Shown: piece after piece, positions 1 through 64,000 of the stretch
Numbering within the stretch: the first letter of the stretch is position 1
How the letters are laid out: each line of letters begins with the position of its first letter
Source: an uncultured Pelagibacteraceae bacterium
GTDB taxonomy: Bacteria; Pseudomonadota; Alphaproteobacteria; Pelagibacterales; Pelagibacteraceae
Length of the DNA: 64,000 nucleotides
Direction of reading: 5' to 3'
Assembly (NCBI GenBank): GCA_902587515.1
Contig: CACILM010000004.1
Location: 57,501 to 121,500 of the forward strand
Position numbers and translations under genes: made by a program
Notes under the pieces: generated by a model
Told to the model about the DNA's origin: nothing
Databases searched by the model: none
Seen by the model: the letters and a program-made list of their open reading frames with translations, nothing else

Positions 1-1104
<1,104 letters not shown>

Positions 1105-1422
1105 ATAACGGCGCACACTAGCTTTAATAACTTTATGGTAAATAAAGTTATTTTTCGTTAAAGCGTGTACGACAATTTCTTTATTAACCTAGCCGTCCAC
1201 ACTTCTCTTCTTAAATTTACAATTTTAAAAAGCTAAGATTTTATACTATGAAAATCTACACACCTCTGGCGCTAATAATAATTATATTCGTAGAGGTGAG
1301 CGCTCGTTTTATTACAATTTCCTTGTATGTCAAGGCGTATATTGGCTAAAATTGTCGGTAAAATAAGGGTTTTTTGACCTCATCACGTTGCAAACTTCAA
1401 TTAATTTTTGTAGAAAACAACT
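1105..1422. other. 16S leader / divergent intergenic region
   Basis: This 318-nt gap separates the rRNA (minus) from the M23 peptidase gene (plus). It holds the rRNA leader and candidate promoter and a 7-bp interrupted inverted repeat (CACCTCT at 1261-1267, AGAGGTG at 1292-1298) just downstream of that promoter. No open reading frame or tRNA was seen in it. Confidence 0.6.
1306..1333 (-). promoter_or_regulatory. Candidate promoter for the rRNA operon
   Basis: On the minus strand a perfect TTGACA (1328-1333) is followed, after a 16-nt spacer, by TAAAAC (1306-1311), which matches the -10 consensus at 4 of 6 positions. It lies about 200 nt upstream of the mature 16S 5' end, the usual distance for an rRNA promoter with a leader. 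This is pattern recognition only; no start site is known. Confidence 0.4.
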
Positions 1423-2769
1423 ATGACGATAATCCAAAAATTTGTAGACTTATACAAAAGAAAAATAGGCCTAAATGGATTGGTAAAATCAAATAAATTT
1501 AAAACACTAAATTTTAATCCATTTATTTTTTTTACAGTAATAATCTTATCTTGCATAGTTTTTTATTCAGTAAACTCATTTATTAATAAAAAAAATATTG
1601 AAAATAGCAAAAATATCGAAACGATAACAAGTTCTAAAGAATTTTCGAATTTTACTGATTTTTTAATTTCTAAATTAAATAGTCCATATTTAGAAATTAA
1701 ATACACAATAAAAAATAATGACAGTGTAGAAAAAATTCTCAAAAAAAACCAGGTTAGATCAGAGGATATAAAAGATATATCAACGCAGCTTAAAAGGAAA
1801 AAACTTTCTAATATTTATTCTGGTCGTGAATTGACAATGGTATTAAAAAAACTTCCTGATGGATTAAAGACAGTGGTCACATTAAATTTTCCTGTGAGTA
1901 ATACGAGTAGTATTGAGGTAAGGCAATCAAAAAATAAATTCATTGTTAGAGAAAATATTCTTAATTTATATAAAAAAGAAATCGTAATAAGAAATTCAAT
2001 TACAAATAATTTATATAGTTCAGCTATGAATGTAAATATAGAGCCAAATATTATTGTAGAGTTTGCGAGAATATTTGGTTTTGAAGTTGATTTTCAAAGA
2101 GATATTAGAAAAGGAGATTGGTTTGAAATATATTATGAAAAATTCATAGATGATAATAATAAAGTTAGAGATACAGGAAAAATAATTTTTGCGTCAATGT
2201 ATGTAAATGGTGAGGAAATAAATTTATATAATTTCAGTTATAAGAATGAAGAAGAGTATTATGATATTAAAGGAAAAAGTATTACAAAATCTTTAATGAA
2301 GACTCCAATTAACGGTGCACGTTTATCATCATCTTTTGGAATGAGAAAACATCCAATTTTAGGATATAATAAAATGCACCGTGGAACAGATTTTGCCGCT
2401 CCTAGCGGAACACCAATTATGGCCTCTGGTTCTGGTACAGTAACTCGTGCTAGATGGTGTGGAGGTGGTGGTAATTGCGTTAAGATAAAACACAATTCAA
2501 CGTATGAAACTATTTATGCGCACATGAAATCTTTTGCTAAAGGAATTAAAGAAGGAAGAAAAGTAAAACAAGGGCAAGTAATTGGGTATGTTGGATCAAC
2601 TGGTTTATCAACTGGTCCTCATCTTCACTATGAAGTAATTGTTAATGGAAAAAAAGTTAATTCTCAAAAATTAAAGTTACCATCAGGAAAGATCTTAAGA
2701 GGGGTAGCAAGAGAAGAGTTTGAATTAGCTAGAATTAAAATTGACTTAAAACTATCTGAGCTTAGATAA
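1423..2769 (+). CDS. M23-family (LytM-type) murein endopeptidase, membrane-anchored
   Basis: This 448-aa protein has a short cytoplasmic N-terminus and one transmembrane segment at about residues 32-52. A long, probably coiled or LysM-like periplasmic region follows, then a C-terminal LytM/M23 domain (about 295-420). The zinc-site motifs are intact: HxxxD as His319/Asp323 (HRGTD) and HxH as His400/His402 (HLHYEV). The family cleaves peptidoglycan cross-bridges or activates amidases during growth and division. It is transcribed divergently from the rRNA operon and stands alone. The ATG start gives a normal membrane anchor; no typical Shine-Dalgarno sequence is evident. Confidence 0.9.
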   Translation: MTIIQKFVDLYKRKIGLNGLVKSNKFKTLNFNPFIFFTVIILSCIVFYSVNSFINKKNIENSKNIETITSSKEFSNFTDFLISKLNSPYLEIKYTIKNNDSVEKILKKNQVRSEDIKDISTQLKRKKLSNIYSGRELTMVLKKLPDGLKTVVTLNFPVSNTSSIEVRQSKNKFIVRENILNLYKKEIVIRNSITNNLYSSAMNVNIEPNIIVEFARIFGFEVDFQRDIRKGDWFEIYYEKFIDDNNKVRDTGKIIFASMYVNGEEINLYNFSYKNEEEYYDIKGKSITKSLMKTPINGARLSSSFGMRKHPILGYNKMHRGTDFAAPSGTPIMASGSGTVTRARWCGGGGNCVKIKHNSTYETIYAHMKSFAKGIKEGRKVKQGQVIGYVGSTGLSTGPHLHYEVIVNGKKVNSQKLKLPSGKILRGVAREEFELARIKIDLKLSELR

Positions 2770-2780
2770 AAAATAAATAG

Positions 2781-3140
2781 TTACGATAATTTTTTTTCTA
2801 AAAAAGTTCCTTCGGGTGATAAGTTTTCTGAAATTTTGCTCTTATCTACAAAGTTTTCTTTCTTTTCTAACAATTCATTTAATCTTCTTAAATAATGATC
2901 TGCATGTTGTAAATAATTTTGAGCTAAAACAGGATCTCCATTACTCTGTGCGTCTTTAGCAAGTTGTTGAAATTTTTGCATTGTTTTTTCCACATTATGT
3001 GAGTTATTCATTGATCCGTTTCTATTAAAATTTACATTACCATTATTAAAGGTGCTTGTGTTACTAGAGCCGTTTCTTCTTCTCAAAAAATTACTTTTTT
3101 GTTGTCTACCTCTATAACTTCTTCTTCTATTGTTATTCAT
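2781..3140 (-). CDS. DUF4167 domain protein
   Basis: A 119-aa protein with a very basic Arg/Asn-rich N-terminus (repeated RRR and GR patches, residues 1-50) and a helical segment (about 50-95). The helical part contains the typical pattern of a short DUF4167 domain, with residues such as QLAKDAQSNGDPVLAQNYLQ. In alphaproteobacteria DUF4167 genes sit downstream of prmC-prfA, exactly as here. The basic tail suggests nucleic-acid binding, but the function is unknown. It is the last gene of the lysC-ispG-prfA-prmC block, 7 nt after prmC. Confidence 0.8.
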   Translation of the reverse strand: MNNNRRRSYRGRQQKSNFLRRRNGSSNTSTFNNGNVNFNRNGSMNNSHNVEKTMQKFQQLAKDAQSNGDPVLAQNYLQHADHYLRRLNELLEKKENFVDKSKISENLSPEGTFLEKKLS

Positions 3141-3147
3141 TTTTTAA

Positions 3148-3990
3148 TTATCTTTTAAATGTTGATATTAAACACCTTATATTTTCTTTATAATCTCTAA
3201 TGTACCGCTCTATTTTAAAATTATTTTTCTTTAATTCTCTTGAAATTTTATTGCTCTGATCATTTCCAATTTCGATAGCGAGCTTACCATTAATTTTTAA
3301 GATTTCTTTTGCTTTGTAAATAACTTTTTTAATTACGTCAAGCCCATCATTTCCACCATTAAGTGCAATAAGTGGTTCGTATTTCTTAATTCCATCTTCT
3401 AGATTTTTTATATTTTTTCTTTCAATATAAGGTGGATTTGAAACAATTAAATCAAATTTTAAATTGTATAGGTCAATTATAGATTTGTTCGAAAACCTAA
3501 TTCTATTTTCAATTTTATGTAAAATGGCGTTTTTTTTTGCTATTTTTAAAGCATTTTTTGAAATATCTATTCCTAATCCGTTTGAGTTAGGAAGTTCGCT
3601 TAACAGACTTATCAAAATACAACCTGATCCAGTTCCTACATCTAATAAGGAAATTTTTTTATCTTTGTAAATTTTAGTTAGACTCTCAATGATTAACTCG
3701 GTCTCTGGTCTAGGTATTAATGTATTTCTATTAACATAAAATTTTTTACTCCAAAATTCTTTTTCTTTAGTAATGTAGGCTATAGGCTCTTTAAGTGATC
3801 TTCTTTTAATCAAATCATTAAAAGCAGAAATTTCTGTTTTTTTCCTATTTTGCTCCAAATTCACTAATATTTGTTCCCTTTTTTTATTCAGGACTTTTGA
3901 AAGTAAAATTTCAGAATCTAGTCTGTGTGTTTTAATTTTTTGTTTAAATAATTTATTTGATCCTAAATTAAGGAGTTCTAAAGTATTCAT
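3148..3990 (-). CDS. prmC: Release factor glutamine methyltransferase PrmC (HemK)
   Basis: Transfers a methyl group from SAM to the glutamine of the GGQ motif of peptide-chain release factors. From an upstream ATG at 4005 the protein would be 285 aa; in that numbering the SAM-binding DVGTGSGCI lies at 122-130 and the catalytic NPPY at 190-193. I prefer the ATG at 3990 (MNTLELL), giving 280 aa, because it falls just past the prfA stop and avoids a 14-bp overlap; the longer start cannot be excluded. Being adjacent to prfA, its substrate, is a classical arrangement. Confidence 0.93.
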   Translation of the reverse strand: MNTLELLNLGSNKLFKQKIKTHRLDSEILLSKVLNKKREQILVNLEQNRKKTEISAFNDLIKRRSLKEPIAYITKEKEFWSKKFYVNRNTLIPRPETELIIESLTKIYKDKKISLLDVGTGSGCILISLLSELPNSNGLGIDISKNALKIAKKNAILHKIENRIRFSNKSIIDLYNLKFDLIVSNPPYIERKNIKNLEDGIKKYEPLIALNGGNDGLDVIKKVIYKAKEILKINGKLAIEIGNDQSNKISRELKKNNFKIERYIRDYKENIRCLISTFKR

Positions 3991-3991
3991 T

Positions 3992-5062
3992 TTAAAGACT
4001 TTCAAGTTTTAAGCTTTGCTCTTTAAGTCTAAGTTGCTCATTCATTTCTTCATGAATTTCTCCGCTTAAAAATTCATCCAATTTATGTAAAGTTAAATTT
4101 ATTCTATGATCTGTTATTCTGCCTTGTGGAAAATTATAAGTCCTTATTCTTTCTGAACGATCCCCGGATCCTATCTGATTCCTTCTATCGCTGGATCTTT
4201 CTTGATCTCTTTTTCTTTTTTCCGCCTCGTAAACTCTTGATCTTAATATTTTTAAGGCTTTAGCTTTATTCTTGTGTTGGGATTTTTCATCTTGTTGACT
4301 GACAACTACACCGCTAGGAATATGTGTTATTCTGACTGCGCTATCAGTTGTGTTAACAGATTGACCTCCTGGACCACCTGCTCTAAATACGTCTATTCTT
4401 AAATCAGTATCTTTAATTTGAATATCTACCTCCTCAGCCTCGGGGAGTACTGCAACAGTGGCAGCAGAGGTATGAACTCTACCTTGCGTTTCAGTTTTTG
4501 GTATTCTTTGGACACGATGCACACCTGATTCATATTTCAAATAAGAATAAATATCATTCCCATTTACTAGAAAAATCACTTCTTTAAATCCACCTGCCTC
4601 ACTTTTTGAAATATTAATTATTTCTATTTGCCATTTTTTTTTTGAGCAAACTTTTTCATACATTCTAAATAAATCGGCACAAAAAAGTGAAGCTTCTAAA
4701 CCACCTGTTCCTGCTCTTATCTCCACAATTGCATTTTTATTATCATCTTCATCTTTTGGCAAAAGAAATATCTTTAATTCATTTTCAAACCTAACTTTTT
4801 TATTCTCCATTTCGCTAAGATCCTTTTTAGCCATCTCAATCATTTCAATATCATTATTTTTATCATTTAAAATTTGCTCTAAATCTTTCTTCTCGCTATC
4901 AAAATTTAAATATTTTTTCGCAGTTGAAATAATGACTTCTAAATTAGAATACTCTTTAGATTTTTTTGCAAATAATTTAGGGTCGATTTTACCTGAGGAT
5001 AGTTCTTTTTCTAAATTATCATGTTTTGTAACTATTTCTCTCACTTTTTGTAAAGGTATCAT
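3992..5062 (-). CDS. prfA: Peptide chain release factor 1
   Basis: This 356-aa RF1 recognises UAA and UAG stop codons. The GGQ peptidyl-hydrolysis motif is at residues 232-234, inside the sequence [11 protein letters not shown]. The anticodon-mimicking P-x-T tripeptide, read here as PKT, is at 188-190 and marks RF1 rather than RF2. The length is normal. Its start shares one base with the ispG stop (TAATG-type junction), so the two are translationally coupled within the lysC-ispG-prfA-prmC operon. Confidence 0.96.
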
Positions 5063-6153
5063 TAATCTAGCTCTTTAATTTTATCTTCAACAAGCTTTAC
5101 CACCTTATTTATTATATCGGAGTTAGCGACTTTTGTGTGTGGCAGTCCTGAAAGGTATAAAAGGTTGCTATCTTGTCCTCCCCCAGTCAGACCTACATCT
5201 GTTTGAGAGGCTTCGCCAGGGCCATTAACTACACAACCAATTATAGATAAGTTTATTGGTTTTTTTATATGAGCAAGTTTTTTTTCTAATTTTTTAACTG
5301 TTTCGATAACAGGAAAAGCTTGACGTGCACATGATGGGCAAGAAATTATATTTACTCCTCTTGAACGGATACCTAGAGATTTTAAAATTTCATAACCAGC
5401 CTTAACCTCATCTACAGGATCAGAAGAAAGTGAAACTCTTATTGTATCACCTATACCCTCCATAAGCAGTTGGCCAATGCCAATTGAAGACTTTATGCTT
5501 CCACTAAAAAGCCCACCAGCTTCAGTTACTCCTAAGTGGAGAGGGTAGTTACATACCTTTGATAATTGTTGGTAAGCCTTAACAGTCAAAAAAATATCTG
5601 AAGATTTCACACTTATTTTAAAATTAAAAAAATTATTATCTTCTAAAAGTTTTATATTATTTTTAGCGCTTTCAACTAATGCTTCTGGACAAGGTTCTTT
5701 ATACTTTTCTAACAAAGATTTATCTAATGAACCCGCATTAACACCAATTCTAATAGAACAGTTATTATCTTTAGCTGCTTTAACTACTTCTAAGACTCTA
5801 TCCTTGGAACCTATATTACCAGGATTTATCCTAAGACAACTTGCTCCCATTTCTGCAGCCTCAATAGCTCTCCGATAGTGGAAATGTATATCAGCTACAA
5901 CTGGTACATTTACATTTTTGACAATCTCTTTTAATGATTTTGTTGAGTCCTCATCTGGACAAGATACTCTTACAATATCTACTCCGGCTTCCTCCAGTAT
6001 TTGAATTTGCTTGATGGTATTTTTAACATCAGTGGTCAGAGTGTTAGTCATTGATTGTACTGAAATTTTTGAGTCCCCTCCAACGGAAACATTTCCAACT
6101 TTAATTTTCTTAGTTTTTTTTCTTTCAATAAGTCTATGGGGTCTAATTTGCAT
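5062..6153 (-). CDS. ispG: 4-hydroxy-3-methylbut-2-enyl diphosphate synthase IspG (GcpE)
   Basis: Catalyses the penultimate step of the MEP isoprenoid pathway, the reductive conversion of MEcPP to HMBPP, using a [4Fe-4S] cluster. The 363-aa protein has an N-terminal TIM-barrel. The cluster cysteines are visible in CPSC (Cys272 and Cys275) and GCVVNGPGE (Cys307); a conserved glutamate follows the last motif. It is the compact bacterial form without the plant/Chlamydia insertion. Both ends share single bases with neighbouring genes. Confidence 0.96.
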
Positions 6154-7361
6154 TAATCTAGCTCAAATATTGTATGTAATTTTTTGACTGCATTTAAGGT
6201 TTCTTCTTCGTCAATAATAACAGATAATTTAATTTCCGATGTAGATATGGCTAAAATATTAATATCAACATCGGCCAGAGCTCTAAACATTTTGTAAGTT
6301 ATGCCTGGGGTTGAGACCATTCCAGCACCAACAATTGAAACTTTGGCTACTCTATCATTATGTGTAATATTTTTGTATTCAATTTTTTTATTATCACTTA
6401 GTATTTTTTTTGTTTTTAAAAGATCATCTCTTTTGATCGTAAATGAGATATCTGTAGTTTTTTGATCAGAAGAGACATTTTGAATTACCATATCAACATT
6501 TATTTGCGCTTTATTTAGAGGTTCAAATATATTTGCTGCTATTCCGGGTTTATCCTCTACTCCAATGAGTGTAATTTTAGCATCATCTTTTGAATATGCT
6601 ACACCAGTGACACTTTTAGAATAATCAATATTTTGTTGATCAAATATCTTTGTACCTTTTCTATCTGTAAATGTGGACCTTACTTGTAAAGGAATATCGT
6701 ATATCATAGCCGTTTGCACTGCAGATGATTGCATTACTTTAGCACCCACAGAAGATAGTTCTAACATTTCTTCGTAAGATATTCGGTCAATTTTTTTTGC
6801 AACAGGAATTTTATTTGGATCAGTCGAAAAAACACCATCAACGTCAGTATATATTTCACATGAATCAGCATTTAGTAATTTCGCAAACACAACTGCAGAG
6901 GCATCAGATCCACCACGTCCAATTGTAGTAATTTCACCATCTTTTGAAATTCCTTGAAAGCCTGGCACCACGGCAACACCTTTTTTAACATAGTTATTAA
7001 TCTTAGTTACATTCATGTTAACGATTCTTGAGTTGGCGTGTTCACCTTCTGTTAAAATTGGTATCTGCCAATTAAGCCAAGATTGAGCTTTAATATTTAT
7101 TTTCATCAAGGCGCCTGTTAATAGAGCACAAGTTACTTGTTCTCCTGAAGATAACAAAACATCAAGTTCTCTTTTATTAAAATCATCTGCAATAGACTGA
7201 GAAAGTTTAATAAGATTGTTAGTCTGTCCTGCCATAGCGGAGACAACCACAATAATTTCGTTACCCAAGTCATATTCTTTTTTGATAATTTTTGCCACAT
7301 GTTGAATTCTTTCAACTGTGCCAACAGATGTTCCTCCAAACTTAAGTACTTTTTTCATCAT
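6153..7361 (-). CDS. lysC: Aspartate kinase
   Basis: Phosphorylates aspartate, the first step towards lysine (via DAP), threonine and methionine. The 402-aa protein begins with the kinase signature KFGGTSVG (residues 7-14) and has the substrate-binding GRGGSDASA. Two C-terminal ACT domains follow, with the GVEDKPGIA motif of the first, so allosteric feedback by lysine and/or threonine is likely. Two adjacent Met codons start the frame; either may be used. It heads the operon lysC-ispG-prfA-prmC-DUF4167 and is divergent from ubiG across 60 nt. Confidence 0.96.
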
Positions 7362-7421
7362 TTTTGATTTTAATATATATTTTTAAGAATATAATATAAT
7401 TTAAATTATTTTATTAAAGAC

Positions 7422-8144
7422 ATGACTACTATAAATAAAGAAGAAATTCAAAAGTTTTCAGATTTAGCTGAGGAATGGTGGGATGTTAAGGGTAAATTTA
7501 AACCTCTTCACATGTTTAATCCAATTAGAATCGAGTACATAACTGAAAAAATTAAACAACATTTCAATATAGTTAATTCTAATAATTTTCTTAAAAGCTT
7601 AAACATACTTGATATTGGATGTGGAGGAGGCCTAATTTCTGAACCTATGGCAAGACTTGGCGGAGTCGTAACAGGGATAGATGCTTCTGAAAAAAATATT
7701 AAAGTAGCAAAATTACACGCAAAAAAAAATAATTTAAAAATCCGCTATTTAAATAAATCTCCGGAACAGTTGGATGAATTTGAAAAATTTGATGTAATTT
7801 TAAATCTTGAAATAATTGAACACGTTGAAGATGTAAATTTGTATCTAGATTCTTGTTATAATTTGCTTAAAAAAAATGGTTTAATGTTCACAGCAACACT
7901 TAATAGAACATTTACATCATATATCAAAGCTATAATCGGAGCAGAGTATATACTAAGATGGTTGCCAATAGGGACACATGAATGGAGTAAATTTATTAAA
8001 CCCGAAGAGTTGGAAAAACTTTTAGTTGCTAGAAAATTTAAAACTATTAATACAAAAGGTTTAGAATTTAATCCAATTTTAAGAAAATGGAAAAAATCAG
8101 ATAATCTCTCGGTAAATTACATATTCAGTAGTACTAAAAATTAA
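7422..8144 (+). CDS. ubiG: Ubiquinone biosynthesis O-methyltransferase UbiG
   Basis: A 240-aa class I SAM methyltransferase for the two O-methylation steps of ubiquinone synthesis. The N-terminal FSDLAEEWWD is a UbiG hallmark. The SAM motif DIGCGGG is at about residues 64-70, and motif LNLEIIEHVED and the C-terminal family sequence THEWSKF are present. The length is normal. Its 3' end overlaps the convergent DUF1178 gene by 4 bp. Confidence 0.95.
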   Translation: MTTINKEEIQKFSDLAEEWWDVKGKFKPLHMFNPIRIEYITEKIKQHFNIVNSNNFLKSLNILDIGCGGGLISEPMARLGGVVTGIDASEKNIKVAKLHAKKNNLKIRYLNKSPEQLDEFEKFDVILNLEIIEHVEDVNLYLDSCYNLLKKNGLMFTATLNRTFTSYIKAIIGAEYILRWLPIGTHEWSKFIKPEELEKLLVARKFKTINTKGLEFNPILRKWKKSDNLSVNYIFSSTKN

Positions 8145-8566
8145 TTATCTTTATCCACCCAAGGAATACTAAGTAAATCTATTCCCTCCTCTCTTAACTC
8201 ATCTCTTTCTTCATTAGAAGCGATCCCGTAAATTGTTTTTTTATTCTTTTTATCATAAAAAATTTCCCTTACTTTTTTGCTAAAATCTTTTCCAACATAT
8301 TCAAAATTTTTTTCAATATAATTTCTGAGTTTTAAAAGTTTTTGTTTTTCACGATTTAATTCATATTCATTTATCTGAAATTCGTTATTATGCTTATTAT
8401 TTGAAATTGAAACCATAGGTGCCATTATTGTTTTAGAGATTTTTTTTGAGTTACAAAAAATACATTCTAATAATTTTCTGCTATTCAATTTTTCAAATTC
8501 TTTTGAGTCAGCAAACCAACTTTCGAACTCGTGATTATTTTCGCATTTTAGGTTATATTTAATCAT
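8141..8566 (-). CDS. DUF1178 family protein
   Basis: A 141-aa protein with the DUF1178 N-terminal pattern: IKYNLKCENNHEFESWF followed by a second cysteine pair, CIFC, near residues 35-38. The spacing (one Cys/His group, then CxxC) suggests a small zinc ribbon. The middle region is Lys/Glu-rich and the C-terminus ends in the conserved GIDLLSIPW-like segment. Its function is unknown. It lies 2 nt after argJ and is probably co-transcribed with it. Confidence 0.85.
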   Translation of the reverse strand: MIKYNLKCENNHEFESWFADSKEFEKLNSRKLLECIFCNSKKISKTIMAPMVSISNNKHNNEFQINEYELNREKQKLLKLRNYIEKNFEYVGKDFSKKVREIFYDKKNKKTIYGIASNEERDELREEGIDLLSIPWVDKDN

Positions 8567-8568
8567 AG

Positions 8569-9873
8569 TTAATTTCTATAATCTGCATTTATGTCTATAT
8601 AATCATGCGTAAAATCACATGTAAAACATTTAAAAGCATCATTACCCAACTTTAGATTTATTTCGAACTCAACTGAATCCCATTGCATATATTCTTTAAG
8701 TTTTTCCTCATTGTAACTATCGGATATTTTGCCATTTTCAGCTACTACCATTTCTCCAATTTTAACTTTTAATTTTTTAGGATCGACGACCTCACCTGAT
8801 TTACCAATACCCATAATTATTCTTCCCCAATTCGGATCCTCGCCAGCAACAGCAGTTTTTACTAATGGGGAATTAGCAATTGAAAAAGCAATTTTTTTTG
8901 CACTCCCTAAGGACTTAGCATTGATTACACTTATAGTTAAAAATTTTTTTGCTCCCTCTCCGTCCACCACAATTTGTTTAGCTAAATTTAAACATAGTTT
9001 TTTCAATGCTAATTCAAATTTTTGAATTACTTTATCGTTGAGAGATAAGTTTTCACCAATTTTTAAGGTTCTTGTTGAAAAAATTGTAACCATGTCATTG
9101 GTTGATTGATCGCTATCAACAGATATTGCGTTAAAAGAGTTGGCTACTGATCTTTTTAAAAGAGTCTTTAATAAATTTGAATTAATATCAGCATTTGTAA
9201 ATATGAAAGATAACATTGTAGCAAGATTAGGCGCGATCATTCCAGATCCTTTTGCGATTCCACAAATTCTAATTAACTCATCACCTACAATTATTTCTTC
9301 ATAAGCTACTTTAGGTTTGGTGTCAGTAGTCATTATAGCTGAGGCTATTTTTAACCAATACATTTTATTTTGCTCGCCTCTTAACTTTTCAACTAAATCT
9401 GGCAATCTTTCTTTTATTTTTTCGACTGGAAATTCTTCGCCAATAACGCCAGTAGAAGCAAAAATTAAATCCTTGATTTTAACTGTTTCGGTAGTTCCTT
9501 TTTTAGACTTAGACTCTTTGATTGTTAATATTCTAGATAAATTTTTTGCTAAAGTATCAATGCTATCCTTGCCCTGTTTTCCTGTAAAGGTATTTGCATT
9601 TTTTGTGTTAACTAGGAGACCTTTTATCACTTTTTTATGGGAGTTGTTATTCCAAGGAATAAACTCTGAAGTGATACTATTAGTAGTGTAAAGAGAAGCG
9701 TAGTTTGCACCTTTGCTAAAATAAAATAAAGCAACATCGTCTCTTCCATCGCTATATAAATCTGCAGAAATAGAGGCCATCTCTAAACCCTCGATCTGCT
9801 TTAAATTTTGAAACTCCCCCATTTTAGACAACTTAGATTTATCATTAAGGAAATTTTTGATGTTTATTGTCAT
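8569..9873 (-). CDS. argJ: Bifunctional glutamate N-acetyltransferase / amino-acid acetyltransferase ArgJ
   Basis: Transfers acetyl from N-acetylornithine to glutamate in the cyclic arginine pathway. The 434-aa precursor self-cleaves at an Ala-Thr bond; the conserved region GSGMIAPNLATML puts this at Ala218/Thr219, with Thr219 as the nucleophile. The C-terminal signature AGEDPNWGRI is intact. An ArgJ-based cycle fits with the argB gene at 25230. It is divergent from secA, leaving only about 44 nt between the starts. Confidence 0.95.
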   Translation of the reverse strand: MTINIKNFLNDKSKLSKMGEFQNLKQIEGLEMASISADLYSDGRDDVALFYFSKGANYASLYTTNSITSEFIPWNNNSHKKVIKGLLVNTKNANTFTGKQGKDSIDTLAKNLSRILTIKESKSKKGTTETVKIKDLIFASTGVIGEEFPVEKIKERLPDLVEKLRGEQNKMYWLKIASAIMTTDTKPKVAYEEIIVGDELIRICGIAKGSGMIAPNLATMLSFIFTNADINSNLLKTLLKRSVANSFNAISVDSDQSTNDMVTIFSTRTLKIGENLSLNDKVIQKFELALKKLCLNLAKQIVVDGEGAKKFLTISVINAKSLGSAKKIAFSIANSPLVKTAVAGEDPNWGRIIMGIGKSGEVVDPKKLKVKIGEMVVAENGKISDSYNEEKLKEYMQWDSVEFEINLKLGNDAFKCFTCDFTHDYIDINADYRN

Positions 9874-9917
9874 AATTGCTATTTATTTTAAATTATAAAT
9901 ACATATATAGAGATATA

Positions 9918-12482
9918 ATGAATTTATTTACAAGAACTTTTAGTAAGATATTTAAAAGCTCTAATCAACAAGAATTAGATAAAATCCAGAATTTAATTTT
10001 GGCTATAAATAACAAAGAAAATGAGATTAAAGCTTTAACTGAAAGTCAAATTAAAGAAAAAACTGCTAATCTAAAAAAAATTGTTCAAAATGGTTCAATT
10101 AATTTAGAAGAAATAATTCCTGAGAGTTTTGCTTTAGTTAGAGAAGCGGCTAAAAGAACTTTAGGGGAAAGACACTATGACGTCCAATTAGCAGGTGGTT
10201 TAATTCTTCACAAAGGAAAAATTGCTGAAATGAAAACTGGAGAAGGGAAAACTTTAGTTTCAACTTTACCTGCATATTTAAACGCTTTATCAGGAAAAGG
10301 AGTTCATATTGTAACAGTAAATGATTATTTAGCCCAGAGGGATTCTGCTTGGATGGGAAAAGTTTTTAATTATTTGGGAGTTTCAACCGGATGTATAACT
10401 AATAATTTAGAAGATAGCGAGAGAAAAAAAAGTTACTCTTGTGATATTACTTATGCAACCAATAATGAGCTTGGATTTGATTATTTAAGAGATAATATGA
10501 AATACGAGCTAAGTGATATGGTTCAACGAGGTCACGACTTTTGCATTGTAGATGAAGTTGATAGTATCCTAATTGATGAGTCTAGAACTCCTTTAATTAT
10601 TTCAGGAAGATTGGAAGATAAGACCACACTTTATGTAATATCGAATGAGTTTATTAAAAAATTACAAAAAAACGATTATGAAATAGACGAAAAAAATAAA
10701 AATGTAATTCTTACCGATGTTGGCGTAGATAAAATTGAAAAACTCGCAGTGCAAAAAAATGTTTTAAAAAATGGGAATTTTTATGACCCCGCGAACTTAG
10801 AGTTAGTTCACCACACAAATCAAGCTTTAAAAGCAAATTTAATTTTTAAAAAAGATACTGATTACATAATAAGAGACGGAAAAGTTCAAATAATTGATGA
10901 ATTCACTGGTAGAGTTATGTCAGGAAGAAGATTCTCTGATGGTTTACATCAAGCCATCGAGGCAAAAGAAAATGTTGATATCGAAGGTGAAAATCAGACT
11001 CTAGCATCGATAACTTATCAAAACTATTTTAGGCTTTATCGACAACTTGCAGGTATGACTGGAACAGCTATGACAGAGTCCGAAGAGTTTTTTGATATTT
11101 ATAAATTAAATGTAGTTTCAATTCCAACTAACAAAAAAATGCTTAGAAAAGACTATAATGATCAAATTTTCAGGACTGAAAAAGAGAAATATAATGCTAT
11201 TACAAACAAAATTATTGAATGTAACTCTCGAGGCCAGCCAGTTTTAGTAGGTACGACAAGCATTGAAAAATCAGAAAAAATTTCAAAGTTTCTCGACGAA
11301 AAAAAGGTTAGACATAACGTATTAAATGCTAAAAAACATGAGCAAGAAGCAAAAATAATTGCTGAAGCTGGAAAAATAGGCTCTGTTACAATTGCGACTA
11401 ATATGGCTGGTAGAGGCACAGATATAAAATTAGGTGGTAATAAAGATTTTAGCGAAGATGGTGAAATTAATAATTTAGGTGAGTATAAAAAAAATGAGTT
11501 AAAAGTAAAAGACTTGGGTGGTCTATTCATTATTGGTACAGAAAGACATGAAAGTAGAAGGATTGATAACCAATTAAGAGGACGATCTGGAAGACAAGGG
11601 GATCCTGGCTCATCTATTTTTTTTATTAGCTTACAAGACGAATTAATGAGAATTTTTGGAGGCGACTCAATAGATGGAATGCTCAAAAAACTTGGACTAA
11701 AAGAAAACGAGTCTATAGATCACCCATGGATTAATAAAGCTATGGAAAGGGCCCAAAAAAAAGTTGAGACTAGGAATTTTGATATTAGAAAAACTTTAAT
11801 AAAATTTGATGATGTAATGAATGATCAAAGGCAGGTTATATTTTCACAAAGATTAAATATTTTAAAAGAAAATAATATTGTTCAAATTTTAAATGATTTC
11901 TTAGAAGAAATACTCAATGATCTTAAGTCTTCTCTAAATAATTATAAAAAATCTAATGATGAGAAATATTTAACTGAAATAAAAAATATAACTGGGAATT
12001 CGATTAGTGAAAATACTTTAGTTAATATATCTTCAAAGAATGAGAGTATATTTGAAAAAGAGATAATAACTGTTTTTAAAGAAAAGAGAAAATCTAGAGT
12101 TAATATTTTAGGTGATGAACAAAACAAATCTTTAGAAAAAAAAGTTTTTTTGCAAGTGATTGATTTTTCTTGGAGATCACATTTGCAATACCTCGAGCAA
12201 CTTAGACAGGTTATAGGGCTAAGGCAATATGGTCAGAAAGATCCACTTTCTGAATTCAAAAAAGAGGCTTTTGTTCTTTTTGAGGGGTTGTTGATTAAAA
12301 TTAAAAAGGATTTAATTAAATTTCTCTTAAATTTAAATATCGTAGAAGCCTCTGATGAAAAAGATAATATCAAAACGAAAAAAAAAGAAAATGAAATGAT
12401 GGATTATAAAAGAGTGGGAAGAAATGATAAATGCCCGTGTGGCTCAGGAAAAAAATTTAAATTTTGTCATGGAAATGTGTAA
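9918..12482 (+). CDS. secA: Protein translocase ATPase SecA
   Basis: The ATPase motor that drives preproteins through SecYEG. Both nucleotide-binding folds are present: Walker A GEGKT in the first and the DEVDSILIDESRTP Walker B/DEAD-like segment. The NBD2 motifs TNMAGRGTDIKL and GRSGRQGDPGSS are also intact. The protein ends with the zinc-binding SEC-C motif (CPCGSGKKFKFCHG) that contacts SecB and ribosomes. I start it at the ATG at 9918 (MNLFTRTFSK, 854 aa). The in-frame ATG at 9876 would add 14 hydrophobic residues not seen in the family and leave only 2 nt to the argJ start. Confidence 0.96.
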   Translation: MNLFTRTFSKIFKSSNQQELDKIQNLILAINNKENEIKALTESQIKEKTANLKKIVQNGSINLEEIIPESFALVREAAKRTLGERHYDVQLAGGLILHKGKIAEMKTGEGKTLVSTLPAYLNALSGKGVHIVTVNDYLAQRDSAWMGKVFNYLGVSTGCITNNLEDSERKKSYSCDITYATNNELGFDYLRDNMKYELSDMVQRGHDFCIVDEVDSILIDESRTPLIISGRLEDKTTLYVISNEFIKKLQKNDYEIDEKNKNVILTDVGVDKIEKLAVQKNVLKNGNFYDPANLELVHHTNQALKANLIFKKDTDYIIRDGKVQIIDEFTGRVMSGRRFSDGLHQAIEAKENVDIEGENQTLASITYQNYFRLYRQLAGMTGTAMTESEEFFDIYKLNVVSIPTNKKMLRKDYNDQIFRTEKEKYNAITNKIIECNSRGQPVLVGTTSIEKSEKISKFLDEKKVRHNVLNAKKHEQEAKIIAEAGKIGSVTIATNMAGRGTDIKLGGNKDFSEDGEINNLGEYKKNELKVKDLGGLFIIGTERHESRRIDNQLRGRSGRQGDPGSSIFFISLQDELMRIFGGDSIDGMLKKLGLKENESIDHPWINKAMERAQKKVETRNFDIRKTLIKFDDVMNDQRQVIFSQRLNILKENNIVQILNDFLEEILNDLKSSLNNYKKSNDEKYLTEIKNITGNSISENTLVNISSKNESIFEKEIITVFKEKRKSRVNILGDEQNKSLEKKVFLQVIDFSWRSHLQYLEQLRQVIGLRQYGQKDPLSEFKKEAFVLFEGLLIKIKKDLIKFLLNLNIVEASDEKDNIKTKKKENEMMDYKRVGRNDKCPCGSGKKFKFCHGNV

Positions 12483-12484
12483 GC

Positions 12485-13882
12485 TTATATTTTCTTAAAG
12501 GCATTTAATGCTTTTAATCTTGCATTTTCATGAATTACAATAGGGTATGGATAATCTAAACCTAAATTTAAAATATTCTTATCTTTTAATTCCCAGGGTT
12601 TATGTATAAATTTTTTTGGTACTTTTTTTAATTCAGGCACCCATTTTTTTACATAGTCACCTTCTCTATCAAATTTTTCACCTTGTAAAATAGGATTAAA
12701 AATTCTGAAATATGGTGCTGCATCAGCCCCCGATCCAGCTACCCATTGCCAACCTGATACGTTGTTAGCTTCATTATAATCTAACAGACAGTTTTTAAAA
12801 TATTTTTCTCCCTCAATCCAATTAATTAATAAATGTTTTACTAAAAAAGATCCCACAATCATTCTTACTCTGTTATGCATCCAGCCAGTAGAATATAACT
12901 CTCTCATACCTGCGTCTACTATAGGGTAACCTGTTAACCCTTTTTTCCACGCAATCAAAAATTTCTGGTTTGTTTCCCAAGGAAACTTATCGAATTTTTT
13001 CGAATAATTACCTTTCAACATATGAGGAAAAAAATTTATTAAAGTATGATTAAATTCCCTCCAACCTATCTCGGTCAAATATTTATTTATTCCTTTTTTT
13101 TTAAATTTAATACATTCTTCCCATATAGTTTCAACATGTATCTGTCCATGTTTTATATAGGGAGATAATTTAGATGTTCCTATTAAATTTGGAAAATTTC
13201 TTGCTTCAGAATAATTTTCAATCTTATCTTTAATAAAATTTTTTAACTCACTATATGCTTTATCTTCACTTGGTGCCCAATATTTTTCAAATTTTTTAGA
13301 CCAGTTATCTTTAGGAAAAATTTCTTTCTCATTAATTATTTTTTTAAAAAATGTTATTTTTTTTTTACATTTGGAAATTTTTTTTTCTATTGATGGGATT
13401 TTATCTAAATAAAATCTCTCTGCATTTCTCCAGTAAGGAGTGAATACTTTAAATGGTGTTCCGTCCCCTTTTTTAATTTCATCGATTTCATTTAAAATAT
13501 TCCCCTTAAATATATTATACTTTACTCCGTTTAATTCAAAATTTTTAAAAAGATATTTGTCGAATTTCAAATAATTTGGTTCGTAGGTTTTATTCCAATA
13601 TATTGAATAATTTTTTATTTTAAAAAGTTTTTCAAAAAAGGATTTATAAGACTCAACCGATATTATTTCTAAATTTATATTATATATTAATAATTTTTTT
13701 TTAAATTCCTCTAAAGATTTTCCTAGCCACCATCTTTGTGATTCTTGGTTTTTAAATTTTTTTTTTTTATATAAGTAAAAAACTACCACTTGATTGTGAT
13801 TTTTTGTTGCCTCTATTAAACCAAAATTTTTTTTAAGCCTAAAATCATCTTTAAGCCAAAATAATCCTATATTTTTACGCAT
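12485..13882 (-). CDS. phrB: Deoxyribodipyrimidine photolyase (cryptochrome/photolyase family)
   Basis: Light-dependent repair of UV-induced pyrimidine dimers; binds FAD plus an antenna chromophore. The N-terminal family start (IGLFWLKDDFRL) and the C-terminal FAD-binding segment are present: IGWREFNHTL, the MHNRVRM motif and the WQWVAGSGADAAPYFRIFNP signature. I prefer the ATG at 13882 (MRKNIGLFW, 465 aa) over the in-frame ATG at 13897. The length is typical of a class I CPD photolyase; a cryptochrome role cannot be excluded. It is convergent with secA. Confidence 0.92.
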   Translation of the reverse strand: MRKNIGLFWLKDDFRLKKNFGLIEATKNHNQVVVFYLYKKKKFKNQESQRWWLGKSLEEFKKKLLIYNINLEIISVESYKSFFEKLFKIKNYSIYWNKTYEPNYLKFDKYLFKNFELNGVKYNIFKGNILNEIDEIKKGDGTPFKVFTPYWRNAERFYLDKIPSIEKKISKCKKKITFFKKIINEKEIFPKDNWSKKFEKYWAPSEDKAYSELKNFIKDKIENYSEARNFPNLIGTSKLSPYIKHGQIHVETIWEECIKFKKKGINKYLTEIGWREFNHTLINFFPHMLKGNYSKKFDKFPWETNQKFLIAWKKGLTGYPIVDAGMRELYSTGWMHNRVRMIVGSFLVKHLLINWIEGEKYFKNCLLDYNEANNVSGWQWVAGSGADAAPYFRIFNPILQGEKFDREGDYVKKWVPELKKVPKKFIHKPWELKDKNILNLGLDYPYPIVIHENARLKALNAFKKI

Positions 13883-13932
13883 TAAAATTTCTAGCAAATA
13901 TATTTAGAAATATCGATGTGTATTATTTGCAG

Positions 13933-13993
13933 GGTGGTGGCCTTGGTAAGAATCGCACTTACGACACATACCTTTTCAGGGTACTGCTCTACT
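13933..13993 (-). repeat. Truncated tRNA-Phe copy (att-like repeat, left end of mini-island)
   Basis: These 61 nt are identical to 15957-16017, the 3' part of the intact tRNA-Phe gene from the D-loop through the anticodon and T arms to CCA. The first 16 nt of the tRNA (acceptor 5' strand and D-stem start) are missing: sequence diverges abruptly at 13994. It cannot fold as a tRNA. Its orientation is that of the intact gene, so the two copies are direct repeats bounding 2.0 kb. This is the usual footprint of site-specific integration into a tRNA 3' end. Confidence 0.9.
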
Positions 13994-14091
13994 CTGAAAA
14001 CCGCTCAAACTATATATTTTTTTTTAAAAAATTCATCAAAAAAGACCTCCAACTGAGTCCACAGAGAGTCAGGAATTTAGTATATTAAAAT

Positions 14092-14778
14092 ATGGTTTAT
14101 CTTCTCATAACCCTTTTCATATATTTTGTTCCAACACTTTGGGTGAACTACACATTAGGAAAACATGATGATGAATTACCAAATATGCCTTTCACAGGTT
14201 CAGAGTTTGGCAATCAAGTACTAAAAGAAAAAGATATAACAAACGTTTCTATTCTTGGAGATGATAAAATTGGTGATCACTACGACGTTATTAATAAAAA
14301 AGTAGGAGTTAAATCTGAACGTCTAAATAGAAAGAGTTTAACAAGCATAACAGTTGTTTGTCACGAGATTGGACATGCAATTCAAGATGCAGAAAATTAC
14401 GAACCTTTGAGAAAGAGACACTCTATAATTCAGAAAACTAGATGGATTTCAAAAATTGGAAATTTATTGATGTATATTGGAATACCAGCAATTGTAGCTA
14501 CACAATCTTTTCCATTAATAAGATTATGTATAATCATAATATTAATTGCTACTTTGATAGAGATGTTAACCCATATCGTTACGTTAAATGTTGAGCTTGA
14601 TGCTAGCTTTAATAGAGCTATGCCAATAATTGAGAAAAAAATTCCACAAGAATATCATCAATCTTGTAAATCAATTTTAAGGGTTTGTGCCTTTACTTAC
14701 GTTGTTGCTGCAATGACTAGCTTTTTAAACCTAAGAAATTTGTTATTATGGATAAGATTTATTTTTTTAAGGAGATAA
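14092..14778 (+). CDS. YugP-type membrane zinc metallopeptidase
   Basis: A 228-aa integral-membrane protein of the YugP / neutral zinc peptidase family (Pfam Zn_peptidase_2 by pattern). It has an N-terminal transmembrane helix (about 2-20) and the family's DHYD segment (62-65). The zinc-binding HEIGH is at 91-95, followed by AIQDAENYEPLRKR. One or two central helices (about 125-165), the VELDAS motif (167-172) and a C-terminal AFTYVVAA helix follow. All family hallmarks are intact, so it is probably active; the substrate is unknown. It is the first gene of the mini-island operon. Its last codons contain the AAGGAG that serves the next gene, which begins at the following base. Confidence 0.88.
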   Translation: MVYLLITLFIYFVPTLWVNYTLGKHDDELPNMPFTGSEFGNQVLKEKDITNVSILGDDKIGDHYDVINKKVGVKSERLNRKSLTSITVVCHEIGHAIQDAENYEPLRKRHSIIQKTRWISKIGNLLMYIGIPAIVATQSFPLIRLCIIIILIATLIEMLTHIVTLNVELDASFNRAMPIIEKKIPQEYHQSCKSILRVCAFTYVVAAMTSFLNLRNLLLWIRFIFLRR

Positions 14779-15159
14779 ATGAAAAAACTTTTAGTGTTCA
14801 CGGTTCTGGGTTTGTTATGGAGTGGCAGTGCTTATGCTGAATGCATTGAAGGTGATTGCAAAAACGGTGAAGGAACATACAAATTTCCAGGTGGTGAACA
14901 ATATGCTGGTACATGGAAAAATAATAAAATGCACGGTATGGGTCTTTTGGCGTATCCTGACAGAAGAGTATACATTGGGGAATTTAAAGATAACAAACGC
15001 GATGGAGATGGCATCTCAGCGTTTCCAAATGGAGAAAAATATGTTGGAGCTTTCAAAAATAATAAGCGACACGGTCAAGGCACTTTAACATATGCTGATG
15101 GGAAAATAGACAAAGGCATTTGGAAAGACGGAAAATTAATTAAATTATTAAATGAATAA
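14779..15159 (+). CDS. Secreted MORN-repeat protein
   Basis: A 126-aa protein with a clear signal peptide (residues 1-20, cleavage likely after AYA). About four MORN repeats follow, with the pattern Y-x-G-x-F/W-K-x-N/D-K-x-x-G-x-G (for example around YAGTWKNNKMHGMG and YVGAFKNNKRHGQG). The mature part starts with a possible disulfide pair (ECIEGDC). MORN repeats form extended beta-hairpin solenoids that bind lipids or proteins; in bacteria their roles are mostly undefined. It starts directly after the metallopeptidase stop, with the ribosome-binding site inside that gene, and overlaps the next ORF by 8 bp. Confidence 0.9.
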   Translation: MKKLLVFTVLGLLWSGSAYAECIEGDCKNGEGTYKFPGGEQYAGTWKNNKMHGMGLLAYPDRRVYIGEFKDNKRDGDGISAFPNGEKYVGAFKNNKRHGQGTLTYADGKIDKGIWKDGKLIKLLNE

Positions 15160-15319
15160 ACTTTTTCCATCTACTGGCTGGGGTGTTGTAGTAGTGATTT
15201 TTATAATGTTATTAAAGTCAACCCCAGAGATTGTAAAAACGCTACCAGATTTTTATAAAACACTGCCTCTAAAAGTTCCAAGAGCAATGCATCACGAGGA
15301 TAATAACGATGGAAGATAA
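15152..15319 (+). CDS. Small single-pass membrane protein (55 aa)
   Basis: This short frame begins MNKLFPSTGWG and ends at TAA 15317-15319. It has one hydrophobic segment at about residues 10-21 (WGVVVVIFIMLL) followed by a polar tail ending HHEDNNDGR. It overlaps the MORN gene by 8 bp and the following gene by 11 bp, the same tight coupling as its neighbours. This supports real translation. I do not recognise the family. A membrane or periplasmic partner role for the other island products is only inferred. Confidence 0.65.
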   Translation: MNKLFPSTGWGVVVVIFIMLLKSTPEIVKTLPDFYKTLPLKVPRAMHHEDNNDGR

Positions 15320-15623
15320 AGAAACTCCTGTATTTATAACAAGAACGTTTAGGTGTCCTAATTGCGAGTCTAGAAACTTAAAATGGGAAAAATGGGGATC
15401 AGACCCTGACGTGAAAAAAAAAATTTGGCAGGATATACAATATTCATGCTGTGCGGATTGCCATAAGATAATTCCTAGCAAACTTGCTTATGACCAATAT
15501 ACCTATCCACCATTTAAAGAACGAAAAAGATTATATGAGGAAAAAATTAAAAATTCTGATTATGAACCTGATTGGGATAAAGCTTTTAATAATGAATTGT
15601 TTAAATCTTTAAATGATAAATAG
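15309..15623 (+). CDS. Small zinc-ribbon protein of unknown function
   Basis: A 104-aa soluble, charged protein. Two cysteine pairs, Cys16-x-x-Cys19 (CPNC) and Cys48-x-x-Cys51 (CADC, after another Cys47), are about 28 residues apart and should bind one zinc as a ribbon. The C-terminal half is Tyr/Lys-rich and predicted helical. No signal peptide or membrane segment is present. It overlaps the 55-aa ORF by 11 bp and the next gene by 11 bp. I do not recognise the family; nucleic-acid or protein binding are both possible. Confidence 0.75.
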   Translation: MEDKETPVFITRTFRCPNCESRNLKWEKWGSDPDVKKKIWQDIQYSCCADCHKIIPSKLAYDQYTYPPFKERKRLYEEKIKNSDYEPDWDKAFNNELFKSLNDK

Positions 15624-15885
15624 ACTAAAAAGTTTAATTAATAAATTAAATTTATTTGGATGGCTTAGTGTTTTAGCTTTTTGGTTAATCATAATTTTTA
15701 TTTTTGTTCCTGTTTTTAAGTTTACTGAAAGTTGTGCTGAAGGATCTGGTTGGAAAGGGACATTATTCGGTTGTGCAATTGATTTGGTCGTGTGGTTATT
15801 AGCTTTGGGTATATTAACTTTTGTAGGTGTAATTTTGTACGGATTTATTTTAGTGACTTATGATTGGTTAAAAAGCAAATTTTGA
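15613..15885 (+). CDS. Small two-helix membrane protein
   Basis: A 90-aa protein with two strong hydrophobic segments (about residues 14-34 and 53-80). A short loop between them contains two cysteines (ESCAEGSGW and FGCAID). The N-terminus is amphipathic and basic (MINRLKSLINKLN). It is the last gene of the five-gene island operon and overlaps the zinc-ribbon gene by 11 bp. No family was recognised. Confidence 0.7.
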   Translation: MINRLKSLINKLNLFGWLSVLAFWLIIIFIFVPVFKFTESCAEGSGWKGTLFGCAIDLVVWLLALGILTFVGVILYGFILVTYDWLKSKF

Positions 15886-15958
15886 GGTCACCAACTGAGT
15901 ACTACAGTGGAGCAAAGCTCGGTTGTATTTTTCTACACGTTAAATAATTGTTGTTTGG

Positions 15959-16033
15959 TGGTGGCCTTGGTAAGAATCGCACTTACGACACATACCTTTT
16001 CAGGGTACTGCTCTACTACTGAGCTACAAGGCC
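15959..16033 (-). tRNA. tRNA-Phe (GAA)
   Basis: A 75-nt cloverleaf including an encoded CCA (complement at 15959-15961). The acceptor is GGCCTTG/CAAGGCC, the anticodon loop is CTGAAAA with anticodon GAA, and the T-loop is TTCTTAC-adjacent and slightly unusual. Its first base is the last base of the infA stop codon, so it is probably released from the infA transcript by RNase P. Its 3' 61 nt are repeated at 13933-13993. Confidence 0.93.
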
Positions 16034-16248
16034 TAAAATCTAAAAGTTATTCTTCCTTTAGTTAGATCATATGGCGTCATCTCAACCATCACATTGTCTC
16101 CAGCTAAAACTCTTATTCTATTCTTTCTAAGTTTTCCAGCAGTATGGGCTAAAATCTCATGATTATTTTCTAATTTTACTCTAAACATTGCGTTAGGTAA
16201 TAATTCTGTAACTTTACCTTTAAATTCTAAAGTTTCTTGCTTTGCCAA
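16033..16248 (-). CDS. infA: Translation initiation factor IF-1
   Basis: A 71-aa S1/OB-fold protein that occupies the ribosomal A site during initiation. The family sequence is complete: an [18 protein letters not shown] opening and a C-terminus ending [14 protein letters not shown]. It starts one base upstream of the hisD stop. Its TAG stop shares its final base with the tRNA-Phe 5' end, an extreme degree of packing. Confidence 0.97.
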
Positions 16249-17547
16249 TTATAAATCCTTTTTTAATCTCATTTTTACTGATCTTGCGTGACCCTCTAAA
16301 TTCTCATGTTGAGATAAATTTATAACTGATGGTCCTAATCTTTCAATACCTGTTTTTGATATTTTTATTAAAGAATGTCGCTTTAAAAAATCATTTACTG
16401 ACAAACCCGACGAAAACTTAGCTGACCCTGAAGTAGGCAAAACATGGTTCGGGCCAGCAATATAATCTCCCATAGCTTCGGGTGAAAATTTGCCTATAAA
16501 GATTGATCCTGCATTTTTAATTTTTTTCAAGATATCTTTTGAACTTGAAAAATCAATTTCCAAATGTTCTGGGGCAATAGTATTTACCACATCAGAAATT
16601 TTCTGAATATTACTAGCATAAATAGCTAAACCGTAATTTTTTATACTTTTTGAAGCAATCTTTTTTTTTGGTAAATCTTTTAATTGAGCATTAATGCTCA
16701 TTTTTACAGATTGAATTAAATTTTTGCTGTTAGTTATTAATATTGATTGAGCTAAAACATCGTGTTCAGCCTGTGCAATTAAATCCGAGGCAATCCAATT
16801 TGCATTAGAATATTTATCAGCAACTATACTTACTTCTGATGGACCAGCTACCATGTCTATACCTACCTCGCCAAAAACTTCTTTTTTTGCAGCTGCAACA
16901 AATGCATTTCCAGGTCCAACAATCTTGTCAACTTTTTTAAAAGTTTTTGTACCATAAGTAAATGCTGCTATTGAGTGAGCTCCACCAGTCTTATAGATTT
17001 CTTTGACACCACATTTTTTTGCAGCATAAATTATTGCTGGATTGACTGATAATCCAAGCGCTGGTGTTGTTAAAAAAATATTTTTAACCCCCGCTACTAT
17101 AGCCGGTATACAGTTCATTAAAACAGTGCTTGGATAGCTTGCTGTTCCGCCAGGAACATAAACCCCTACTCTATCTATAGGAGTTAGTTTGTAAGATAAT
17201 TCATTTTTGTATTTATCAATATATTTAAAGGATGATAATTTTTGTTTTGAGTGAAAATATTTTATTCTTTTGAAAGCAATATCAATAGATTTCTTTAATT
17301 TCTTATCTACTTTTTTTGAGATTTGATTTATCTCATTTTGTGAAAATCTAATTTCTTTAACATTTAATCGAACTTTTGAAAATTTTTTTTCATATTTTAA
17401 TACAGCTATATCTCCGTATTTTTTTACGTTTAATAATAATTGTTTTACAATTTTTGATTGATTTTTTTGACTCAATTTTCTTTTATTCAAAATCATTTCC
17501 AATTTTTTTAGGGAATTTTTTTTATTTGCGTTAAAAAATTTCATCAT
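16249..17547 (-). CDS. hisD: Histidinol dehydrogenase
   Basis: Last two steps of histidine synthesis: NAD-dependent oxidation of L-histidinol to histidine, zinc-dependent. The 432-aa protein has the family segments VGVYVPGGTASYPSTVLM and VDKIVGPGNAFVAAAKK, and the GIDMVAGPSE active-site region. The catalytic EH pair is in IAPEHLEID. In alphaproteobacteria hisD commonly follows murA and a DUF2948 gene, as here. The start shares one base with the preceding gene's stop. Confidence 0.96.
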   Translation of the reverse strand: MMKFFNANKKNSLKKLEMILNKRKLSQKNQSKIVKQLLLNVKKYGDIAVLKYEKKFSKVRLNVKEIRFSQNEINQISKKVDKKLKKSIDIAFKRIKYFHSKQKLSSFKYIDKYKNELSYKLTPIDRVGVYVPGGTASYPSTVLMNCIPAIVAGVKNIFLTTPALGLSVNPAIIYAAKKCGVKEIYKTGGAHSIAAFTYGTKTFKKVDKIVGPGNAFVAAAKKEVFGEVGIDMVAGPSEVSIVADKYSNANWIASDLIAQAEHDVLAQSILITNSKNLIQSVKMSINAQLKDLPKKKIASKSIKNYGLAIYASNIQKISDVVNTIAPEHLEIDFSSSKDILKKIKNAGSIFIGKFSPEAMGDYIAGPNHVLPTSGSAKFSSGLSVNDFLKRHSLIKISKTGIERLGPSVINLSQHENLEGHARSVKMRLKKDL

Positions 17548-17990
17548 TAAGCTAGTTTATGTTTTGGCATATTTTTAGTATCCCATGCCTCTCCTTGATC
17601 ATCAAGAGTAACTTCAATAACCTCTGAAATTATTCTTAAAATTGAGTCACCTGAAAAAACTATTTTCATTTCGTAGTTATTATCAGGCATTTGCTTAGTT
17701 TCAATAGTAAGAAAATCTAAGAATTTACTATTTTTAAATTGATTTATATTTTTAGAATGAACTTTTATTACATTTTCAAATTTGAGAATAGTCCTTATTC
17801 TTTTGTTTTTTCTAAATACACCTTTCTCTACATCTTCCCACATAAATCTATTTAGTTGCATCAAAAAAATTTTATTTTTTTGTAAATTTGCTATATCTGA
17901 AGTGTTTGCGATAGCATCTTGTAGATGAGCTGATAAGATTCTTAGATCTTCTTCAGACTTTGCTATAAGCTTTAAGTTTTTTGTTTCCAT
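17547..17990 (-). CDS. DUF2948 family protein
   Basis: A 147-aa protein with the DUF2948 opening: LKLIAKSEEDLRILSAHLQDA, then a segment like FLMQLNRFMWEDVE, and a C-terminal LDDQGEAWDTKNMPKH. The family is confined to alphaproteobacteria, is found between murA and hisD, and has no known function. The genomic position matches that convention. Confidence 0.85.
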   Translation of the reverse strand: METKNLKLIAKSEEDLRILSAHLQDAIANTSDIANLQKNKIFLMQLNRFMWEDVEKGVFRKNKRIRTILKFENVIKVHSKNINQFKNSKFLDFLTIETKQMPDNNYEMKIVFSGDSILRIISEVIEVTLDDQGEAWDTKNMPKHKLA

Positions 17991-17991
17991 C

Positions 17992-19248
17992 TCAGACTCT
18001 TTTAATTTGGGCTTTACAATTTTTAAGTTTTTTTTCTAAAAATTCATACCCTCTATCTAAATGATAAATTCTATTAATTATTGTCCTGTTGTCAGCTATT
18101 AACCCTGCTAACACCAAACTAACAGATGCTCTTAAATCTGTGGCCATAACTTCAGCTCCGGTTAGTCTGCTTGGGCCAAAAATATATGCAATTTTATCTT
18201 TTATTTTTATTTTTGCACCCATCCGCCTAAGCTCTGGAACGTGCATAAATCTATTTTCAAAAATATTCTCTTTTATTTGAGACCAACCATTAGCTTGTGT
18301 CATTAAAACCATTAATTGCGCTTGTAGATCAGTTGGAAAACCCGGATAAGGTTTAGTAGATATATTAATTCTTTTTAATTTTTGAGGGTTCCTAACTGAA
18401 ATCGAATTTTTAGACGAAGATATAAAAACACCCATTTTCTTTAAAATATTTATCTCATTTTTTAAAATTTTTGGAAAAATTTTATTAATGGTAATTTTAT
18501 TACCAATCAATGCACCAGCGATTAGGTAGGTGCCTGCTTCTATTCTATCAAAAATGATTCTATGGTTAATTTTTTTAGTTTTTTTTTCTTTCCCAATAAT
18601 AATGATTTTTCTACCTAAAATTTTAATTTTACTACCTAATTTTTTAAGATAAGAAATAAGATCTATTATTTCAGGTTCAATTGCACAATTAGATAAAGTT
18701 GTTTTTCCTTTTGCGCCATGAGCAGCAATTAATGCATTTTCTGTTGCTCCAACTGAATTAGATGGAAATTTAATGTTTGTCCCAACTAATCCTTTTTTAG
18801 CCTCAGCAATTATATATCCATCTTTAATTTTAATATTTGCTCCAAGCTTTTTTAAAGCAAATAAATGTAAGTCGACGGGTCTTGTTCCTATAGCACATCC
18901 CCCGGGTAGTGATACTTTAGCTTTTCTGTACTTTGTTAAAAGTGGTCCTAAAACCAGAATTCCTGCACGCATAGTTTTTACAAGCTTATACGGTGCTAAA
19001 GTATTTACGATTTTTTTGTTATTCTTGAGTTCAATTGTTTTGTTGTTTTTATTAATTTTAATCTTTATTCCGATAAACTTTAATAATTCTAACATTGTAA
19101 AAATATCTTTAACAAGTGGAACATTGCTGAGTTTTACATTTTTGGCCAAAATTGATGCTGCAAGTATTGGAAGAGATGCGTTTTTAGACCCTGAGATAGA
19201 AATGGTTCCAGAGAGTTTTTTCTTACCTTTGATTAAAAGTTTCTGCAT
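17992..19248 (-). CDS. murA: UDP-N-acetylglucosamine 1-carboxyvinyltransferase
   Basis: First committed step of peptidoglycan synthesis: transfers enolpyruvate from PEP to UDP-GlcNAc. The two inside-out alpha/beta domains are complete. The catalytic cysteine is present in LPGGCAIGTRPVD, so fosfomycin sensitivity would be expected. I choose the ATG at 19248 (MQKLLIKGKKKLSG, 418 aa). An upstream ATG at 19281 would overlap dcd by 23 bp and add residues not seen in the family. Confidence 0.95.
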   Translation of the reverse strand: MQKLLIKGKKKLSGTISISGSKNASLPILAASILAKNVKLSNVPLVKDIFTMLELLKFIGIKIKINKNNKTIELKNNKKIVNTLAPYKLVKTMRAGILVLGPLLTKYRKAKVSLPGGCAIGTRPVDLHLFALKKLGANIKIKDGYIIAEAKKGLVGTNIKFPSNSVGATENALIAAHGAKGKTTLSNCAIEPEIIDLISYLKKLGSKIKILGRKIIIIGKEKKTKKINHRIIFDRIEAGTYLIAGALIGNKITINKIFPKILKNEINILKKMGVFISSSKNSISVRNPQKLKRINISTKPYPGFPTDLQAQLMVLMTQANGWSQIKENIFENRFMHVPELRRMGAKIKIKDKIAYIFGPSRLTGAEVMATDLRASVSLVLAGLIADNRTIINRIYHLDRGYEFLEKKLKNCKAQIKRV

Positions 19249-19258
19249 TAAAGAAGTT

Positions 19259-19813
19259 TTATACTTTAGGTAAAGTAACACCTTTTTGTTTCATATATTT
19301 TCCTTTTCTTTTAGCATAAGAAACATCTGGTTTTTCATTTCCTTTCAAAAATACAAATTGCGCAACACCTTCATTAGCATAAATTTTAGCAGGTAATGGT
19401 GTTGTATTGGAGAATTCCAAAGTAACATGCCCCTCCCATCCTGGTTCTAAAGGAGTTACATTTACTATTATACCGCATCTTGCATATGTAGATTTACCTA
19501 AACAAATTACTAAAACATTTTCTGGAATTTTGAAATATTCAATTGTTCTTGCTAGCGCAAATGAATTAGGTGGAATAATACATTCCTTACCTTTTTTTGT
19601 AATAAAACTCTCTTTTTTAAAAACTTTTGGATCTACAACGCCAGAGTTAACATTTGTAAAAATTTTAAACTCATTTGAAACTCGCGCATCATATCCGTAA
19701 GAAGAAAGGCCAAAAGAGATTTTCCCTTTTCGCACCTGTTTGCTTACAAAAGGTTTAATCATGCCTTGTGTTTTAGCTATTTTTTTTATCCATTTATCTG
19801 AAAGTACCGGCAT
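19259..19813 (-). CDS. dcd: dCTP deaminase
   Basis: Converts dCTP to dUTP, the main source of dUMP for thymidylate. The 184-aa trimer-fold protein carries the family motifs [25 protein letters not shown] and the catalytic-glutamate stretch [17 protein letters not shown]. The length is normal for the monofunctional Dcd. It is probably co-transcribed with murA downstream. Confidence 0.95.
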
Positions 19814-19919
19814 GCTTGTGCTTGTTTAATATTTTATAATTTTTCCTTTTTTTTAAATTTTTTTTTAAAGCTGCTTCACGTTTTTTCAGCACTAAATCTT
19901 TCTTGCCAAAAGATTTCAT
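19794..19919 (-). CDS. Small basic protein (41 aa)
   Basis: The frame starts [20 protein letters not shown] and ends before TAA at 19794-19796, overlapping the dcd start by 20 bp. It is almost entirely Lys/Arg/Leu with a predicted single helix ([14 protein letters not shown]). Short basic frames of this look occur in alphaproteobacteria, but I do not know a function. Coding status is inferred from the clean start, composition and placement between two minus-strand genes. Confidence 0.5.
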
Positions 19920-19926
19920 TAGTAAG

Positions 19927-20121
19927 TTAATTTTTGTCTGGATTTGTTAAATCCTCAAGAGTGATAGGTTTATTAATATCATGCATAGTTTCCTCTTCAA
20001 TTTCTTTTGGATTTGCAGTTGATTTTCTGGCTCTTCTTTGTTCAATACGCGCTTTCTTTTTTGCCTCTTTTTTCATAGCTTTGGCTCCACGAGTAGATTT
20101 ATAATCATAATGAATTCCCAT
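19927..20121 (-). CDS. Small conserved-looking basic protein (64 aa)
   Basis: Starts MGIHYDYKSTRGAKAMKKEAKKKARIEQRR, a basic helical stretch, and ends with an acidic/polar tail (TLEDLTNPDKN). No membrane segment or zinc site is present. It lies 13 nt after the 63-aa membrane protein gene on the same strand and looks like part of one transcript. The function is unknown; RNA or ribosome association would suit its composition but is speculation. Confidence 0.65.
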   Translation of the reverse strand: MGIHYDYKSTRGAKAMKKEAKKKARIEQRRARKSTANPKEIEEETMHDINKPITLEDLTNPDKN

Positions 20122-20134
20122 AAAAAGCGCTCCC

Positions 20135-20326
20135 TCATTTTTGGTTGAATTTACTTCTTGAACTAATTTTTTTCAAGTATCTTGATTGAAGCAATTGAAT
20201 AATTATAAACAAAATAGACAGAAATACGGCAACTGCAACATCTTGAAAAGGTGTAGCTTGTGGAAATCCATAATTCCACAAAATCACCAGAACTAACCAA
20301 ATAATCCAGTTTATTTTTTTAGACAT
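20135..20326 (-). CDS. Small two-helix membrane protein (63 aa)
   Basis: Two hydrophobic segments (about residues 6-18 and 27-46) separated by YGFPQATPFQD, and a basic C-terminus (RYLKKISSRSKFNQK), which suggests a cytoplasmic tail. It overlaps the upstream DUF255 gene by 8 bp. No family was recognised. Confidence 0.65.
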   Translation of the reverse strand: MSKKINWIIWLVLVILWNYGFPQATPFQDVAVAVFLSILFIIIQLLQSRYLKKISSRSKFNQK

Positions 20327-22052
20327 CTATTTTGCAGCCTTTCTCATCACAATTTTTTCCATCTTTAATATTATTATAAAAATCAATCGCTCTAATAGAA
20401 GTCATCATATGATTTTTATAAATATTAAGGTATCCATTTAAACTATCAGATAATTTTTTAGCCTCTTCCATCATGCCCAGCCTTACCAAATTAATAAGCA
20501 TCACTGCGTTTCCATTTGGTATAGTGTTATCGCCTATATCAACTGGATTAATAAAAACGTCATTATTTGTTTTTGGACTTTTTTGAAAAATATTCTTATC
20601 GCTCAAATAAAATTTATTAATCGCTTCTAATGATAATTTTTTAGATATATCTTTATATTTAAAATTCATGGTTTTATCATATAAATCATTTAGACAATTT
20701 ATCAGAAAAGCATAGTCCTCGATAAAAACAATTTCCTCTGAATAACTATGATAAATAATATTTTTAATATATTTATTTTCTATTTTAAGGAAAAATTCTT
20801 CTGCGAGTTTAAGGTAATTTTTCTCTGGTAGAATTTCATTTGCGGTAACCAAAGCACTTATCATTAAGCAATTTAAATCTAATTGGGTTTTATCGTCAAA
20901 AAATGGTTTTTTTCTTTTTAATCTTATTTCTAAAAGTTTTTTTAATATGATTTTATTTGGCTTTGACTTTTCAACTAAAATAATTTTGTTTTCCCAATTT
21001 CCTTTTGGATTTATTTCAAAATACTTATCAATACCCTCTATATCCTTTATTTCATCATAGGAAAAAACATAATATTTACCCTCAACACCGTCACTATCGG
21101 CATCTAGTGCTGAACCGAAAAAGCCTTCTTTATTAGCAAAATTTTTTATTAAAAAATTAATTGTTTGATCTAATTTTTCTACAAAATATTGATCTGGATT
21201 TAATTTACAATACTTAGATAATAAAAGTATAAATTGAGTATTATCATATAGCATTTTTTCAAAATGTGGAATAATCCAGTCCTCATCCACTGTATATCGA
21301 GCAATACCCCCTTCTATATGGTCGTAAATTCCCTTAGAACAAAGTTGTTTTATAATTAGATCTATTGGTTCTAAATATTTTTTATCTCTTGATTTATTAT
21401 AAAAATAAATAAGAGTTTCATATAAATTAAAAGTTGGAAATTTTGGTGCACCTTTATAACCCCCTTTTGTTATGTCTAAATGGTTTAGTGACATTTCTAA
21501 AATTGGTTCTAGATCTTGAGTAAGTACAGAATTTTTTTTTAAATCTAAATTTTTTATGATTAAATCTTTTTGATTAATTATATTTTCTCTTTTATCTTTG
21601 TAGACATCAGATACTTTTTGTAAAACCTCTTTGAATGAAGGTAATCCTCGATTTGGTTTTTTTGGAAAATAAGTCCCTCCCGTAAAAGGAACGCCATTTT
21701 CGTCTAAAAACATAGTAAGTGGCCAACCTCCTCCTGTTTGGTTGAATAATTGATAAGAGCTTTGAAAAATAAAATCTAAATCTGGTCTTTCCTCTCTATC
21801 AACTTTTATATTAATAAATAATTCATTCATCAATTTTGCAGTTTCATTATCCTCAAAACTTTCATGAGCCATAACGTGACACCAGTGACAACTAGCGTAG
21901 CCAATACTTAGTAAGATTGGTTTTTTATTTTCTTTGGCAAATTCTAAAGAATTTTTTGACCAAGTTTGCCAATAAACAGGATTGTCTTCATGTTGTTTAA
22001 GGTAAGGACTTAAATTTTCGGAAAGGTTATTTTTATTAATTTGTATCATCAA
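20319..22052 (-). CDS. YyaL/SSP411-type protein with thioredoxin-like DUF255 domain
   Basis: A 577-aa cytosolic protein. The N-terminal DUF255 thioredoxin-like domain has the hallmark HWCHVM within ASCHWCHVMAHESFED (a CxxC-like CHWC at about residues 56-59), plus NIKVDREERPDLD. The rest forms an alpha-barrel like that of N-acylglucosamine epimerases or glycosidases. Most family members are near 650-700 aa, so this copy is shortened at the C-terminus. The biochemical role is unknown. It overlaps the VTT-domain gene by 17 bp. Confidence 0.88.
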   Translation of the reverse strand: MMIQINKNNLSENLSPYLKQHEDNPVYWQTWSKNSLEFAKENKKPILLSIGYASCHWCHVMAHESFEDNETAKLMNELFINIKVDREERPDLDFIFQSSYQLFNQTGGGWPLTMFLDENGVPFTGGTYFPKKPNRGLPSFKEVLQKVSDVYKDKRENIINQKDLIIKNLDLKKNSVLTQDLEPILEMSLNHLDITKGGYKGAPKFPTFNLYETLIYFYNKSRDKKYLEPIDLIIKQLCSKGIYDHIEGGIARYTVDEDWIIPHFEKMLYDNTQFILLLSKYCKLNPDQYFVEKLDQTINFLIKNFANKEGFFGSALDADSDGVEGKYYVFSYDEIKDIEGIDKYFEINPKGNWENKIILVEKSKPNKIILKKLLEIRLKRKKPFFDDKTQLDLNCLMISALVTANEILPEKNYLKLAEEFFLKIENKYIKNIIYHSYSEEIVFIEDYAFLINCLNDLYDKTMNFKYKDISKKLSLEAINKFYLSDKNIFQKSPKTNNDVFINPVDIGDNTIPNGNAVMLINLVRLGMMEEAKKLSDSLNGYLNIYKNHMMTSIRAIDFYNNIKDGKNCDEKGCKIDV

Positions 22053-22758
22053 AAAATTTCTTTTTTAAAACGAGGGAAAAAATCATCAACGCTGAAAACA
22101 TAAGAATAGGTATATAAATCTCTGGAGTTAATATTAAATCAAACATGCTAAAATTTTCAGCTTGAGATATGTAAGAATTCAAACCAGCTCCAATCGTATT
22201 AATTATAAAAAACCCAGGGATAAACCCTAAAAAACTAGCTAGAAAATAATTTAGTTTTTTCATTCCAAATAAAATTGGAATTAAATTTTGCAATCCAAAA
22301 GGAACTCCAAGACCTCCTATGAACCTATAAATGAAAAAGTAAAAAAATTCATTTTTTTGGAATAATTGAACATATTTTTCAAATTTTCTTTCCAAAACAA
22401 CTTTAACAATATCTCTAAAAAAGAAATTTCCAATTGAATATAGAATTAAAGCTCCAACAGAGATTGAAAATACTGAAACTAAAGTTCCAATTATTTGTCC
22501 AAATAATATTCCTGAAATGATTAAAATAGGAGAACCAAAACCGAGTAATGCAACCCAAAACACTGCAAATATGAAAAAGTAAAAAATATTGATTAATATA
22601 TTTGCGCTTATGAAAGTGCCTAAAGATGACTGAAGTTCTTTATAGTATGTGAAATCATCTAGTCTCTTTATTTCTATTGATGTAAAAATAAAATATAGAA
22701 AGATAAACAATAATATTAAGTAAGAAACGCCCAAAAATATTTTCAAATTTTTACTCAT
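22036..22758 (-). CDS. VTT-domain (TVP38/DedA-like) membrane protein
   Basis: A 240-aa multi-pass inner-membrane protein, about six hydrophobic segments. The central region has the SNARE-associated/VTT features: glycine-rich LLGFGSPILIISGILFG and the RFIGGLGVPFGLQNLIP stretch with a conserved Arg-Gly-Pro pattern. DedA/TVP38 proteins are implicated in lipid scrambling and membrane homeostasis. The specific function is not inferable. It is divergent from rpmH. Confidence 0.82.
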   Translation of the reverse strand: MSKNLKIFLGVSYLILLFIFLYFIFTSIEIKRLDDFTYYKELQSSLGTFISANILINIFYFFIFAVFWVALLGFGSPILIISGILFGQIIGTLVSVFSISVGALILYSIGNFFFRDIVKVVLERKFEKYVQLFQKNEFFYFFIYRFIGGLGVPFGLQNLIPILFGMKKLNYFLASFLGFIPGFFIINTIGAGLNSYISQAENFSMFDLILTPEIYIPILMFSALMIFSLVLKKKFFDDTN

Positions 22759-22808
22759 AATTTACCTGTACAATAGACAGCAATTAAAATATATACCTTA
22801 AAATATTT

Positions 22809-22943
22809 ATGAAAAGAACGTATCAACCTAGCAATTTAGTTAGAAAAAGAAGACATGGTTTTAGAGCTAGAATGGCAACTAAGACTGGTAGGCAGCTTAT
22901 AGCTCGTAGAAGAGCTAAAGGAAGAAAAACTCTATCAACTTAA
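22809..22943 (+). CDS. rpmH: 50S ribosomal protein L34
   Basis: A 44-aa basic protein with the complete L34 signature: [20 protein letters not shown], then [17 protein letters not shown]. It heads the classical rpmH-rnpA-yidD-yidC block, with rnpA 5 nt downstream. Confidence 0.97.
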
Positions 22944-22948
22944 TATAA

Positions 22949-23299
22949 ATGGTTAGGCTTGAAAGTTTAAAAAAAAGCAACCAATTCAGAAAAGTCCTAA
23001 AAGAAAAAAAAATTCATACAGAATATTTTTCTATATTCGCTGCAAAGAATTTTTTTAAGCCAAAATATAAAACTAACATACTTATAAGTTTTGTTATGAA
23101 AAAAAAAATTGGAAATGCAGTCAAAAGAAACAAAATAAGAAGAAAATTAAAAGCAAATGTTCAGAAATTATTAAAAAAAAAGGGTGCAATTAATAGGGAT
23201 TACACTTATATAGTTTTTGGAAAGTCTAATGCTTATGCTCAAAAACAAAATGTGCTTTTGCCATTAATGGAGAGAAGTTTTAGTAAACTTAAAAAATAG
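22949..23299 (+). CDS. rnpA: Ribonuclease P protein component
   Basis: A 116-aa basic protein that assists the RNase P RNA in trimming tRNA 5' leaders. The family core motif is visible as KKKIGNAVKRNKIRRKLK (the RNR-type motif with NAVKRNKIRR). Weak conservation outside that core is normal. It abuts yidD with no spacer. Confidence 0.93.
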   Translation: MVRLESLKKSNQFRKVLKEKKIHTEYFSIFAAKNFFKPKYKTNILISFVMKKKIGNAVKRNKIRRKLKANVQKLLKKKGAINRDYTYIVFGKSNAYAQKQNVLLPLMERSFSKLKK

Positions 23300-23554
23300 A
23301 TGACAAAAATTCTTATATTTTTAATTAAGATCTATCAGTATTTTATTTCACCATTGTTGGGCAATAGATGCAGATTTTATCCAACCTGCTCTGAGTATTG
23401 TATAGAAGCTCTTAAGACACATGGTTTATTCGTAGGATTAAAATTAGTAGTAAAAAGAATTTTAAAATGTCATCCATTTAAAAAACTTGGTGGTGGAAAC
23501 GGCACAGACTTTGTTCCAGCATCTAATAATAAGGAAATCAATAATGGACAATAA
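23300..23554 (+). CDS. yidD: Membrane protein insertion efficiency factor YidD
   Basis: An 84-aa, amphipathic, membrane-associated protein with the DUF37 signature: [21 protein letters not shown], then the segment [15 protein letters not shown]. It assists YidC-dependent insertion. The start directly follows the rnpA stop, and the gene overlaps yidC by 11 bp. Confidence 0.95.
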
Positions 23555-25229
23555 AAATGTATTTGTTGCAATAGCGCTATCAATGTCTGTTTTGCTTTTT
23601 TGGGGTGCTTTTTTCGAAACTCCAAGAAAATCACCTGATCAACAGACAAATCAAAAAATAGAAAAGAAAACTGACCAGGGATCAATTACTCCAACTATAA
23701 ATCAGCCTCAAGTATTTACAAAACTAACTAGAGAGGAGTCTATAAATAAGAATGAGAGAGTAATAATAGAGAATAATAATATTATAGGTTCAATAAATTT
23801 AAAAGGCGCATTGATTGATGATATTTCATTTAAAAAACATAAACAAACAATTGAAGAAAGTAAAAATATAATTTTTTTAAATCCTTCTGAAACTGAAAAT
23901 GGTTTTTATATAGAAACCGGTTGGACAAGTATTGGAGATAAAATCAAAATACCGACTAAAGAATCAATTTGGTCTGTTAAAGGAAATAATATTTTGAGCG
24001 ATAACTCACCAGTAGTTTTGCAATGGAACAGTAAAGAAGGAGTAATATTCGAGAAAAAAATTGAATTAGATGATAAATACTTGTTTAAAATAACACAGCA
24101 AGTAAAAAATAATACAAATTCACCCATTGATTTATTTCCTTATGCTCAGATGACTAGAAATAAAATCCCGGACGATATCCAAAATTTTTATATCCAACAT
24201 GAGGGTTTCATTGGGGTATTTGATGATGAATTAAAGGAAGATGACTATGACGACGTAGAAGAAAAAAAAATAGTTAGAGAGTCAAACGAAGGGTGGCTTG
24301 GTATTACAGATAAATATTGGATGACTGCTTTTGTGCCAGAAGAAGGAAAAAATTTTAAATCAACTTTTCTTTATGAAAATGGATTTAAAGCAAATTATAT
24401 TATTAACGAACCAGTCAATATTAAAAAATCTTCCTCGGGCTCAAATCAACTAAGATTGTTTATAGCTGCTAAAGAGGTCGAAACAATCGATAGTTATGCT
24501 GCTGACCAAAATATAAACAAATTTGATTTGGTAATAGATTGGGGCTGGTTTTACTTTTTCACAAAGCCATTATTTTTTGTAATTGATTATTTATTTAAGA
24601 TTTCTGGTAATTTCGGAACAGCTATTGTTTTATTAACGATCGCTATTAGGCTTATTTTCTTCCCGCTCGCCAATTTCTCATTCAAATCAATGGCAAAAAT
24701 GAAAGCAGTACAACCTGAAATGATGAGACTTAAAGAACTTTATAAAGACGATAAAGTGAAATTTCAGCAAGAGATGATGGCTTTGTATAGAAAAGAAAAA
24801 ATTAATCCAGCATCAGGATGTTTGCCAGTTTTAATCCAAATTCCGTTCTTTTTTGCAATTTATAAAATGCTTTTTATATCTTTAGAAATGAGGCACCAGC
24901 CTTTTTTTGGCTGGATAAAAGATTTATCAGCACAAGATCCAACTACTTTATTTAACTTGTTTGGTTTAATTCCATGGGATCCACCATCATTCATGATTAT
25001 TGGAATATGGCCAATTTTGATGGGTGCATCTATGTGGGTTCAGCAAAAATTAAATCCAGCACCAGCTGATCCAATACAAGCAAAAATTTTCGCTTTTTTT
25101 CCTTTGTTCTTAACAATTATACTTGCATCATTTCCTTCTGGACTAGTTGTTTATTGGACAATAAATAATATTTTAACAATTGCTCAACAATATGTGATTG
25201 TAAAAAAAACGACAGTAAAAACTAATTAA
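23544..25229 (+). CDS. yidC: Membrane protein insertase YidC
   Basis: Inserts and folds inner-membrane proteins with or without SecYEG. The N-terminal signal anchor is [20 protein letters not shown], followed by a large periplasmic domain (about 50-330). The conserved 60KD insertase core with five helices comes last, including the [12 protein letters not shown] segment with its conserved arginine. I start it at the ATG at 23544 (561 aa) because the anchor begins there; 57 nt of open frame upstream lie inside yidD. Confidence 0.96.
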
Positions 25230-26099
25230 ATGTCAAAAAATATTTCTCTAAACGAGATAAAAGAATTTTGGCCTGAGAAAGCTCCTGATATAAACATCGT
25301 TCAAAAATACGTCAAAAAATATGAAAATGAAAAAATTGTAATTAAGTATGGTGGTAATGTACTTATAGATAGAAATGTCTTTAATAACTTTATATCTGAT
25401 ATAAATGTTCTTAATAGGTTGGGCCTTTCAGTAGTAGTCGTTCATGGAGGTGGTCCTAGGATTAAAAGAGAGTTAGATAAGAAAAAAATTGTGTCAAAAT
25501 TTATCAATGGCTTGAGAGTTACAGATAAAAATATAATTGATACTGTAGAGGAAGTTTTAATTGATTTTAATAAAGATATAGTGGATTCTCTAACAAAATT
25601 AGGTTCTGAGGCAGCTGCATTTCATACTAAAACTAGTAACGTAATTGAAGTTAAACCCGAGAGAGAGGAACTTGGATTTGTTGGAATACCTAATAAAATA
25701 AATGATAATTTAATTCAAAAGGCATTAAGTTCTAATAAAATTCCGATTATTGCTCCTTTAGGTTTAGGAAATAACAATCAAACGTATAACATCAATGGTG
25801 ACACAGCTGCAAGTGCGATAGCAAAAAAACTAAAATCCAGAAGATTAATATTAATGACAAATGTCGAAGGTGTATATGACGATAAAAAAAAATTAATTTC
25901 AGAAATAAAACCTATTGACTTAGAAAATTTAATTAAATGGAAAGTTGTTCAAGGTGGTATGATACCTAAAATAGAAAATTGTGTTGATGCTGTCCAAAAT
26001 GGAGTTAGGGGAGTTGTTATTCTAGATGGAAGAAAACCTCACTCAGTTTTACATGAAATTTTTTCTGATAAAGGATCTGGAACATTAATTAGAGAATGA
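25230..26099 (+). CDS. argB: Acetylglutamate kinase
   Basis: Second step of arginine biosynthesis, ATP-dependent phosphorylation of N-acetylglutamate. The 289-aa amino-acid-kinase fold protein has the KYGGNV nucleotide loop, VVVHGGGPRI, the NINGDTAA segment and KVVQGGMIPK near the end. It follows the yidC stop without spacer. The usual alphaproteobacterial engB (yihA) gene is missing between them. Confidence 0.96.
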   Translation: MSKNISLNEIKEFWPEKAPDINIVQKYVKKYENEKIVIKYGGNVLIDRNVFNNFISDINVLNRLGLSVVVVHGGGPRIKRELDKKKIVSKFINGLRVTDKNIIDTVEEVLIDFNKDIVDSLTKLGSEAAAFHTKTSNVIEVKPEREELGFVGIPNKINDNLIQKALSSNKIPIIAPLGLGNNNQTYNINGDTAASAIAKKLKSRRLILMTNVEGVYDDKKKLISEIKPIDLENLIKWKVVQGGMIPKIENCVDAVQNGVRGVVILDGRKPHSVLHEIFSDKGSGTLIRE

Positions 26100-26761
26100 A
26101 GGACTTAAAGAATATAAAATTTTGGTTGTTTGATTTAGATAATACACTTTATGATGGAGCTACAAAAGTTTTTGAACAAGTAGATAAAAAAATGTCAAAA
26201 TTTATTTCTAATAAATTAAATGTTAATCTTGAAGAAGCTAGGAAAATTCAAAAGAACTATTTTCAAGAATATAATACAACTTTAAACGGTATGATAAAGA
26301 ACCATAAAATTGATGCTGATGAATTTTTGGAATTTGTTCATGATGTGGATCTAAGTTTTTTAGACAAAGATAAAGATTTAGAGGAAGAAATCAAAAAACT
26401 AGATGGAAAAAAAATAATTTTTACTAATGGTTCTAGAGCCCATGCTCTCAATGTTACCAAAAGAATTGGAATAGATAAGCTTTTTGATGGAATTTTTGAT
26501 ATTAGAGATTGTGAATTTATTCCAAAGCCTTCAGAAGAACCTTACAGAAAATTGGTAGAAAATTACAAAATTGAGCCACAATATTGTATATTCTTTGAAG
26601 ATATTGCTAGAAATTTAAAACCAGCGTACGAATTAGGTATGAAAACTGTTTGGATTAAAAATGATGAGCCGTGGGCAGCGAAATATTCAGATTCCAATTT
26701 CATCAATTATAAGACGGACAATTTAGCAAAATTTTTAAAGGAGATTAATGAGTTACAATAA
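26096..26761 (+). CDS. HAD-family pyrimidine 5'-nucleotidase
   Basis: A 221-aa haloacid-dehalogenase hydrolase. Motif I is FDLDNTLY (nucleophile and acid/base aspartates), motif [10 protein letters not shown], and motif III/IV includes PKPSEEPY and [12 protein letters not shown]. This combination is that of the SDT1/PHM8-like pyrimidine 5'-nucleotidase group that sits between argB and dapD in many alphaproteobacteria. It starts with an ATGA overlap with argB. Substrate assignment is by family only. Confidence 0.85.
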
Positions 26762-27575
26762 ATTAGAAAAAATAATTAGTGAAAATTTTGAAAAAAAAGA
26801 AAATGTAGGTCCAAAGTCAGATAAAAAATTAGTAAAGGCTATTAATGAAACTATTAATTTAGTTGATAGTGGAAAAATTAGAGTAGCAAACAAACTAAAT
26901 GGAAATTGGGTTGTAAATCAATGGATTAAAAAAGCCATTTTATTGAGCTTTAGAATAAATAAAATGGAGATGATGAAAGGTCCGTACACTACTTGGTATG
27001 ACAAAGTTCCTGGAAAAACAGTTAAATGGAAAGAAAAAGATTGGAAAAAGGCAGGATACCGTCATGTTCCTAATGGTGTTGTAAGAAAAGGAGCTTACAT
27101 TGCCAAAAATGTAGTTTTAATGCCTAGCTTTGTAAATCTTGGAGCTTATGTTGATGAAGGCACAATGATTGATACTTGGGCATCAGTTGGTTCATGTGCT
27201 CAAGTTGGAAAAAATTGTCATATTTCTGGGGGAGCAGGAATAGGTGGGGTGCTAGAACCTCTTCAAGCTGGTCCAGTAATTATTGAAGATAATTGTTTTA
27301 TCGGAGCTAGATCAGAAATTGCTGAAGGTGTTTTAGTTGAGGAAGGTGCGGTATTATCAATGGGAGTTTACATTGGTGCATCTACAAAAATAGTAGATAG
27401 AAGCTCTGGAGAAATATATTATGGTAAAGTTCCTGCATATTCAGTTGTGGTTCCTGGAAGCTTGCCTAATAAGGCTAACCCAGATGGACCCTCGTTGTAC
27501 TGCGCAGTAATAGTCAAAAAAGTCGATGAAAAAACTAGAAGCAAAACCTCTATTAACGATTTACTTAGAGACTAA
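26748..27575 (+). CDS. dapD: 2,3,4,5-tetrahydropyridine-2,6-dicarboxylate N-succinyltransferase
   Basis: Succinylates tetrahydrodipicolinate in the succinylase branch of DAP/lysine synthesis. The 275-aa left-handed beta-helix protein shows hexapeptide repeats from about residue 110, including [21 protein letters not shown], and the [17 protein letters not shown] core. It overlaps the nucleotidase gene by 14 bp and abuts dapE (one shared base), so this pathway step and the desuccinylation step are coupled. Confidence 0.96.
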
Positions 27576-28732
27576 TGACTATAATTAATGAATTACAATT
27601 ATCCAAAGAGTTAATAAGATTCCCAAGTGTTACTCCTGAAGATGCTGGTGCAATAAAATTTCTTAGCAAAAAGCTAAAAAAATTAGGCTTTAATTGTAAA
27701 ATTCTTGAATTTAAAGATAAAGGAAGTAAGCCAATAAAAAACCTTTATGCAAGAATCGGTAAAAAAGGACCAAACCTATGCTATGCGGGACATACTGATG
27801 TAGTGCCTCCTGGAAATATAAAAGACTGGACTGTTGACCCTTTTAAACCATTGGTTAAAAAAAATCACTTAATAGGCAGAGGTGCTAATGATATGAAAAG
27901 TTCGATAGCATGCTTTGTAGCAGCTGTAAGTAAGTTTTTACAAAAAAAACGAAAATTTAATGGATCAATTAGTTTTTTAATTACTGGTGATGAAGAGGGA
28001 TATGCAATAAATGGTACAAAAAAAGTTGTAGAGTACTTAAAAAAAAGAAGAGAGAAAATTCATTTTTGTATTGTGGGAGAGCCTACAAATCCAAATAAAC
28101 TTGGGGAAATGATCAAAATTGGAAGAAGAGGAAGTTTATCAGGAAATATAGAAATTACTGGCACTCAAGGTCATATAGCTTATCCTCATCTATCAAATAA
28201 TCCTATAAATACTTTGGTTTCTATTTGCAAAAGACTTAAAGAAAAAAAACTTGATAAAGGTAATAAAAATTTCCAGCCTTCTAATCTGGAATTTACATCT
28301 ATAAACGTTGACAACAAAGCTCATAACGTTATCCCAGCTAGGGCACGAGCTCAATTTAATATTAGATATAATGATTTACACACTTCTAGTTCTTTAAAGA
28401 AAAAAGTTAGTTCAATCGTAAAAAAGATATGTAGAAAAAATAAATGTAATTATAAAATTGATTATATGGCGAATGGTGATGCCTTTTTAACAAAGCCAGG
28501 AAAAACCATACTTATGGCAAAAAAAATTATTAAGAAAATTACAAGAAATAATCCTAAATTATCTACTACTGGAGGTACATCAGATGCGAGGTTTATTAAA
28601 AGAATTTCTCCTTGTCTTGAGTTTGGACTTGTAAATAAAACTATGCATAGAGTAGATGAGTGTGTCTCTTTATCTGATTTAAGAAAACTTACAAAAATAT
28701 ATGGTGCTATTTTAGTAGAATATTTTAAGTGA
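27575..28732 (+). CDS. dapE: Succinyl-diaminopimelate desuccinylase
   Basis: A 385-aa M20-family dizinc hydrolase producing LL-diaminopimelate and succinate. Metal-site motifs are present: AGHTDVVPPG, GRGANDMKS, TGDEEG, VGEPT, and GGTSDARF near the C-terminus. The active-site region and length are normal. The stop overlaps the GTG start of the SET-domain gene (GTGA). Confidence 0.96.
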   Translation: MTIINELQLSKELIRFPSVTPEDAGAIKFLSKKLKKLGFNCKILEFKDKGSKPIKNLYARIGKKGPNLCYAGHTDVVPPGNIKDWTVDPFKPLVKKNHLIGRGANDMKSSIACFVAAVSKFLQKKRKFNGSISFLITGDEEGYAINGTKKVVEYLKKRREKIHFCIVGEPTNPNKLGEMIKIGRRGSLSGNIEITGTQGHIAYPHLSNNPINTLVSICKRLKEKKLDKGNKNFQPSNLEFTSINVDNKAHNVIPARARAQFNIRYNDLHTSSSLKKKVSSIVKKICRKNKCNYKIDYMANGDAFLTKPGKTILMAKKIIKKITRNNPKLSTTGGTSDARFIKRISPCLEFGLVNKTMHRVDECVSLSDLRKLTKIYGAILVEYFK

Positions 28733-29193
28733 GATTATACAAAATTAAAAAATCTAAAATTGATAAAAATGGTCTTTATGCTAATTGCGACATAAAAAAA
28801 GGCACAAAAATAATAGAATACAAAGGTAAGATTATTTCAGTAAAAAAAAGTGCAGAGGACCCTAAATTTGACAATGATAAAGCAATTTATCTATTCAACA
28901 TTAACAAACGTTTTGATCTTGATGGAAATTTTAAGTTTAATACCGCAAGATTGATTAACCATTCATGTAGTCCTAACTGTGAAGTTTTGGGAGAAGGTTT
29001 AAAGGTTTGGGTTTATGCTTTAAAAGATATAAAAAAAGGTGATGAGTTATCGTATGATTACGGTTTTAGTTTTGATGAAGATTTTCAAAATTATCCCTGT
29101 AGATGTGGAGCTAAAAATTGTGCTAAATTTATAATAAGAGAAGGCTCAAGATGGAGAATAAAAAAATCTAAATTATATAAGTCTCATAAGTGA
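28729..29193 (+). CDS. SET-domain protein (putative protein lysine methyltransferase)
   Basis: A 154-aa protein consisting of little more than a SET domain. The SAM-binding/catalytic motif RLINHSCSPNCE is at residues 74-85, DELSYDYGF with the catalytic tyrosine at 105-113, and a post-SET zinc cysteine cluster CRCGAKNC at 124-131. All key positions of an active methyltransferase are intact. The start is GTG, overlapping the dapE stop by 4 bp, and the next gene again uses a GTGA overlap, so it belongs to the dap operon transcript. The substrate is unknown; ribosomal or other basic proteins are guesses. Confidence 0.87.
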   Translation: MRLYKIKKSKIDKNGLYANCDIKKGTKIIEYKGKIISVKKSAEDPKFDNDKAIYLFNINKRFDLDGNFKFNTARLINHSCSPNCEVLGEGLKVWVYALKDIKKGDELSYDYGFSFDEDFQNYPCRCGAKNCAKFIIREGSRWRIKKSKLYKSHK

Positions 29194-30338
29194 AAAAAAT
29201 ATTATTTATTTCAGTAAGGGATCCTTTTTCAGAACGATACTCTGGAGATGTAATTAGATCAAAAAAATTTGTTCAATATTTATCAAAAAAAAATAATGTT
29301 GAAATTGCTTGTTTAGATTCAACCAATAAAGTGACTACATCAAAAAGATTAACAATACGCACATTTAAAAGAGATAATCCACTAAAGTGTGTAATGAATA
29401 TTATAACGTCATTGATTAAATTAAAGCCATTACATTTTAGTTTTTTTCATTCCGCGGAAATAAAAGAGTTTATAAATGACAATTATCAAAATTTTGATGT
29501 AATTTTTTGTCAGTCAATTAGATCTTTTCAATTTCTATCAGATAAAATTTATAAAAAAATAATTTTAGATATGGGGGATTTATATTCAAAAAATTATTAT
29601 CAAACAGCTAAAGAATTATCTTTTTTAAATCCTCTAAAAGTTATTTACTATTTTGAGAGTATTTTTGTAAAAAAATTTGAAAATTATTGTTTGAAAACAG
29701 CTGATATAACTCTTTTATTTTCAAAGAGAGAGATAGGTCTTTTAAAAGACTTTAAAAAAAATAAAATTGTGCAAATTAATTTTGGAATTGATAAAATCAA
29801 AAATCTGTATAAGCATAATAAAAACAATTACAAAATTATTTTTATTGGCAATATAAAATATACCCCAAATAGACAAGCATGTTTGCACTTTATTAAAAAT
29901 GTTTTTCCAAAATTAAAATCAAAATTTTCAAATATCGAGTTTCATGTTTTTGGTGAGGTTAGAGACATAGATAAAGACTTTTTTTTGCGTGCAGAGGGTG
30001 TAAAATTTTATGGTAAGGTTAAAAATTTGGAGCCGTATCTTTCAAAAGTGATTTGCGGTTTGGCTAATCTTAATATCTCTACAGGTATACAAACAAAATT
30101 ATTGACATATATGTCTTATGGTATTCCATCCGTGTCTAGTAAAAAAGTGCTTGAAAACTTTGATAAAATTTCATCTCATAAAATGATCTTCTACAAGAGC
30201 AACTCCGATCTAATAAATTTAATTATTAAATTTAAGGAAAATAAATTTTTTAGTAATCAGTATTCTAAAAGAAGTTTAAGCGAAATTAAAAAATTTAAAT
30301 GGGAAAAAGTTCTTAAGATATTTGATAAAATAGTTTAG
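29190..30338 (+). CDS. Glycosyltransferase, GT4-like
   Basis: A 382-aa protein with two Rossmann halves. The C-terminal half has IIFIGNIKYTPNRQA (donor-domain start) and ISTGIQTKLLTYMSYGIPSVSS, where a GT4 E-x7-E-like region would lie. The N-terminal half opens ILFISVRDPFSERYSGDVIRS. It resembles the sugar transferases associated with exopolysaccharide loci. It starts with GTG overlapping the SET gene stop by 4 bp. Donor and acceptor are unknown. Confidence 0.75.
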   Translation: MKKILFISVRDPFSERYSGDVIRSKKFVQYLSKKNNVEIACLDSTNKVTTSKRLTIRTFKRDNPLKCVMNIITSLIKLKPLHFSFFHSAEIKEFINDNYQNFDVIFCQSIRSFQFLSDKIYKKIILDMGDLYSKNYYQTAKELSFLNPLKVIYYFESIFVKKFENYCLKTADITLLFSKREIGLLKDFKKNKIVQINFGIDKIKNLYKHNKNNYKIIFIGNIKYTPNRQACLHFIKNVFPKLKSKFSNIEFHVFGEVRDIDKDFFLRAEGVKFYGKVKNLEPYLSKVICGLANLNISTGIQTKLLTYMSYGIPSVSSKKVLENFDKISSHKMIFYKSNSDLINLIIKFKENKFFSNQYSKRSLSEIKKFKWEKVLKIFDKIV

Positions 30339-30358
30339 CTGATTTGAATGAAGAATAT

Positions 30359-31099
30359 TTAATACTTGACTATTTTTAGATATAATCCACACGCAGGTGC
30401 TGGAGGAGCACATAAATCTCTTTTTTTAGATTTAAATACCTTTTTAAATTCGTTTAGACTCCATTTTTTTCTAGCAAGATAGCTGAGGCAACCTACCATC
30501 GATCTTACTTGATTTTGTAAGAATGATTGTGACTTAAAAGTAATAAATATTTCGTCTCCTTTTTTTTTAATTTTTACAGAACTCATATTTTTTATCGGAG
30601 ATTTGGCAGAACATGAAGAAGATCTAAAAGTTGAAAAATCATGTCGGCCGATTAAAATTTTTGCCCCAAGTCTTAAAAGTTTAATGTCTAATTTTGATTT
30701 CATATGCCAGGCCCTATTATGATCTAATGATAAAGCTCCCAATCTATTAACTATTTTGTATTCGTATATTCGTTCTTTTGCTGAGTATCTCGAATTAAAA
30801 TCTAATTTTTTTTTTTTTATATCAGTTATAGATATGCAATATTTTTTTAAAAAAAAATTAATTGAATTTAAAAACTTTTTTTTCTCCTCTATTTTCTTTG
30901 TTGTAAAAAAATTGGCTGATTGAGCTTTTGCATGGACACCTTTGTCTGTTCTGCCTGAACCAATTAATTTTATCTTAGTTTTTAATATTTTTTGAATTTT
31001 TTTTTCAATTGTCTCTTGGACTGAAATCCCATTTTTTTGACGCTGCCATCCAACAAAATTTGATCCATCATACTCTATTGTAATCAAATAATTATTCAT
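30359..31099 (-). CDS. truA: tRNA pseudouridine(38-40) synthase TruA
   Basis: Modifies uridines 38-40 in the anticodon stem-loop. The 246-aa protein has the catalytic aspartate in GSGRTDKGVHA and the family opening YDGSNFVGWQRQ. The C-terminal FLQNQVRSMVG is also typical. Its start overlaps the fmt stop by 4 bp (ATGA). It converges with the glycosyltransferase gene across a 20-nt gap. Confidence 0.96.
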   Translation of the reverse strand: MNNYLITIEYDGSNFVGWQRQKNGISVQETIEKKIQKILKTKIKLIGSGRTDKGVHAKAQSANFFTTKKIEEKKKFLNSINFFLKKYCISITDIKKKKLDFNSRYSAKERIYEYKIVNRLGALSLDHNRAWHMKSKLDIKLLRLGAKILIGRHDFSTFRSSSCSAKSPIKNMSSVKIKKKGDEIFITFKSQSFLQNQVRSMVGCLSYLARKKWSLNEFKKVFKSKKRDLCAPPAPACGLYLKIVKY

Positions 31100-32016
31100 T
31101 CATTAATTAATGTCCCAACTTCCAGTTTATTTCCAATAATAAACTCTTGAACTTTCATCTTATTTTTACCCTCTTTTTTAAGCTCTAAAATCTGAATTGC
31201 ATTTTTTTGACATGCTATAATAAATTTGTTGCTCAATATTTCACCGGGTCTACCTTGTTGACTTACCTCAATTGCTTTAATAACTTTTATCCTTGAGCCT
31301 TTTAGCTTAAACCATGATCCTGGGTTAGGATTAAGTGCATTAATCTTTGCAATCACTTTATCTGCATTTTCTTTCCATGTTAATTTACCTTCATTTTTTT
31401 CAATTTTTTTTGCGTAGGTAGCCTCAGTTTCATCTTGATCAATAAAATTTGCTTTTTTATTTTCAATTAAATCAATAGCTTCTAATATCTTAATTGAACC
31501 TAATTTAGACATCTGGTTACTAAGAGACTCGTAATTTGTTTCACTGGTAATAGGAATTTCTGATTTAATCAAAGTAGGACCTGCGTCAAGTTTTGAGACT
31601 ATTTTCATTATTGAAATTCCTGAGGTTTTATCTAAATTCATAATTGCTCTTTGAATAGGAGCAGCTCCTCTCCACTTTGGTAATAGAGATGCATGAACAT
31701 TGAGAAATTCTATGTTTTTTAAACCTAATATCTTTTTTGGTAAGATTTTTCCATAAGCTACTACTATAACTGCTTCTGGTTTTAAAGTTTTGATATATTG
31801 ATATTCTTCTTCATTTAAATCAGATGGGTATCTTAATTTTAAATTAGAACTTTCAGCATACTGTTGAACAGGGGAAGAGTAAATTTTTTGTCCTCGATGT
31901 TTTCTTTTTGGTGGTTGGGTATATACACATAAAATCTTATGTTCGGAGCTATGAATAGTTTTTAAAATTGGTACAGCAAATTCAGGGGTGCCCATGAAAA
32001 TTAATTTTAATGCCAT
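31096..32016 (-). CDS. fmt: Methionyl-tRNA formyltransferase
   Basis: Formylates initiator Met-tRNA. The 306-aa protein has the opening LIFMGTPEFAVPIL, the catalytic and formyl-folate-binding region NVHASLLPKWRGAAPIQRAI, and the C-terminal OB-fold. Paired with def (3 nt apart), the formylation/deformylation genes form one unit, as in most bacteria. Confidence 0.96.
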   Translation of the reverse strand: MALKLIFMGTPEFAVPILKTIHSSEHKILCVYTQPPKRKHRGQKIYSSPVQQYAESSNLKLRYPSDLNEEEYQYIKTLKPEAVIVVAYGKILPKKILGLKNIEFLNVHASLLPKWRGAAPIQRAIMNLDKTSGISIMKIVSKLDAGPTLIKSEIPITSETNYESLSNQMSKLGSIKILEAIDLIENKKANFIDQDETEATYAKKIEKNEGKLTWKENADKVIAKINALNPNPGSWFKLKGSRIKVIKAIEVSQQGRPGEILSNKFIIACQKNAIQILELKKEGKNKMKVQEFIIGNKLEVGTLINE

Positions 32017-32018
32017 TT

Positions 32019-32543
32019 TTACAAAACAATCTTATTTATTTCTTTTTTATTTTTTTTAAGTTTTTTAATAATCATATCTCTTTTAAGCTTTGAAAGATAA
32101 TCTATAAATAAAACACCATTGAGATGATCTATTTCATGTTGAACGCATGTTGCTAAAAGCCCATCAGTTTGTAATTTCTGCTTCTTGCCGTTGTAATCTA
32201 TGTAATTTAAGTGGCACTCTGCAGGACGCTCAACCTCCGCAAAGTGCCCTGGTAAAGATAAACATCCCTCTTCATATGTTGAAGTTTGATTTGATTTAAA
32301 AGTTATCTCAGGATTTACTAAAAATATTGGATTTTTCTTCTCTTCACCTTTTGATATATCGATTACAACTACACGCTTTAATATTCCAATTTGTACTGCT
32401 GCTAAACCTATTCCAGGCGCTGAATACATTGTTTCCAACATATCATCCATTAATTTCCTTAAATCATTGTCAACTTTTTCTAAGCTAGTACTTTTTTTTC
32501 TTAAAATAGGATCTGGTTCAATAATAATTTTTCTTTTAGACAT
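32019..32543 (-). CDS. def: Peptide deformylase
   Basis: Removes the formyl group from nascent proteins. The 174-aa metalloenzyme has all three signature motifs: GIGLAAVQIG, EGCLSLPG (metal Cys) and QHEIDHLNG (metal His pair and catalytic Glu). The length fits the type I enzyme. Confidence 0.96.
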   Translation of the reverse strand: MSKRKIIIEPDPILRKKSTSLEKVDNDLRKLMDDMLETMYSAPGIGLAAVQIGILKRVVVIDISKGEEKKNPIFLVNPEITFKSNQTSTYEEGCLSLPGHFAEVERPAECHLNYIDYNGKKQKLQTDGLLATCVQHEIDHLNGVLFIDYLSKLKRDMIIKKLKKNKKEINKIVL

Positions 32544-32557
32544 TTTGATTTAATTTA

Positions 32558-34297
32558 TTAAACTCTTTGAGGTAACGCAGATATTAAAACTTTATTTCTA
32601 ATTTTTGTTAAACTCATCTCATTTAAAAGATTTGTAATAAAATAAATAGTTTCAGAGTCTAACTGGTGTGGTTCATCCTCTCCAATTATCTCTACAATTT
32701 TAAGAGCAACAAAAGCATTTTGTTTTTTTTCTATCAATTCAACTAGATTGCCAGGAACATCATACTTTGAGGTAAGATCCTCATAATTAAAATTATTTGG
32801 AATTTTAAAGCCATCTTTAATTAGAGTATCAACTAAAGCTAAATCTTTTGCTGAAAAAAAATATTTTCTATCTTTAATTATCTTTTTTAAAATTTTATCT
32901 AGATCTTTTTGGGTTTTTTTAAAATTAACACCTTCTTCAACATAAAATTTCAAAATTTTTGATTGATGTAAAATTTTATCATTGTACCTCACTTTTCCTA
33001 ACGTTAATTCTTCATCAGTTAAAATTTTACTTTCAGCTACTTCTTGATATTCTTGAGGTAAATTTTTTATTCCTATTTCCTTTAATTTGTCGCTAAAAAA
33101 TTTTGAATAAATATTATTTAAATTATCTTTTTTAAACAATTCCTCCATTAGAAAAAGGTATTCAATTTTTGACTTTACGTTTTCTACAATTAGATATTTT
33201 TGGAATATGAGTGCTCTTGCATCGCTAGCTTCTAAACTTTTATAAACATTTTTTGCATTAATTAAAGTATTTAGGTCAAATTCTATCTGCTTATAAATAT
33301 TAAAAATTAATTCATTATCAACTTGTCCACTGTTGGCAGCTACTTCTAAATCCTTTATTTTTTCTTTATCACTAGTATCTTCTAATTTAATTAAATTTGC
33401 TGCATTTAAGTACTTCCAAATTTCTTTTTTAGTATTATTTGTAGGGGTATATTTAAAATTTTTGATCGTTATACTGGATAAATAAAAATTTAATAAATTT
33501 TTTTCATTTGTTTTTTCAGAAGTTTTATCTGAAATTCCCAATAAAAAATTTATTTTGTCATCAAAAAATTTATCTGATTTTTTTTGTTCTCTTAACAAAT
33601 CAAGCAATAATTGAGCCTGCGCTTTTTTATTATCGATTACCAGACAATAAATCTTAAATTTTTCTAAATAGGAATCTTTAATAGTGCTTCCAATAAATTT
33701 AATTTTTTCACATCCTTTTTTAATATTTGCTTGAGCAATATTTTCATCTACTAAAAATTGAACAGCTTTTTCTTTATTATGGAAATTTTCATTTTGTTTT
33801 AAGAAATTTTCAATTAGATCTGATCTATTATTCTCAAGTAACCAATTTACTTTTAAACCAGTAAATTCTTTTTCGGACATACCTTTAGGGGGAAATGAGT
33901 AAGATAATAAAACATTTTCTAAAATTTCATTTGAAGTTTTTGATAATTTAATTTTTTTAAGTCTTTTTAAACTTGCTCTAACATCCTCAGCGGATGTTGA
34001 AGCCCACATATTCAAATTTAAATCGTTTTTTTCAGGATCATACAAACCGAAAATTTTATCTTCTTCTTTAGAATTGATTGAATTTGACTCAATTGTAATT
34101 TTTTGATCATTACTATCGACCGGTTTAATTATCAATTTTTTTTTAATACTTTCATCAGTTTGTACTTCTACTTCTATATCTTTTTCTTTTTGAATATTTT
34201 TATTTTTCCAAATGTCTATTTTATCTTCACTCTTTAATTGAGTAGATGTTAATACTATTAAGAAGCCAAAAAAATATTTAAAGCTTTTTAATTTCAT
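32558..34297 (-). CDS. Large exported protein of unknown function
   Basis: From the ATG at 34297 this is a 579-aa protein with a hydrophobic signal sequence (KSFKYFFGFLIVLTSTQLKS) and a long, Lys/Glu/Asn-rich, mostly helical body without cysteine motifs. A stretch near residue 80 (LNMWASTSAEDVRASLKRL) stands out as potentially conserved. It probably lies in the periplasm. Upstream TTG/ATG codons at 34309 and 34306 are possible starts. It overlaps the 59-aa gene by 20 bp. No family was recognised; it follows def-fmt-truA in direction but need not be related. Confidence 0.8.
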   Translation of the reverse strand: MKLKSFKYFFGFLIVLTSTQLKSEDKIDIWKNKNIQKEKDIEVEVQTDESIKKKLIIKPVDSNDQKITIESNSINSKEEDKIFGLYDPEKNDLNLNMWASTSAEDVRASLKRLKKIKLSKTSNEILENVLLSYSFPPKGMSEKEFTGLKVNWLLENNRSDLIENFLKQNENFHNKEKAVQFLVDENIAQANIKKGCEKIKFIGSTIKDSYLEKFKIYCLVIDNKKAQAQLLLDLLREQKKSDKFFDDKINFLLGISDKTSEKTNEKNLLNFYLSSITIKNFKYTPTNNTKKEIWKYLNAANLIKLEDTSDKEKIKDLEVAANSGQVDNELIFNIYKQIEFDLNTLINAKNVYKSLEASDARALIFQKYLIVENVKSKIEYLFLMEELFKKDNLNNIYSKFFSDKLKEIGIKNLPQEYQEVAESKILTDEELTLGKVRYNDKILHQSKILKFYVEEGVNFKKTQKDLDKILKKIIKDRKYFFSAKDLALVDTLIKDGFKIPNNFNYEDLTSKYDVPGNLVELIEKKQNAFVALKIVEIIGEDEPHQLDSETIYFITNLLNEMSLTKIRNKVLISALPQRV

Positions 34298-34457
34298 TAG
34301 TGACATCAATATTGTATTTTTTTTCTGGGCTTGGAAAGTTTATTTTTTCGATTAAAAATATCGCTAAAATAAAAAAAACAATAGCTAATAGTAATTTTAT
34401 TAAAATTTTAAAGAGTGAGCTTCCTAAGCTAGGCTGTCTATTGTATTTAAGTTGCAT
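34278..34457 (-). CDS. Small single-pass membrane protein (59 aa)
   Basis: A short frame with MQLKYNRQPSLGSSLFKILI at the start, one strong transmembrane helix (about residues 16-36) and a polar tail ending DVTNEIKKL. It overlaps the start of the large exported protein gene by 20 bp on the same strand, as expected of a translationally coupled pair. A role with that protein at the membrane is plausible but inferred. No family was recognised. Confidence 0.6.
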   Translation of the reverse strand: MQLKYNRQPSLGSSLFKILIKLLLAIVFFILAIFLIEKINFPSPEKKYNIDVTNEIKKL

Positions 34458-34530
34458 ACTTTTTGAATTAATTTAAACTCAATAATTAAGACATATTTAT
34501 GAAAAATCAAATTCAAAATCAGGTACTAAA

Positions 34531-35046
34531 TTGAAGAAAAACCTAGTTTTAACCGGAATGATGGGTGTTGGTAAATCCACTATTGGGAAAGGATTAGCAA
34601 GTAAACTGTCATATAAATTTATAGATATTGACAGATTAATTGAAAAAAAAGAAGGATCCACAATCGAAGCAATATTTGTAAATAAAAGTGAGAGTTACTT
34701 CAGGTCCTTAGAAAATAGGATTACTTTACATGAACTTAAAAAAGAAAATACAGTTATATCTTTAGGCGGTGGCGCATTTTTGAATAACTCAATTAGAAGA
34801 GCTGTGAAAAATTACTCTATAAGCTTTTGGCTTGATGTAAATCATAATATTTTGATCAAAAGGTTAAAAAAAAGCAAAAAAAGACCTTTGCTTTTAAAGA
34901 AAAATTTAGACACAACAGTCAAAAAAATTTACTTGGAAAGAAAGAAAACTTATAGTGAGGCTAGCTTTAAAATTAGATGTGAAAATTTAAAGCCAGAATT
35001 AATCGTAAATAAAATTTTAGATTTGTATGAAAATTCAAGAGATTAA
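34531..35046 (+). CDS. aroK: Shikimate kinase
   Basis: Phosphorylates shikimate in the aromatic amino-acid pathway. The 171-aa P-loop protein begins with TTG and has Walker A GMMGVGKS at residues 9-16, the shikimate-binding DIDR, and GGGAF in the middle. The lid arginine region (KKRPLL) is present. It overlaps aroB by 20 bp; the aroK-aroB pairing is classical. Confidence 0.95.
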   Translation: MKKNLVLTGMMGVGKSTIGKGLASKLSYKFIDIDRLIEKKEGSTIEAIFVNKSESYFRSLENRITLHELKKENTVISLGGGAFLNNSIRRAVKNYSISFWLDVNHNILIKRLKKSKKRPLLLKKNLDTTVKKIYLERKKTYSEASFKIRCENLKPELIVNKILDLYENSRD

Positions 35047-36145
35047 ATTTAAAGGGTCACCCCACAGTTATTCTGTGCTAATTGGTAATAAAACACTCAA
35101 TTTGTTACCTAATAAGATAAAAAGCTTATGCCCAAAAACGAAAAAAATAGCACTAATATTAGACAGAAATGTACCCAAAAAATTTAAAAAATTTTTAAAA
35201 AATAAATTAAATAAATATGAATTAGTTATTTTAAATTTTCATGCTAGTGAAAAATCTAAATCAATTAAAACTGTTAATTTATTTGTAGAGAAATTATTGC
35301 AACTTAATTTTAATAGAGCAGACTTAATTTTAGGCGTTGGTGGCGGGATAACTGGAGATGTTGCTGGATTTGTAGCTAGTATTTATAAAAGGGGAATTAA
35401 TTATATTAATATTCCAACAACACTACTTGCACAGGTTGATGCATCTATAGGAGGAAAAACAGGGGTTAACTCTAATTATGGAAAAAATTTGATTGGTTCT
35501 TTTTATCAACCAAAACTAGTGGTGAGTGATACATCAGTTCTAGATTCTCTATCAAAAATAGATTTTATCTGTGGATACGCTGAAATTTTGAAACATGCGA
35601 TTATTAAAGATAAGAATTTTTTTTACTGGCTTAAAAAAAATTCAAAAAATATTTTTTCTAAAAAACCAGACCACTTAAACTATGCGATAAAGAAGAGTTG
35701 CTTAATAAAAATGTTTTTTGTTAATCAAGATGTTAATGAAAGAAATCAGAGAATGATATTAAATTTTGGTCATACTTTTGCCCATGCTTTAGAAATAAAT
35801 AATAAATTTTCAAAAAAAATATCCCATGGTGAAGCAGTATTAACTGGCATGATGTTAGAGGCAAGGCTATCTGTATTAACAGGATTGTGTTCTTACAAAA
35901 CATTAAATGATATTGTAAATATTTATAAAGAAAACAGTTTATCATATACCTTAAAAAAATTCTCTAAATCCGAATCGATAAAGAAATTACTTCCATTTCT
36001 TAAAAACGATAAAAAAAATGATGATAAAAAAATAAATTTTGTTCTATTAAAGGCTATCGGTAAAACTACTCAACCGAATAAAAATAAAATTACTTTAAAA
36101 GATTTGAAAAAATTTTCAAACTTGCTTATTAATAGAAATTTCTAA
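35027..36145 (+). CDS. aroB: 3-dehydroquinate synthase
   Basis: NAD- and metal-dependent cyclisation of DAHP to dehydroquinate. The 372-aa protein has the NAD-binding GVGGGITGDVAGFVAS, the TTLLAQVDASIGGKTGVN segment, and the metal-ligand motif NFGHTFAHALE. The last 30 bp overlap the convergent bolA gene. Confidence 0.96.
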   Translation: MKIQEIKFKGSPHSYSVLIGNKTLNLLPNKIKSLCPKTKKIALILDRNVPKKFKKFLKNKLNKYELVILNFHASEKSKSIKTVNLFVEKLLQLNFNRADLILGVGGGITGDVAGFVASIYKRGINYINIPTTLLAQVDASIGGKTGVNSNYGKNLIGSFYQPKLVVSDTSVLDSLSKIDFICGYAEILKHAIIKDKNFFYWLKKNSKNIFSKKPDHLNYAIKKSCLIKMFFVNQDVNERNQRMILNFGHTFAHALEINNKFSKKISHGEAVLTGMMLEARLSVLTGLCSYKTLNDIVNIYKENSLSYTLKKFSKSESIKKLLPFLKNDKKNDDKKINFVLLKAIGKTTQPNKNKITLKDLKKFSNLLINRNF

Positions 36146-36379
36146 GGCATGTATGCTTGTTTTTAAATCATCTTTTAATACTTTCATAATTAACCTTTGA
36201 GCACTTATTTTTGAAATTGATCCAAGATATTGAGATTTAATTTTCAGATGCAAATGTAATTTTCCAGGCACAAAAGATTTATGCTTAACATGTAAATGAG
36301 TATTATCAACAATAATTAATTCTTCTAACTTAAGATGATCACTTAATTTGTTTTCAATTTTTTTTAAATAATTTTTCAT
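36116..36379 (-). CDS. BolA family protein
   Basis: An 87-aa KH-like-fold protein. The signature is visible as DNTHLHVKHKSF, and the HALEISI end matches. The small BolA proteins work with monothiol glutaredoxins in Fe-S/iron metabolism. Its position beside the J-domain-cobS-cobT genes is a frequent alphaproteobacterial arrangement. It overlaps the aroB 3' end by 30 bp in the convergent direction. Confidence 0.9.
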   Translation of the reverse strand: MKNYLKKIENKLSDHLKLEELIIVDNTHLHVKHKSFVPGKLHLHLKIKSQYLGSISKISAQRLIMKVLKDDLKTSIHALEISINKQV

Positions 36380-36410
36380 TAACAGAAATTTATTATATAT
36401 AGATAATTCA

Positions 36411-36926
36411 ATGAAAATTATATGTGATTGGGAAAATTGTAAAGAGCCAGGTTCCTATAAAGCACCTTTAGAAAAAGACAATAGCAAAAAATATAGATTA
36501 CTTTGTCTAGAACATATTAAAATATTTAATAAGAATTGGAATTATTTTGAAAATATGAATGATCAAGAAATTGAATTTTTTATTAAATCCGATTTAACTT
36601 GGCATAAATCAACCAAAAATTTTGGTTCCTCAGAAAATTTTTTTAACATTTTATGGAATAATGCTTTAGACGATAAATTGAATATATTTAAGACTTCAAA
36701 TTTTAGAGATTTTAAAAAAACAAAGATATCTCAGACAGACAGGGATGCTCTTCAAGCTATGGAACTTAAGGAGGATGTTAAATGGGAAGAAATACAATCT
36801 AAATTTAAAGAGCTTGTAAAAAAATACCATCCTGATAAAAATCAAGGCAATAAAAAATTTGAAGATAAACTTAAAAAAATTACATTGGCATATAGTCAAC
36901 TAAAAAAAACTTTAGGTAAAAAATGA
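36411..36926 (+). CDS. J-domain protein with N-terminal cysteine cluster
   Basis: A 171-aa protein. The C-terminal J-domain (about 110-170) has the essential HPD at 140-142. The N-terminal part carries Cys5, Cys10, Cys32 and His35 (CDWENC and LCLEHI), which could bind zinc. J-domains stimulate Hsp70 (DnaK). This small protein lies in the bolA-J-cobS-cobT neighbourhood, and its stop overlaps the cobS start by 4 bp, so it may serve the CobS/CobT machine. That link is inferred from context. Confidence 0.88.
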   Translation: MKIICDWENCKEPGSYKAPLEKDNSKKYRLLCLEHIKIFNKNWNYFENMNDQEIEFFIKSDLTWHKSTKNFGSSENFFNILWNNALDDKLNIFKTSNFRDFKKTKISQTDRDALQAMELKEDVKWEEIQSKFKELVKKYHPDKNQGNKKFEDKLKKITLAYSQLKKTLGKK

Positions 36927-37900
36927 GTTCAGAGCAATTATTAAAAAAACCAGATATAAAACTTTCTGTAAAGCAAACTTTTGGATTTGACAGTGATATG
37001 AAAGTTGGGGCATTTTCCAAGAAAAATGACTATGTTCCAAAAATTGATCCAGATTATAAATTTGATAAAGATACAACTCTTGCAATTATTGCAGGTTTTT
37101 CATTCAACAAAAGAGTTTTGATACAGGGATACCATGGCACTGGTAAGTCTACACATATAGAGCAAGTTGCAGCAAGATTGAATTGGCCATGCATAAGAGT
37201 AAATCTAGACAGCCACATAAGTAGAATAGATTTAATTGGAAAAGATGCAATTATATTAAAAGATGGTAAACAGGTAACAGAATTTAAAGAGGGCATACTT
37301 CCATGGTCTATACAAAACCCGGTAGCCTTAGTTTTTGATGAGTACGACGCAGGGAGGCCAGATGTTATGTTCGTTATACAAAGAGTTTTAGAAAATGAGG
37401 GGAATTTTACATTATTAGATAAAAATAAAGTCTTAGAACAACATGATTTTTTTAGAATATTTGCGACTACAAATACAGTCGGTCTTGGAGATACTACGGG
37501 GCTTTATCATGGAACTCAGCAAATAAACCAAGGTCAGATGGATAGATGGAACATCGTTTCCACTTTAAATTATCTTCCTTTTGAAAAAGAATTAGAAATA
37601 GTTTTGGCAAAAAATAAAAACTTTAACAATAAAGAAGGAAAAGATTTATTATCAAACATGATAAAAGTTGCTGATCTTACTAGAAAAGGTTTTATCAATG
37701 GTGATATATCAACAGTGATGAGTCCTAGAACAGTTTTGCATTGGGCTGAAAATACAGACATTTTTAAAGACAAAGGATACGCTTTTAGAATAACGTTTCT
37801 TAATAAATGCGACGATCTAGAAAAAAAAATAATCTCTGAGTATTATCAAAGATGTTTCGGTGAAGACCTTCCGGAGTCTTCAATAAATGTTTCTTTATAA
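36923..37900 (+). CDS. cobS: CobS-like AAA+ ATPase (cobaltochelatase subunit family)
   Basis: A 325-aa MoxR-like AAA+ protein of the CobS family. Walker [10 protein letters not shown] is at residues 69-77, followed by the Walker B-like LVFDEYDAG and sensor region [19 protein letters not shown]. In aerobic B12 synthesis CobS and CobT drive CobN in cobalt insertion. No CobN or other cobalamin gene is in this window. The coupled cobT overlaps it by 14 bp. Confidence 0.92.
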
Positions 37901-39701
37901 AGTGAATACCAAAAAAGAAAAATTAGAAAATTTTAAAGTCGCAATTAGTTCAACAGTAAAATCTTTATCAAATTATCCAAAAATTGAAGTTTCATTTGGT
38001 AATCAAATATCCAAAACTGACCAAAAATTAATTAAATTACCTGATTTGAATTCTATTAATAATAAAATTAATTACGAGGAAATAAGGGCTATAGCTGATT
38101 CTAAGTCTTTGATGGTCAGGTTCTCTGACGAAAGAATTTTAAAAAATTATGAGCCTGAAGGAAATGTATCTAAAAAACTTTACAAGATTTCAGAAAAAAT
38201 AAGATGTGAGGTGATAGGCTCAAATTATTTTAAAGGAGTAAAAAATAATATTGAAAAATTCTATAAATATAGAATTGCCGAATTGGATCTTAAGAACAGT
38301 GAGGATAAAATAGTTGAGTCATTTGAAAATTTTTTAAGAATTAAATTCTTTGATTTTAAAAACGATAAAGAAATTGAAAAAAAGTTAAAATCTTTTACGA
38401 AAGACATTAGTGACCAATTTAAAGGTAAAATCGGGGAATTAAAAGAGCTAGCTATAGATCAAGAGAGATTTAATTCAACTATTTCACAGCTTATTTCTGA
38501 AATGAGTTTAGATGAAAATTTTGATGATGAAGAAAAAAGGGACCAGGAAAACGAAAATAATGATAAACAATCAAAACCCGAAAATAATGACCAAAAAACT
38601 AAGAATAAAGAAGAAAAAAATGAGGAAATGTCTATAGAAAGTGGAGTTCCAGATTTAGAAAATGAGGCAAAAGAGTCTGACACGCCAGATGAATCTGTAG
38701 AATTAGAGGATAGTTCTAGGCCTGATCTTAAAAAAAAGAATATAAATAAATTTGGTGATTTGAAATATAAAACATATACGGAAGAATTCGATGAAATAAT
38801 CAAGGCAGAAGAACTTGAAAGCGATGAAGAGTTATCTAGACTTAGAAAAAATCTTGATCAGCAATTATTACAACTTAAAAATTTTATTTCTAAATTAGCT
38901 AATAAATTACAAAGAAAATTACTAGCTAAACAAAATAGATCCTGGAATTTTGATTTGGAGGAAGGTTTATTAGACACATCAAAGCTTACAAGAGTTATCA
39001 TGGATCCTTTTAATTCTTTATCGTTTAAAAAAGAAAAAGATATAGAATTTAAAGATACCTTAGTAACTATTTTAATTGATAACTCAGGTTCGATGAGAGG
39101 TAAACCTATTTCAGTAGCAGCAATTTGTGCAGATATTCTCTCAAGAACTTTAGAAAGATGTATGGTCAAAGTTGAAATATTAGGATTTACCACTAAACAT
39201 TGGAAAGGTGGTTCATCTAGGGAAAAATGGATGAAAAATAATAAACCAAGTTTTCCAGGTAGATTAAATGATTTAAGACATATTATTTACAAATCTGCAG
39301 ACACTCACTGGCGGCAAGCAAAAAATAATATGGGTTTGATGTTAAAAGAGGGTTTATTAAAAGAGAATATTGACGGAGAAGCTTTAAAATGGGCTTATAA
39401 TAAAATGTATAAAAGAAAAGAGGAAAGAAAAATTTTAATGGTGATATCAGATGGGGCTCCTGTAGATGACTCCACTCTTTCAACTAATACTAGCGATTAC
39501 CTTGAGTCAAATTTAAAAAGAACTGTTCAATGGATAGAAACTAAATCCAATATAGAGTTGCTTGCAATTGGTATTGGTCATGATGTAACACGATATTATA
39601 ATAAAGCAGTCAAAATTACTGATGTTCAAGATTTAGGGGACGTTATGATAAATCAATTGAGTGATTTATTTGTTGAAAAAAATAAAAAAACTTTACATTA
39701 A
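37887..39701 (+). CDS. cobT: CobT-like protein with C-terminal VWA domain
   Basis: A 604-aa partner of CobS. A helical N-terminal half (about 1-215) is followed by a very acidic Glu/Asp/Asn-rich linker (about 215-290). The C-terminal von Willebrand A domain has its MIDAS motif at Asp398-x-Ser-x-Ser (DNSGS). CobT_C-type residues follow, including [14 protein letters not shown]. The architecture is complete. The last 4 bp overlap the convergent transporter gene. Whether it serves cobalt chelation or another chaperone-like role is open. Confidence 0.92.
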
Positions 39702-40273
39702 AGTTTTATTCTAGAACCTGACGTATCTGTATAATCTTTAATTTTAAATAATAAGATTCTAAATGGAATTAACATCATTAAGGTAATAAGCATTTTTACT
39801 ATTAAATCGCCAGCAGCCAGTGTTACCCAAGGAACTTCGGTTCCGTAAAAAGCAATGGAAAAAAACAACAAAGTATCAGTAATTGAACCTAAAGTTGAAG
39901 ATGCTAACGGGGCTACAAACCATACTTTTTTTCTTAAATAATCAAAAATATTAACATCTAAATTCTGAGCTATAAAAAAAGCTAAACCAGAACCAATAGC
40001 TATTCTAATTGAAATAATATCTGAGAAATTAGTAGACACAAATAAAGTAAGCAGTATTCCGATTGTAAATCCGATAAACACAACTTTTCTTGCCACCAAC
40101 TTTCCGTAAGCTCTATTCGCTAAATCTGTAATTAAAAAAGTGATTGGATAACTAAAAGCCCCATAAGTTAGTATTTCATCTAAACCAAATTTTTGAATAG
40201 GGTATTGAACCAAATAGTTTGAAGCTACTACCACAACTCCCATCATGATTGATAGCTTGTAAAATAAACCCAT
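39698..40273 (-). CDS. VUT family transporter (YhhQ-like, queuosine precursor)
   Basis: A 191-aa integral-membrane protein with about six helices. The family features are the N-terminal membrane segment followed by [17 protein letters not shown] (conserved D and N/E residues) and a later [14 protein letters not shown]. YhhQ members import queuosine precursors such as preQ0/preQ1. The substrate here is by family only. Confidence 0.88.
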
Positions 40274-40275
40274 TT

Positions 40276-40554
40276 TTATGATTTAGCTGAGATAGATGCT
40301 TTAATTTTTTTTACTTTTTTTGATAATTTTCTATTCCTTGCTGATAACAAAAATTTATCAAGTCCTCCCTTAAAATCTACTGTTCTTAAAGCTGAGTTAG
40401 CAACATTTAATTTTATATCTTTTTTTAAAATATCGCTCCTAAAAGTTATTTTTTTTAAGTTCGGTAAAAACCTTCGTTTAGTTTTGTTTTTAGCATGACT
40501 AACGTTGTGGCCTTTCAATGGTGATACACCTGTTAATTCGCATCTTTTAGACAT
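40276..40554 (-). CDS. rpmB: 50S ribosomal protein L28
   Basis: A 92-aa protein with the L28 opening MSKRCELTGVSPLKGHNVSH, then NKTKRRFLPNLKK and the ALRTVDFKGGLDKFLL C-terminal region. It is 2 nt upstream of the VUT transporter gene. Confidence 0.96.
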   Translation of the reverse strand: MSKRCELTGVSPLKGHNVSHAKNKTKRRFLPNLKKITFRSDILKKDIKLNVANSALRTVDFKGGLDKFLLSARNRKLSKKVKKIKASISAKS

Positions 40555-40595
40555 AAATTTTTCCTAGAGTTATATAATTGTAGCAACAAGATGGG

Positions 40596-41642
40596 TCAAG
40601 CATTAATTCCAATTGCTTCATCTATTTTTTTAAGGTTTTCTTTTTTCAAAATTGAAATTAAGTCTTTTTTTATATCTTTTACAATGCCAGGTCCTTTAAA
40701 AACCATACCTGTGTAAAGTTGAACAGCATTAGCACCTGCACTTATTTTTTCAAAGGCTGCTTTACCGGAGTCTACACCGCCCACACCAATAATTTGTATT
40801 TTTCCTTTTGTTTCATTGTAAAATTTTTTTATTAATTGTGTAGATCTGTCTCTTAGTGGCTGCCCTGATAACCCGCCTCTTTCATTTTTTTTCAAATCAC
40901 TTAAATTTTTTCGGTTAATTTCTGTCGTATTTGAAACAATTATTGCAGAAATTTCATATTTAATAATTAATTCAATTATTTTACTAATTTCATTATCATC
41001 GATATCCGGTGAAAGTTTCACTGCCAATGGCTTTGATAGACTATTTTCTTTTTTTATTTTGTTAATACCGATCAGAAGTTTTTCTAGTTCTTTTTGATCA
41101 TGAAAATCTCTAAGCCCTTCAGTATTAGGAGAAGATATATTTATTGTTACATAACTAGCATAAGGAGACATTTTTTTTAGGCATGAATAAAAGTCCTCTT
41201 CTTTATTTAGTGTATCTTTGTTTGGACCGATATTAATTCCTAAAAAACCATCTGGTAAATTATTTGATATTCTTTTGAAAATAATTTCTGATCCATGATT
41301 ATTAAAACCTAGTCGATTAATTAAAGCTTCATCTTTTTCTAATCTAAATACTCTAGGTTTAGGATTTCCGAGTTGTCTTTTTGGAGTCACCGTTCCAACC
41401 TCTACAAATCCGTAACCAAATTTAAATAATGAGTTGTATACTTCAGCACTCTTATCGAAACCAGCTGCTAGTCCAATTGGGTTAGGCAATTTTTCATTAA
41501 ATAAAGAAGTCTCAAGCATCTCTTCTTCATCTACGTTAAAAATACTTTTCGGAAGAACATTAAATTTTAAAGATTTTATCGCTAAATCATGCGCAACTTC
41601 AGGATCTAGCGAGAAGATATAAGGTCTTAAAATTGAAAACAT
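40596..41642 (-). CDS. pyrD: Dihydroorotate dehydrogenase (quinone), class 2
   Basis: Oxidises dihydroorotate in pyrimidine synthesis, passing electrons to ubiquinone at the membrane. The 348-aa FMN enzyme has an N-terminal amphipathic region and the class 2 features NRLGFNNHG and NISSPNTEGLRD with the catalytic serine. The GVGGVDSGKAAFEKI phosphate-binding loop is also present. Its start shares one base with the lysS stop. Confidence 0.95.
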   Translation of the reverse strand: MFSILRPYIFSLDPEVAHDLAIKSLKFNVLPKSIFNVDEEEMLETSLFNEKLPNPIGLAAGFDKSAEVYNSLFKFGYGFVEVGTVTPKRQLGNPKPRVFRLEKDEALINRLGFNNHGSEIIFKRISNNLPDGFLGINIGPNKDTLNKEEDFYSCLKKMSPYASYVTINISSPNTEGLRDFHDQKELEKLLIGINKIKKENSLSKPLAVKLSPDIDDNEISKIIELIIKYEISAIIVSNTTEINRKNLSDLKKNERGGLSGQPLRDRSTQLIKKFYNETKGKIQIIGVGGVDSGKAAFEKISAGANAVQLYTGMVFKGPGIVKDIKKDLISILKKENLKKIDEAIGINA

Positions 41643-43204
41643 TAGTTTATCCTATCATTTATTAATTCAATTGTTTCCTTAAGTCCAAAAAAACTTATAA
41701 AAAAACCAATTCTTGGTCCATTTTCTTCCCCAAATACAACTTCATAAATAAGTTTAAACCAATCCTTTAAATTTTTACCATAACCATTTTCTTTTCCAAC
41801 ACTATAGACATGCGTTTGAATTTCTTCCGGGGTTAAAGATTTATCAATTTCTTTAAGCTTAATAATTAAATTTTCCAAAGCTTTTTTTTCTTGAGTGTTA
41901 GGTTTTTTAAACTTTTTGTTTGGCTCAACTTTATCTTTAAAATAATTTACAGCATAATCTGTAAGACTATCTAAAATTTTATAATCTTTTGGATTAATTT
42001 CTTTATGAAACTTATTTATGAATTTCCAAAGGATAATTTTATTATCTGCATTACTAGATCCAACTAAATTCAGCAGCATCGAAAAAGGCATCACAATTTT
42101 CTCGTTAGGCGGATTTCCATTATGAACATGCCAAACTGGATTAAGAATTTGGTCTTTCAATTCTTGTGCAGGATATTTCTCAATTTGAGAGAGATATTCA
42201 TCCACTGTTTTTGGAACTACCTCAGAGTATAATTTTTTGGCTCTTTTTGGATTAGGATACATGTACATAGATAAACTTTCAGGAGATGCGTATCTCAACC
42301 ATTCCTCTATCGTAATTCCATTTCCCTTAGATTTTGAAATCTTTTCACCTTTTTCATCCAAAAATAATTCATAAGCGAAGCCATTGGGAGGGTTTTTTCC
42401 TAATGTACGACATATTTTATTTGATAATGTGGCGCTTTCTATTAAATCTTTGCCATACATTTCAAAATCAACATCAAAAGTAAACCAACGCATTGCCCAG
42501 TCAACTTTCCATTGTAATTTGCAATTACCATTTAAAATATTCGTTTCAATTTTTTCGTTTTTATTATCAAAAACAACTTTTCCTGTTTTTTTATCCATAC
42601 TTAATAGTGGTATCTCAAGCACTCTACCGGAGTCCGGACAAATAGGTAAAAAAGGACAATAAGTTTTTCTTCTCTCTTCTCTTAATGTAGGTAAAATTAT
42701 ATTCATTATTTCGTCGTATTTTTCAAGAACTCGCATGAGAGAGTCGTTAAAAACCCCATTTTTATAGTTCTCTGTTGAGCTTTTAAAATCAAATTTAAAA
42801 TTGAATTTTTTTAAAAAAGCTTTCAGCATTTCATTATTATGTTCGCCAAAACTTTTAAATTTCTTAAAAGGATCAGGTATTGCTGTTAAAGGTTTTCCTA
42901 AATTTTTTTTTAATATTTCATTATTGGGAACATTTTCAGGTACTTTTCTTAAACCATCCATGTCATCTGAGAAGGTAATTAACTCATGATCAATTTTTTG
43001 AATATGATTAAGGGCATTAATCATCATAGTAGTTCTTGCTACTTCGCCAAAAGTTCCTATATGTGGAAGACCACTAGGTCCATAACCGGTCTGAAAAGTA
43101 ATTTTTTTCTTTTTTGAAATAATAGCTTTTCTATCTTTAAGGAGTTTTCTGACTTCAACAAATGGCCATGAAGAAGTAGATTGAATTATATTATTATCAA
43201 GCAT
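41642..43204 (-). CDS. lysS: Lysine--tRNA ligase, class I
   Basis: Charges tRNA-Lys. This is the class I (Rossmann-fold) LysRS, unrelated to the class II E. coli enzyme. The HIGH motif is HIGT (in GYGPSGLPHIGTFGE) and the KMSKS motif is KISKSKG. The 520-aa length is normal for LysK. Class I LysRS is common in alphaproteobacteria and archaea. No class II lysS was seen in the window. Confidence 0.95.
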   Translation of the reverse strand: MLDNNIIQSTSSWPFVEVRKLLKDRKAIISKKKKITFQTGYGPSGLPHIGTFGEVARTTMMINALNHIQKIDHELITFSDDMDGLRKVPENVPNNEILKKNLGKPLTAIPDPFKKFKSFGEHNNEMLKAFLKKFNFKFDFKSSTENYKNGVFNDSLMRVLEKYDEIMNIILPTLREERRKTYCPFLPICPDSGRVLEIPLLSMDKKTGKVVFDNKNEKIETNILNGNCKLQWKVDWAMRWFTFDVDFEMYGKDLIESATLSNKICRTLGKNPPNGFAYELFLDEKGEKISKSKGNGITIEEWLRYASPESLSMYMYPNPKRAKKLYSEVVPKTVDEYLSQIEKYPAQELKDQILNPVWHVHNGNPPNEKIVMPFSMLLNLVGSSNADNKIILWKFINKFHKEINPKDYKILDSLTDYAVNYFKDKVEPNKKFKKPNTQEKKALENLIIKLKEIDKSLTPEEIQTHVYSVGKENGYGKNLKDWFKLIYEVVFGEENGPRIGFFISFFGLKETIELINDRIN

Positions 43205-43297
43205 TATTATGGTTTATTAAATTTTATACGCAAAATACATACTTTAATGTAAGATATTAAGTTGAATTTTAGAACTATATAAATAATCTCATTTAAA

Positions 43298-44746
43298 ATG
43301 GCTACTAACAAAACTGTCTTTTTTTTAATAGGTATATTATTGATCGTTTTAGGGACATCTATGATTGCGCCCTATTCGTTACAATTAATTTTTAAAGAAG
43401 GAAGTCATAGTTTTCTTTCGGCATCTATCGTTACCATTTTTATAGGGACTTTATTTGTATTAGGAAATCTTGAAAAAGAATTTAAATTAAATTTAAGACA
43501 AACTTTTCTATTTTCATCTTTAGCTTGGTTTATGGTAGCGGTTTTTGGAAGTTTGCCTTTTTTACTTTCAGCACAAGAATTTAGCTTTAGCGAAGCTTTC
43601 TTTGAAAGTATGTCAGGGATAACAACAACCGGTGCTACGATTATTTCAGATTTGGATAGTAGCCCGAAAAGTATTTTACTTTGGAGAGCTATAATGCAGT
43701 GGTTGGGTGGAATTGGAATTGTAGTAATGGCAATTACAATACTTCCATTATTACAAGTGGGTGGAATGCAATTATTTAAAATGGAGGGGCCCGACAGCAC
43801 AGAAAAAATTTTACCTAGAACTATTGAAGTAGCCGCTACAATAATTTCTGTTTATATAATTCTTACTTTTCTATGTAGTTTTTTTTACTGGATTTTTGGA
43901 ATGACAGTGTTTGACAGCGTAAGTCATTCTATGACAACTATTGCAACAGGGGGTTTTTCTACACATGATGACTCAATCGGTTTTTTTAAAAACCCAAATA
44001 TTGAAATAGTCGCAAGTATATTTATAATTTTAGGTAGTATTCCTTTTATTTCGTACTTGAAGTTCGCTCAAGGAAATAAAAAAGTTTTTTTTAATGATGT
44101 TCAAATAAAAGGTTTGATTTATTTATTATTGATCTCAATTACAATAATGTTTTTATACTTATTATTTACAAACTATGAAGCAAATATATATGATAAAATT
44201 AGAATTTCCTCTTTTAATGTAATTTCAATACTATCAGGTACAGGATATGTTACTGATGACTTTGGGCTATGGGGAAAATTTTCTTTAATTTTTTTTTTGT
44301 TTTTAATGTTTATTGGAGGTTGTGCTGGTTCTACAGCTTGTGGAATAAAAATTTTTAGATTACAAATGCTTTTAATTTTTTTAAAAAATCAAATAAAGAA
44401 ACTAATTTCTCCTAATAGTGTGATTATAATTAAATATAATAATCAAAAAATTTCAGATAGTTTTATTAATTCTGTAATCATCTTTATATTTACCTTTTTA
44501 TTTATTTTTTTAATCATTGCGATGCTACTGTCAATTAGTGGGCTTGATTTTATTACATCTATTTCAGGTGCAGCTAGTTCAATTTCAAATGTTGGGCCAG
44601 GACTCGGAGATATGATAGGCCCTAATGGAAATTATAAAGATATACCTGACCTCTCAAAATGGATATTATCATTTGGAATGTTACTTGGAAGATTAGAGCT
44701 TTTTGCAGTTTTAGTTTTATTCTTTCCATCGTTTTGGAGAAATTAA
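43298..44746 (+). CDS. trkH: Potassium uptake protein TrkH family
   Basis: A 482-aa multi-pass membrane protein with the four pore-loop repeats of Trk/Ktr channels. They are visible as ESMSGITTTGATI, SMTTIATGGFSTHD, NVISILSGTGYVTDDFG and ISNVGPGLG. Works with a cytosolic TrkA gate for K+ uptake; no trkA is in the window. It is 3 nt upstream of the next gene. Confidence 0.93.
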   Translation: MATNKTVFFLIGILLIVLGTSMIAPYSLQLIFKEGSHSFLSASIVTIFIGTLFVLGNLEKEFKLNLRQTFLFSSLAWFMVAVFGSLPFLLSAQEFSFSEAFFESMSGITTTGATIISDLDSSPKSILLWRAIMQWLGGIGIVVMAITILPLLQVGGMQLFKMEGPDSTEKILPRTIEVAATIISVYIILTFLCSFFYWIFGMTVFDSVSHSMTTIATGGFSTHDDSIGFFKNPNIEIVASIFIILGSIPFISYLKFAQGNKKVFFNDVQIKGLIYLLLISITIMFLYLLFTNYEANIYDKIRISSFNVISILSGTGYVTDDFGLWGKFSLIFFLFLMFIGGCAGSTACGIKIFRLQMLLIFLKNQIKKLISPNSVIIIKYNNQKISDSFINSVIIFIFTFLFIFLIIAMLLSISGLDFITSISGAASSISNVGPGLGDMIGPNGNYKDIPDLSKWILSFGMLLGRLELFAVLVLFFPSFWRN

Positions 44747-44749
44747 ATT

Positions 44750-46123
44750 ATGGAAATTTATAAAAAACAGTCGTTATCAGAGACATTCAAAGTTTATTAC
44801 GACAAGCGAATGATTAAGATTTTGCTTCTAGGAGCAATAAGTGGTTTTCCATGGGTTATTATAGGAAGCAGTTTAAGTCTTTGGTTAAAAGAGGATGGAT
44901 TAAGTAGAAGCACTATTGGTTGGGCAGGATTAATATTTGCAGTGTATGCTTTTAATTATCTTTGGGCACCCATAATTGACAGAATAAAAATTCCTTGGTT
45001 AACAAAAAAAGTAGGCCATAGACGCGGATGGATAATTACCATGCAATCAATAATTTTAGCTAGTTTAATTTTTTGGAGTTTAATTAATCCAACTACAAAC
45101 TTAGCTTTAGTAATAAGTATTGGACTTATAATAGCTATAGCCTCTGCAACACAAGATATAACAGTTGATGCTCTCAGAATAGAACAAATTGGTGAACATG
45201 AGGGAAAATCAATGCAGGCTGGTGCAGCTATGGCTGTCGTTGGTTGGTGGACAGGATATAAATTAGGTGGAGTTATTGCACTAAATACAGCTGAATTTTT
45301 TCAAAATTTAGGGTTAGAAAATTACTGGCAAACTACTTTTTTAATTTTAGGGATTGTAATTATTGTTTGTAATATTGGTTTGATGTTTATTAATGAACCT
45401 CAACCTTTAGAAAGAACAGAGTCTCAAAGGCAAACTGATAAAATGATTGAGGGAAAGTTAGGCTCATCAAATATAATGACAAAATCTGCTGCATGGCTGA
45501 CTGGTACAATTGTAGGCCCAGTAATAAGTTTTTTTAAAAAAAATGGTTTTAATATAGCGATAGCGATTTTAGGATTTGTCTTTCTTTTTAAAATTGGTGA
45601 AGCATTTTTAGGTAGAATGTCAGTTATTTTTTACAAAGAAATTGGTTTTACTAAATCTGATATTGCCCTTTACTCTAAGGGTTTAGGTTGGATCACGACT
45701 GTAATTTTCACATTAATAGGTGGTTTATTTGCTATAAGATCAGGTGTAATCAAGGCAATGTTTGTGTCAGGAATATTAATGGCATCGACAAATCTTTTAT
45801 TTTCTCTTTTGGCTTGGTATGGAAAATCTGAATTGTTGTTCGCAGTTGCAGTAATTTTCGATGATATGGCGGCAGCATTTGCTACCGTTGCCTTTGTTGC
45901 GTTTATTTCAATGCTTGTTGATAGAACTTATACAGCTACACAATATGCTTTGTTATCATCAATCGGAACTGCTGGGAGAACAACTTTAGCAGCGTCTTCT
46001 GGTGCTTTGGTAGATTGGTTGAATGGGGATTGGGGAATATTTTTTATAATTACAGCAATAATGGTAATACCTTCTCTTATATTTCTTTACATGATCAAAG
46101 ACAAGCTAAAGCTGAATGATTAA
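44750..46123 (+). CDS. AmpG-like major facilitator transporter
   Basis: A 457-aa, roughly twelve-helix transporter. Features of the AmpG/PAT branch of the MFS are visible: YAFNYLWAPIIDR, ASATQDITVDALRIE and an acidic helix region near FDDMAAAFATVAFVAFIS. AmpG imports anhydromuropeptides for cell-wall recycling. The adjacent NlpC/P60 hydrolase supports a peptidoglycan theme. The substrate is inferred. Confidence 0.88.
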   Translation: MEIYKKQSLSETFKVYYDKRMIKILLLGAISGFPWVIIGSSLSLWLKEDGLSRSTIGWAGLIFAVYAFNYLWAPIIDRIKIPWLTKKVGHRRGWIITMQSIILASLIFWSLINPTTNLALVISIGLIIAIASATQDITVDALRIEQIGEHEGKSMQAGAAMAVVGWWTGYKLGGVIALNTAEFFQNLGLENYWQTTFLILGIVIIVCNIGLMFINEPQPLERTESQRQTDKMIEGKLGSSNIMTKSAAWLTGTIVGPVISFFKKNGFNIAIAILGFVFLFKIGEAFLGRMSVIFYKEIGFTKSDIALYSKGLGWITTVIFTLIGGLFAIRSGVIKAMFVSGILMASTNLLFSLLAWYGKSELLFAVAVIFDDMAAAFATVAFVAFISMLVDRTYTATQYALLSSIGTAGRTTLAASSGALVDWLNGDWGIFFIITAIMVIPSLIFLYMIKDKLKLND

Positions 46124-46856
46124 ATATTTTACAAATAATTTTGAAATAATTAATTTATATAAAAGACCAACAACAAAATCTGAAGTAGTTACTCAAATGA
46201 TATATGGGGATAGCTTTTCAATTTTCAAAAAAAATAAAAATTGGCTTAGGATAAAAACAAAAGAAGATAATTATAAAGGATATATCAAAAATAAAAAATT
46301 TTCTGATTATATAAAACCAACTCACAAAATACATGTTTTAAGATCTACAATTTATAAATTTCCCAATAAACAAAAAAAAATAAGTGAACTATCTTTTTCA
46401 TCAAAGTTAAGGATTATTGATAAAAAATCAAAGTATTGTAAATTTTCTAAAGGTTGGGTTCATCAAAAAGATTTAAAACCATTATCTTTTAGGCATAAAA
46501 CACCTTTTGAAAAAATAAATATTTTTAAAAATATAAAGTACAAATGGGGTGGAAAATCTTTTAGGGGAATAGACTGTTCTGGTTTAATACAGATATTTCT
46601 GAATTTTAATAATAAGTTTTGTCCTAGAGATGCTAAGGACCAAGTAAAATTTTTTAAAAAAGAAATAAGATTTGAAAATATTAAAAAAAATGACATTATT
46701 TTTTGGAAAGGACATGTTGCGCTAGCAATATCAAAAACAAAACTTATTCATGCATATGGGCCAATGAAAAAAACCATAATAATGGGAATTGATGAAACTA
46801 TTAATAAAATTGAAAAGACAGCTAAACTTAAAGTAATTGGGATTAAAAGGCTATAA
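46116..46856 (+). CDS. NlpC/P60 family peptidase with SH3-like domains
   Basis: A 246-aa protein with two N-terminal SH3b-like regions (about 1-125) and a C-terminal NlpC/P60 domain. The catalytic cysteine is in GIDCSGL and the histidine in KGHVALAISK. No signal peptide is obvious, as in many alphaproteobacterial homologues. It probably cleaves D-Glu/DAP bonds of murein peptides, fitting with the AmpG-like gene it overlaps by 8 bp. Its last codons plus the downstream hairpin are duplicated at 50088-50228. Confidence 0.88.
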   Translation: MIKYFTNNFEIINLYKRPTTKSEVVTQMIYGDSFSIFKKNKNWLRIKTKEDNYKGYIKNKKFSDYIKPTHKIHVLRSTIYKFPNKQKKISELSFSSKLRIIDKKSKYCKFSKGWVHQKDLKPLSFRHKTPFEKINIFKNIKYKWGGKSFRGIDCSGLIQIFLNFNNKFCPRDAKDQVKFFKKEIRFENIKKNDIIFWKGHVALAISKTKLIHAYGPMKKTIIMGIDETINKIEKTAKLKVIGIKRL

Positions 46857-46960
46857 AAGGCAAAGGCAGCTTCAGTCTCCCTCCACTGCCCTTATTTATA
46901 TAATATTTGATTCTTGCAAAAATTATAAGTAACTTTTAGTTGACTGTGGATAATTTGACT
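46818..46960 (+). repeat. NlpC 3' end plus hairpin element, copy 1
   Basis: Covers the last codons of the NlpC gene (TAKLKVIGIKRL-stop) and a following hairpin element, with GGCAG (46865-46869) able to pair with CTGCC (46886-46890). A conserved A+T tail containing TTTTAGTTG and TGTGGATA follows. It is homologous to copy 2 at 50088-50228. The hairpin may also terminate the trkH-ampG-nlpC transcript. Confidence 0.85.
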
Positions 46961-47017
46961 TTAAAGATTAATGCCAATTATTACTTTAAGAGTTGTAAAT
47001 AGTTTATAAATATTAAA

Positions 47018-47956
47018 ATGACAGTTTTAGCTAATAAAAGAATCTCAATTACAGGTGGAGAGGGATTTCTAGGTCGTTATGTAGTAAAGGCTCTTAAAAA
47101 GAAAAACTGTAAAAATATTAATATCGTAAGTCATAAAGAATTTGATCTTGTTAATTCGGATGATGTTAAAAAAATGTACTTAAAACAAAAACCAGATATT
47201 GTTTTTCATTTAGCAGCTGCTGTAGGAGGAATTGAAATAAATCAAAAAAACCCTGGAAAATTTTTTTTCGAGAATGCAATTATGAATCTTCAAGTTATTC
47301 ATGAAGGGTTTAAAAACAATGTTGAAAAAATAATATCTTCAGGAACTGTTTCTTGCTACCCTATAAACTCTCCTATTCCATTCTCAGAGGAAAATATTTG
47401 GAATGGTTATCCCGAGGAAGCTAATGCACCTTATGGCATAGCAAAACGGATAATGCATGTTCAAGCCGAAAGTTATAGAAAGCAATATAATTTCAATTCT
47501 ATAATAATGTTATTAACAAATTTATATGGTCCTGGAGATAATTTTAATGTTAATTCTTCACACGTTATTGCTGCATTAATAAGAAGATTTTATGAGGCAA
47601 AGATTAATAAAATAAAAAATGTTGTTGTATGGGGTGATGGATCTGCTACTAGGGATTTTTGCTATGTAGAAGATATTGCAGATGGATTGGTTTTAGCAGC
47701 TGAAAAATATAATAACAGCTTGCCCTTAAACCTGGCTTCTGGAAAAGAGATTTCAATCATGGAAATAGCTAAGATTATAAAAAAAAAAATAAATTATGAA
47801 GGTGAAATAATTTGGGATAAAAATAAACCAACTGGACCAAAAAGAAGATTTGTGAATATAAATAAAGCAAAAAAATTAATAGGATACCAACCTCGTATTT
47901 CTCTCGAAAAGGGCTTAGAAAAAACAATTAAATGGTATCAAGATAATCATAGTTAA
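47018..47956 (+). CDS. NAD-dependent epimerase/dehydratase (GDP-fucose-synthase-like)
   Basis: A 312-aa extended short-chain dehydrogenase. The Rossmann loop GGEGFLGR is near the N-terminus, the active-site YGIAK (YxxxK) is in the middle, and the segment AAAVGGIEINQKNP resembles GDP-L-fucose synthase (Fcl/WcaG). It is probably a nucleotide-sugar 3,5-epimerase/4-reductase for surface glycans. It abuts the GT2 gene. The exact sugar is unknown. Confidence 0.85.
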   Translation: MTVLANKRISITGGEGFLGRYVVKALKKKNCKNINIVSHKEFDLVNSDDVKKMYLKQKPDIVFHLAAAVGGIEINQKNPGKFFFENAIMNLQVIHEGFKNNVEKIISSGTVSCYPINSPIPFSEENIWNGYPEEANAPYGIAKRIMHVQAESYRKQYNFNSIIMLLTNLYGPGDNFNVNSSHVIAALIRRFYEAKINKIKNVVVWGDGSATRDFCYVEDIADGLVLAAEKYNNSLPLNLASGKEISIMEIAKIIKKKINYEGEIIWDKNKPTGPKRRFVNINKAKKLIGYQPRISLEKGLEKTIKWYQDNHS

Positions 47957-48682
47957 ATGAATATTGGAATTTTATTAGCAACTTACAATGAAGAGTTAAA
48001 TATAAAGGAACTTGTTAATTTAATTGTTAAAAATGTTGATGAAGCAAAAATTGTCATAATAGACGACTCTCCTGAGAGAACAATTGAAGGACTTGTCAGA
48101 AACTTTAAAAATATAGTTTATATTTATAGAGGTAAAAAGCTTGGCAGAGGCTCTGCGGTTTTAGAGGGAATGAGAGAGATTTTAAGTAATAATAATATTG
48201 ATACTATAATTGAGATAGACACAGACCTTTCTCATGATCCAAGTGAAATACCCGTAAATTTAAAAAAATTTAAAAACGAAAACTTAGATTTGTTAATTTC
48301 AAGCAGGTATATTAAAAATAGTAAAATCTTAAATTGGAGTTTGAATAGAAAAATTATGTCAATTTTAGCAAACTATTTAGCAAAAAAAACTTTGAAGGTT
48401 CCAGTTTCTGATTACACTAATGGTTATAGAATATATTCAAAAAGAGCTGCAAAACATGTAGTTGAGAAATGTGGAACTATTGGAGATGGTTTTATAATTT
48501 TGTCTGAAATTTTAGTTGAATTGTATTATAGCGGTTTTAAAATTTCTGAAATCAAAACTGTATGGAAGAATAGGGTAAAGGGTAAAAGTACAGTAGGCTT
48601 AAAAGAAATAACCGCTTCATTAATTGGATTAATGAGAATTTACAAAAAAATTGATCAAATTAAACACAAAAGTCTTAAGTAG
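47957..48682 (+). CDS. GT2 family polyprenyl-phosphate sugar synthase (DPM1-like)
   Basis: A 241-aa GT-A glycosyltransferase with the DPM1-type motifs LATYNEELNI, a DDSPERT nucleotide-binding stretch and DTDLSHDP (the DxD-equivalent). No C-terminal membrane helices are present. Such enzymes move a sugar from a nucleotide to undecaprenyl phosphate. The nearby multi-pass membrane protein could use that lipid-linked sugar. The sugar identity is unknown. Confidence 0.85.
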   Translation: MNIGILLATYNEELNIKELVNLIVKNVDEAKIVIIDDSPERTIEGLVRNFKNIVYIYRGKKLGRGSAVLEGMREILSNNNIDTIIEIDTDLSHDPSEIPVNLKKFKNENLDLLISSRYIKNSKILNWSLNRKIMSILANYLAKKTLKVPVSDYTNGYRIYSKRAAKHVVEKCGTIGDGFIILSEILVELYYSGFKISEIKTVWKNRVKGKSTVGLKEITASLIGLMRIYKKIDQIKHKSLK

Positions 48683-48694
48683 CAAAAAATGGTA

Positions 48695-49957
48695 TCAAAC
48701 AAAAGTCTTAGTAATTTTAAAAATATCATTAATTATTGCTAAAATAAGATAAATTAAAAAGTAAGAATGAAATAAAAATATATTTTTATAATTATTCAAC
48801 ATAATTTTAATCTGATTAAAATTAATTATTGAAAAGAGTAAAATTAGCAGCATTGGTTCGTAATATTTCTGAAAAATTTGATGTGAAGAAAATCCAAAAA
48901 CAAGCAAAATAAATAAGATTATACTTTTTTTATCATCCTTAAATATTAACATAATTAAAACAATTCCAATAACAGATGTGAAAAAAAAAAAATATAAATT
49001 ACTGAAAATAATCATTGATAATTTGATAAAAAAGCCTCCTCCTAAACTTGGATTGTAATTAAAATACAGATGAGAAAAGATTACTAAAAAGAGTGAAGAT
49101 AAAAATACAATATAATAAGTTTTATTAATGTCTGTAGTTTTAAGTTCTTTAAATTTACTTAGCCAAATTATAAAAAAAATTGGTATTAAATAAAAACTTA
49201 TTATTGAAGTGTTGACAATTAAGCTATTTGCTAAATTTAAATAAAACGATAAAGTTAAAGTTTTTGGAAGTGAAAATGCAATAAAAAATCCTGGCAACGC
49301 AAAAATAAAAATTATTAATGAAACTTTTATAAATTCTTTAAAACTCAATTTTAAAAAATAAAGATACAAAATAAAAATAAATATAATTGCATACAGCTGC
49401 CTAGAGTAAACAGCTAGTGAAAGAAAAAAACACTGCAAAACCACGTGTTTATCTATTTTATTTAGTTTACGGTTATCCCATTTTAAAAAAAATAATATTG
49501 AAATCATAAAAAATATTAAAGCTGACAATTGAGTGTTTGCCCATATTGCTCCAGATCTTAGTGAAGGCATCAAAAATAAAACTTGAGAAAAAAAGAAAAG
49601 TTTATTTATTTCAATACTTGAGTATCTCTCCTGTAATATTAGAAAGAATATATATGGAACGGTAAGAGAAATTAAAGTAAATACAAATCTTACTGTATCT
49701 TGGCTATCAACAACGAGATTTAAAAAAAACAAAATATAATAATGAAGAGGGAAGTGAATTGTGTATTCTAAAAAATTAAAATATTCTCCGTTTTTAATTA
49801 ATTGTAATACTGGCCATGTACCATAAAAATCACCAATAAAACCTCCAGAGCCTGAGGAGTCTTCTCCAAGAAAATATCCTATAAAAAAAGTTATTGATAA
49901 TAAAAAATATAACAATAAGTTTAAATGATGAATTTTCGATTTTGGCATATTAAACAT
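48695..49957 (-). CDS. Multi-pass membrane glycosyltransferase (GT-C-like) or polysaccharide membrane protein
   Basis: A roughly 420-aa protein with ten or more hydrophobic segments and an early periplasmic loop (GEDSSGSGGFIGDFYGTW). The shape resembles polyprenol-phosphate-sugar-using GT-C enzymes (ArnT/PMT class), but no unmistakable signature is seen. I start it at 49957 (MFNMPKSK): the open frame continues to 50047, but this extension runs across the tRNA-Ser-like fragment and lacks hydrophobic character. It faces the GT2 gene convergently. Confidence 0.65.
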   Translation of the reverse strand: MFNMPKSKIHHLNLLLYFLLSITFFIGYFLGEDSSGSGGFIGDFYGTWPVLQLIKNGEYFNFLEYTIHFPLHYYILFFLNLVVDSQDTVRFVFTLISLTVPYIFFLILQERYSSIEINKLFFFSQVLFLMPSLRSGAIWANTQLSALIFFMISILFFLKWDNRKLNKIDKHVVLQCFFLSLAVYSRQLYAIIFIFILYLYFLKLSFKEFIKVSLIIFIFALPGFFIAFSLPKTLTLSFYLNLANSLIVNTSIISFYLIPIFFIIWLSKFKELKTTDINKTYYIVFLSSLFLVIFSHLYFNYNPSLGGGFFIKLSMIIFSNLYFFFFTSVIGIVLIMLIFKDDKKSIILFILLVFGFSSHQIFQKYYEPMLLILLFSIINFNQIKIMLNNYKNIFLFHSYFLIYLILAIINDIFKITKTFV

Positions 49958-50013
49958 AAAGATATAACCAAAATCTTTTAAAAAAGCATCTTTTCTATTT
50001 AAATTCTTATTAA

Positions 50014-50037
50014 TGGCGGTGAGAGAGGGTTTCGAAC
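50014..50037 (-). repeat. tRNA-Ser 3'-end fragment (att-like)
   Basis: These 24 nt match the last 24 nt of the intact tRNA-Ser gene (52931-52954), including CCA, at 22 positions. The two mismatches are at 50020 and 50030. The orientation is the same, so they form direct repeats around 2.9 kb. This is like the tRNA-Phe case but older or derived from a different serine isoacceptor. An origin by integration at a tRNA 3' end is inferred. Confidence 0.7.
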
Positions 50038-50087
50038 AGTCTAGCAAAGCTAAACTAATTAAATATATTTATGGTTATGGATCCTAA

Positions 50088-50228
50088 ACTGCAAAACTAA
50101 AAGTAGTTGGAATTAAAAGATTATAAATAGCAAAGGCAGCTTCAGTCTCCTTTCGCTGCCCTAAGAAATACTTCAATTGATTTGTTCTTGAGAAATTAGT
50201 CTCTTTTTAGTTGTATGTGGATATTAAG
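50088..50228 (+). repeat. NlpC 3' end plus hairpin element, copy 2
   Basis: Begins with a remnant of 12 codons reading TAKLKVVGIKRL-stop (stop at 50124-50126), which differs from the NlpC C-terminus by one residue. It then has the hairpin GGCAGC...GCTGCC (stem 50135-50140 and 50155-50160) and an A+T-rich tail with TTTTTAGTTG and TGTGGATA. It is homologous to copy 1 at 46818-46960. The gene body of NlpC is absent here, so it is the scar of a duplication or block insertion. Confidence 0.85.
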
Positions 50229-50245
50229 ATAAATAAAATATAGTC

Positions 50246-51856
50246 ATGTTTCAAAAAAATATTTTCATTAAATATGAAAACTATTTTGTCTTTACTTATT
50301 TCACTTTAATTTTTTTTACAGGTTGGTCAATTGTTGGTGATCATGGTGTTACATTAGATGACTACATATACTATGAGAACGCTGTAAATACTTTTGAATA
50401 TATTAAGCAATTCTTTTTATCTTTTTTTAATGATGAGATAAAATTATCTGATTATAGAGAAAAATTAAAAGAATTCCCCATTGTTTATGAACTGTTTTTA
50501 GTTTTTGTTTGTGAATTGCTAAAAATAAATGATTTTCATGATATCTACTTAACAGCTCATAAACTTAACTTCTTAATTTTTTTTTCAAGTTTATTGATAT
50601 TTTTTAAATTAATTAAAAAGAGGTTTGAAAGTACACTAATTTCTATTTTAGGAATTAGTTTTTTAATTTTATCACCAAGAATATTTGCAGAGTCTTTCTA
50701 TAACTCTAGAGATATATTCTTTATGTGTTTATTTATTTTTTATTTAAATTCGTTATTTAATTATTTAGAGAATAAAAATTTTAAAAGTATTTTATTATTT
50801 AGTTTTTTTACTGCACTACTCATAAATGCCAAAATACTTGCACTTTTACCTATTGCAGTATTTTGTTTACTTTATATTTATAATTTTCTTAATACTAAAA
50901 GTAGATTTTTAGAAGAAAAAAACAATTTATTAAGATTAATATTTTTTTGTTTTTTTTTCATTTATATACTTTGGCCTTACCTTTGGAATAATCCCTTTCA
51001 AAATTTATTTTTAGCTTTGAGAGATATGCTAAAAGGACATGAAGAAATAATTTTAATTAATTATTATTTTGGAGAATACATTTCAAGCGATATGATGCCC
51101 TGGCATTATAGAATTATCTGGTTTTTAATATCTACTCCAGTCGTTGTATTATTTTTATTTTTTATCGGAGTTTCGTTATTTTTTAAAAAAATTTTTACAT
51201 TAATAGATCTTAGTTTAAATAATAAATTTAAATTAAATAATAAAGAATTTATTGATATATTTTTATTTTTGACTTTTTTTTTAAGTTTCTTTATCGTTTT
51301 AGAATTTAACAAATCAAAATTCGGTGGATGGAGACATATTTATTATTTATATCCAATTGTTATTTATTTTTGTCTTTATTTTATTAAACATTTAAAAAAA
51401 AATACTAAAAAATTTTCCAAATACTTAATTGTATTTTCGATAGTTTTGAATATGTCTTATACTTTATATTGGTCAATACAAAATCATCCGCACCAATATC
51501 TTTTTTTCAACTTTTTATCTAAAAATTATGCCTATAAAAATTTTGATTTAGACTGGTGGGGTGTATCACATAAATCTTCAATTGAGTATATTCTACGAGA
51601 CAGTAAAAAAAATAAAATATTTATATACGCAGAAGGTTTTACAAATCTCAAGGATACTTGGTTATATCTAGATAAAAAAACAAAAGATAGAGTTGTTTTA
51701 GTTGATTATCAAAAAGCTGATTATGTGATCGATAATAGGATGCGAAGGATCAGAGCAAATAATAATATAAGTGAAAATAATAATTTTGAACTTATCTATG
51801 ATCTTATAATAAGCAATCAAATTATTACCTCAATTTATAAAAAAATAGAAAAATAG
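50246..51856 (+). CDS. Multi-pass membrane glycosyltransferase (GT39/ArnT-like)
   Basis: A 536-aa protein with about nine to eleven hydrophobic segments and an early extracytoplasmic acidic loop with TLDDYIYYENA, the position where GT-C enzymes carry the catalytic Asp. A soluble C-terminal part of about 100 residues follows the last helix. GT-C enzymes move sugars from polyprenyl phosphate to lipid A, glycans or proteins. With the nearby DPM1-like gene (52172-52882) it could form a donor-synthase/transferase pair. No specific substrate can be named. Confidence 0.7.
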   Translation: MFQKNIFIKYENYFVFTYFTLIFFTGWSIVGDHGVTLDDYIYYENAVNTFEYIKQFFLSFFNDEIKLSDYREKLKEFPIVYELFLVFVCELLKINDFHDIYLTAHKLNFLIFFSSLLIFFKLIKKRFESTLISILGISFLILSPRIFAESFYNSRDIFFMCLFIFYLNSLFNYLENKNFKSILLFSFFTALLINAKILALLPIAVFCLLYIYNFLNTKSRFLEEKNNLLRLIFFCFFFIYILWPYLWNNPFQNLFLALRDMLKGHEEIILINYYFGEYISSDMMPWHYRIIWFLISTPVVVLFLFFIGVSLFFKKIFTLIDLSLNNKFKLNNKEFIDIFLFLTFFLSFFIVLEFNKSKFGGWRHIYYLYPIVIYFCLYFIKHLKKNTKKFSKYLIVFSIVLNMSYTLYWSIQNHPHQYLFFNFLSKNYAYKNFDLDWWGVSHKSSIEYILRDSKKNKIFIYAEGFTNLKDTWLYLDKKTKDRVVLVDYQKADYVIDNRMRRIRANNNISENNNFELIYDLIISNQIITSIYKKIEK

Positions 51857-51893
51857 TTGGATAATCTTACTTATATAATATAATTAAATTTTC

Positions 51894-52163
51894 ATGAGAA
51901 CTTTTATATTAAAGACTATTGTCATTACTTTAGCTATATATATTTTATTTCAGGTTACACTAGGACAGGTGATAAACAATATTTCTTCAAAATTCAAATT
52001 AGTATCTAACCATCATCAACGAATTGAGATTAAAACAAAGATTTTTGAAGAGATGAAAAAAGGCACTGAAAAAGAAAACTTATTTTCTGATGAAGAAAGA
52101 GTTATACTTTCGAATTTTATTAATAAGATCCTTAACGAATTAAAAGAAGCACCCACAAAATAA
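51894..52163 (+). CDS. Small single-pass membrane protein (89 aa)
   Basis: One N-terminal hydrophobic helix (about residues 5-26, FILKTIVITLAIYILFQVTL) followed by a charged, helical extracytoplasmic or cytoplasmic tail (KTKIFEEMKKGTEKENLFSDEER). It lies 37 nt after the multi-pass transferase gene in the same direction and converges on the GT2 gene. No family was recognised. Confidence 0.65.
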   Translation: MRTFILKTIVITLAIYILFQVTLGQVINNISSKFKLVSNHHQRIEIKTKIFEEMKKGTEKENLFSDEERVILSNFINKILNELKEAPTK

Positions 52164-52171
52164 TTTAAGTT

Positions 52172-52882
52172 TTATTTTTTTACTATACCAAGTTTTATAA
52201 GCAAAAGATTTTTTAATGTTCTTATGATTTCAAGTCTAGGAATTTTGGACTTGCCTTTTTTTCTATCTTTAAATGTAATCGGTATTTGAATCATCTTGTT
52301 ATTTGTTTTGTTCAGCAAATTAATCGTTCCTAAAAAAAAACTGTAACCTTCTAATGACACCTCGTTCATATTAAAATCTTTAAGAGTCTTTAAATTGAAC
52401 CCTCTGTAAGATGTTGTGAATTCATCCAAGTTTATCTTAAGAGCTAATTTAATAAGTTTATTACCAAAAAAACTTAAAATATATCTACGAAAACTCATTT
52501 CATTACTTCCTCCAGGCATATATCTAGAACCGATAACAAAAGAATTCGTCTCCAATTGTTTTATAAATTCTGGAATTAGCATTGGATCGTGAGAAAGATC
52601 TGCATCTAAAGTAATTAATAAATCGTAATTATTCTTTCTTGCATAATTAAAACCAAGCTTATGAGCTGTATTTAAACCCTCTTTTTTTTCACGTTTAATA
52701 AGATTAATTTTTTTCGTGCTGGAGGACTCATAATTTTCAATTATCGACCAGGTATTGTCTGGTGAGTTATCATCAACTATAAGAACATCAAAAGTTTGTT
52801 TAATGTTCACAAGTTTGTCTAAAAAAATCTTTATGTTTTCTGCCTCATTATAAGTTGCGGTAAATACCAAAATTTTTGTCAT
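52172..52882 (-). CDS. Polyprenol monophosphomannose synthase-like GT2 (DPM1-like)
   Basis: A 236-aa GT-A enzyme with the DPM1 motifs TATYNEAENI, VDDNSPDNTW, LDADLSHDP, and GSRYMPGG. The RRYILSFFGNKL segment and the C-terminal RKKGKSKIP also belong to this family. It lacks membrane helices, like other soluble DPM1-type synthases. It is a distant paralogue of 47957-48682. Mannose or another hexose as the sugar is undetermined. Confidence 0.88.
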   Translation of the reverse strand: MTKILVFTATYNEAENIKIFLDKLVNIKQTFDVLIVDDNSPDNTWSIIENYESSSTKKINLIKREKKEGLNTAHKLGFNYARKNNYDLLITLDADLSHDPMLIPEFIKQLETNSFVIGSRYMPGGSNEMSFRRYILSFFGNKLIKLALKINLDEFTTSYRGFNLKTLKDFNMNEVSLEGYSFFLGTINLLNKTNNKMIQIPITFKDRKKGKSKIPRLEIIRTLKNLLLIKLGIVKK

Positions 52883-52930
52883 ATACTATTTTTTATTATA
52901 AATTATGAGTTGTGCAAGATCTTAAAATAA

Positions 52931-53020
52931 TGGCGGAGAGAGAGGGATTCGAACCCTCGAAACGGTTTCCCGTTTACACGCTTTCCAAGCGTGCGCCTTC
53001 AACCACTCGGCCACCTCTCC
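52931..53020 (-). tRNA. tRNA-Ser (GGA)
   Basis: A 90-nt class II tRNA with a long variable arm (TAAACGGGAAACCGTTT) and encoded CCA (complement at 52931-52933). The anticodon stem CACGC/GCGTG encloses loop TTGGAAA with anticodon GGA. Its 3' end is partly repeated at 50014-50037. It lies inside the variable region between a GT2 and a methyltransferase gene. Confidence 0.95.
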
Positions 53021-53065
53021 AGTTCATAAAAATTTAGAATCTTTCCTAAATTAATTTATTGCAAC

Positions 53066-53839
53066 TTATAGTTTTTTACATTTAAAAATTATCTTATTAA
53101 AATCATCAATTCTTTTATTTTTTTGATATTTAATTTTTAACAATTTTTTTTTATTTTCGATTAAACCAAAAAAGGTGGTTTCCTTAAAGATTTTTTTATT
53201 ACAAATAATATTGTTTATCTTTTGAATATCATTTAATCTATGATGAATTACATCGCTCCATTTTGTATAACCAGGTTTAAAAATAATTTTAGTAATGTTT
53301 TTCAAAAACCTAATAAGTTTTCCGTATCCTTTAGTTTCGTAAACTATTTTTTCAAAATCTTTAATGTTTGCAAAATTATTTTTATTTAGACTATCAAAAA
53401 TTAAGTAGCCATTTGGTTTTAAAAATTTCGATAAATTTTTAATTGTATTTAAATAGCTAGGTAAATACCAAAGGCTATGAAAACAGATGATTAAGTCAAA
53501 CTTTTTTCGAATATTTAATTTTTCCACATCAGCTGTTTTAAAATTATCTTTCCCATAATTCTTTTTTGCAATTTTTATCAGATGATTAGAAATATCAATG
53601 CCAAAATAATCATATTTTGATATTAGTTTTTTAGCAAATGGATTGCCGTCACCACAACAAACATCTAAAATTTTCTTTTTTTTTTTACTCTTTTTTAAAG
53701 TTTTTCTAATAAGATTTATTAAAAATTTATCGTAATAATCATACTGATATTCTTTATTTCTCATTTGAGTCCACATTTTAGCGTACTCACTTTTCATATA
53801 ATCTTTTTGATCTTTTTTTGTAAACTCTCTTAAACCCAT
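53066..53839 (-). CDS. Class I SAM-dependent methyltransferase
   Basis: A 257-aa protein with motif I ILDVCCGDGNPFAKK, an acidic motif GIDIS and post-motif FDLIICFHSLWYLPSYL. The cysteine-rich form DVCCGDG is a small deviation from DxGxGxG. Neighbours make small molecules or glycans, so sugar or lipid methylation is likely, but the substrate is unknown. Confidence 0.8.
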   Translation of the reverse strand: MGLREFTKKDQKDYMKSEYAKMWTQMRNKEYQYDYYDKFLINLIRKTLKKSKKKKKILDVCCGDGNPFAKKLISKYDYFGIDISNHLIKIAKKNYGKDNFKTADVEKLNIRKKFDLIICFHSLWYLPSYLNTIKNLSKFLKPNGYLIFDSLNKNNFANIKDFEKIVYETKGYGKLIRFLKNITKIIFKPGYTKWSDVIHHRLNDIQKINNIICNKKIFKETTFFGLIENKKKLLKIKYQKNKRIDDFNKIIFKCKKL

Positions 53840-53939
53840 AAATTATATTTATCAATGGATGTTCTAGTAAACAACTTAAAGTTTTGATAATAAAATATAT
53901 AGTATATAAATCTTGATCTATAAAGTTTGTAAATTTTTA

Positions 53940-54950
53940 ATGAATAAAGAGAATTTAGTAATATTGAACAATGAAAAAGTTTTCAAAGAGAATGGAAATT
54001 TTTTTTTAGACAATTTAGATTTAAAAGTCATTCCTGAAGGATTAGATCAGTTTTTTAACGTAAAATTTATCGTTAGAAAATCAAAAAAAAAGGGTGAACA
54101 AAATATTAATTTAAAAAATATAGATATTGCTTCAAATATTTTTTCTTTTATTTTCTTTGTAATTAAATCTTTTAAAGATAATTCTAAATACTTAATAATT
54201 TCTATTACTCCGTATACTTTTTTAGCATATATTTTTTTATTTATTTTCAGAAAAAAAGTTTATTTGTATCTTTGGAGTGATGGTCATGAAGAGTGGGAAC
54301 ACATTCTTGGGAAATGGTCAGTTTGGATATTCAGTGTGATGTATCATATTTGCACCTTTAGATCAGAAATAATAGTTTGCAATAAAAGATTAACTAAAAA
54401 AAAATCTCATTTAATATCTATTTCTAGATTAGAAAATAAATGGTTTCAAAATCTTACTAAAGCATCTACAAAAAATGTAGATTTTTTGTATGTTGGTAGA
54501 TTGAGTAAAGAAAAAGGGATTTTCGATTTAATCAATATGATAAATAATAGTAATTCTAAAATTAATCTTTCAATCGCAGGTAGTTCAAATAATTTTAAAT
54601 TTGAAAATCCTAATATAAAATTACTTGGCTATATCTCTGATGAGGAATTATTAATGAAAGCTTATGATAATTGTAATATCACAATTCTTCCCTCTTTTAC
54701 CGAAGGTTACCCATATGTAATTGATGAGTCTCTTGCAAGAAAAAGGCCAGTGATAATTTTTGAGGAAATTTCTTATGTGGTAAATAATAAAAAAGGTATT
54801 TTTATTACAGAGCGAAATTTGGATTCTTTAAATAAAACAACAAAGCATATTCTTGAAAATTACGATCAGATTCAAGAGGAAATATCATTAAACGAGCTTC
54901 CGACAAAGAAAAGTATGCTAAAACAAATTTCAGACATTATTAGAATTTAA
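53940..54950 (+). CDS. GT4-family glycosyltransferase
   Basis: A 336-aa protein with the GT4 C-terminal domain: DFLYVGRLSKEKGIFDLI at the donor domain start and ITILPSFTEGYPYVIDESLARKRPV carrying the EGxPxVxxE-type motif. I start it at the ATG at 53940; an in-frame TTG at 53913 would add nine residues. It is the first gene of the block 53940-58186. The sugar is unknown. Confidence 0.83.
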   Translation: MNKENLVILNNEKVFKENGNFFLDNLDLKVIPEGLDQFFNVKFIVRKSKKKGEQNINLKNIDIASNIFSFIFFVIKSFKDNSKYLIISITPYTFLAYIFLFIFRKKVYLYLWSDGHEEWEHILGKWSVWIFSVMYHICTFRSEIIVCNKRLTKKKSHLISISRLENKWFQNLTKASTKNVDFLYVGRLSKEKGIFDLINMINNSNSKINLSIAGSSNNFKFENPNIKLLGYISDEELLMKAYDNCNITILPSFTEGYPYVIDESLARKRPVIIFEEISYVVNNKKGIFITERNLDSLNKTTKHILENYDQIQEEISLNELPTKKSMLKQISDIIRI

Positions 54951-54959
54951 TTAATTTTT

Positions 54960-55880
54960 ATGAAAAAAGGAAAATATTTAATTACAGGATGTGCTGGTTT
55001 TATTGGGTCACATCTAGTCAATTTTCTGTTTAAAAATTTTGATGTTATTCTTGTTGACGATTTATCTGAAGGCTCAAGATCTAATTTACCAAAAATGCTT
55101 CAAAAAAAATTAATTAAGAGAAGAATACAAGATCTCAAAAGCTTAAATTTTAGAGGTATAAAAGGGATTTTTCACTTAGCTGCTCAATCTTCAGTCCCAA
55201 TTTCAGTAAGCAATTTTTATAAAAGCTCAACAAACAATTTAAGCAGTTCTTTAAAAGTTTTTGAAATTGCAAAAAAATTTTCAATCCCAATAGTTTATGC
55301 ATCTTCATCAGCAGTTTATGGAAATTTATCAGTTGGTGATGACATAAAAAATAATTTAGACATATCTTCTCCTTATGCTCAAGATAAGCTTTCCTTAGAA
55401 AACTACGCCAAAACTTTTTTTAAAAATTTCAATATTTCCTCTGTTGGTCTAAGATTTTTTAATGTTTATGGCCCAAATCAAAAAGCAGACAGTCCATACT
55501 CTGCGGTCATTCCAATTTTTATTGATAGAATGAGAAAAAACGCCCCTGTTACTATTAATGGAGGATATCAAACAAGAGATTTTATCTATATTGAAGATAT
55601 TTTAAATATAATGAAGCTTTCGATGCAATTGGCTCAGTCGAAAAAAAATTCGATTATTGTAAATGTTGGTACAGGTAGATCTGTAAATATAAATTATTTA
55701 TTTAAAATTATAAAAAAAGATATTCCTAATAATTCGAAAATTATAAGAAAAAAGTTAGATAAATTTGATCCAAAAAAATCATCTGGTAAGTTTAAAAAGT
55801 TTAAAAAGATTTTTAAAAATAAGATTATTAAATTAACAAAATTAGAAGATGGACTTGTAAAAACTATAGCATCTTATTAG
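54960..55880 (+). CDS. NAD-dependent epimerase (UDP-glucose/UDP-GlcNAc 4-epimerase type)
   Basis: A 306-aa extended SDR with Rossmann GCAGFIGSH at residues 9-17, the active-site serine region YASSSAVYG and YAQDK (YxxxK). The following VGLRFFNVYGPNQ is typical of WbpP/Gne/GalE-like enzymes. It probably supplies a galacto-configured nucleotide sugar for the adjacent glycosyltransferase. Specificity is not decidable from the sequence. Confidence 0.85.
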   Translation: MKKGKYLITGCAGFIGSHLVNFLFKNFDVILVDDLSEGSRSNLPKMLQKKLIKRRIQDLKSLNFRGIKGIFHLAAQSSVPISVSNFYKSSTNNLSSSLKVFEIAKKFSIPIVYASSSAVYGNLSVGDDIKNNLDISSPYAQDKLSLENYAKTFFKNFNISSVGLRFFNVYGPNQKADSPYSAVIPIFIDRMRKNAPVTINGGYQTRDFIYIEDILNIMKLSMQLAQSKKNSIIVNVGTGRSVNINYLFKIIKKDIPNNSKIIRKKLDKFDPKKSSGKFKKFKKIFKNKIIKLTKLEDGLVKTIASY

Positions 55881-55888
55881 AAAATATT

Positions 55889-57139
55889 ATGAAATCATAT
55901 GATTGGATAGTAGTTGGTGGTGGTATAGCAGGCATATCAATAGCGGAAATTCTAACAAGAGAAGGTCACTCGGTTGCACTAGTCGAGAAAAATAAGAAAT
56001 TATCTTCAGTTGCAACAAAAGAATTTCATGAGTGGGTTCATACTGGTTCATTATACACTTTGGTTAAAGATCAAATGAAAACCCTTAAATATATTTTAGG
56101 TTCTCTAGATGATCTTTTGGAATTTTATAGCAGCTTTAAAAATATGAATTTAGCACCATCAGAAAAAGGTCTTTATATAAATCAAAACAAAAATGGTTGG
56201 TTTAATGAAAATTATATTGATTTTAAATATCGATTAAAAAATAGAAAATTTCTTCTTAATTGGATATTTTCTGTATCTAGATCAATTTCTTTGATTGAAG
56301 GAATACGAAAACATGATTGGCTGAGAAGAAGAGCTGGTATTATTGAGAGTGTTACATCTGAATATTATTTACCTATTTTAAAAAATTTTTTTAAAATTTT
56401 ATTCAGTAATGAAAAATTTTATAAAATCAAAAGCACAGATTTTACAACTAATTCAAGACTGCTTTTAAAGGATTTGTTATCTACATCTATGAAAAATGGT
56501 CTAAAGGTTTTAACTGAAAATGAACTTATTAAGGTTGAAAACAAAGATGACTTAGTAGTTGCTCATTGTAAAAATGGCGAATTAATTGGGAAGAGAATGG
56601 TTATATGTGTAGGTGGAGCTATTGAAAAGTTTACATCGATAAAAATTAAAAAATCTTTAGCTCCTATAGCTGTGGTAAAAAATGTCCCACCAGAAACAAA
56701 GTCGTTTGTAGAATTAGACTATTTTAAGAAAACATGTATAAATATTATTACCAAAGGATCCTCATACGGGATGATTGGGGGGATTAGTTTATCGGAAAAA
56801 AAAGAAGCAGAAAAGTACTTTGACTATATGATTCAAGAACATAAAAAAGCTAATCCAGAGATAGAGATTTTAGAAAAGTATATCGGGGTGAAAAACGAAA
56901 TTATTTCAAGAGGAGAAAATAGAAACTATATTTTTCACATTAATCAAGAAAAAGATAAAAAAAATATCTGGTCAGTAATTCCAGGAAAATTTACATTAGC
57001 ATTCAGTATAGCTCCAGAATTTTATAGAATAATTTACAAAAAAAATCCGAAGAAGTCATTTGATACTCATAATGGAGAGAACTTAGAAAATTTGGTTGAC
57101 GAGACAGCTTGGGGTGAAGTTCAAAATAAACTAGGATAA
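55889..57139 (+). CDS. FAD-dependent oxidoreductase (DAO family)
   Basis: A 416-aa flavoprotein with the dinucleotide loop VVGGGIAGISIAE near the N-terminus and a C-terminal substrate domain ending in a VDETAWGEVQNKLG tail. The DAO-type fold oxidises amines or hydroxy acids. Its place between a nucleotide-sugar epimerase and a DegT aminotransferase is unusual and suggests oxidation of a sugar or its amine, but the substrate is unknown. The 3-nt spacing to the next gene indicates co-transcription. Confidence 0.8.
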   Translation: MKSYDWIVVGGGIAGISIAEILTREGHSVALVEKNKKLSSVATKEFHEWVHTGSLYTLVKDQMKTLKYILGSLDDLLEFYSSFKNMNLAPSEKGLYINQNKNGWFNENYIDFKYRLKNRKFLLNWIFSVSRSISLIEGIRKHDWLRRRAGIIESVTSEYYLPILKNFFKILFSNEKFYKIKSTDFTTNSRLLLKDLLSTSMKNGLKVLTENELIKVENKDDLVVAHCKNGELIGKRMVICVGGAIEKFTSIKIKKSLAPIAVVKNVPPETKSFVELDYFKKTCINIITKGSSYGMIGGISLSEKKEAEKYFDYMIQEHKKANPEIEILEKYIGVKNEIISRGENRNYIFHINQEKDKKNIWSVIPGKFTLAFSIAPEFYRIIYKKNPKKSFDTHNGENLENLVDETAWGEVQNKLG

Positions 57140-57142
57140 ATT

Positions 57143-58186
57143 ATGAGTTTAATAAAAATTCCTCAAAGTTCTTTAGATTTTTTCAAAAAAAATCAAGATG
57201 AAATTTTTAATTCTGGCAATCTTGCCGAAGGTCCATGGAATAAAAAACTTTCAGAAAAAATAATAGAAATAACAGGTTCAAAAAATGCTATTTGCGTAAA
57301 TTCAAATGGAAGTGGTCTTGTAGCCATATTGCTAATTTTTAAAGAATATTTTGGCCGTGAAGATATAATGATTCAATCAAATACAATGTACGGTGTTAAA
57401 ACAATCGTTGGAACAGCGGGTTTTAACTTAGTTAATTATATTGATTGTCAGATAGAAACATTAATGCCCAGTTTTCAAGATGTGAGAAAAGCAATTGAAA
57501 ATTATAAAGGTGATAAAAATAAACTTGTTGTAATGTTGAGTGATATTGGAGGTATAATTAATCCCCACATAGAGCAAATTTCAAAATTTTTAAAACAAGA
57601 AAACATATTACTATTAGAAGATGCAGCCCATAGTTTTGGGTCAACTTTAAATAAAAAATTTGCAGGAACTTTTGGAGATGCTGGGGTATATTCCTATTAC
57701 TCTACAAAAGCTATTTTTGCAGGTGAAGGTGGAGTTGCAGTAACTAATAATGAAAAAATTGGAAGCCTTCTTCAAGATTTTATAGCCTATGACAGATTCA
57801 AGCAAAAGATGCCAATTGGATGTAACATCAGATTATCCGAGCTGCAAGCATTAATGATTTATTCTGTAGTAAATGATTATAAAAAGATTATCTCAAATAA
57901 AACAGAAATAGGTGAAAAATACGAAGAAATTTGCAAATCAAATGAGATAGAATTTATAAGCCAAAAACTAAATTCAAATATTGGAAACTTTTATAAGTTT
58001 ACAATAATTTCAACAAAAGAAGAAGTTCTTCAGAAATATCCGAAAATAAAAACTACTACTTCTAAAGTTTATGATTATGCTTTAGGTGGAAATAAGGATA
58101 TACCTTCTAAACATTTGTGTTTACCAATTTGGTATGGGCTTGACAAAAATATTATAGATAAAGTTATAACAGAATTAAAAAGATAA
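57143..58186 (+). CDS. DegT/DnrJ/EryC1/StrS-type aminotransferase
   Basis: A 347-aa PLP enzyme of the sugar aminotransferase class. The PLP lysine is Lys189, in YSTKAIFAGEGG, and the preceding LLLEDAAHSFGS carries the aspartate that contacts the cofactor nitrogen. It would convert a keto nucleotide sugar to an amino sugar, or act as a dehydratase-like variant. With the epimerase and FAD enzyme upstream it forms a probable unusual-amino-sugar pathway; this is inference from context. Confidence 0.87.
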   Translation: MSLIKIPQSSLDFFKKNQDEIFNSGNLAEGPWNKKLSEKIIEITGSKNAICVNSNGSGLVAILLIFKEYFGREDIMIQSNTMYGVKTIVGTAGFNLVNYIDCQIETLMPSFQDVRKAIENYKGDKNKLVVMLSDIGGIINPHIEQISKFLKQENILLLEDAAHSFGSTLNKKFAGTFGDAGVYSYYSTKAIFAGEGGVAVTNNEKIGSLLQDFIAYDRFKQKMPIGCNIRLSELQALMIYSVVNDYKKIISNKTEIGEKYEEICKSNEIEFISQKLNSNIGNFYKFTIISTKEEVLQKYPKIKTTTSKVYDYALGGNKDIPSKHLCLPIWYGLDKNIIDKVITELKR

Positions 58187-58190
58187 AATT

Positions 58191-59999
58191 TTAGGTTTCC
58201 TTATTTATTTTCAACACACCAATAAAAGCCTCTTGAGGTATTTCAACTTTTCCAAATTGTTTAGATCTTGCTTTACCTTTTTTTTGTTTGTCTAGTAGTT
58301 TTCTTTTTCTATCTGTGGCTCCCCCACCATGAATTTTTGTTAAAACATCTTTTTTAAAACCCTTTATTGACTCCCTGGCTACTATTTTCCCTCCTATAGC
58401 GGCCTGAACTGGTATCATGAAATTATGTCTTGGAATTAAGTCTTTTAATTTTTCACAAACTTGTCTTCCTGTTTTCTGAGCAAAGTCTTTATGAATAATC
58501 ATTGCTAAAGCATCAACAGGCTCAGAATTTACTAGAATTCCAAGTTTTACTAGATCTCCTTCCCTGTAATCAGAAATTTCGTAATCAAAACTGGCATAAC
58601 CACTTGAAACAGACTTAAGTCTATCATTAAAATCAAAAACAACCTCATTTAGGGGTAAATCATATGAAAGAATAGCTCTGTTCCCTGAGTAAGATAAATT
58701 GGTTTGAATACCTCTTTTATCCTGACAAATTTTAATAATTGATCCCAAGTATTCATCGGGAGTAATAACTGTTGATTTAATCCAAGGTTCCTCAATTTTT
58801 TCGATCTGAGAAGGATCCGGCATATTTGTTGGGTTCTGAAGATCTAAAATTTTACTCGATGTTGTGTGAACTTTATAAATTACCCCTGGAGTTGTTGTAA
58901 TTAAACTTACATCAAATTCTCTCTCTAGCCTTTCCGTTATTATTTCAAGATGAAGCAGACCTAAAAAACCGCATCTGAAACCAAGACCTAGTGCACTTGA
59001 AGACTCAGGCTCATATGAAAAACTTGCATCGTTTAATTTAAGTTTAGCTAAACCATCTTTTAATTTTTGGTACTCTGAGCTATCGACTGGAAATAACCCA
59101 CAAAATACAACTGGCTTACTTGGCTTGAATCCAGGTAGAGGATCGTCAATTGGGTCGTTGGCATCGCATATAGTATCCCCAACTTTCGTTTCTGATAAAG
59201 ATTTAATACCAGTAATTATGAATCCAATTTCTCCTGAGTTTAAATCGCTGATATCAGACGGTTTAGGAGTAAAGACTCCTACTCTTTCGATTAAGTGCAC
59301 TTGATTATTGGACATTAGTTTTATTTTCATGCCTTTTTTTAATTTACCATTAATAACACGAACCAGAATTACTACACCAAGGTAACTGTCATACCAACTA
59401 TCCACCAATAGACATTTTAGTTTATCGTTTGAAATACCTTTAGGGGCTGGTAACTTATTTATTATTGCCTCTAAAATATCATCAATACCTTCACCAGTTT
59501 TTCCTGAACAAGGAATCGCATTTGTCGTTTCGATACCGACAACGTCTTCTATTTCTTTTTTTGTTTTTTCTAAATCGGATGCAGGTAAATCTATTTTATT
59601 TAATACAGGTATTACTTCATGATTTATTTCAAGCGCTTGATAAACATTAGCTAAAGTTTGTGCCTCCACCCCTTGGGTGCTATCTACTATTAAAAGTGAG
59701 CCTTCACATGCAGATAAAGATCTGCTTACTTCGTAGCCGAAGTCTACATGCCCAGGTGTATCGATTATATTAAGTTTGTAAATTTGACCATCTTTTCCTT
59801 TATATTCTAGTTTTACTGTTTGAGCTTTAATTGTAATGCCTCGCTCTCTTTCTATATCCATTGAGTCTAAAACTTGTTGTTTCATCTCACGATCTGTCAA
59901 GCCACCACACTTATGGATTATTCTATCTGCGATAGTAGATTTACCGTGATCAATATGCGCAATTATAGAAAAATTACGTATTCTTTTTATATCTGACAT
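58191..59999 (-). CDS. lepA: Elongation factor 4
   Basis: A 602-aa translational GTPase. The G motifs are [17 protein letters not shown] and NKIDLP, followed by domains II-V and the LepA-specific C-terminal region ending [18 protein letters not shown]. It is thought to aid ribosome assembly or back-translocation. Its start shares one base with the pheT stop (TAATG). Confidence 0.96.
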
Positions 60000-62402
60000 T
60001 AGGACCTAATTGTAGCGCCTGTTTTTTCTTTGACTACATCAATAATTTTTTTACTAATCTGATCTATATCTTTTTCACTCAAAGTTTTATTTGGAGACTG
60101 TAATGTAATATTAATTGCTACTGATTTTTTGTCTTTAGGAATATTTTCTCCCTCGTAAACATCAAAAGTTGTTACTTCTTGGATAAGTGAATCATCTATT
60201 TCTTTAATAATATTTTCTAACAGCCCTATCTTAAAAAATTTTTCAATTACAAAGGCAAAATCTCTTTGGGATTTTTGAAAATCTGAAGGTTGAAAACTTT
60301 TTTTTGTTTGTCTTATCTTTTTTTTTTGGTTCTGGTATATTTTTTAAAAATATTTCTAATCCATAAATATTTGACTCTTTAAAATCTAATTTTTTTATTA
60401 TGGCAGGATGTAATTCTCCAAAATAAGCGAGGTGCGGCCCTTTTTCTGATTTTAAATTTATAGATCCAGATCTTCCTGGATGGTAACACTGTTTTGTATT
60501 ATCACTTATGAATAGATCTTTTTCAGACACTCCGAGTTCAATTAAGGTTTTGATTACGTCACTTTTTATATCAAACACATCTACATTTCTCTCCTTTTCA
60601 ATCCAACTTTTTCTATTTACTTTCCCCGACTTTAAAGCACCAACTACAATTTGTTGTTCTCCGGGATTTTTTCCAAAAAACACTGGTCCTATTTCAAATA
60701 AAGATACATCTTCATAACCTCTATCTTGGTTTTTTTTTAGGTAAAGTGAAAGGTTTGAAAAGATTGATCTTCTCAAAACATCAAGGTCAGAAGAAATAGG
60801 ATTCAAAATTGGAATTTCTTTTTCGCCCTTTGAAAATTGACTATCAATTTTAGAGTCGGTAAATGACCAGGTAACTGATTCAAGAAATCCTTTTGATGCA
60901 AGAGATCTTTGTGACAAATGAAACAGTTTTTGTTTAAAATTTAATGTTTCACTTTCTCTTATTCTCTCGGGTGTGATTAATTTAATATTTTTGAAACCTT
61001 TAATTCTAATAAGTTCCTCAATTATGTCTACATCTTGATTAATATCTGGTCTCCATGAAGGAATTTCTATTTTAAGATCTTTTTTTCCCTTTTTGCAAAT
61101 GAAACCTAATGAGATCAGAATTTTTTGTGCCTCATTAAGAGATATTGGTATACCAATCAAATTTTCAAAATTATCAATCTCAAATTTTATAATCTTATTT
61201 TTTTGAGAATTTTTTCCTGTAATCGTAAACTTACTTGCTTGCCCACCACAAATCTTTAATATCATTTCAGTGGCAAATTGAAGACCCTCTATTACTGAGT
61301 TAGGATCGATGCCTCTTTCAAATCTATATTTTGCATCAGTATTAATTGCTAATTCCCGAGATGTTTTTCTAATGGAAGATGGATGAAAATATGCAGATTC
61401 AAGTAAAATATTTTTGGTATTGAATTCTGTCGAAGTTCTTGACCCCCCTATAATTCCACCAAGGCCCAGAACGCTAGACCTATCAGTAATAACGCACATA
61501 CCTTTTTTAAGTTTGTATTTCTTGTTATCTAATGCTTCAAACTCTTCACCCTCTTTTGAGTCTCTTACAATTATCTCTTTATCAATTTTATCTGCATCGT
61601 AAGCATGCAATGGACGGTTCAAATCAAACATTACATAATTAGTTATATCAACAACAGCAGAGATTGGTTTTAATCCAAGAGCATGAAGTTTGTTTTTCAA
61701 CCATTCTGGACTCTCTTTATTAACTATATTTTTAATATAACAACTTCCAAACGTGAGACACCCTTGATGCTTATCTTTAGTTATTGAGATCTTAACTTGA
61801 TGCTTAGAACTTTGTTTTATCTTTTTTCTTTTTGAATTTATTAATTTACCTATTCCAGTAGAAGATAAGTCTCTAGCAATACCCCTTATACCTAAACAGT
61901 CTGGTCTATTTGGTGTAATTGCAATATCTATTGCTTTTTCTGACTTACTTTTAAAGTAACTTTTGCCTATTTCTTTTTCCTTAGTATTTAATTCTATTAT
62001 TCCATCACTTTCATCTGATAAATTCAGTTCACTCTCAGAACATAACATACCGCGAGACTCAACTCCTCTTATTTTGGCAATTTTTAATTTAAACTTGGTC
62101 TTAGGTATTATAGCTCCTGGCGGAGCGTAAATTGTTATGAGTCCGTTTCTTGCATTAGGTGCTCCACATACAACTTTTAAAGTTTCTTTTCCCCCAATGT
62201 TTACATCACACACTTTCAGTTTATCTGCGTTAGGATGTTTTTCAGCTTTGATAATTTTAGCTATTTTAAACTCACTCAACTCTCCAGAGTTTTCTTTTAC
62301 ACCTTCAACCTCTAAGCCGATATTAGTCAATTTATTAATAATTTCGTTTTCGCTCGCATTAGTTTTTAAATGCTCTTTTAACCATGGGATTGTAATAATC
62401 AT
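59999..62402 (-). CDS. pheT: Phenylalanine--tRNA ligase beta subunit, with one-base frameshift
   Basis: Domains in order: tRNA-binding OB fold (about 40-150), B3/4 editing, B5 and catalytic-like domain. In the frame read from the start, translation ends at 60243 after 719 aa (tail RFCLCN), inside the C-terminal FDX-ACB domain. The +1 frame restores the family sequence [18 protein letters not shown] and runs to TAA at 59999-60001, giving about 800 aa. The switch must lie in A8 (60298-60305) or A10 (60318-60327) on the coding strand. It may be a sequencing error, a recent mutation or transcriptional slippage. The gene is essential, so a working product is expected. It overlaps pheS by 4 bp. Confidence 0.9.
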
Positions 62403-63466
62403 TTGCTTAATCCTCTATAGTTTGTTGGCACATCTAAAGGATCAAAACCAAAATGACTTAACCATCTATAATCTGTTTCAAAAAAAGCTCTTAAATCGTT
62501 AATTCCATATTTTAACATTGCCAAACGATCAATACCCATCCCGAATGCAAATCCTTGATATTTTTTTGGATCAACTTTTGCATTTTTTAGAACATTGGGA
62601 TGAACCATTCCACAACCTAATATTTCTAACCATTTATTGCCTTCACCAATTACTATTTTTTCATTCTCAATTCTGTATCCAATGTCTACTTCCGCAGATG
62701 GTTCGGTAAATGGGAAATGACTTGGTCTAAATCTCATTTTAACATTTTTGACTTCAAAAAATTCTTTTATAAAATAATCTAAACATCCCTTAAGATGACC
62801 CATAGTAATATTTTTATCAATGTGAAGTCCTTCTAATTGATGAAACATTGGAGCATGAGTTTGGTCACTATCGCATCTATAAGTTCTACCAGGAACAATT
62901 ATTTTAAAAGGTGGTTTTCCATCAAGCATCGCTCTAATTTGAACTGGAGAAGTGTGTGTTCTCAAAAGAAGTTTTTTATTTTTTTCCAAATAAAATGTGT
63001 CATGCATATCCCTTGCTGGATGATCCTCTGGTGTATTTAATGCCGTAAAATTATTATACTCAGTTTCTACATCTGGACCCTCAGCAACGGTAAAACCAAC
63101 TTCAGAAAAAATAGAGGAAATTTCATCTATGACTTGAGATACCGGATGTATTTTACCTTGCTGATATGGTCGGATTGGTAAAGTTACATCAACTTTTTCA
63201 TTTTTTAATTTATCGCTAATTTCTGCGTTCTCTATTTCAAAACTTTTCTGTTCAATCTGATTAGATAAATCATCTTTAATTTTATTTAAATTTGAAGCAA
63301 AGTCTTTTCTCTTATCAGGTTCTAGCGTACTGAGCGTTTTGAATTGCTGTGTAATCTGTCCGTTTTTCCCAAAAAACTCTGTTTTTAAATTTTGTAGATC
63401 TTCCTTAGATTTTACAGAGTCAATTTTCGCGTTGAAAATAGAATTTATTTTATCCAAATCACTCAT
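62399..63466 (-). CDS. pheS: Phenylalanine--tRNA ligase alpha subunit
   Basis: A 355-aa class II synthetase subunit. It has the N-terminal coiled-coil and catalytic motifs including [17 protein letters not shown] (motif 2) and the [17 protein letters not shown] motif 3. Partner of the pheT product in an alpha2-beta2 enzyme. Its stop overlaps the pheT start by 4 bp. The rpmI-rplT-pheS-pheT order is the standard cluster. Confidence 0.97.
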
Positions 63467-63514
63467 CAGATAATTGATTTTTTATATTAAGTTGAAGTTA
63501 AATCAAAGTGTCTT

Positions 63515-63871
63515 TTAACCAAGTGAGGATTGAACTTTTTTAACTACACTTTTGAAGACTTCTGGATTATTGTAGGCTAATTCAGCCAAAACTTTTCTGT
63601 CTAATTTTATTTTTGATTTAGCAAGTCCATTGATAAATTTTGCATAAGTAAGACCCTCTGCTCTTACGCCCGCATTTATCCTTTGGATCCATAGCGACCT
63701 GAACTCTCTTTTTTTTGCTTTTCTATCTCTGTAAGCGTATTGCATTGCTTTTTCCATAGCTTGACGAGCTATTCGAATAGTATTTTTTCTTCTACCGTAT
63801 TGACCTTTAACAGATTTTAAAACCTTTTTATGTTTCGCTCTACTTACTACACCTCGTTTCGTCCTTGCCAT
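63515..63871 (-). CDS. rplT: 50S ribosomal protein L20
   Basis: A 118-aa protein with the L20 signature: [35 protein letters not shown] and [11 protein letters not shown]. It starts just after the rpmI stop. In many bacteria L20 represses the rpmI-rplT operon post-transcriptionally; no such structure can be judged here because the leader is outside the window. Confidence 0.97.
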
Positions 63872-63872
63872 A

Positions 63873-64000
63873 TTATCCTCTTAGGTTATATGGCATATAC
63901 GATTTTACAATTTTAGAGTCTTGTTTTGTCATTATCGTAGTACCTCTTTGTTTTCTAATTTGAGAATTAGTTCTTTTTATCATACCATGACGTTTTCCAG
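63873..64000 (-). CDS. rpmI: 50S ribosomal protein L35, C-terminal part (5' end outside window)
   Basis: The last 42 codons of L35, reading [20 protein letters not shown] and ending YMPYNLRG before TAA at 63873-63875. The start lies beyond the window edge. It is immediately upstream of rplT, as expected for the infC-rpmI-rplT cluster. Confidence 0.9.

Follow-up and report, generated by a model that had tools for sequence, protein, structure and literature searches.

A tRNA-Phe-bounded unit of an uncultured Pelagibacteraceae bacterium belongs to a family of elements with conserved non-coding ends

Introduction

How can units of DNA pass between distantly related cells when they seemingly carry no enzyme of their own with which to move? 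The question is raised by a 64,000-nt stretch of an uncultured Pelagibacteraceae genome (contig CACILM010000004.1, positions 57,501 to 121,500; hereafter the window), in which about 2 kb is bounded by a tRNA-Phe gene and an identical copy of its 3' part. The original prediction read this block as an attL/attR arrangement at a tRNA 3' end that lacks an integrase. Such a unit is of interest in this lineage, as identifiable mobile elements are described as lacking, and prophages as rare, in the Actinomarinales and Pelagibacterales, both streamlined (PMC7771536).

Results

Both boundaries of the unit were confirmed by ARAGORN and by a repeat search (Table 1). The direct repeat at 13933-13993 and 15957-16017 is 61 nt long with 100% identity and comprises 59 nt of tRNA-Phe plus 2 nt past the encoded CCA; the whole window, searched with a 20-nt seed, has just one other direct-repeat family of at least 30 nt. 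A search of the genome with the 61-mer gave two matches. The ORF listing bore out the predicted gene order, with five ORFs between the repeats, all on the plus strand and opposite to the photolyase, infA and hisD genes of the two flanks (minus strand). None of the five contains a recombinase or phage domain over the Pfam cut-off, in keeping with an integrase-free unit, and a scan for promoters and terminators found no signal above shuffles. The photolyase start lies 52 nt from the displaced copy, the same distance as from the tRNA at empty sites, and the displaced copy marks the former position of the host's own tRNA 3' end.

Table 1. Features of the unit and its flanks in the window
Feature	Position	Strand	Evidence
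DNA photolyase, flanking core gene outside the element	12485..13882	-	PF03441/PF00875
Displaced tRNA-Phe 3' part, attL-like	13933..13993	-	61/61 identical to 15957-16017
LEFT end of the element	13994..14085	+	alignment A2, 13 copies, mean column identity 88%
Cargo 1, Zn_peptidase_2 membrane metallopeptidase	14092..14778	+	PF04298, E 3e-46
Cargo 2, MORN-repeat protein	14779..15159	+	PF02493, E 2.6e-23
Cargo 3, 55-aa protein	15152..15319	+	no Pfam match; 95.8% nt identical copy in G044 element
Cargo 4, 104-aa protein with CxxC pairs	15309..15623	+	no Pfam match; 95.9% nt identical copy in G044 element
Cargo 5, 90-aa small membrane protein	15613..15885	+	no Pfam match over cut-off
RIGHT end of the element, adjoining the 3' end of the tRNA	15895..15958	+	alignment A1, 11 copies, mean column identity 94%
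Intact tRNA-Phe(GAA), target gene, attR-like	15959..16033	-	ARAGORN
infA, flanking core gene outside the element	16033..16248	-	PF01176

The metallopeptidase gene is 93.9% identical in nucleotides to one in the G064 element (G handles denote species representatives), and had a single match, at 47% amino acid identity, in a draw of 100 other genomes. Judged by eye, the MORN-repeat protein likely has a signal peptide and cargo 4 is zinc-ribbon-like; the latter also had a weak PADLOC match to PD-T7-4 (18.2 bits, E 3.3e-4). No recombinase domain was found in the window cargo or in the other cargo proteins scanned, near-identical copies being set aside. Phage satellites (PICI, VEIME and the like) have phage-derived genes or depend on a helper phage for packaging; seven cargo proteins scanned against PHROGs showed no known phage function. 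The MORN gene and, weakly, a 456-aa protein matched PHROGs of unknown function.

The strongest signal at the locus is the pair of conserved non-coding ends, which the original prediction did not contain, and with them the finding becomes larger than a single island, namely a family of units. In all, 13 Pelagibacteraceae genomes yielded 15 units, of which 13 lie at tRNA-Phe and the other 2 at tRNA-Met (G292 and G279), each in the order tRNA 3' copy, LEFT end, cargo, RIGHT end and intact tRNA. The tRNA-Phe units span 865-5277 bp (1 of 11 above 4 kb), and the main cargo ORFs point away from the LEFT end with one exception, in an incomplete unit. Tandem units with RIGHT-copy-LEFT junctions are present in G035 and AG-916-O22, the second unit being incomplete in both.

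Empty sites were found in 47 of 92 inspected loci, where the photolyase lies 44-64 nt from tRNA-Phe (42 of the 47 gaps are 51-55 nt); these 92 are a subset, the tRNA-Phe genomes left out including at least G030, G071, G098 and G114. In the four carriers measured, the photolyase is 51-53 nt from the displaced copy. Two things that the original prediction proposed to look for in relatives, vacant sites and different cargo at this position, were thus both found and support the attL/attR geometry. Because relatives show both, the alternative that they all carry the same genes with both repeats fails, and because independent genomes share the architecture with other cargo, chance and misassembly are very unlikely. 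With an intact tRNA, a displaced 3' fragment and empty sites in relatives, the units resemble tRNA-targeted integrative elements that lack an integrase of their own, and the 13 tRNA-Phe units with differing cargo represent the repeated insertion at one tRNA that characterizes additive flexible genomic islands. Insertions between photolyase and tRNA in G004, G007, G054, G056, G073, G074, G089 and G110 have neither a tRNA copy nor LEFT and RIGHT ends, and were not counted as members.

At E <= 0.01 a DNA search with LEFT matched 127 of the 169 genomes of the genus, of which only 9 reach at least 58 bits; the other matches listed score <=45.5 bits, fall largely in the AT-rich part and were discarded. 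The LEFT model matched 26 of 397 family genomes, 13 at >=32 bits; the other 13 matches (<=24.8 bits) were also dropped, and no tRNA was found at the 8 scanned for one. In a draw of 397 genomes across the order the RIGHT model matched only G000, G222 and a 40-nt RIGHT remnant in G103. In all of these searches absences are weak, because most of the genomes are incomplete. A pattern match in Solirubrobacter was taken as chance.

In the window the LEFT motif CTGAGTCCACAGAGAGTC occupies 14053-14070, at a distance of 72 nt from the GTACT core, and the RIGHT motif lies TGAGTACTACAGTGGAGCAAAGCTCGG at 15896-15922. The distance from LEFT motif to tRNA core is 71-73 nt in 15 of 15 units, despite differences in target tRNA and intervening sequence; the two tRNA-Met units have the same ends with a different sequence between LEFT motif and core. 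The RIGHT end lies 0-2 nt from the tRNA or its copy in those tRNA-Phe units that have it, and the RIGHT spacing varies (62-63 nt at tRNA-Phe, about 66 in G292 and 45 in G279). A search for an arm motif common to LEFT and RIGHT found none beyond chance (190 of 1000 shuffles were as good), so a lambda-like arm-site reading draws only on conservation and the LEFT spacing.

GTACTGCTCTA is a sequence common to tRNA-Met and other tRNA genes.

Allele differences in other carriers suggest that the 3' half of the intact tRNA comes from the element: G044 has T in the displaced copy and A in the intact tRNA, G005 has the reverse, and in AG-916-O22 the first copy has T and the second A. The crossover would then lie between the T arm and the D arm, at about 15985-16017. 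This allele test is not unanimous. The T allele is found without an element in G014, a neighbour of G005 by flank, which counts against it, and in only 2 of the 5 nearest left-flank neighbours of G044, although the SecA tree places these two as its sister group.

Perfect identity of the repeat had been taken to suggest a recent event or ongoing exchange. Since tRNA-Phe is identical in most of the genus, the identity of the copy alone dates little and lends this weak support; recent exchange is better evidenced by the cargo. Seven of eight common cargo genes compared between species or genera are 93.9-99.7% identical in nucleotides, whereas secA, photolyase or hisD are only 76-80% identical in the same pairs (two SecA rows with G064, a 33-aa fragment against whole genes, were dropped). 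One cargo gene is 99.1% identical across genera whose secA is 77% identical. The eighth common gene is 72.7% identical, so that some of the sharing is old. Carriers are scattered on the SecA tree, 8 of them requiring 7 changes against a shuffled mean of 7.7; G005, G064 and G076, whose retrieved sequence lacked a long SecA, are not on this tree, nor are G292 and G279.

A link to podophages, as originally suggested, found no support: the unit has no recognised phage gene, and no viral contig or phage record searched has these ends or the tRNA-Phe core. No viral contig matched the LEFT motif, either of two tRNA-Phe core patterns or either of two RIGHT patterns, in a search run without a positive control for attP detection. 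The tRNA-Met core pattern matched 2 viral contigs, both carrying tRNA-Met genes, and one distant search of phage records matched only a Xanthomonas phage tRNA-Phe. A relaxed LEFT pattern matched 1 viral contig, G+C-rich by eye and with no tRNA, which was judged to be chance.

Two sets of host genomes, of 20 and 12, were searched for tyrosine recombinases (PF00589), with matches in 18 and 9 of them. Of 12 carriers searched (G279 left out), 9 have a resident recombinase as their only match, G035 and G292 have none, and G165 has a second near tRNA-Pro; all of these matches are on contigs other than those with units. Serine resolvases (PF00239) were found in 0 of 13 carriers. Arm-DNA-bind_3 was matched in 5 of 362 genomes (3 over the cut-off), the arm-domain integrases lying near tRNA-Lys, tRNA-Thr and tRNA-Pro in 3 of 4 loci scanned, with no tRNA in reach of the fourth; this too lends no support to a podophage link. 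LEFT and RIGHT ends were found neither in these five genomes nor beside the extra integrases of G043, G034, G010 and G165, and no arm-domain integrase lies beside such ends. A helper tyrosine integrase was not found in the hosts or viral collections searched, and this counts against what is otherwise the best explanation. Cis-mobilizable elements (CIMEs) have attL and attR, carry no recombination genes and derive from a related integrase-bearing element; the present units have att-like ends, but no integrase-bearing relative was found in the Pelagibacteraceae and order searches.

Discussion

Precise insertion, conserved ends, a fixed LEFT spacing, several cargoes, tandems, two target tRNAs and cargo sharing between genera probably mean that the block belongs to a family of integrative elements that are non-autonomous, have attP-like ends and depend for their movement on a tyrosine integrase acting in trans. 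We infer the circular intermediate, the class and source of the enzyme, and the route of the DNA between cells. The two non-coding ends, joined in a circle, would form an attP in which a tRNA 3'-half core sits between LEFT and RIGHT arms. The integrase, which a phage or another mobile element in transit through the cell would most likely provide, would act on this attP and on the anticodon-arm region of tRNA-Phe (or tRNA-Met) and recombine the two, such that the tRNA would be rebuilt with the element's 3' half and the host's old 3' half moved to the far end. The insertion site would stay open for another unit, and tandem arrays could therefore form.

A bolder version, which we regard as tentative, is a dispersed, integron-like form of capture, in which a housekeeping tRNA gene is the platform and cassettes that lack an enzyme but bring a portable attP, its arms constant and its core interchangeable, circulate among SAR11 species and genera through a dedicated, not yet recognised recombinase. 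Like integron cassettes and CALINs as described in PMC11389934, the SAR11 units are cargo-only, mainly in one orientation, able to stack and in need of an enzyme supplied in trans; unlike them, their target is a tRNA gene and their recombination site contains a tRNA 3' half. Neither of two recombinases scanned reached the NCBIfam cut-off for integron integrases.

It is unlikely, in our judgement, that the enzyme is instead a resident chromosomal tyrosine recombinase of 304-325 aa that captures units at tRNA genes in the way that integron integrases capture cassettes. This protein is present as a single gene in 27 of 32 Pelagibacteraceae genomes searched, and being widespread would explain why units need no enzyme; it is the sole PF00589 protein in 9 of the 12 carriers searched, and by eye, in two genomes, it adjoins a variable region with glycosyltransferase-like genes. 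Yet it is equally present in non-carriers, and was not matched in G292 and G035 (incomplete genomes); its recognised domains are SAM-like and catalytic, with none for arm binding. It also has its own conserved palindrome, GATAA-N7-TTATC, just upstream of its start codon, which by eye is unlike the tRNA core (a strict pattern caught only 19 loci because the TGATAA form was disallowed).

General recombination, by which incoming DNA circles would recombine through the 59 nt of homologous tRNA or flanks would be swapped by transformation with no site-specific enzyme, has a precedent in the E. coli island H47, which excises between direct repeats without RecA or known site-specific recombinases (PMC5426353). 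We consider it improbable, as it leaves unexplained the conserved ends of about 90 and 64 nt, the 71-73 nt spacing and the occurrence of the same ends at two tRNAs. Similarly improbable is that the units are fossil islands (prophages, satellites or integrative elements that decayed after integrase loss and are now immobile), for although the attL/attR-like geometry, the G103 remnant and the divergent eighth cargo gene speak for it, the scanned cargo showed no recognisable remnant of an integrase, the arms have remained conserved through changes of cargo, one gene is near-identical across genera, and tandem units are stacked in order.

The non-autonomous elements that we favour are of a kind already known, tRNA-targeted additive cassettes, of which the SAR11 units are a variant with new features. 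The Ca. Actinomarinales and Methylophilaceae, two hosts of such cassettes, are not Alphaproteobacteria. Additive flexible genomic islands with tRNA-targeted cassettes have been described in these streamlined bacteria (PMC7771536; fGI-2, PMC10872708), with transfer between genera in Actinomarinales too (PMC7771536); the portions of these accounts that treat the cassettes do not describe the conserved non-coding ends, fixed spacing, switching of tRNA under unchanged ends and allele mosaics that are seen among the SAR11 units. Tycheposons are likewise cargo elements with tRNA boundaries, found in the streamlined marine bacterium Prochlorococcus, but are given as 4-200 kb with a tyrosine recombinase (PMC10872708), against 0.9-5.3 kb and no recombinase found here. 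MITEs are also non-autonomous and recognised by conserved ends, but as outlined in PMC11389934 they are about 300 nt, carry no genes and are moved by transposases, while the SAR11 units contain genes and have a tRNA as their attachment site. H47 too is a mobile island without its own recombinase and with direct repeats at its borders, but it is 12.6 kb long, its repeats are imperfect (146/148 bp), and a family of units sharing conserved ends is not known from the account of it (PMC5426353).

Integrase-less cassettes with recognisable ends would constitute a concrete route of gene flow in SAR11, one that would include restriction-modification systems and proteases, and the conserved ends provide a sequence signature by which such cassettes can be counted in metagenomes. 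They also raise the sharp question of which enzyme reads the LEFT and RIGHT ends, and whose it is. If the integron-like reading is true, some of the ocean's most abundant bacteria would have a cassette economy without resident mobile elements.

The tRNA-Phe site in the window and in its relatives

The original prediction, that an intact tRNA-Phe gene and an identical 61-nt copy of its 3' part bound five plus-strand genes lacking an integrase, holds in the window. The five open reading frames (ORFs) are tightly packed between the two copies, and none of them is a recombinase; one encodes a Zn_peptidase_2 protein, another a protein with MORN repeats, and the remaining three encode small proteins that match no family above cut-off. 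The 61-mer has two matches in the window's genome (1.05 Mb, 18 contigs). Elsewhere in the window there is a direct repeat of 73% identity, its copies lying 3.3 kb apart.

Coordinates of the features discussed, in the window or in fetched loci (L) of other contigs
Feature	Location	Strand
tRNA-Phe(GAA), intact	window 15959-16033	minus
Copy of tRNA-Phe 3' part, 61 nt, exact	window 13933-13993	
120-nt direct repeat, first copy	window 46818-46937	
120-nt direct repeat, second copy	window 50088-50207	
Locus of resident recombinase and palindrome, window's genome	L101:2812-3765 (G000:C2)	
RIGHT remnant, 40 nt	L168, G103:C1:51422-51461	
LEFT remnant, 34 nt	L018:7411-7444 (G044)	
Arm-domain integrase, 465 aa	L231:4551-6295 (G165:C14)	

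A query with the tRNA-Phe gene found matches in 112 of 121 genus genomes, with additional partial 3'-part copies in 8. We analysed 94 loci and counted 92, genomes G035 and AG-916-O22 having no intact tRNA in reach. Occupied sites made up 9 of the 92 (including AG-430-F03, which belongs to another genus), a figure that is not a prevalence, as the fetched loci include every carrier known from this query. Genus-wide, the conserved LEFT end described below was found in 9 of 169 genomes (DNA search matches of at least 58 bits). Empty relatives show the order secA, photolyase, tRNA-Phe, infA, hisD, and the arrangement proposed as a check, photolyase directly beside a single tRNA-Phe, was found, at 44-64 nt in 47 of the 92 loci and at 51-55 nt in 42 of those 47. 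The photolyase was more distant, without a tRNA copy, in 9 loci, and 27 had neither a photolyase match in the stretch nor a tRNA copy. In the four carriers measured, the gap from photolyase to the displaced copy was 52 (window), 51 (G008), 52 (G044) and 53 nt (G165); the insertion point of the unit is thus precisely the former 3' end of the tRNA. Up to this step the mechanism has good support.

The locus also varies in another way, through genes that stand between photolyase and tRNA-Phe but have neither repeats nor ends: proteins of 453-460 aa in G089 and G056 (L114, L149) and of 334-336 aa in G004 and G073 (L117, L133), each pair alike by eye.

Conserved ends and a second target tRNA

Two non-coding ends are conserved among the units, namely LEFT, about 90 nt just inside the displaced copy (mean column identity 88% in an alignment of 13 copies), and RIGHT, 64 nt directly before the intact tRNA (94%, 11 copies). 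The RIGHT model matched 13 of 397 family genomes, among them G103, and the LEFT model added one further carrier, G279. No members were found outside the family, the RIGHT model matching only the window's genome, G222 (taken to be AG-430-F03) and G103 in 397 genomes drawn order-wide. G292 and G279 have the ends around tRNA-Met(CAT), the displaced copy being the tRNA-Met 3' part, and the RIGHT end of G279 shows partial likeness only. Altogether 13 genomes hold 15 units, of which 13 sit at tRNA-Phe and 2 at tRNA-Met. G103 adds a remnant, a decayed unit whose RIGHT sequence abuts tRNA-Phe without a displaced copy.

Across the anticodon arm both tRNAs share ATAC-N8-(G/T)GTACTGCTCTA. In all 15 units the start of the LEFT motif is 71-73 nt away from the GTACT of this shared sequence, and in the tRNA-Met units the intervening sequence is largely unlike that of the tRNA-Phe units; such fixed spacing with free sequence would fit the requirements of a recombinase complex. 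The RIGHT side is less fixed than the LEFT: its motif is 62-63 nt from the tRNA end in units at tRNA-Phe, about 66 nt from it in G292 and 45 nt in G279. Motif comparison did not detect the two end motifs as copies of one another.

The position of the crossover can be approached through two T-arm alleles (T and A) of tRNA-Phe in the genus. In G044 the displaced copy is of allele T and the intact gene of allele A; G005 shows the reverse, and in AG-916-O22 the first copy is T and the second A. Among left-flank neighbours, G005 is surrounded by A in four of five (T in G014), and G044 by T in the closest two, its sister group in a SecA tree, and A in the next three. The displaced copy of AG-430-F03 has kept the anticodon-to-D-arm part alone. 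Together these alleles, neighbours and the truncated copy suggest that the crossover would fall between the T arm and the D arm, the intact gene having received its 3' half from the element. Separately, G014 (L173) and G104 (L116) carry T-arm alleles unlike most near neighbours and lack the element, possibly a footprint of past insertion and loss.

Cargo, arrays and fusions

Units at tRNA-Phe with both ends measure 865 to 5277 bp (n=11), and differing cargo was found at the same site: G008 carries hsdR, hsdM and hsdS of a type I restriction-modification system, and G035 and AG-916-O22 each have a trypsin-like protease. G279 carries a glucose/sorbosone-dehydrogenase-like protein and a thioredoxin, and the other units for the most part unknown proteins. 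Main cargo ORFs share a single orientation, opposite to the tRNA. The one exception, a 182-aa ORF, lies in the second unit of AG-916-O22, which is incomplete. This genome holds a tandem (copy-LEFT-cargo-RIGHT-copy-LEFT), and G035 has the same RIGHT-copy-LEFT junction on a contig whose photolyase is split between its two arms and which we for that reason take to be a chimera formed by inverted amplification. A LEFT remnant between two cargo modules of G044 is the likely scar of two fused tandem units and suggests deletion as a way for units to fuse.

Search for the recombinase

Scans of cargo proteins, seven of them also against PHROGs, revealed no recombinase domain, and a search for serine resolvases had no match in any of the 13 carriers. 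Exactly one tyrosine recombinase, a resident protein, occurs in 9 of the 12 carriers searched (G279 being outside the 12), with no match in G035 and G292. Of the 32 genomes searched, 27 encode this protein (304-325 aa), whether or not they carry a unit. No arm-binding domain was recognised in it, and its scores do not reach the cut-offs for XerC and XerD. Immediately before its start codon, the 27 aligned loci have a palindrome, GATAA-N7-TTATC, which by eye is conserved and unlike the tRNA core; enzyme and palindrome could form a dif system with a single enzyme, or the enzyme could be a recombinase specific to this region. In the two genomes inspected, the gene has an ogt-like gene on one side and glycosyltransferase-like genes on the other.

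The remaining carrier, G165, has a second, arm-domain integrase beside tRNA-Pro, perhaps in a prophage. The resident recombinase is about 3.5 kb away, and its upstream site occurs there once whole and once partial. Arm-domain integrases were found in 5 of 362 genomes (3 above cut-off), and in those five none is accompanied by LEFT or RIGHT ends. Viral contigs and phage records, searched with the end motifs and tRNA cores, returned nothing relevant. Of the sources that remain, the likeliest is an unrecognised element providing the enzyme in trans.

We found no paper in the open-licence literature joining Pelagibacter, integrase and tRNA-Phe, and the word integrase is absent from the main text of a SAR11 ecogenomics paper (PMC7318151). 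Other papers describe tRNA-targeted cassettes with direct repeats in Ca. Actinomarinales (PMC7771536) and Methylophilaceae (PMC10872708), an Alteromonas island of the additive kind that targets a tRNA (PMC4119200), and a mobile island without a recombinase (PMC5426353). Among hitcher elements, MITEs and CALINs, as treated in PMC11389934, are conceptual parallels to the units.

Horizontal transfer

Cargo genes are shared at high nucleotide identity: 93.9% for the peptidase of the window and G064, 99.7% for a 218-aa gene of G064 and G165, 96.0% for a 412-aa gene of G165 and G044, and 95.8 and 95.9% for two genes of the window and G044. Across genera, the protease of G035 and AG-916-O22 reaches 99.1% and a 133-aa gene of G060 and G222 96.5%. 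The secA, photolyase and hisD genes of these pairs, as far as in reach, are 76-80% identical, infA being higher than other core genes (82.6-88.7%). An eighth shared gene (456/466 aa, G060 and G222) is 72.7% identical, and thus not every sharing is recent. On the 75-row SecA tree, which lacks five carriers, the eight carriers need 7 changes (shuffled mean 7.7; 122 of 500 shuffles as low), with no clustering beyond the shuffles. The block in the window is real, mobile in evolutionary time, and belongs to a family whose attP-like ends are portable.
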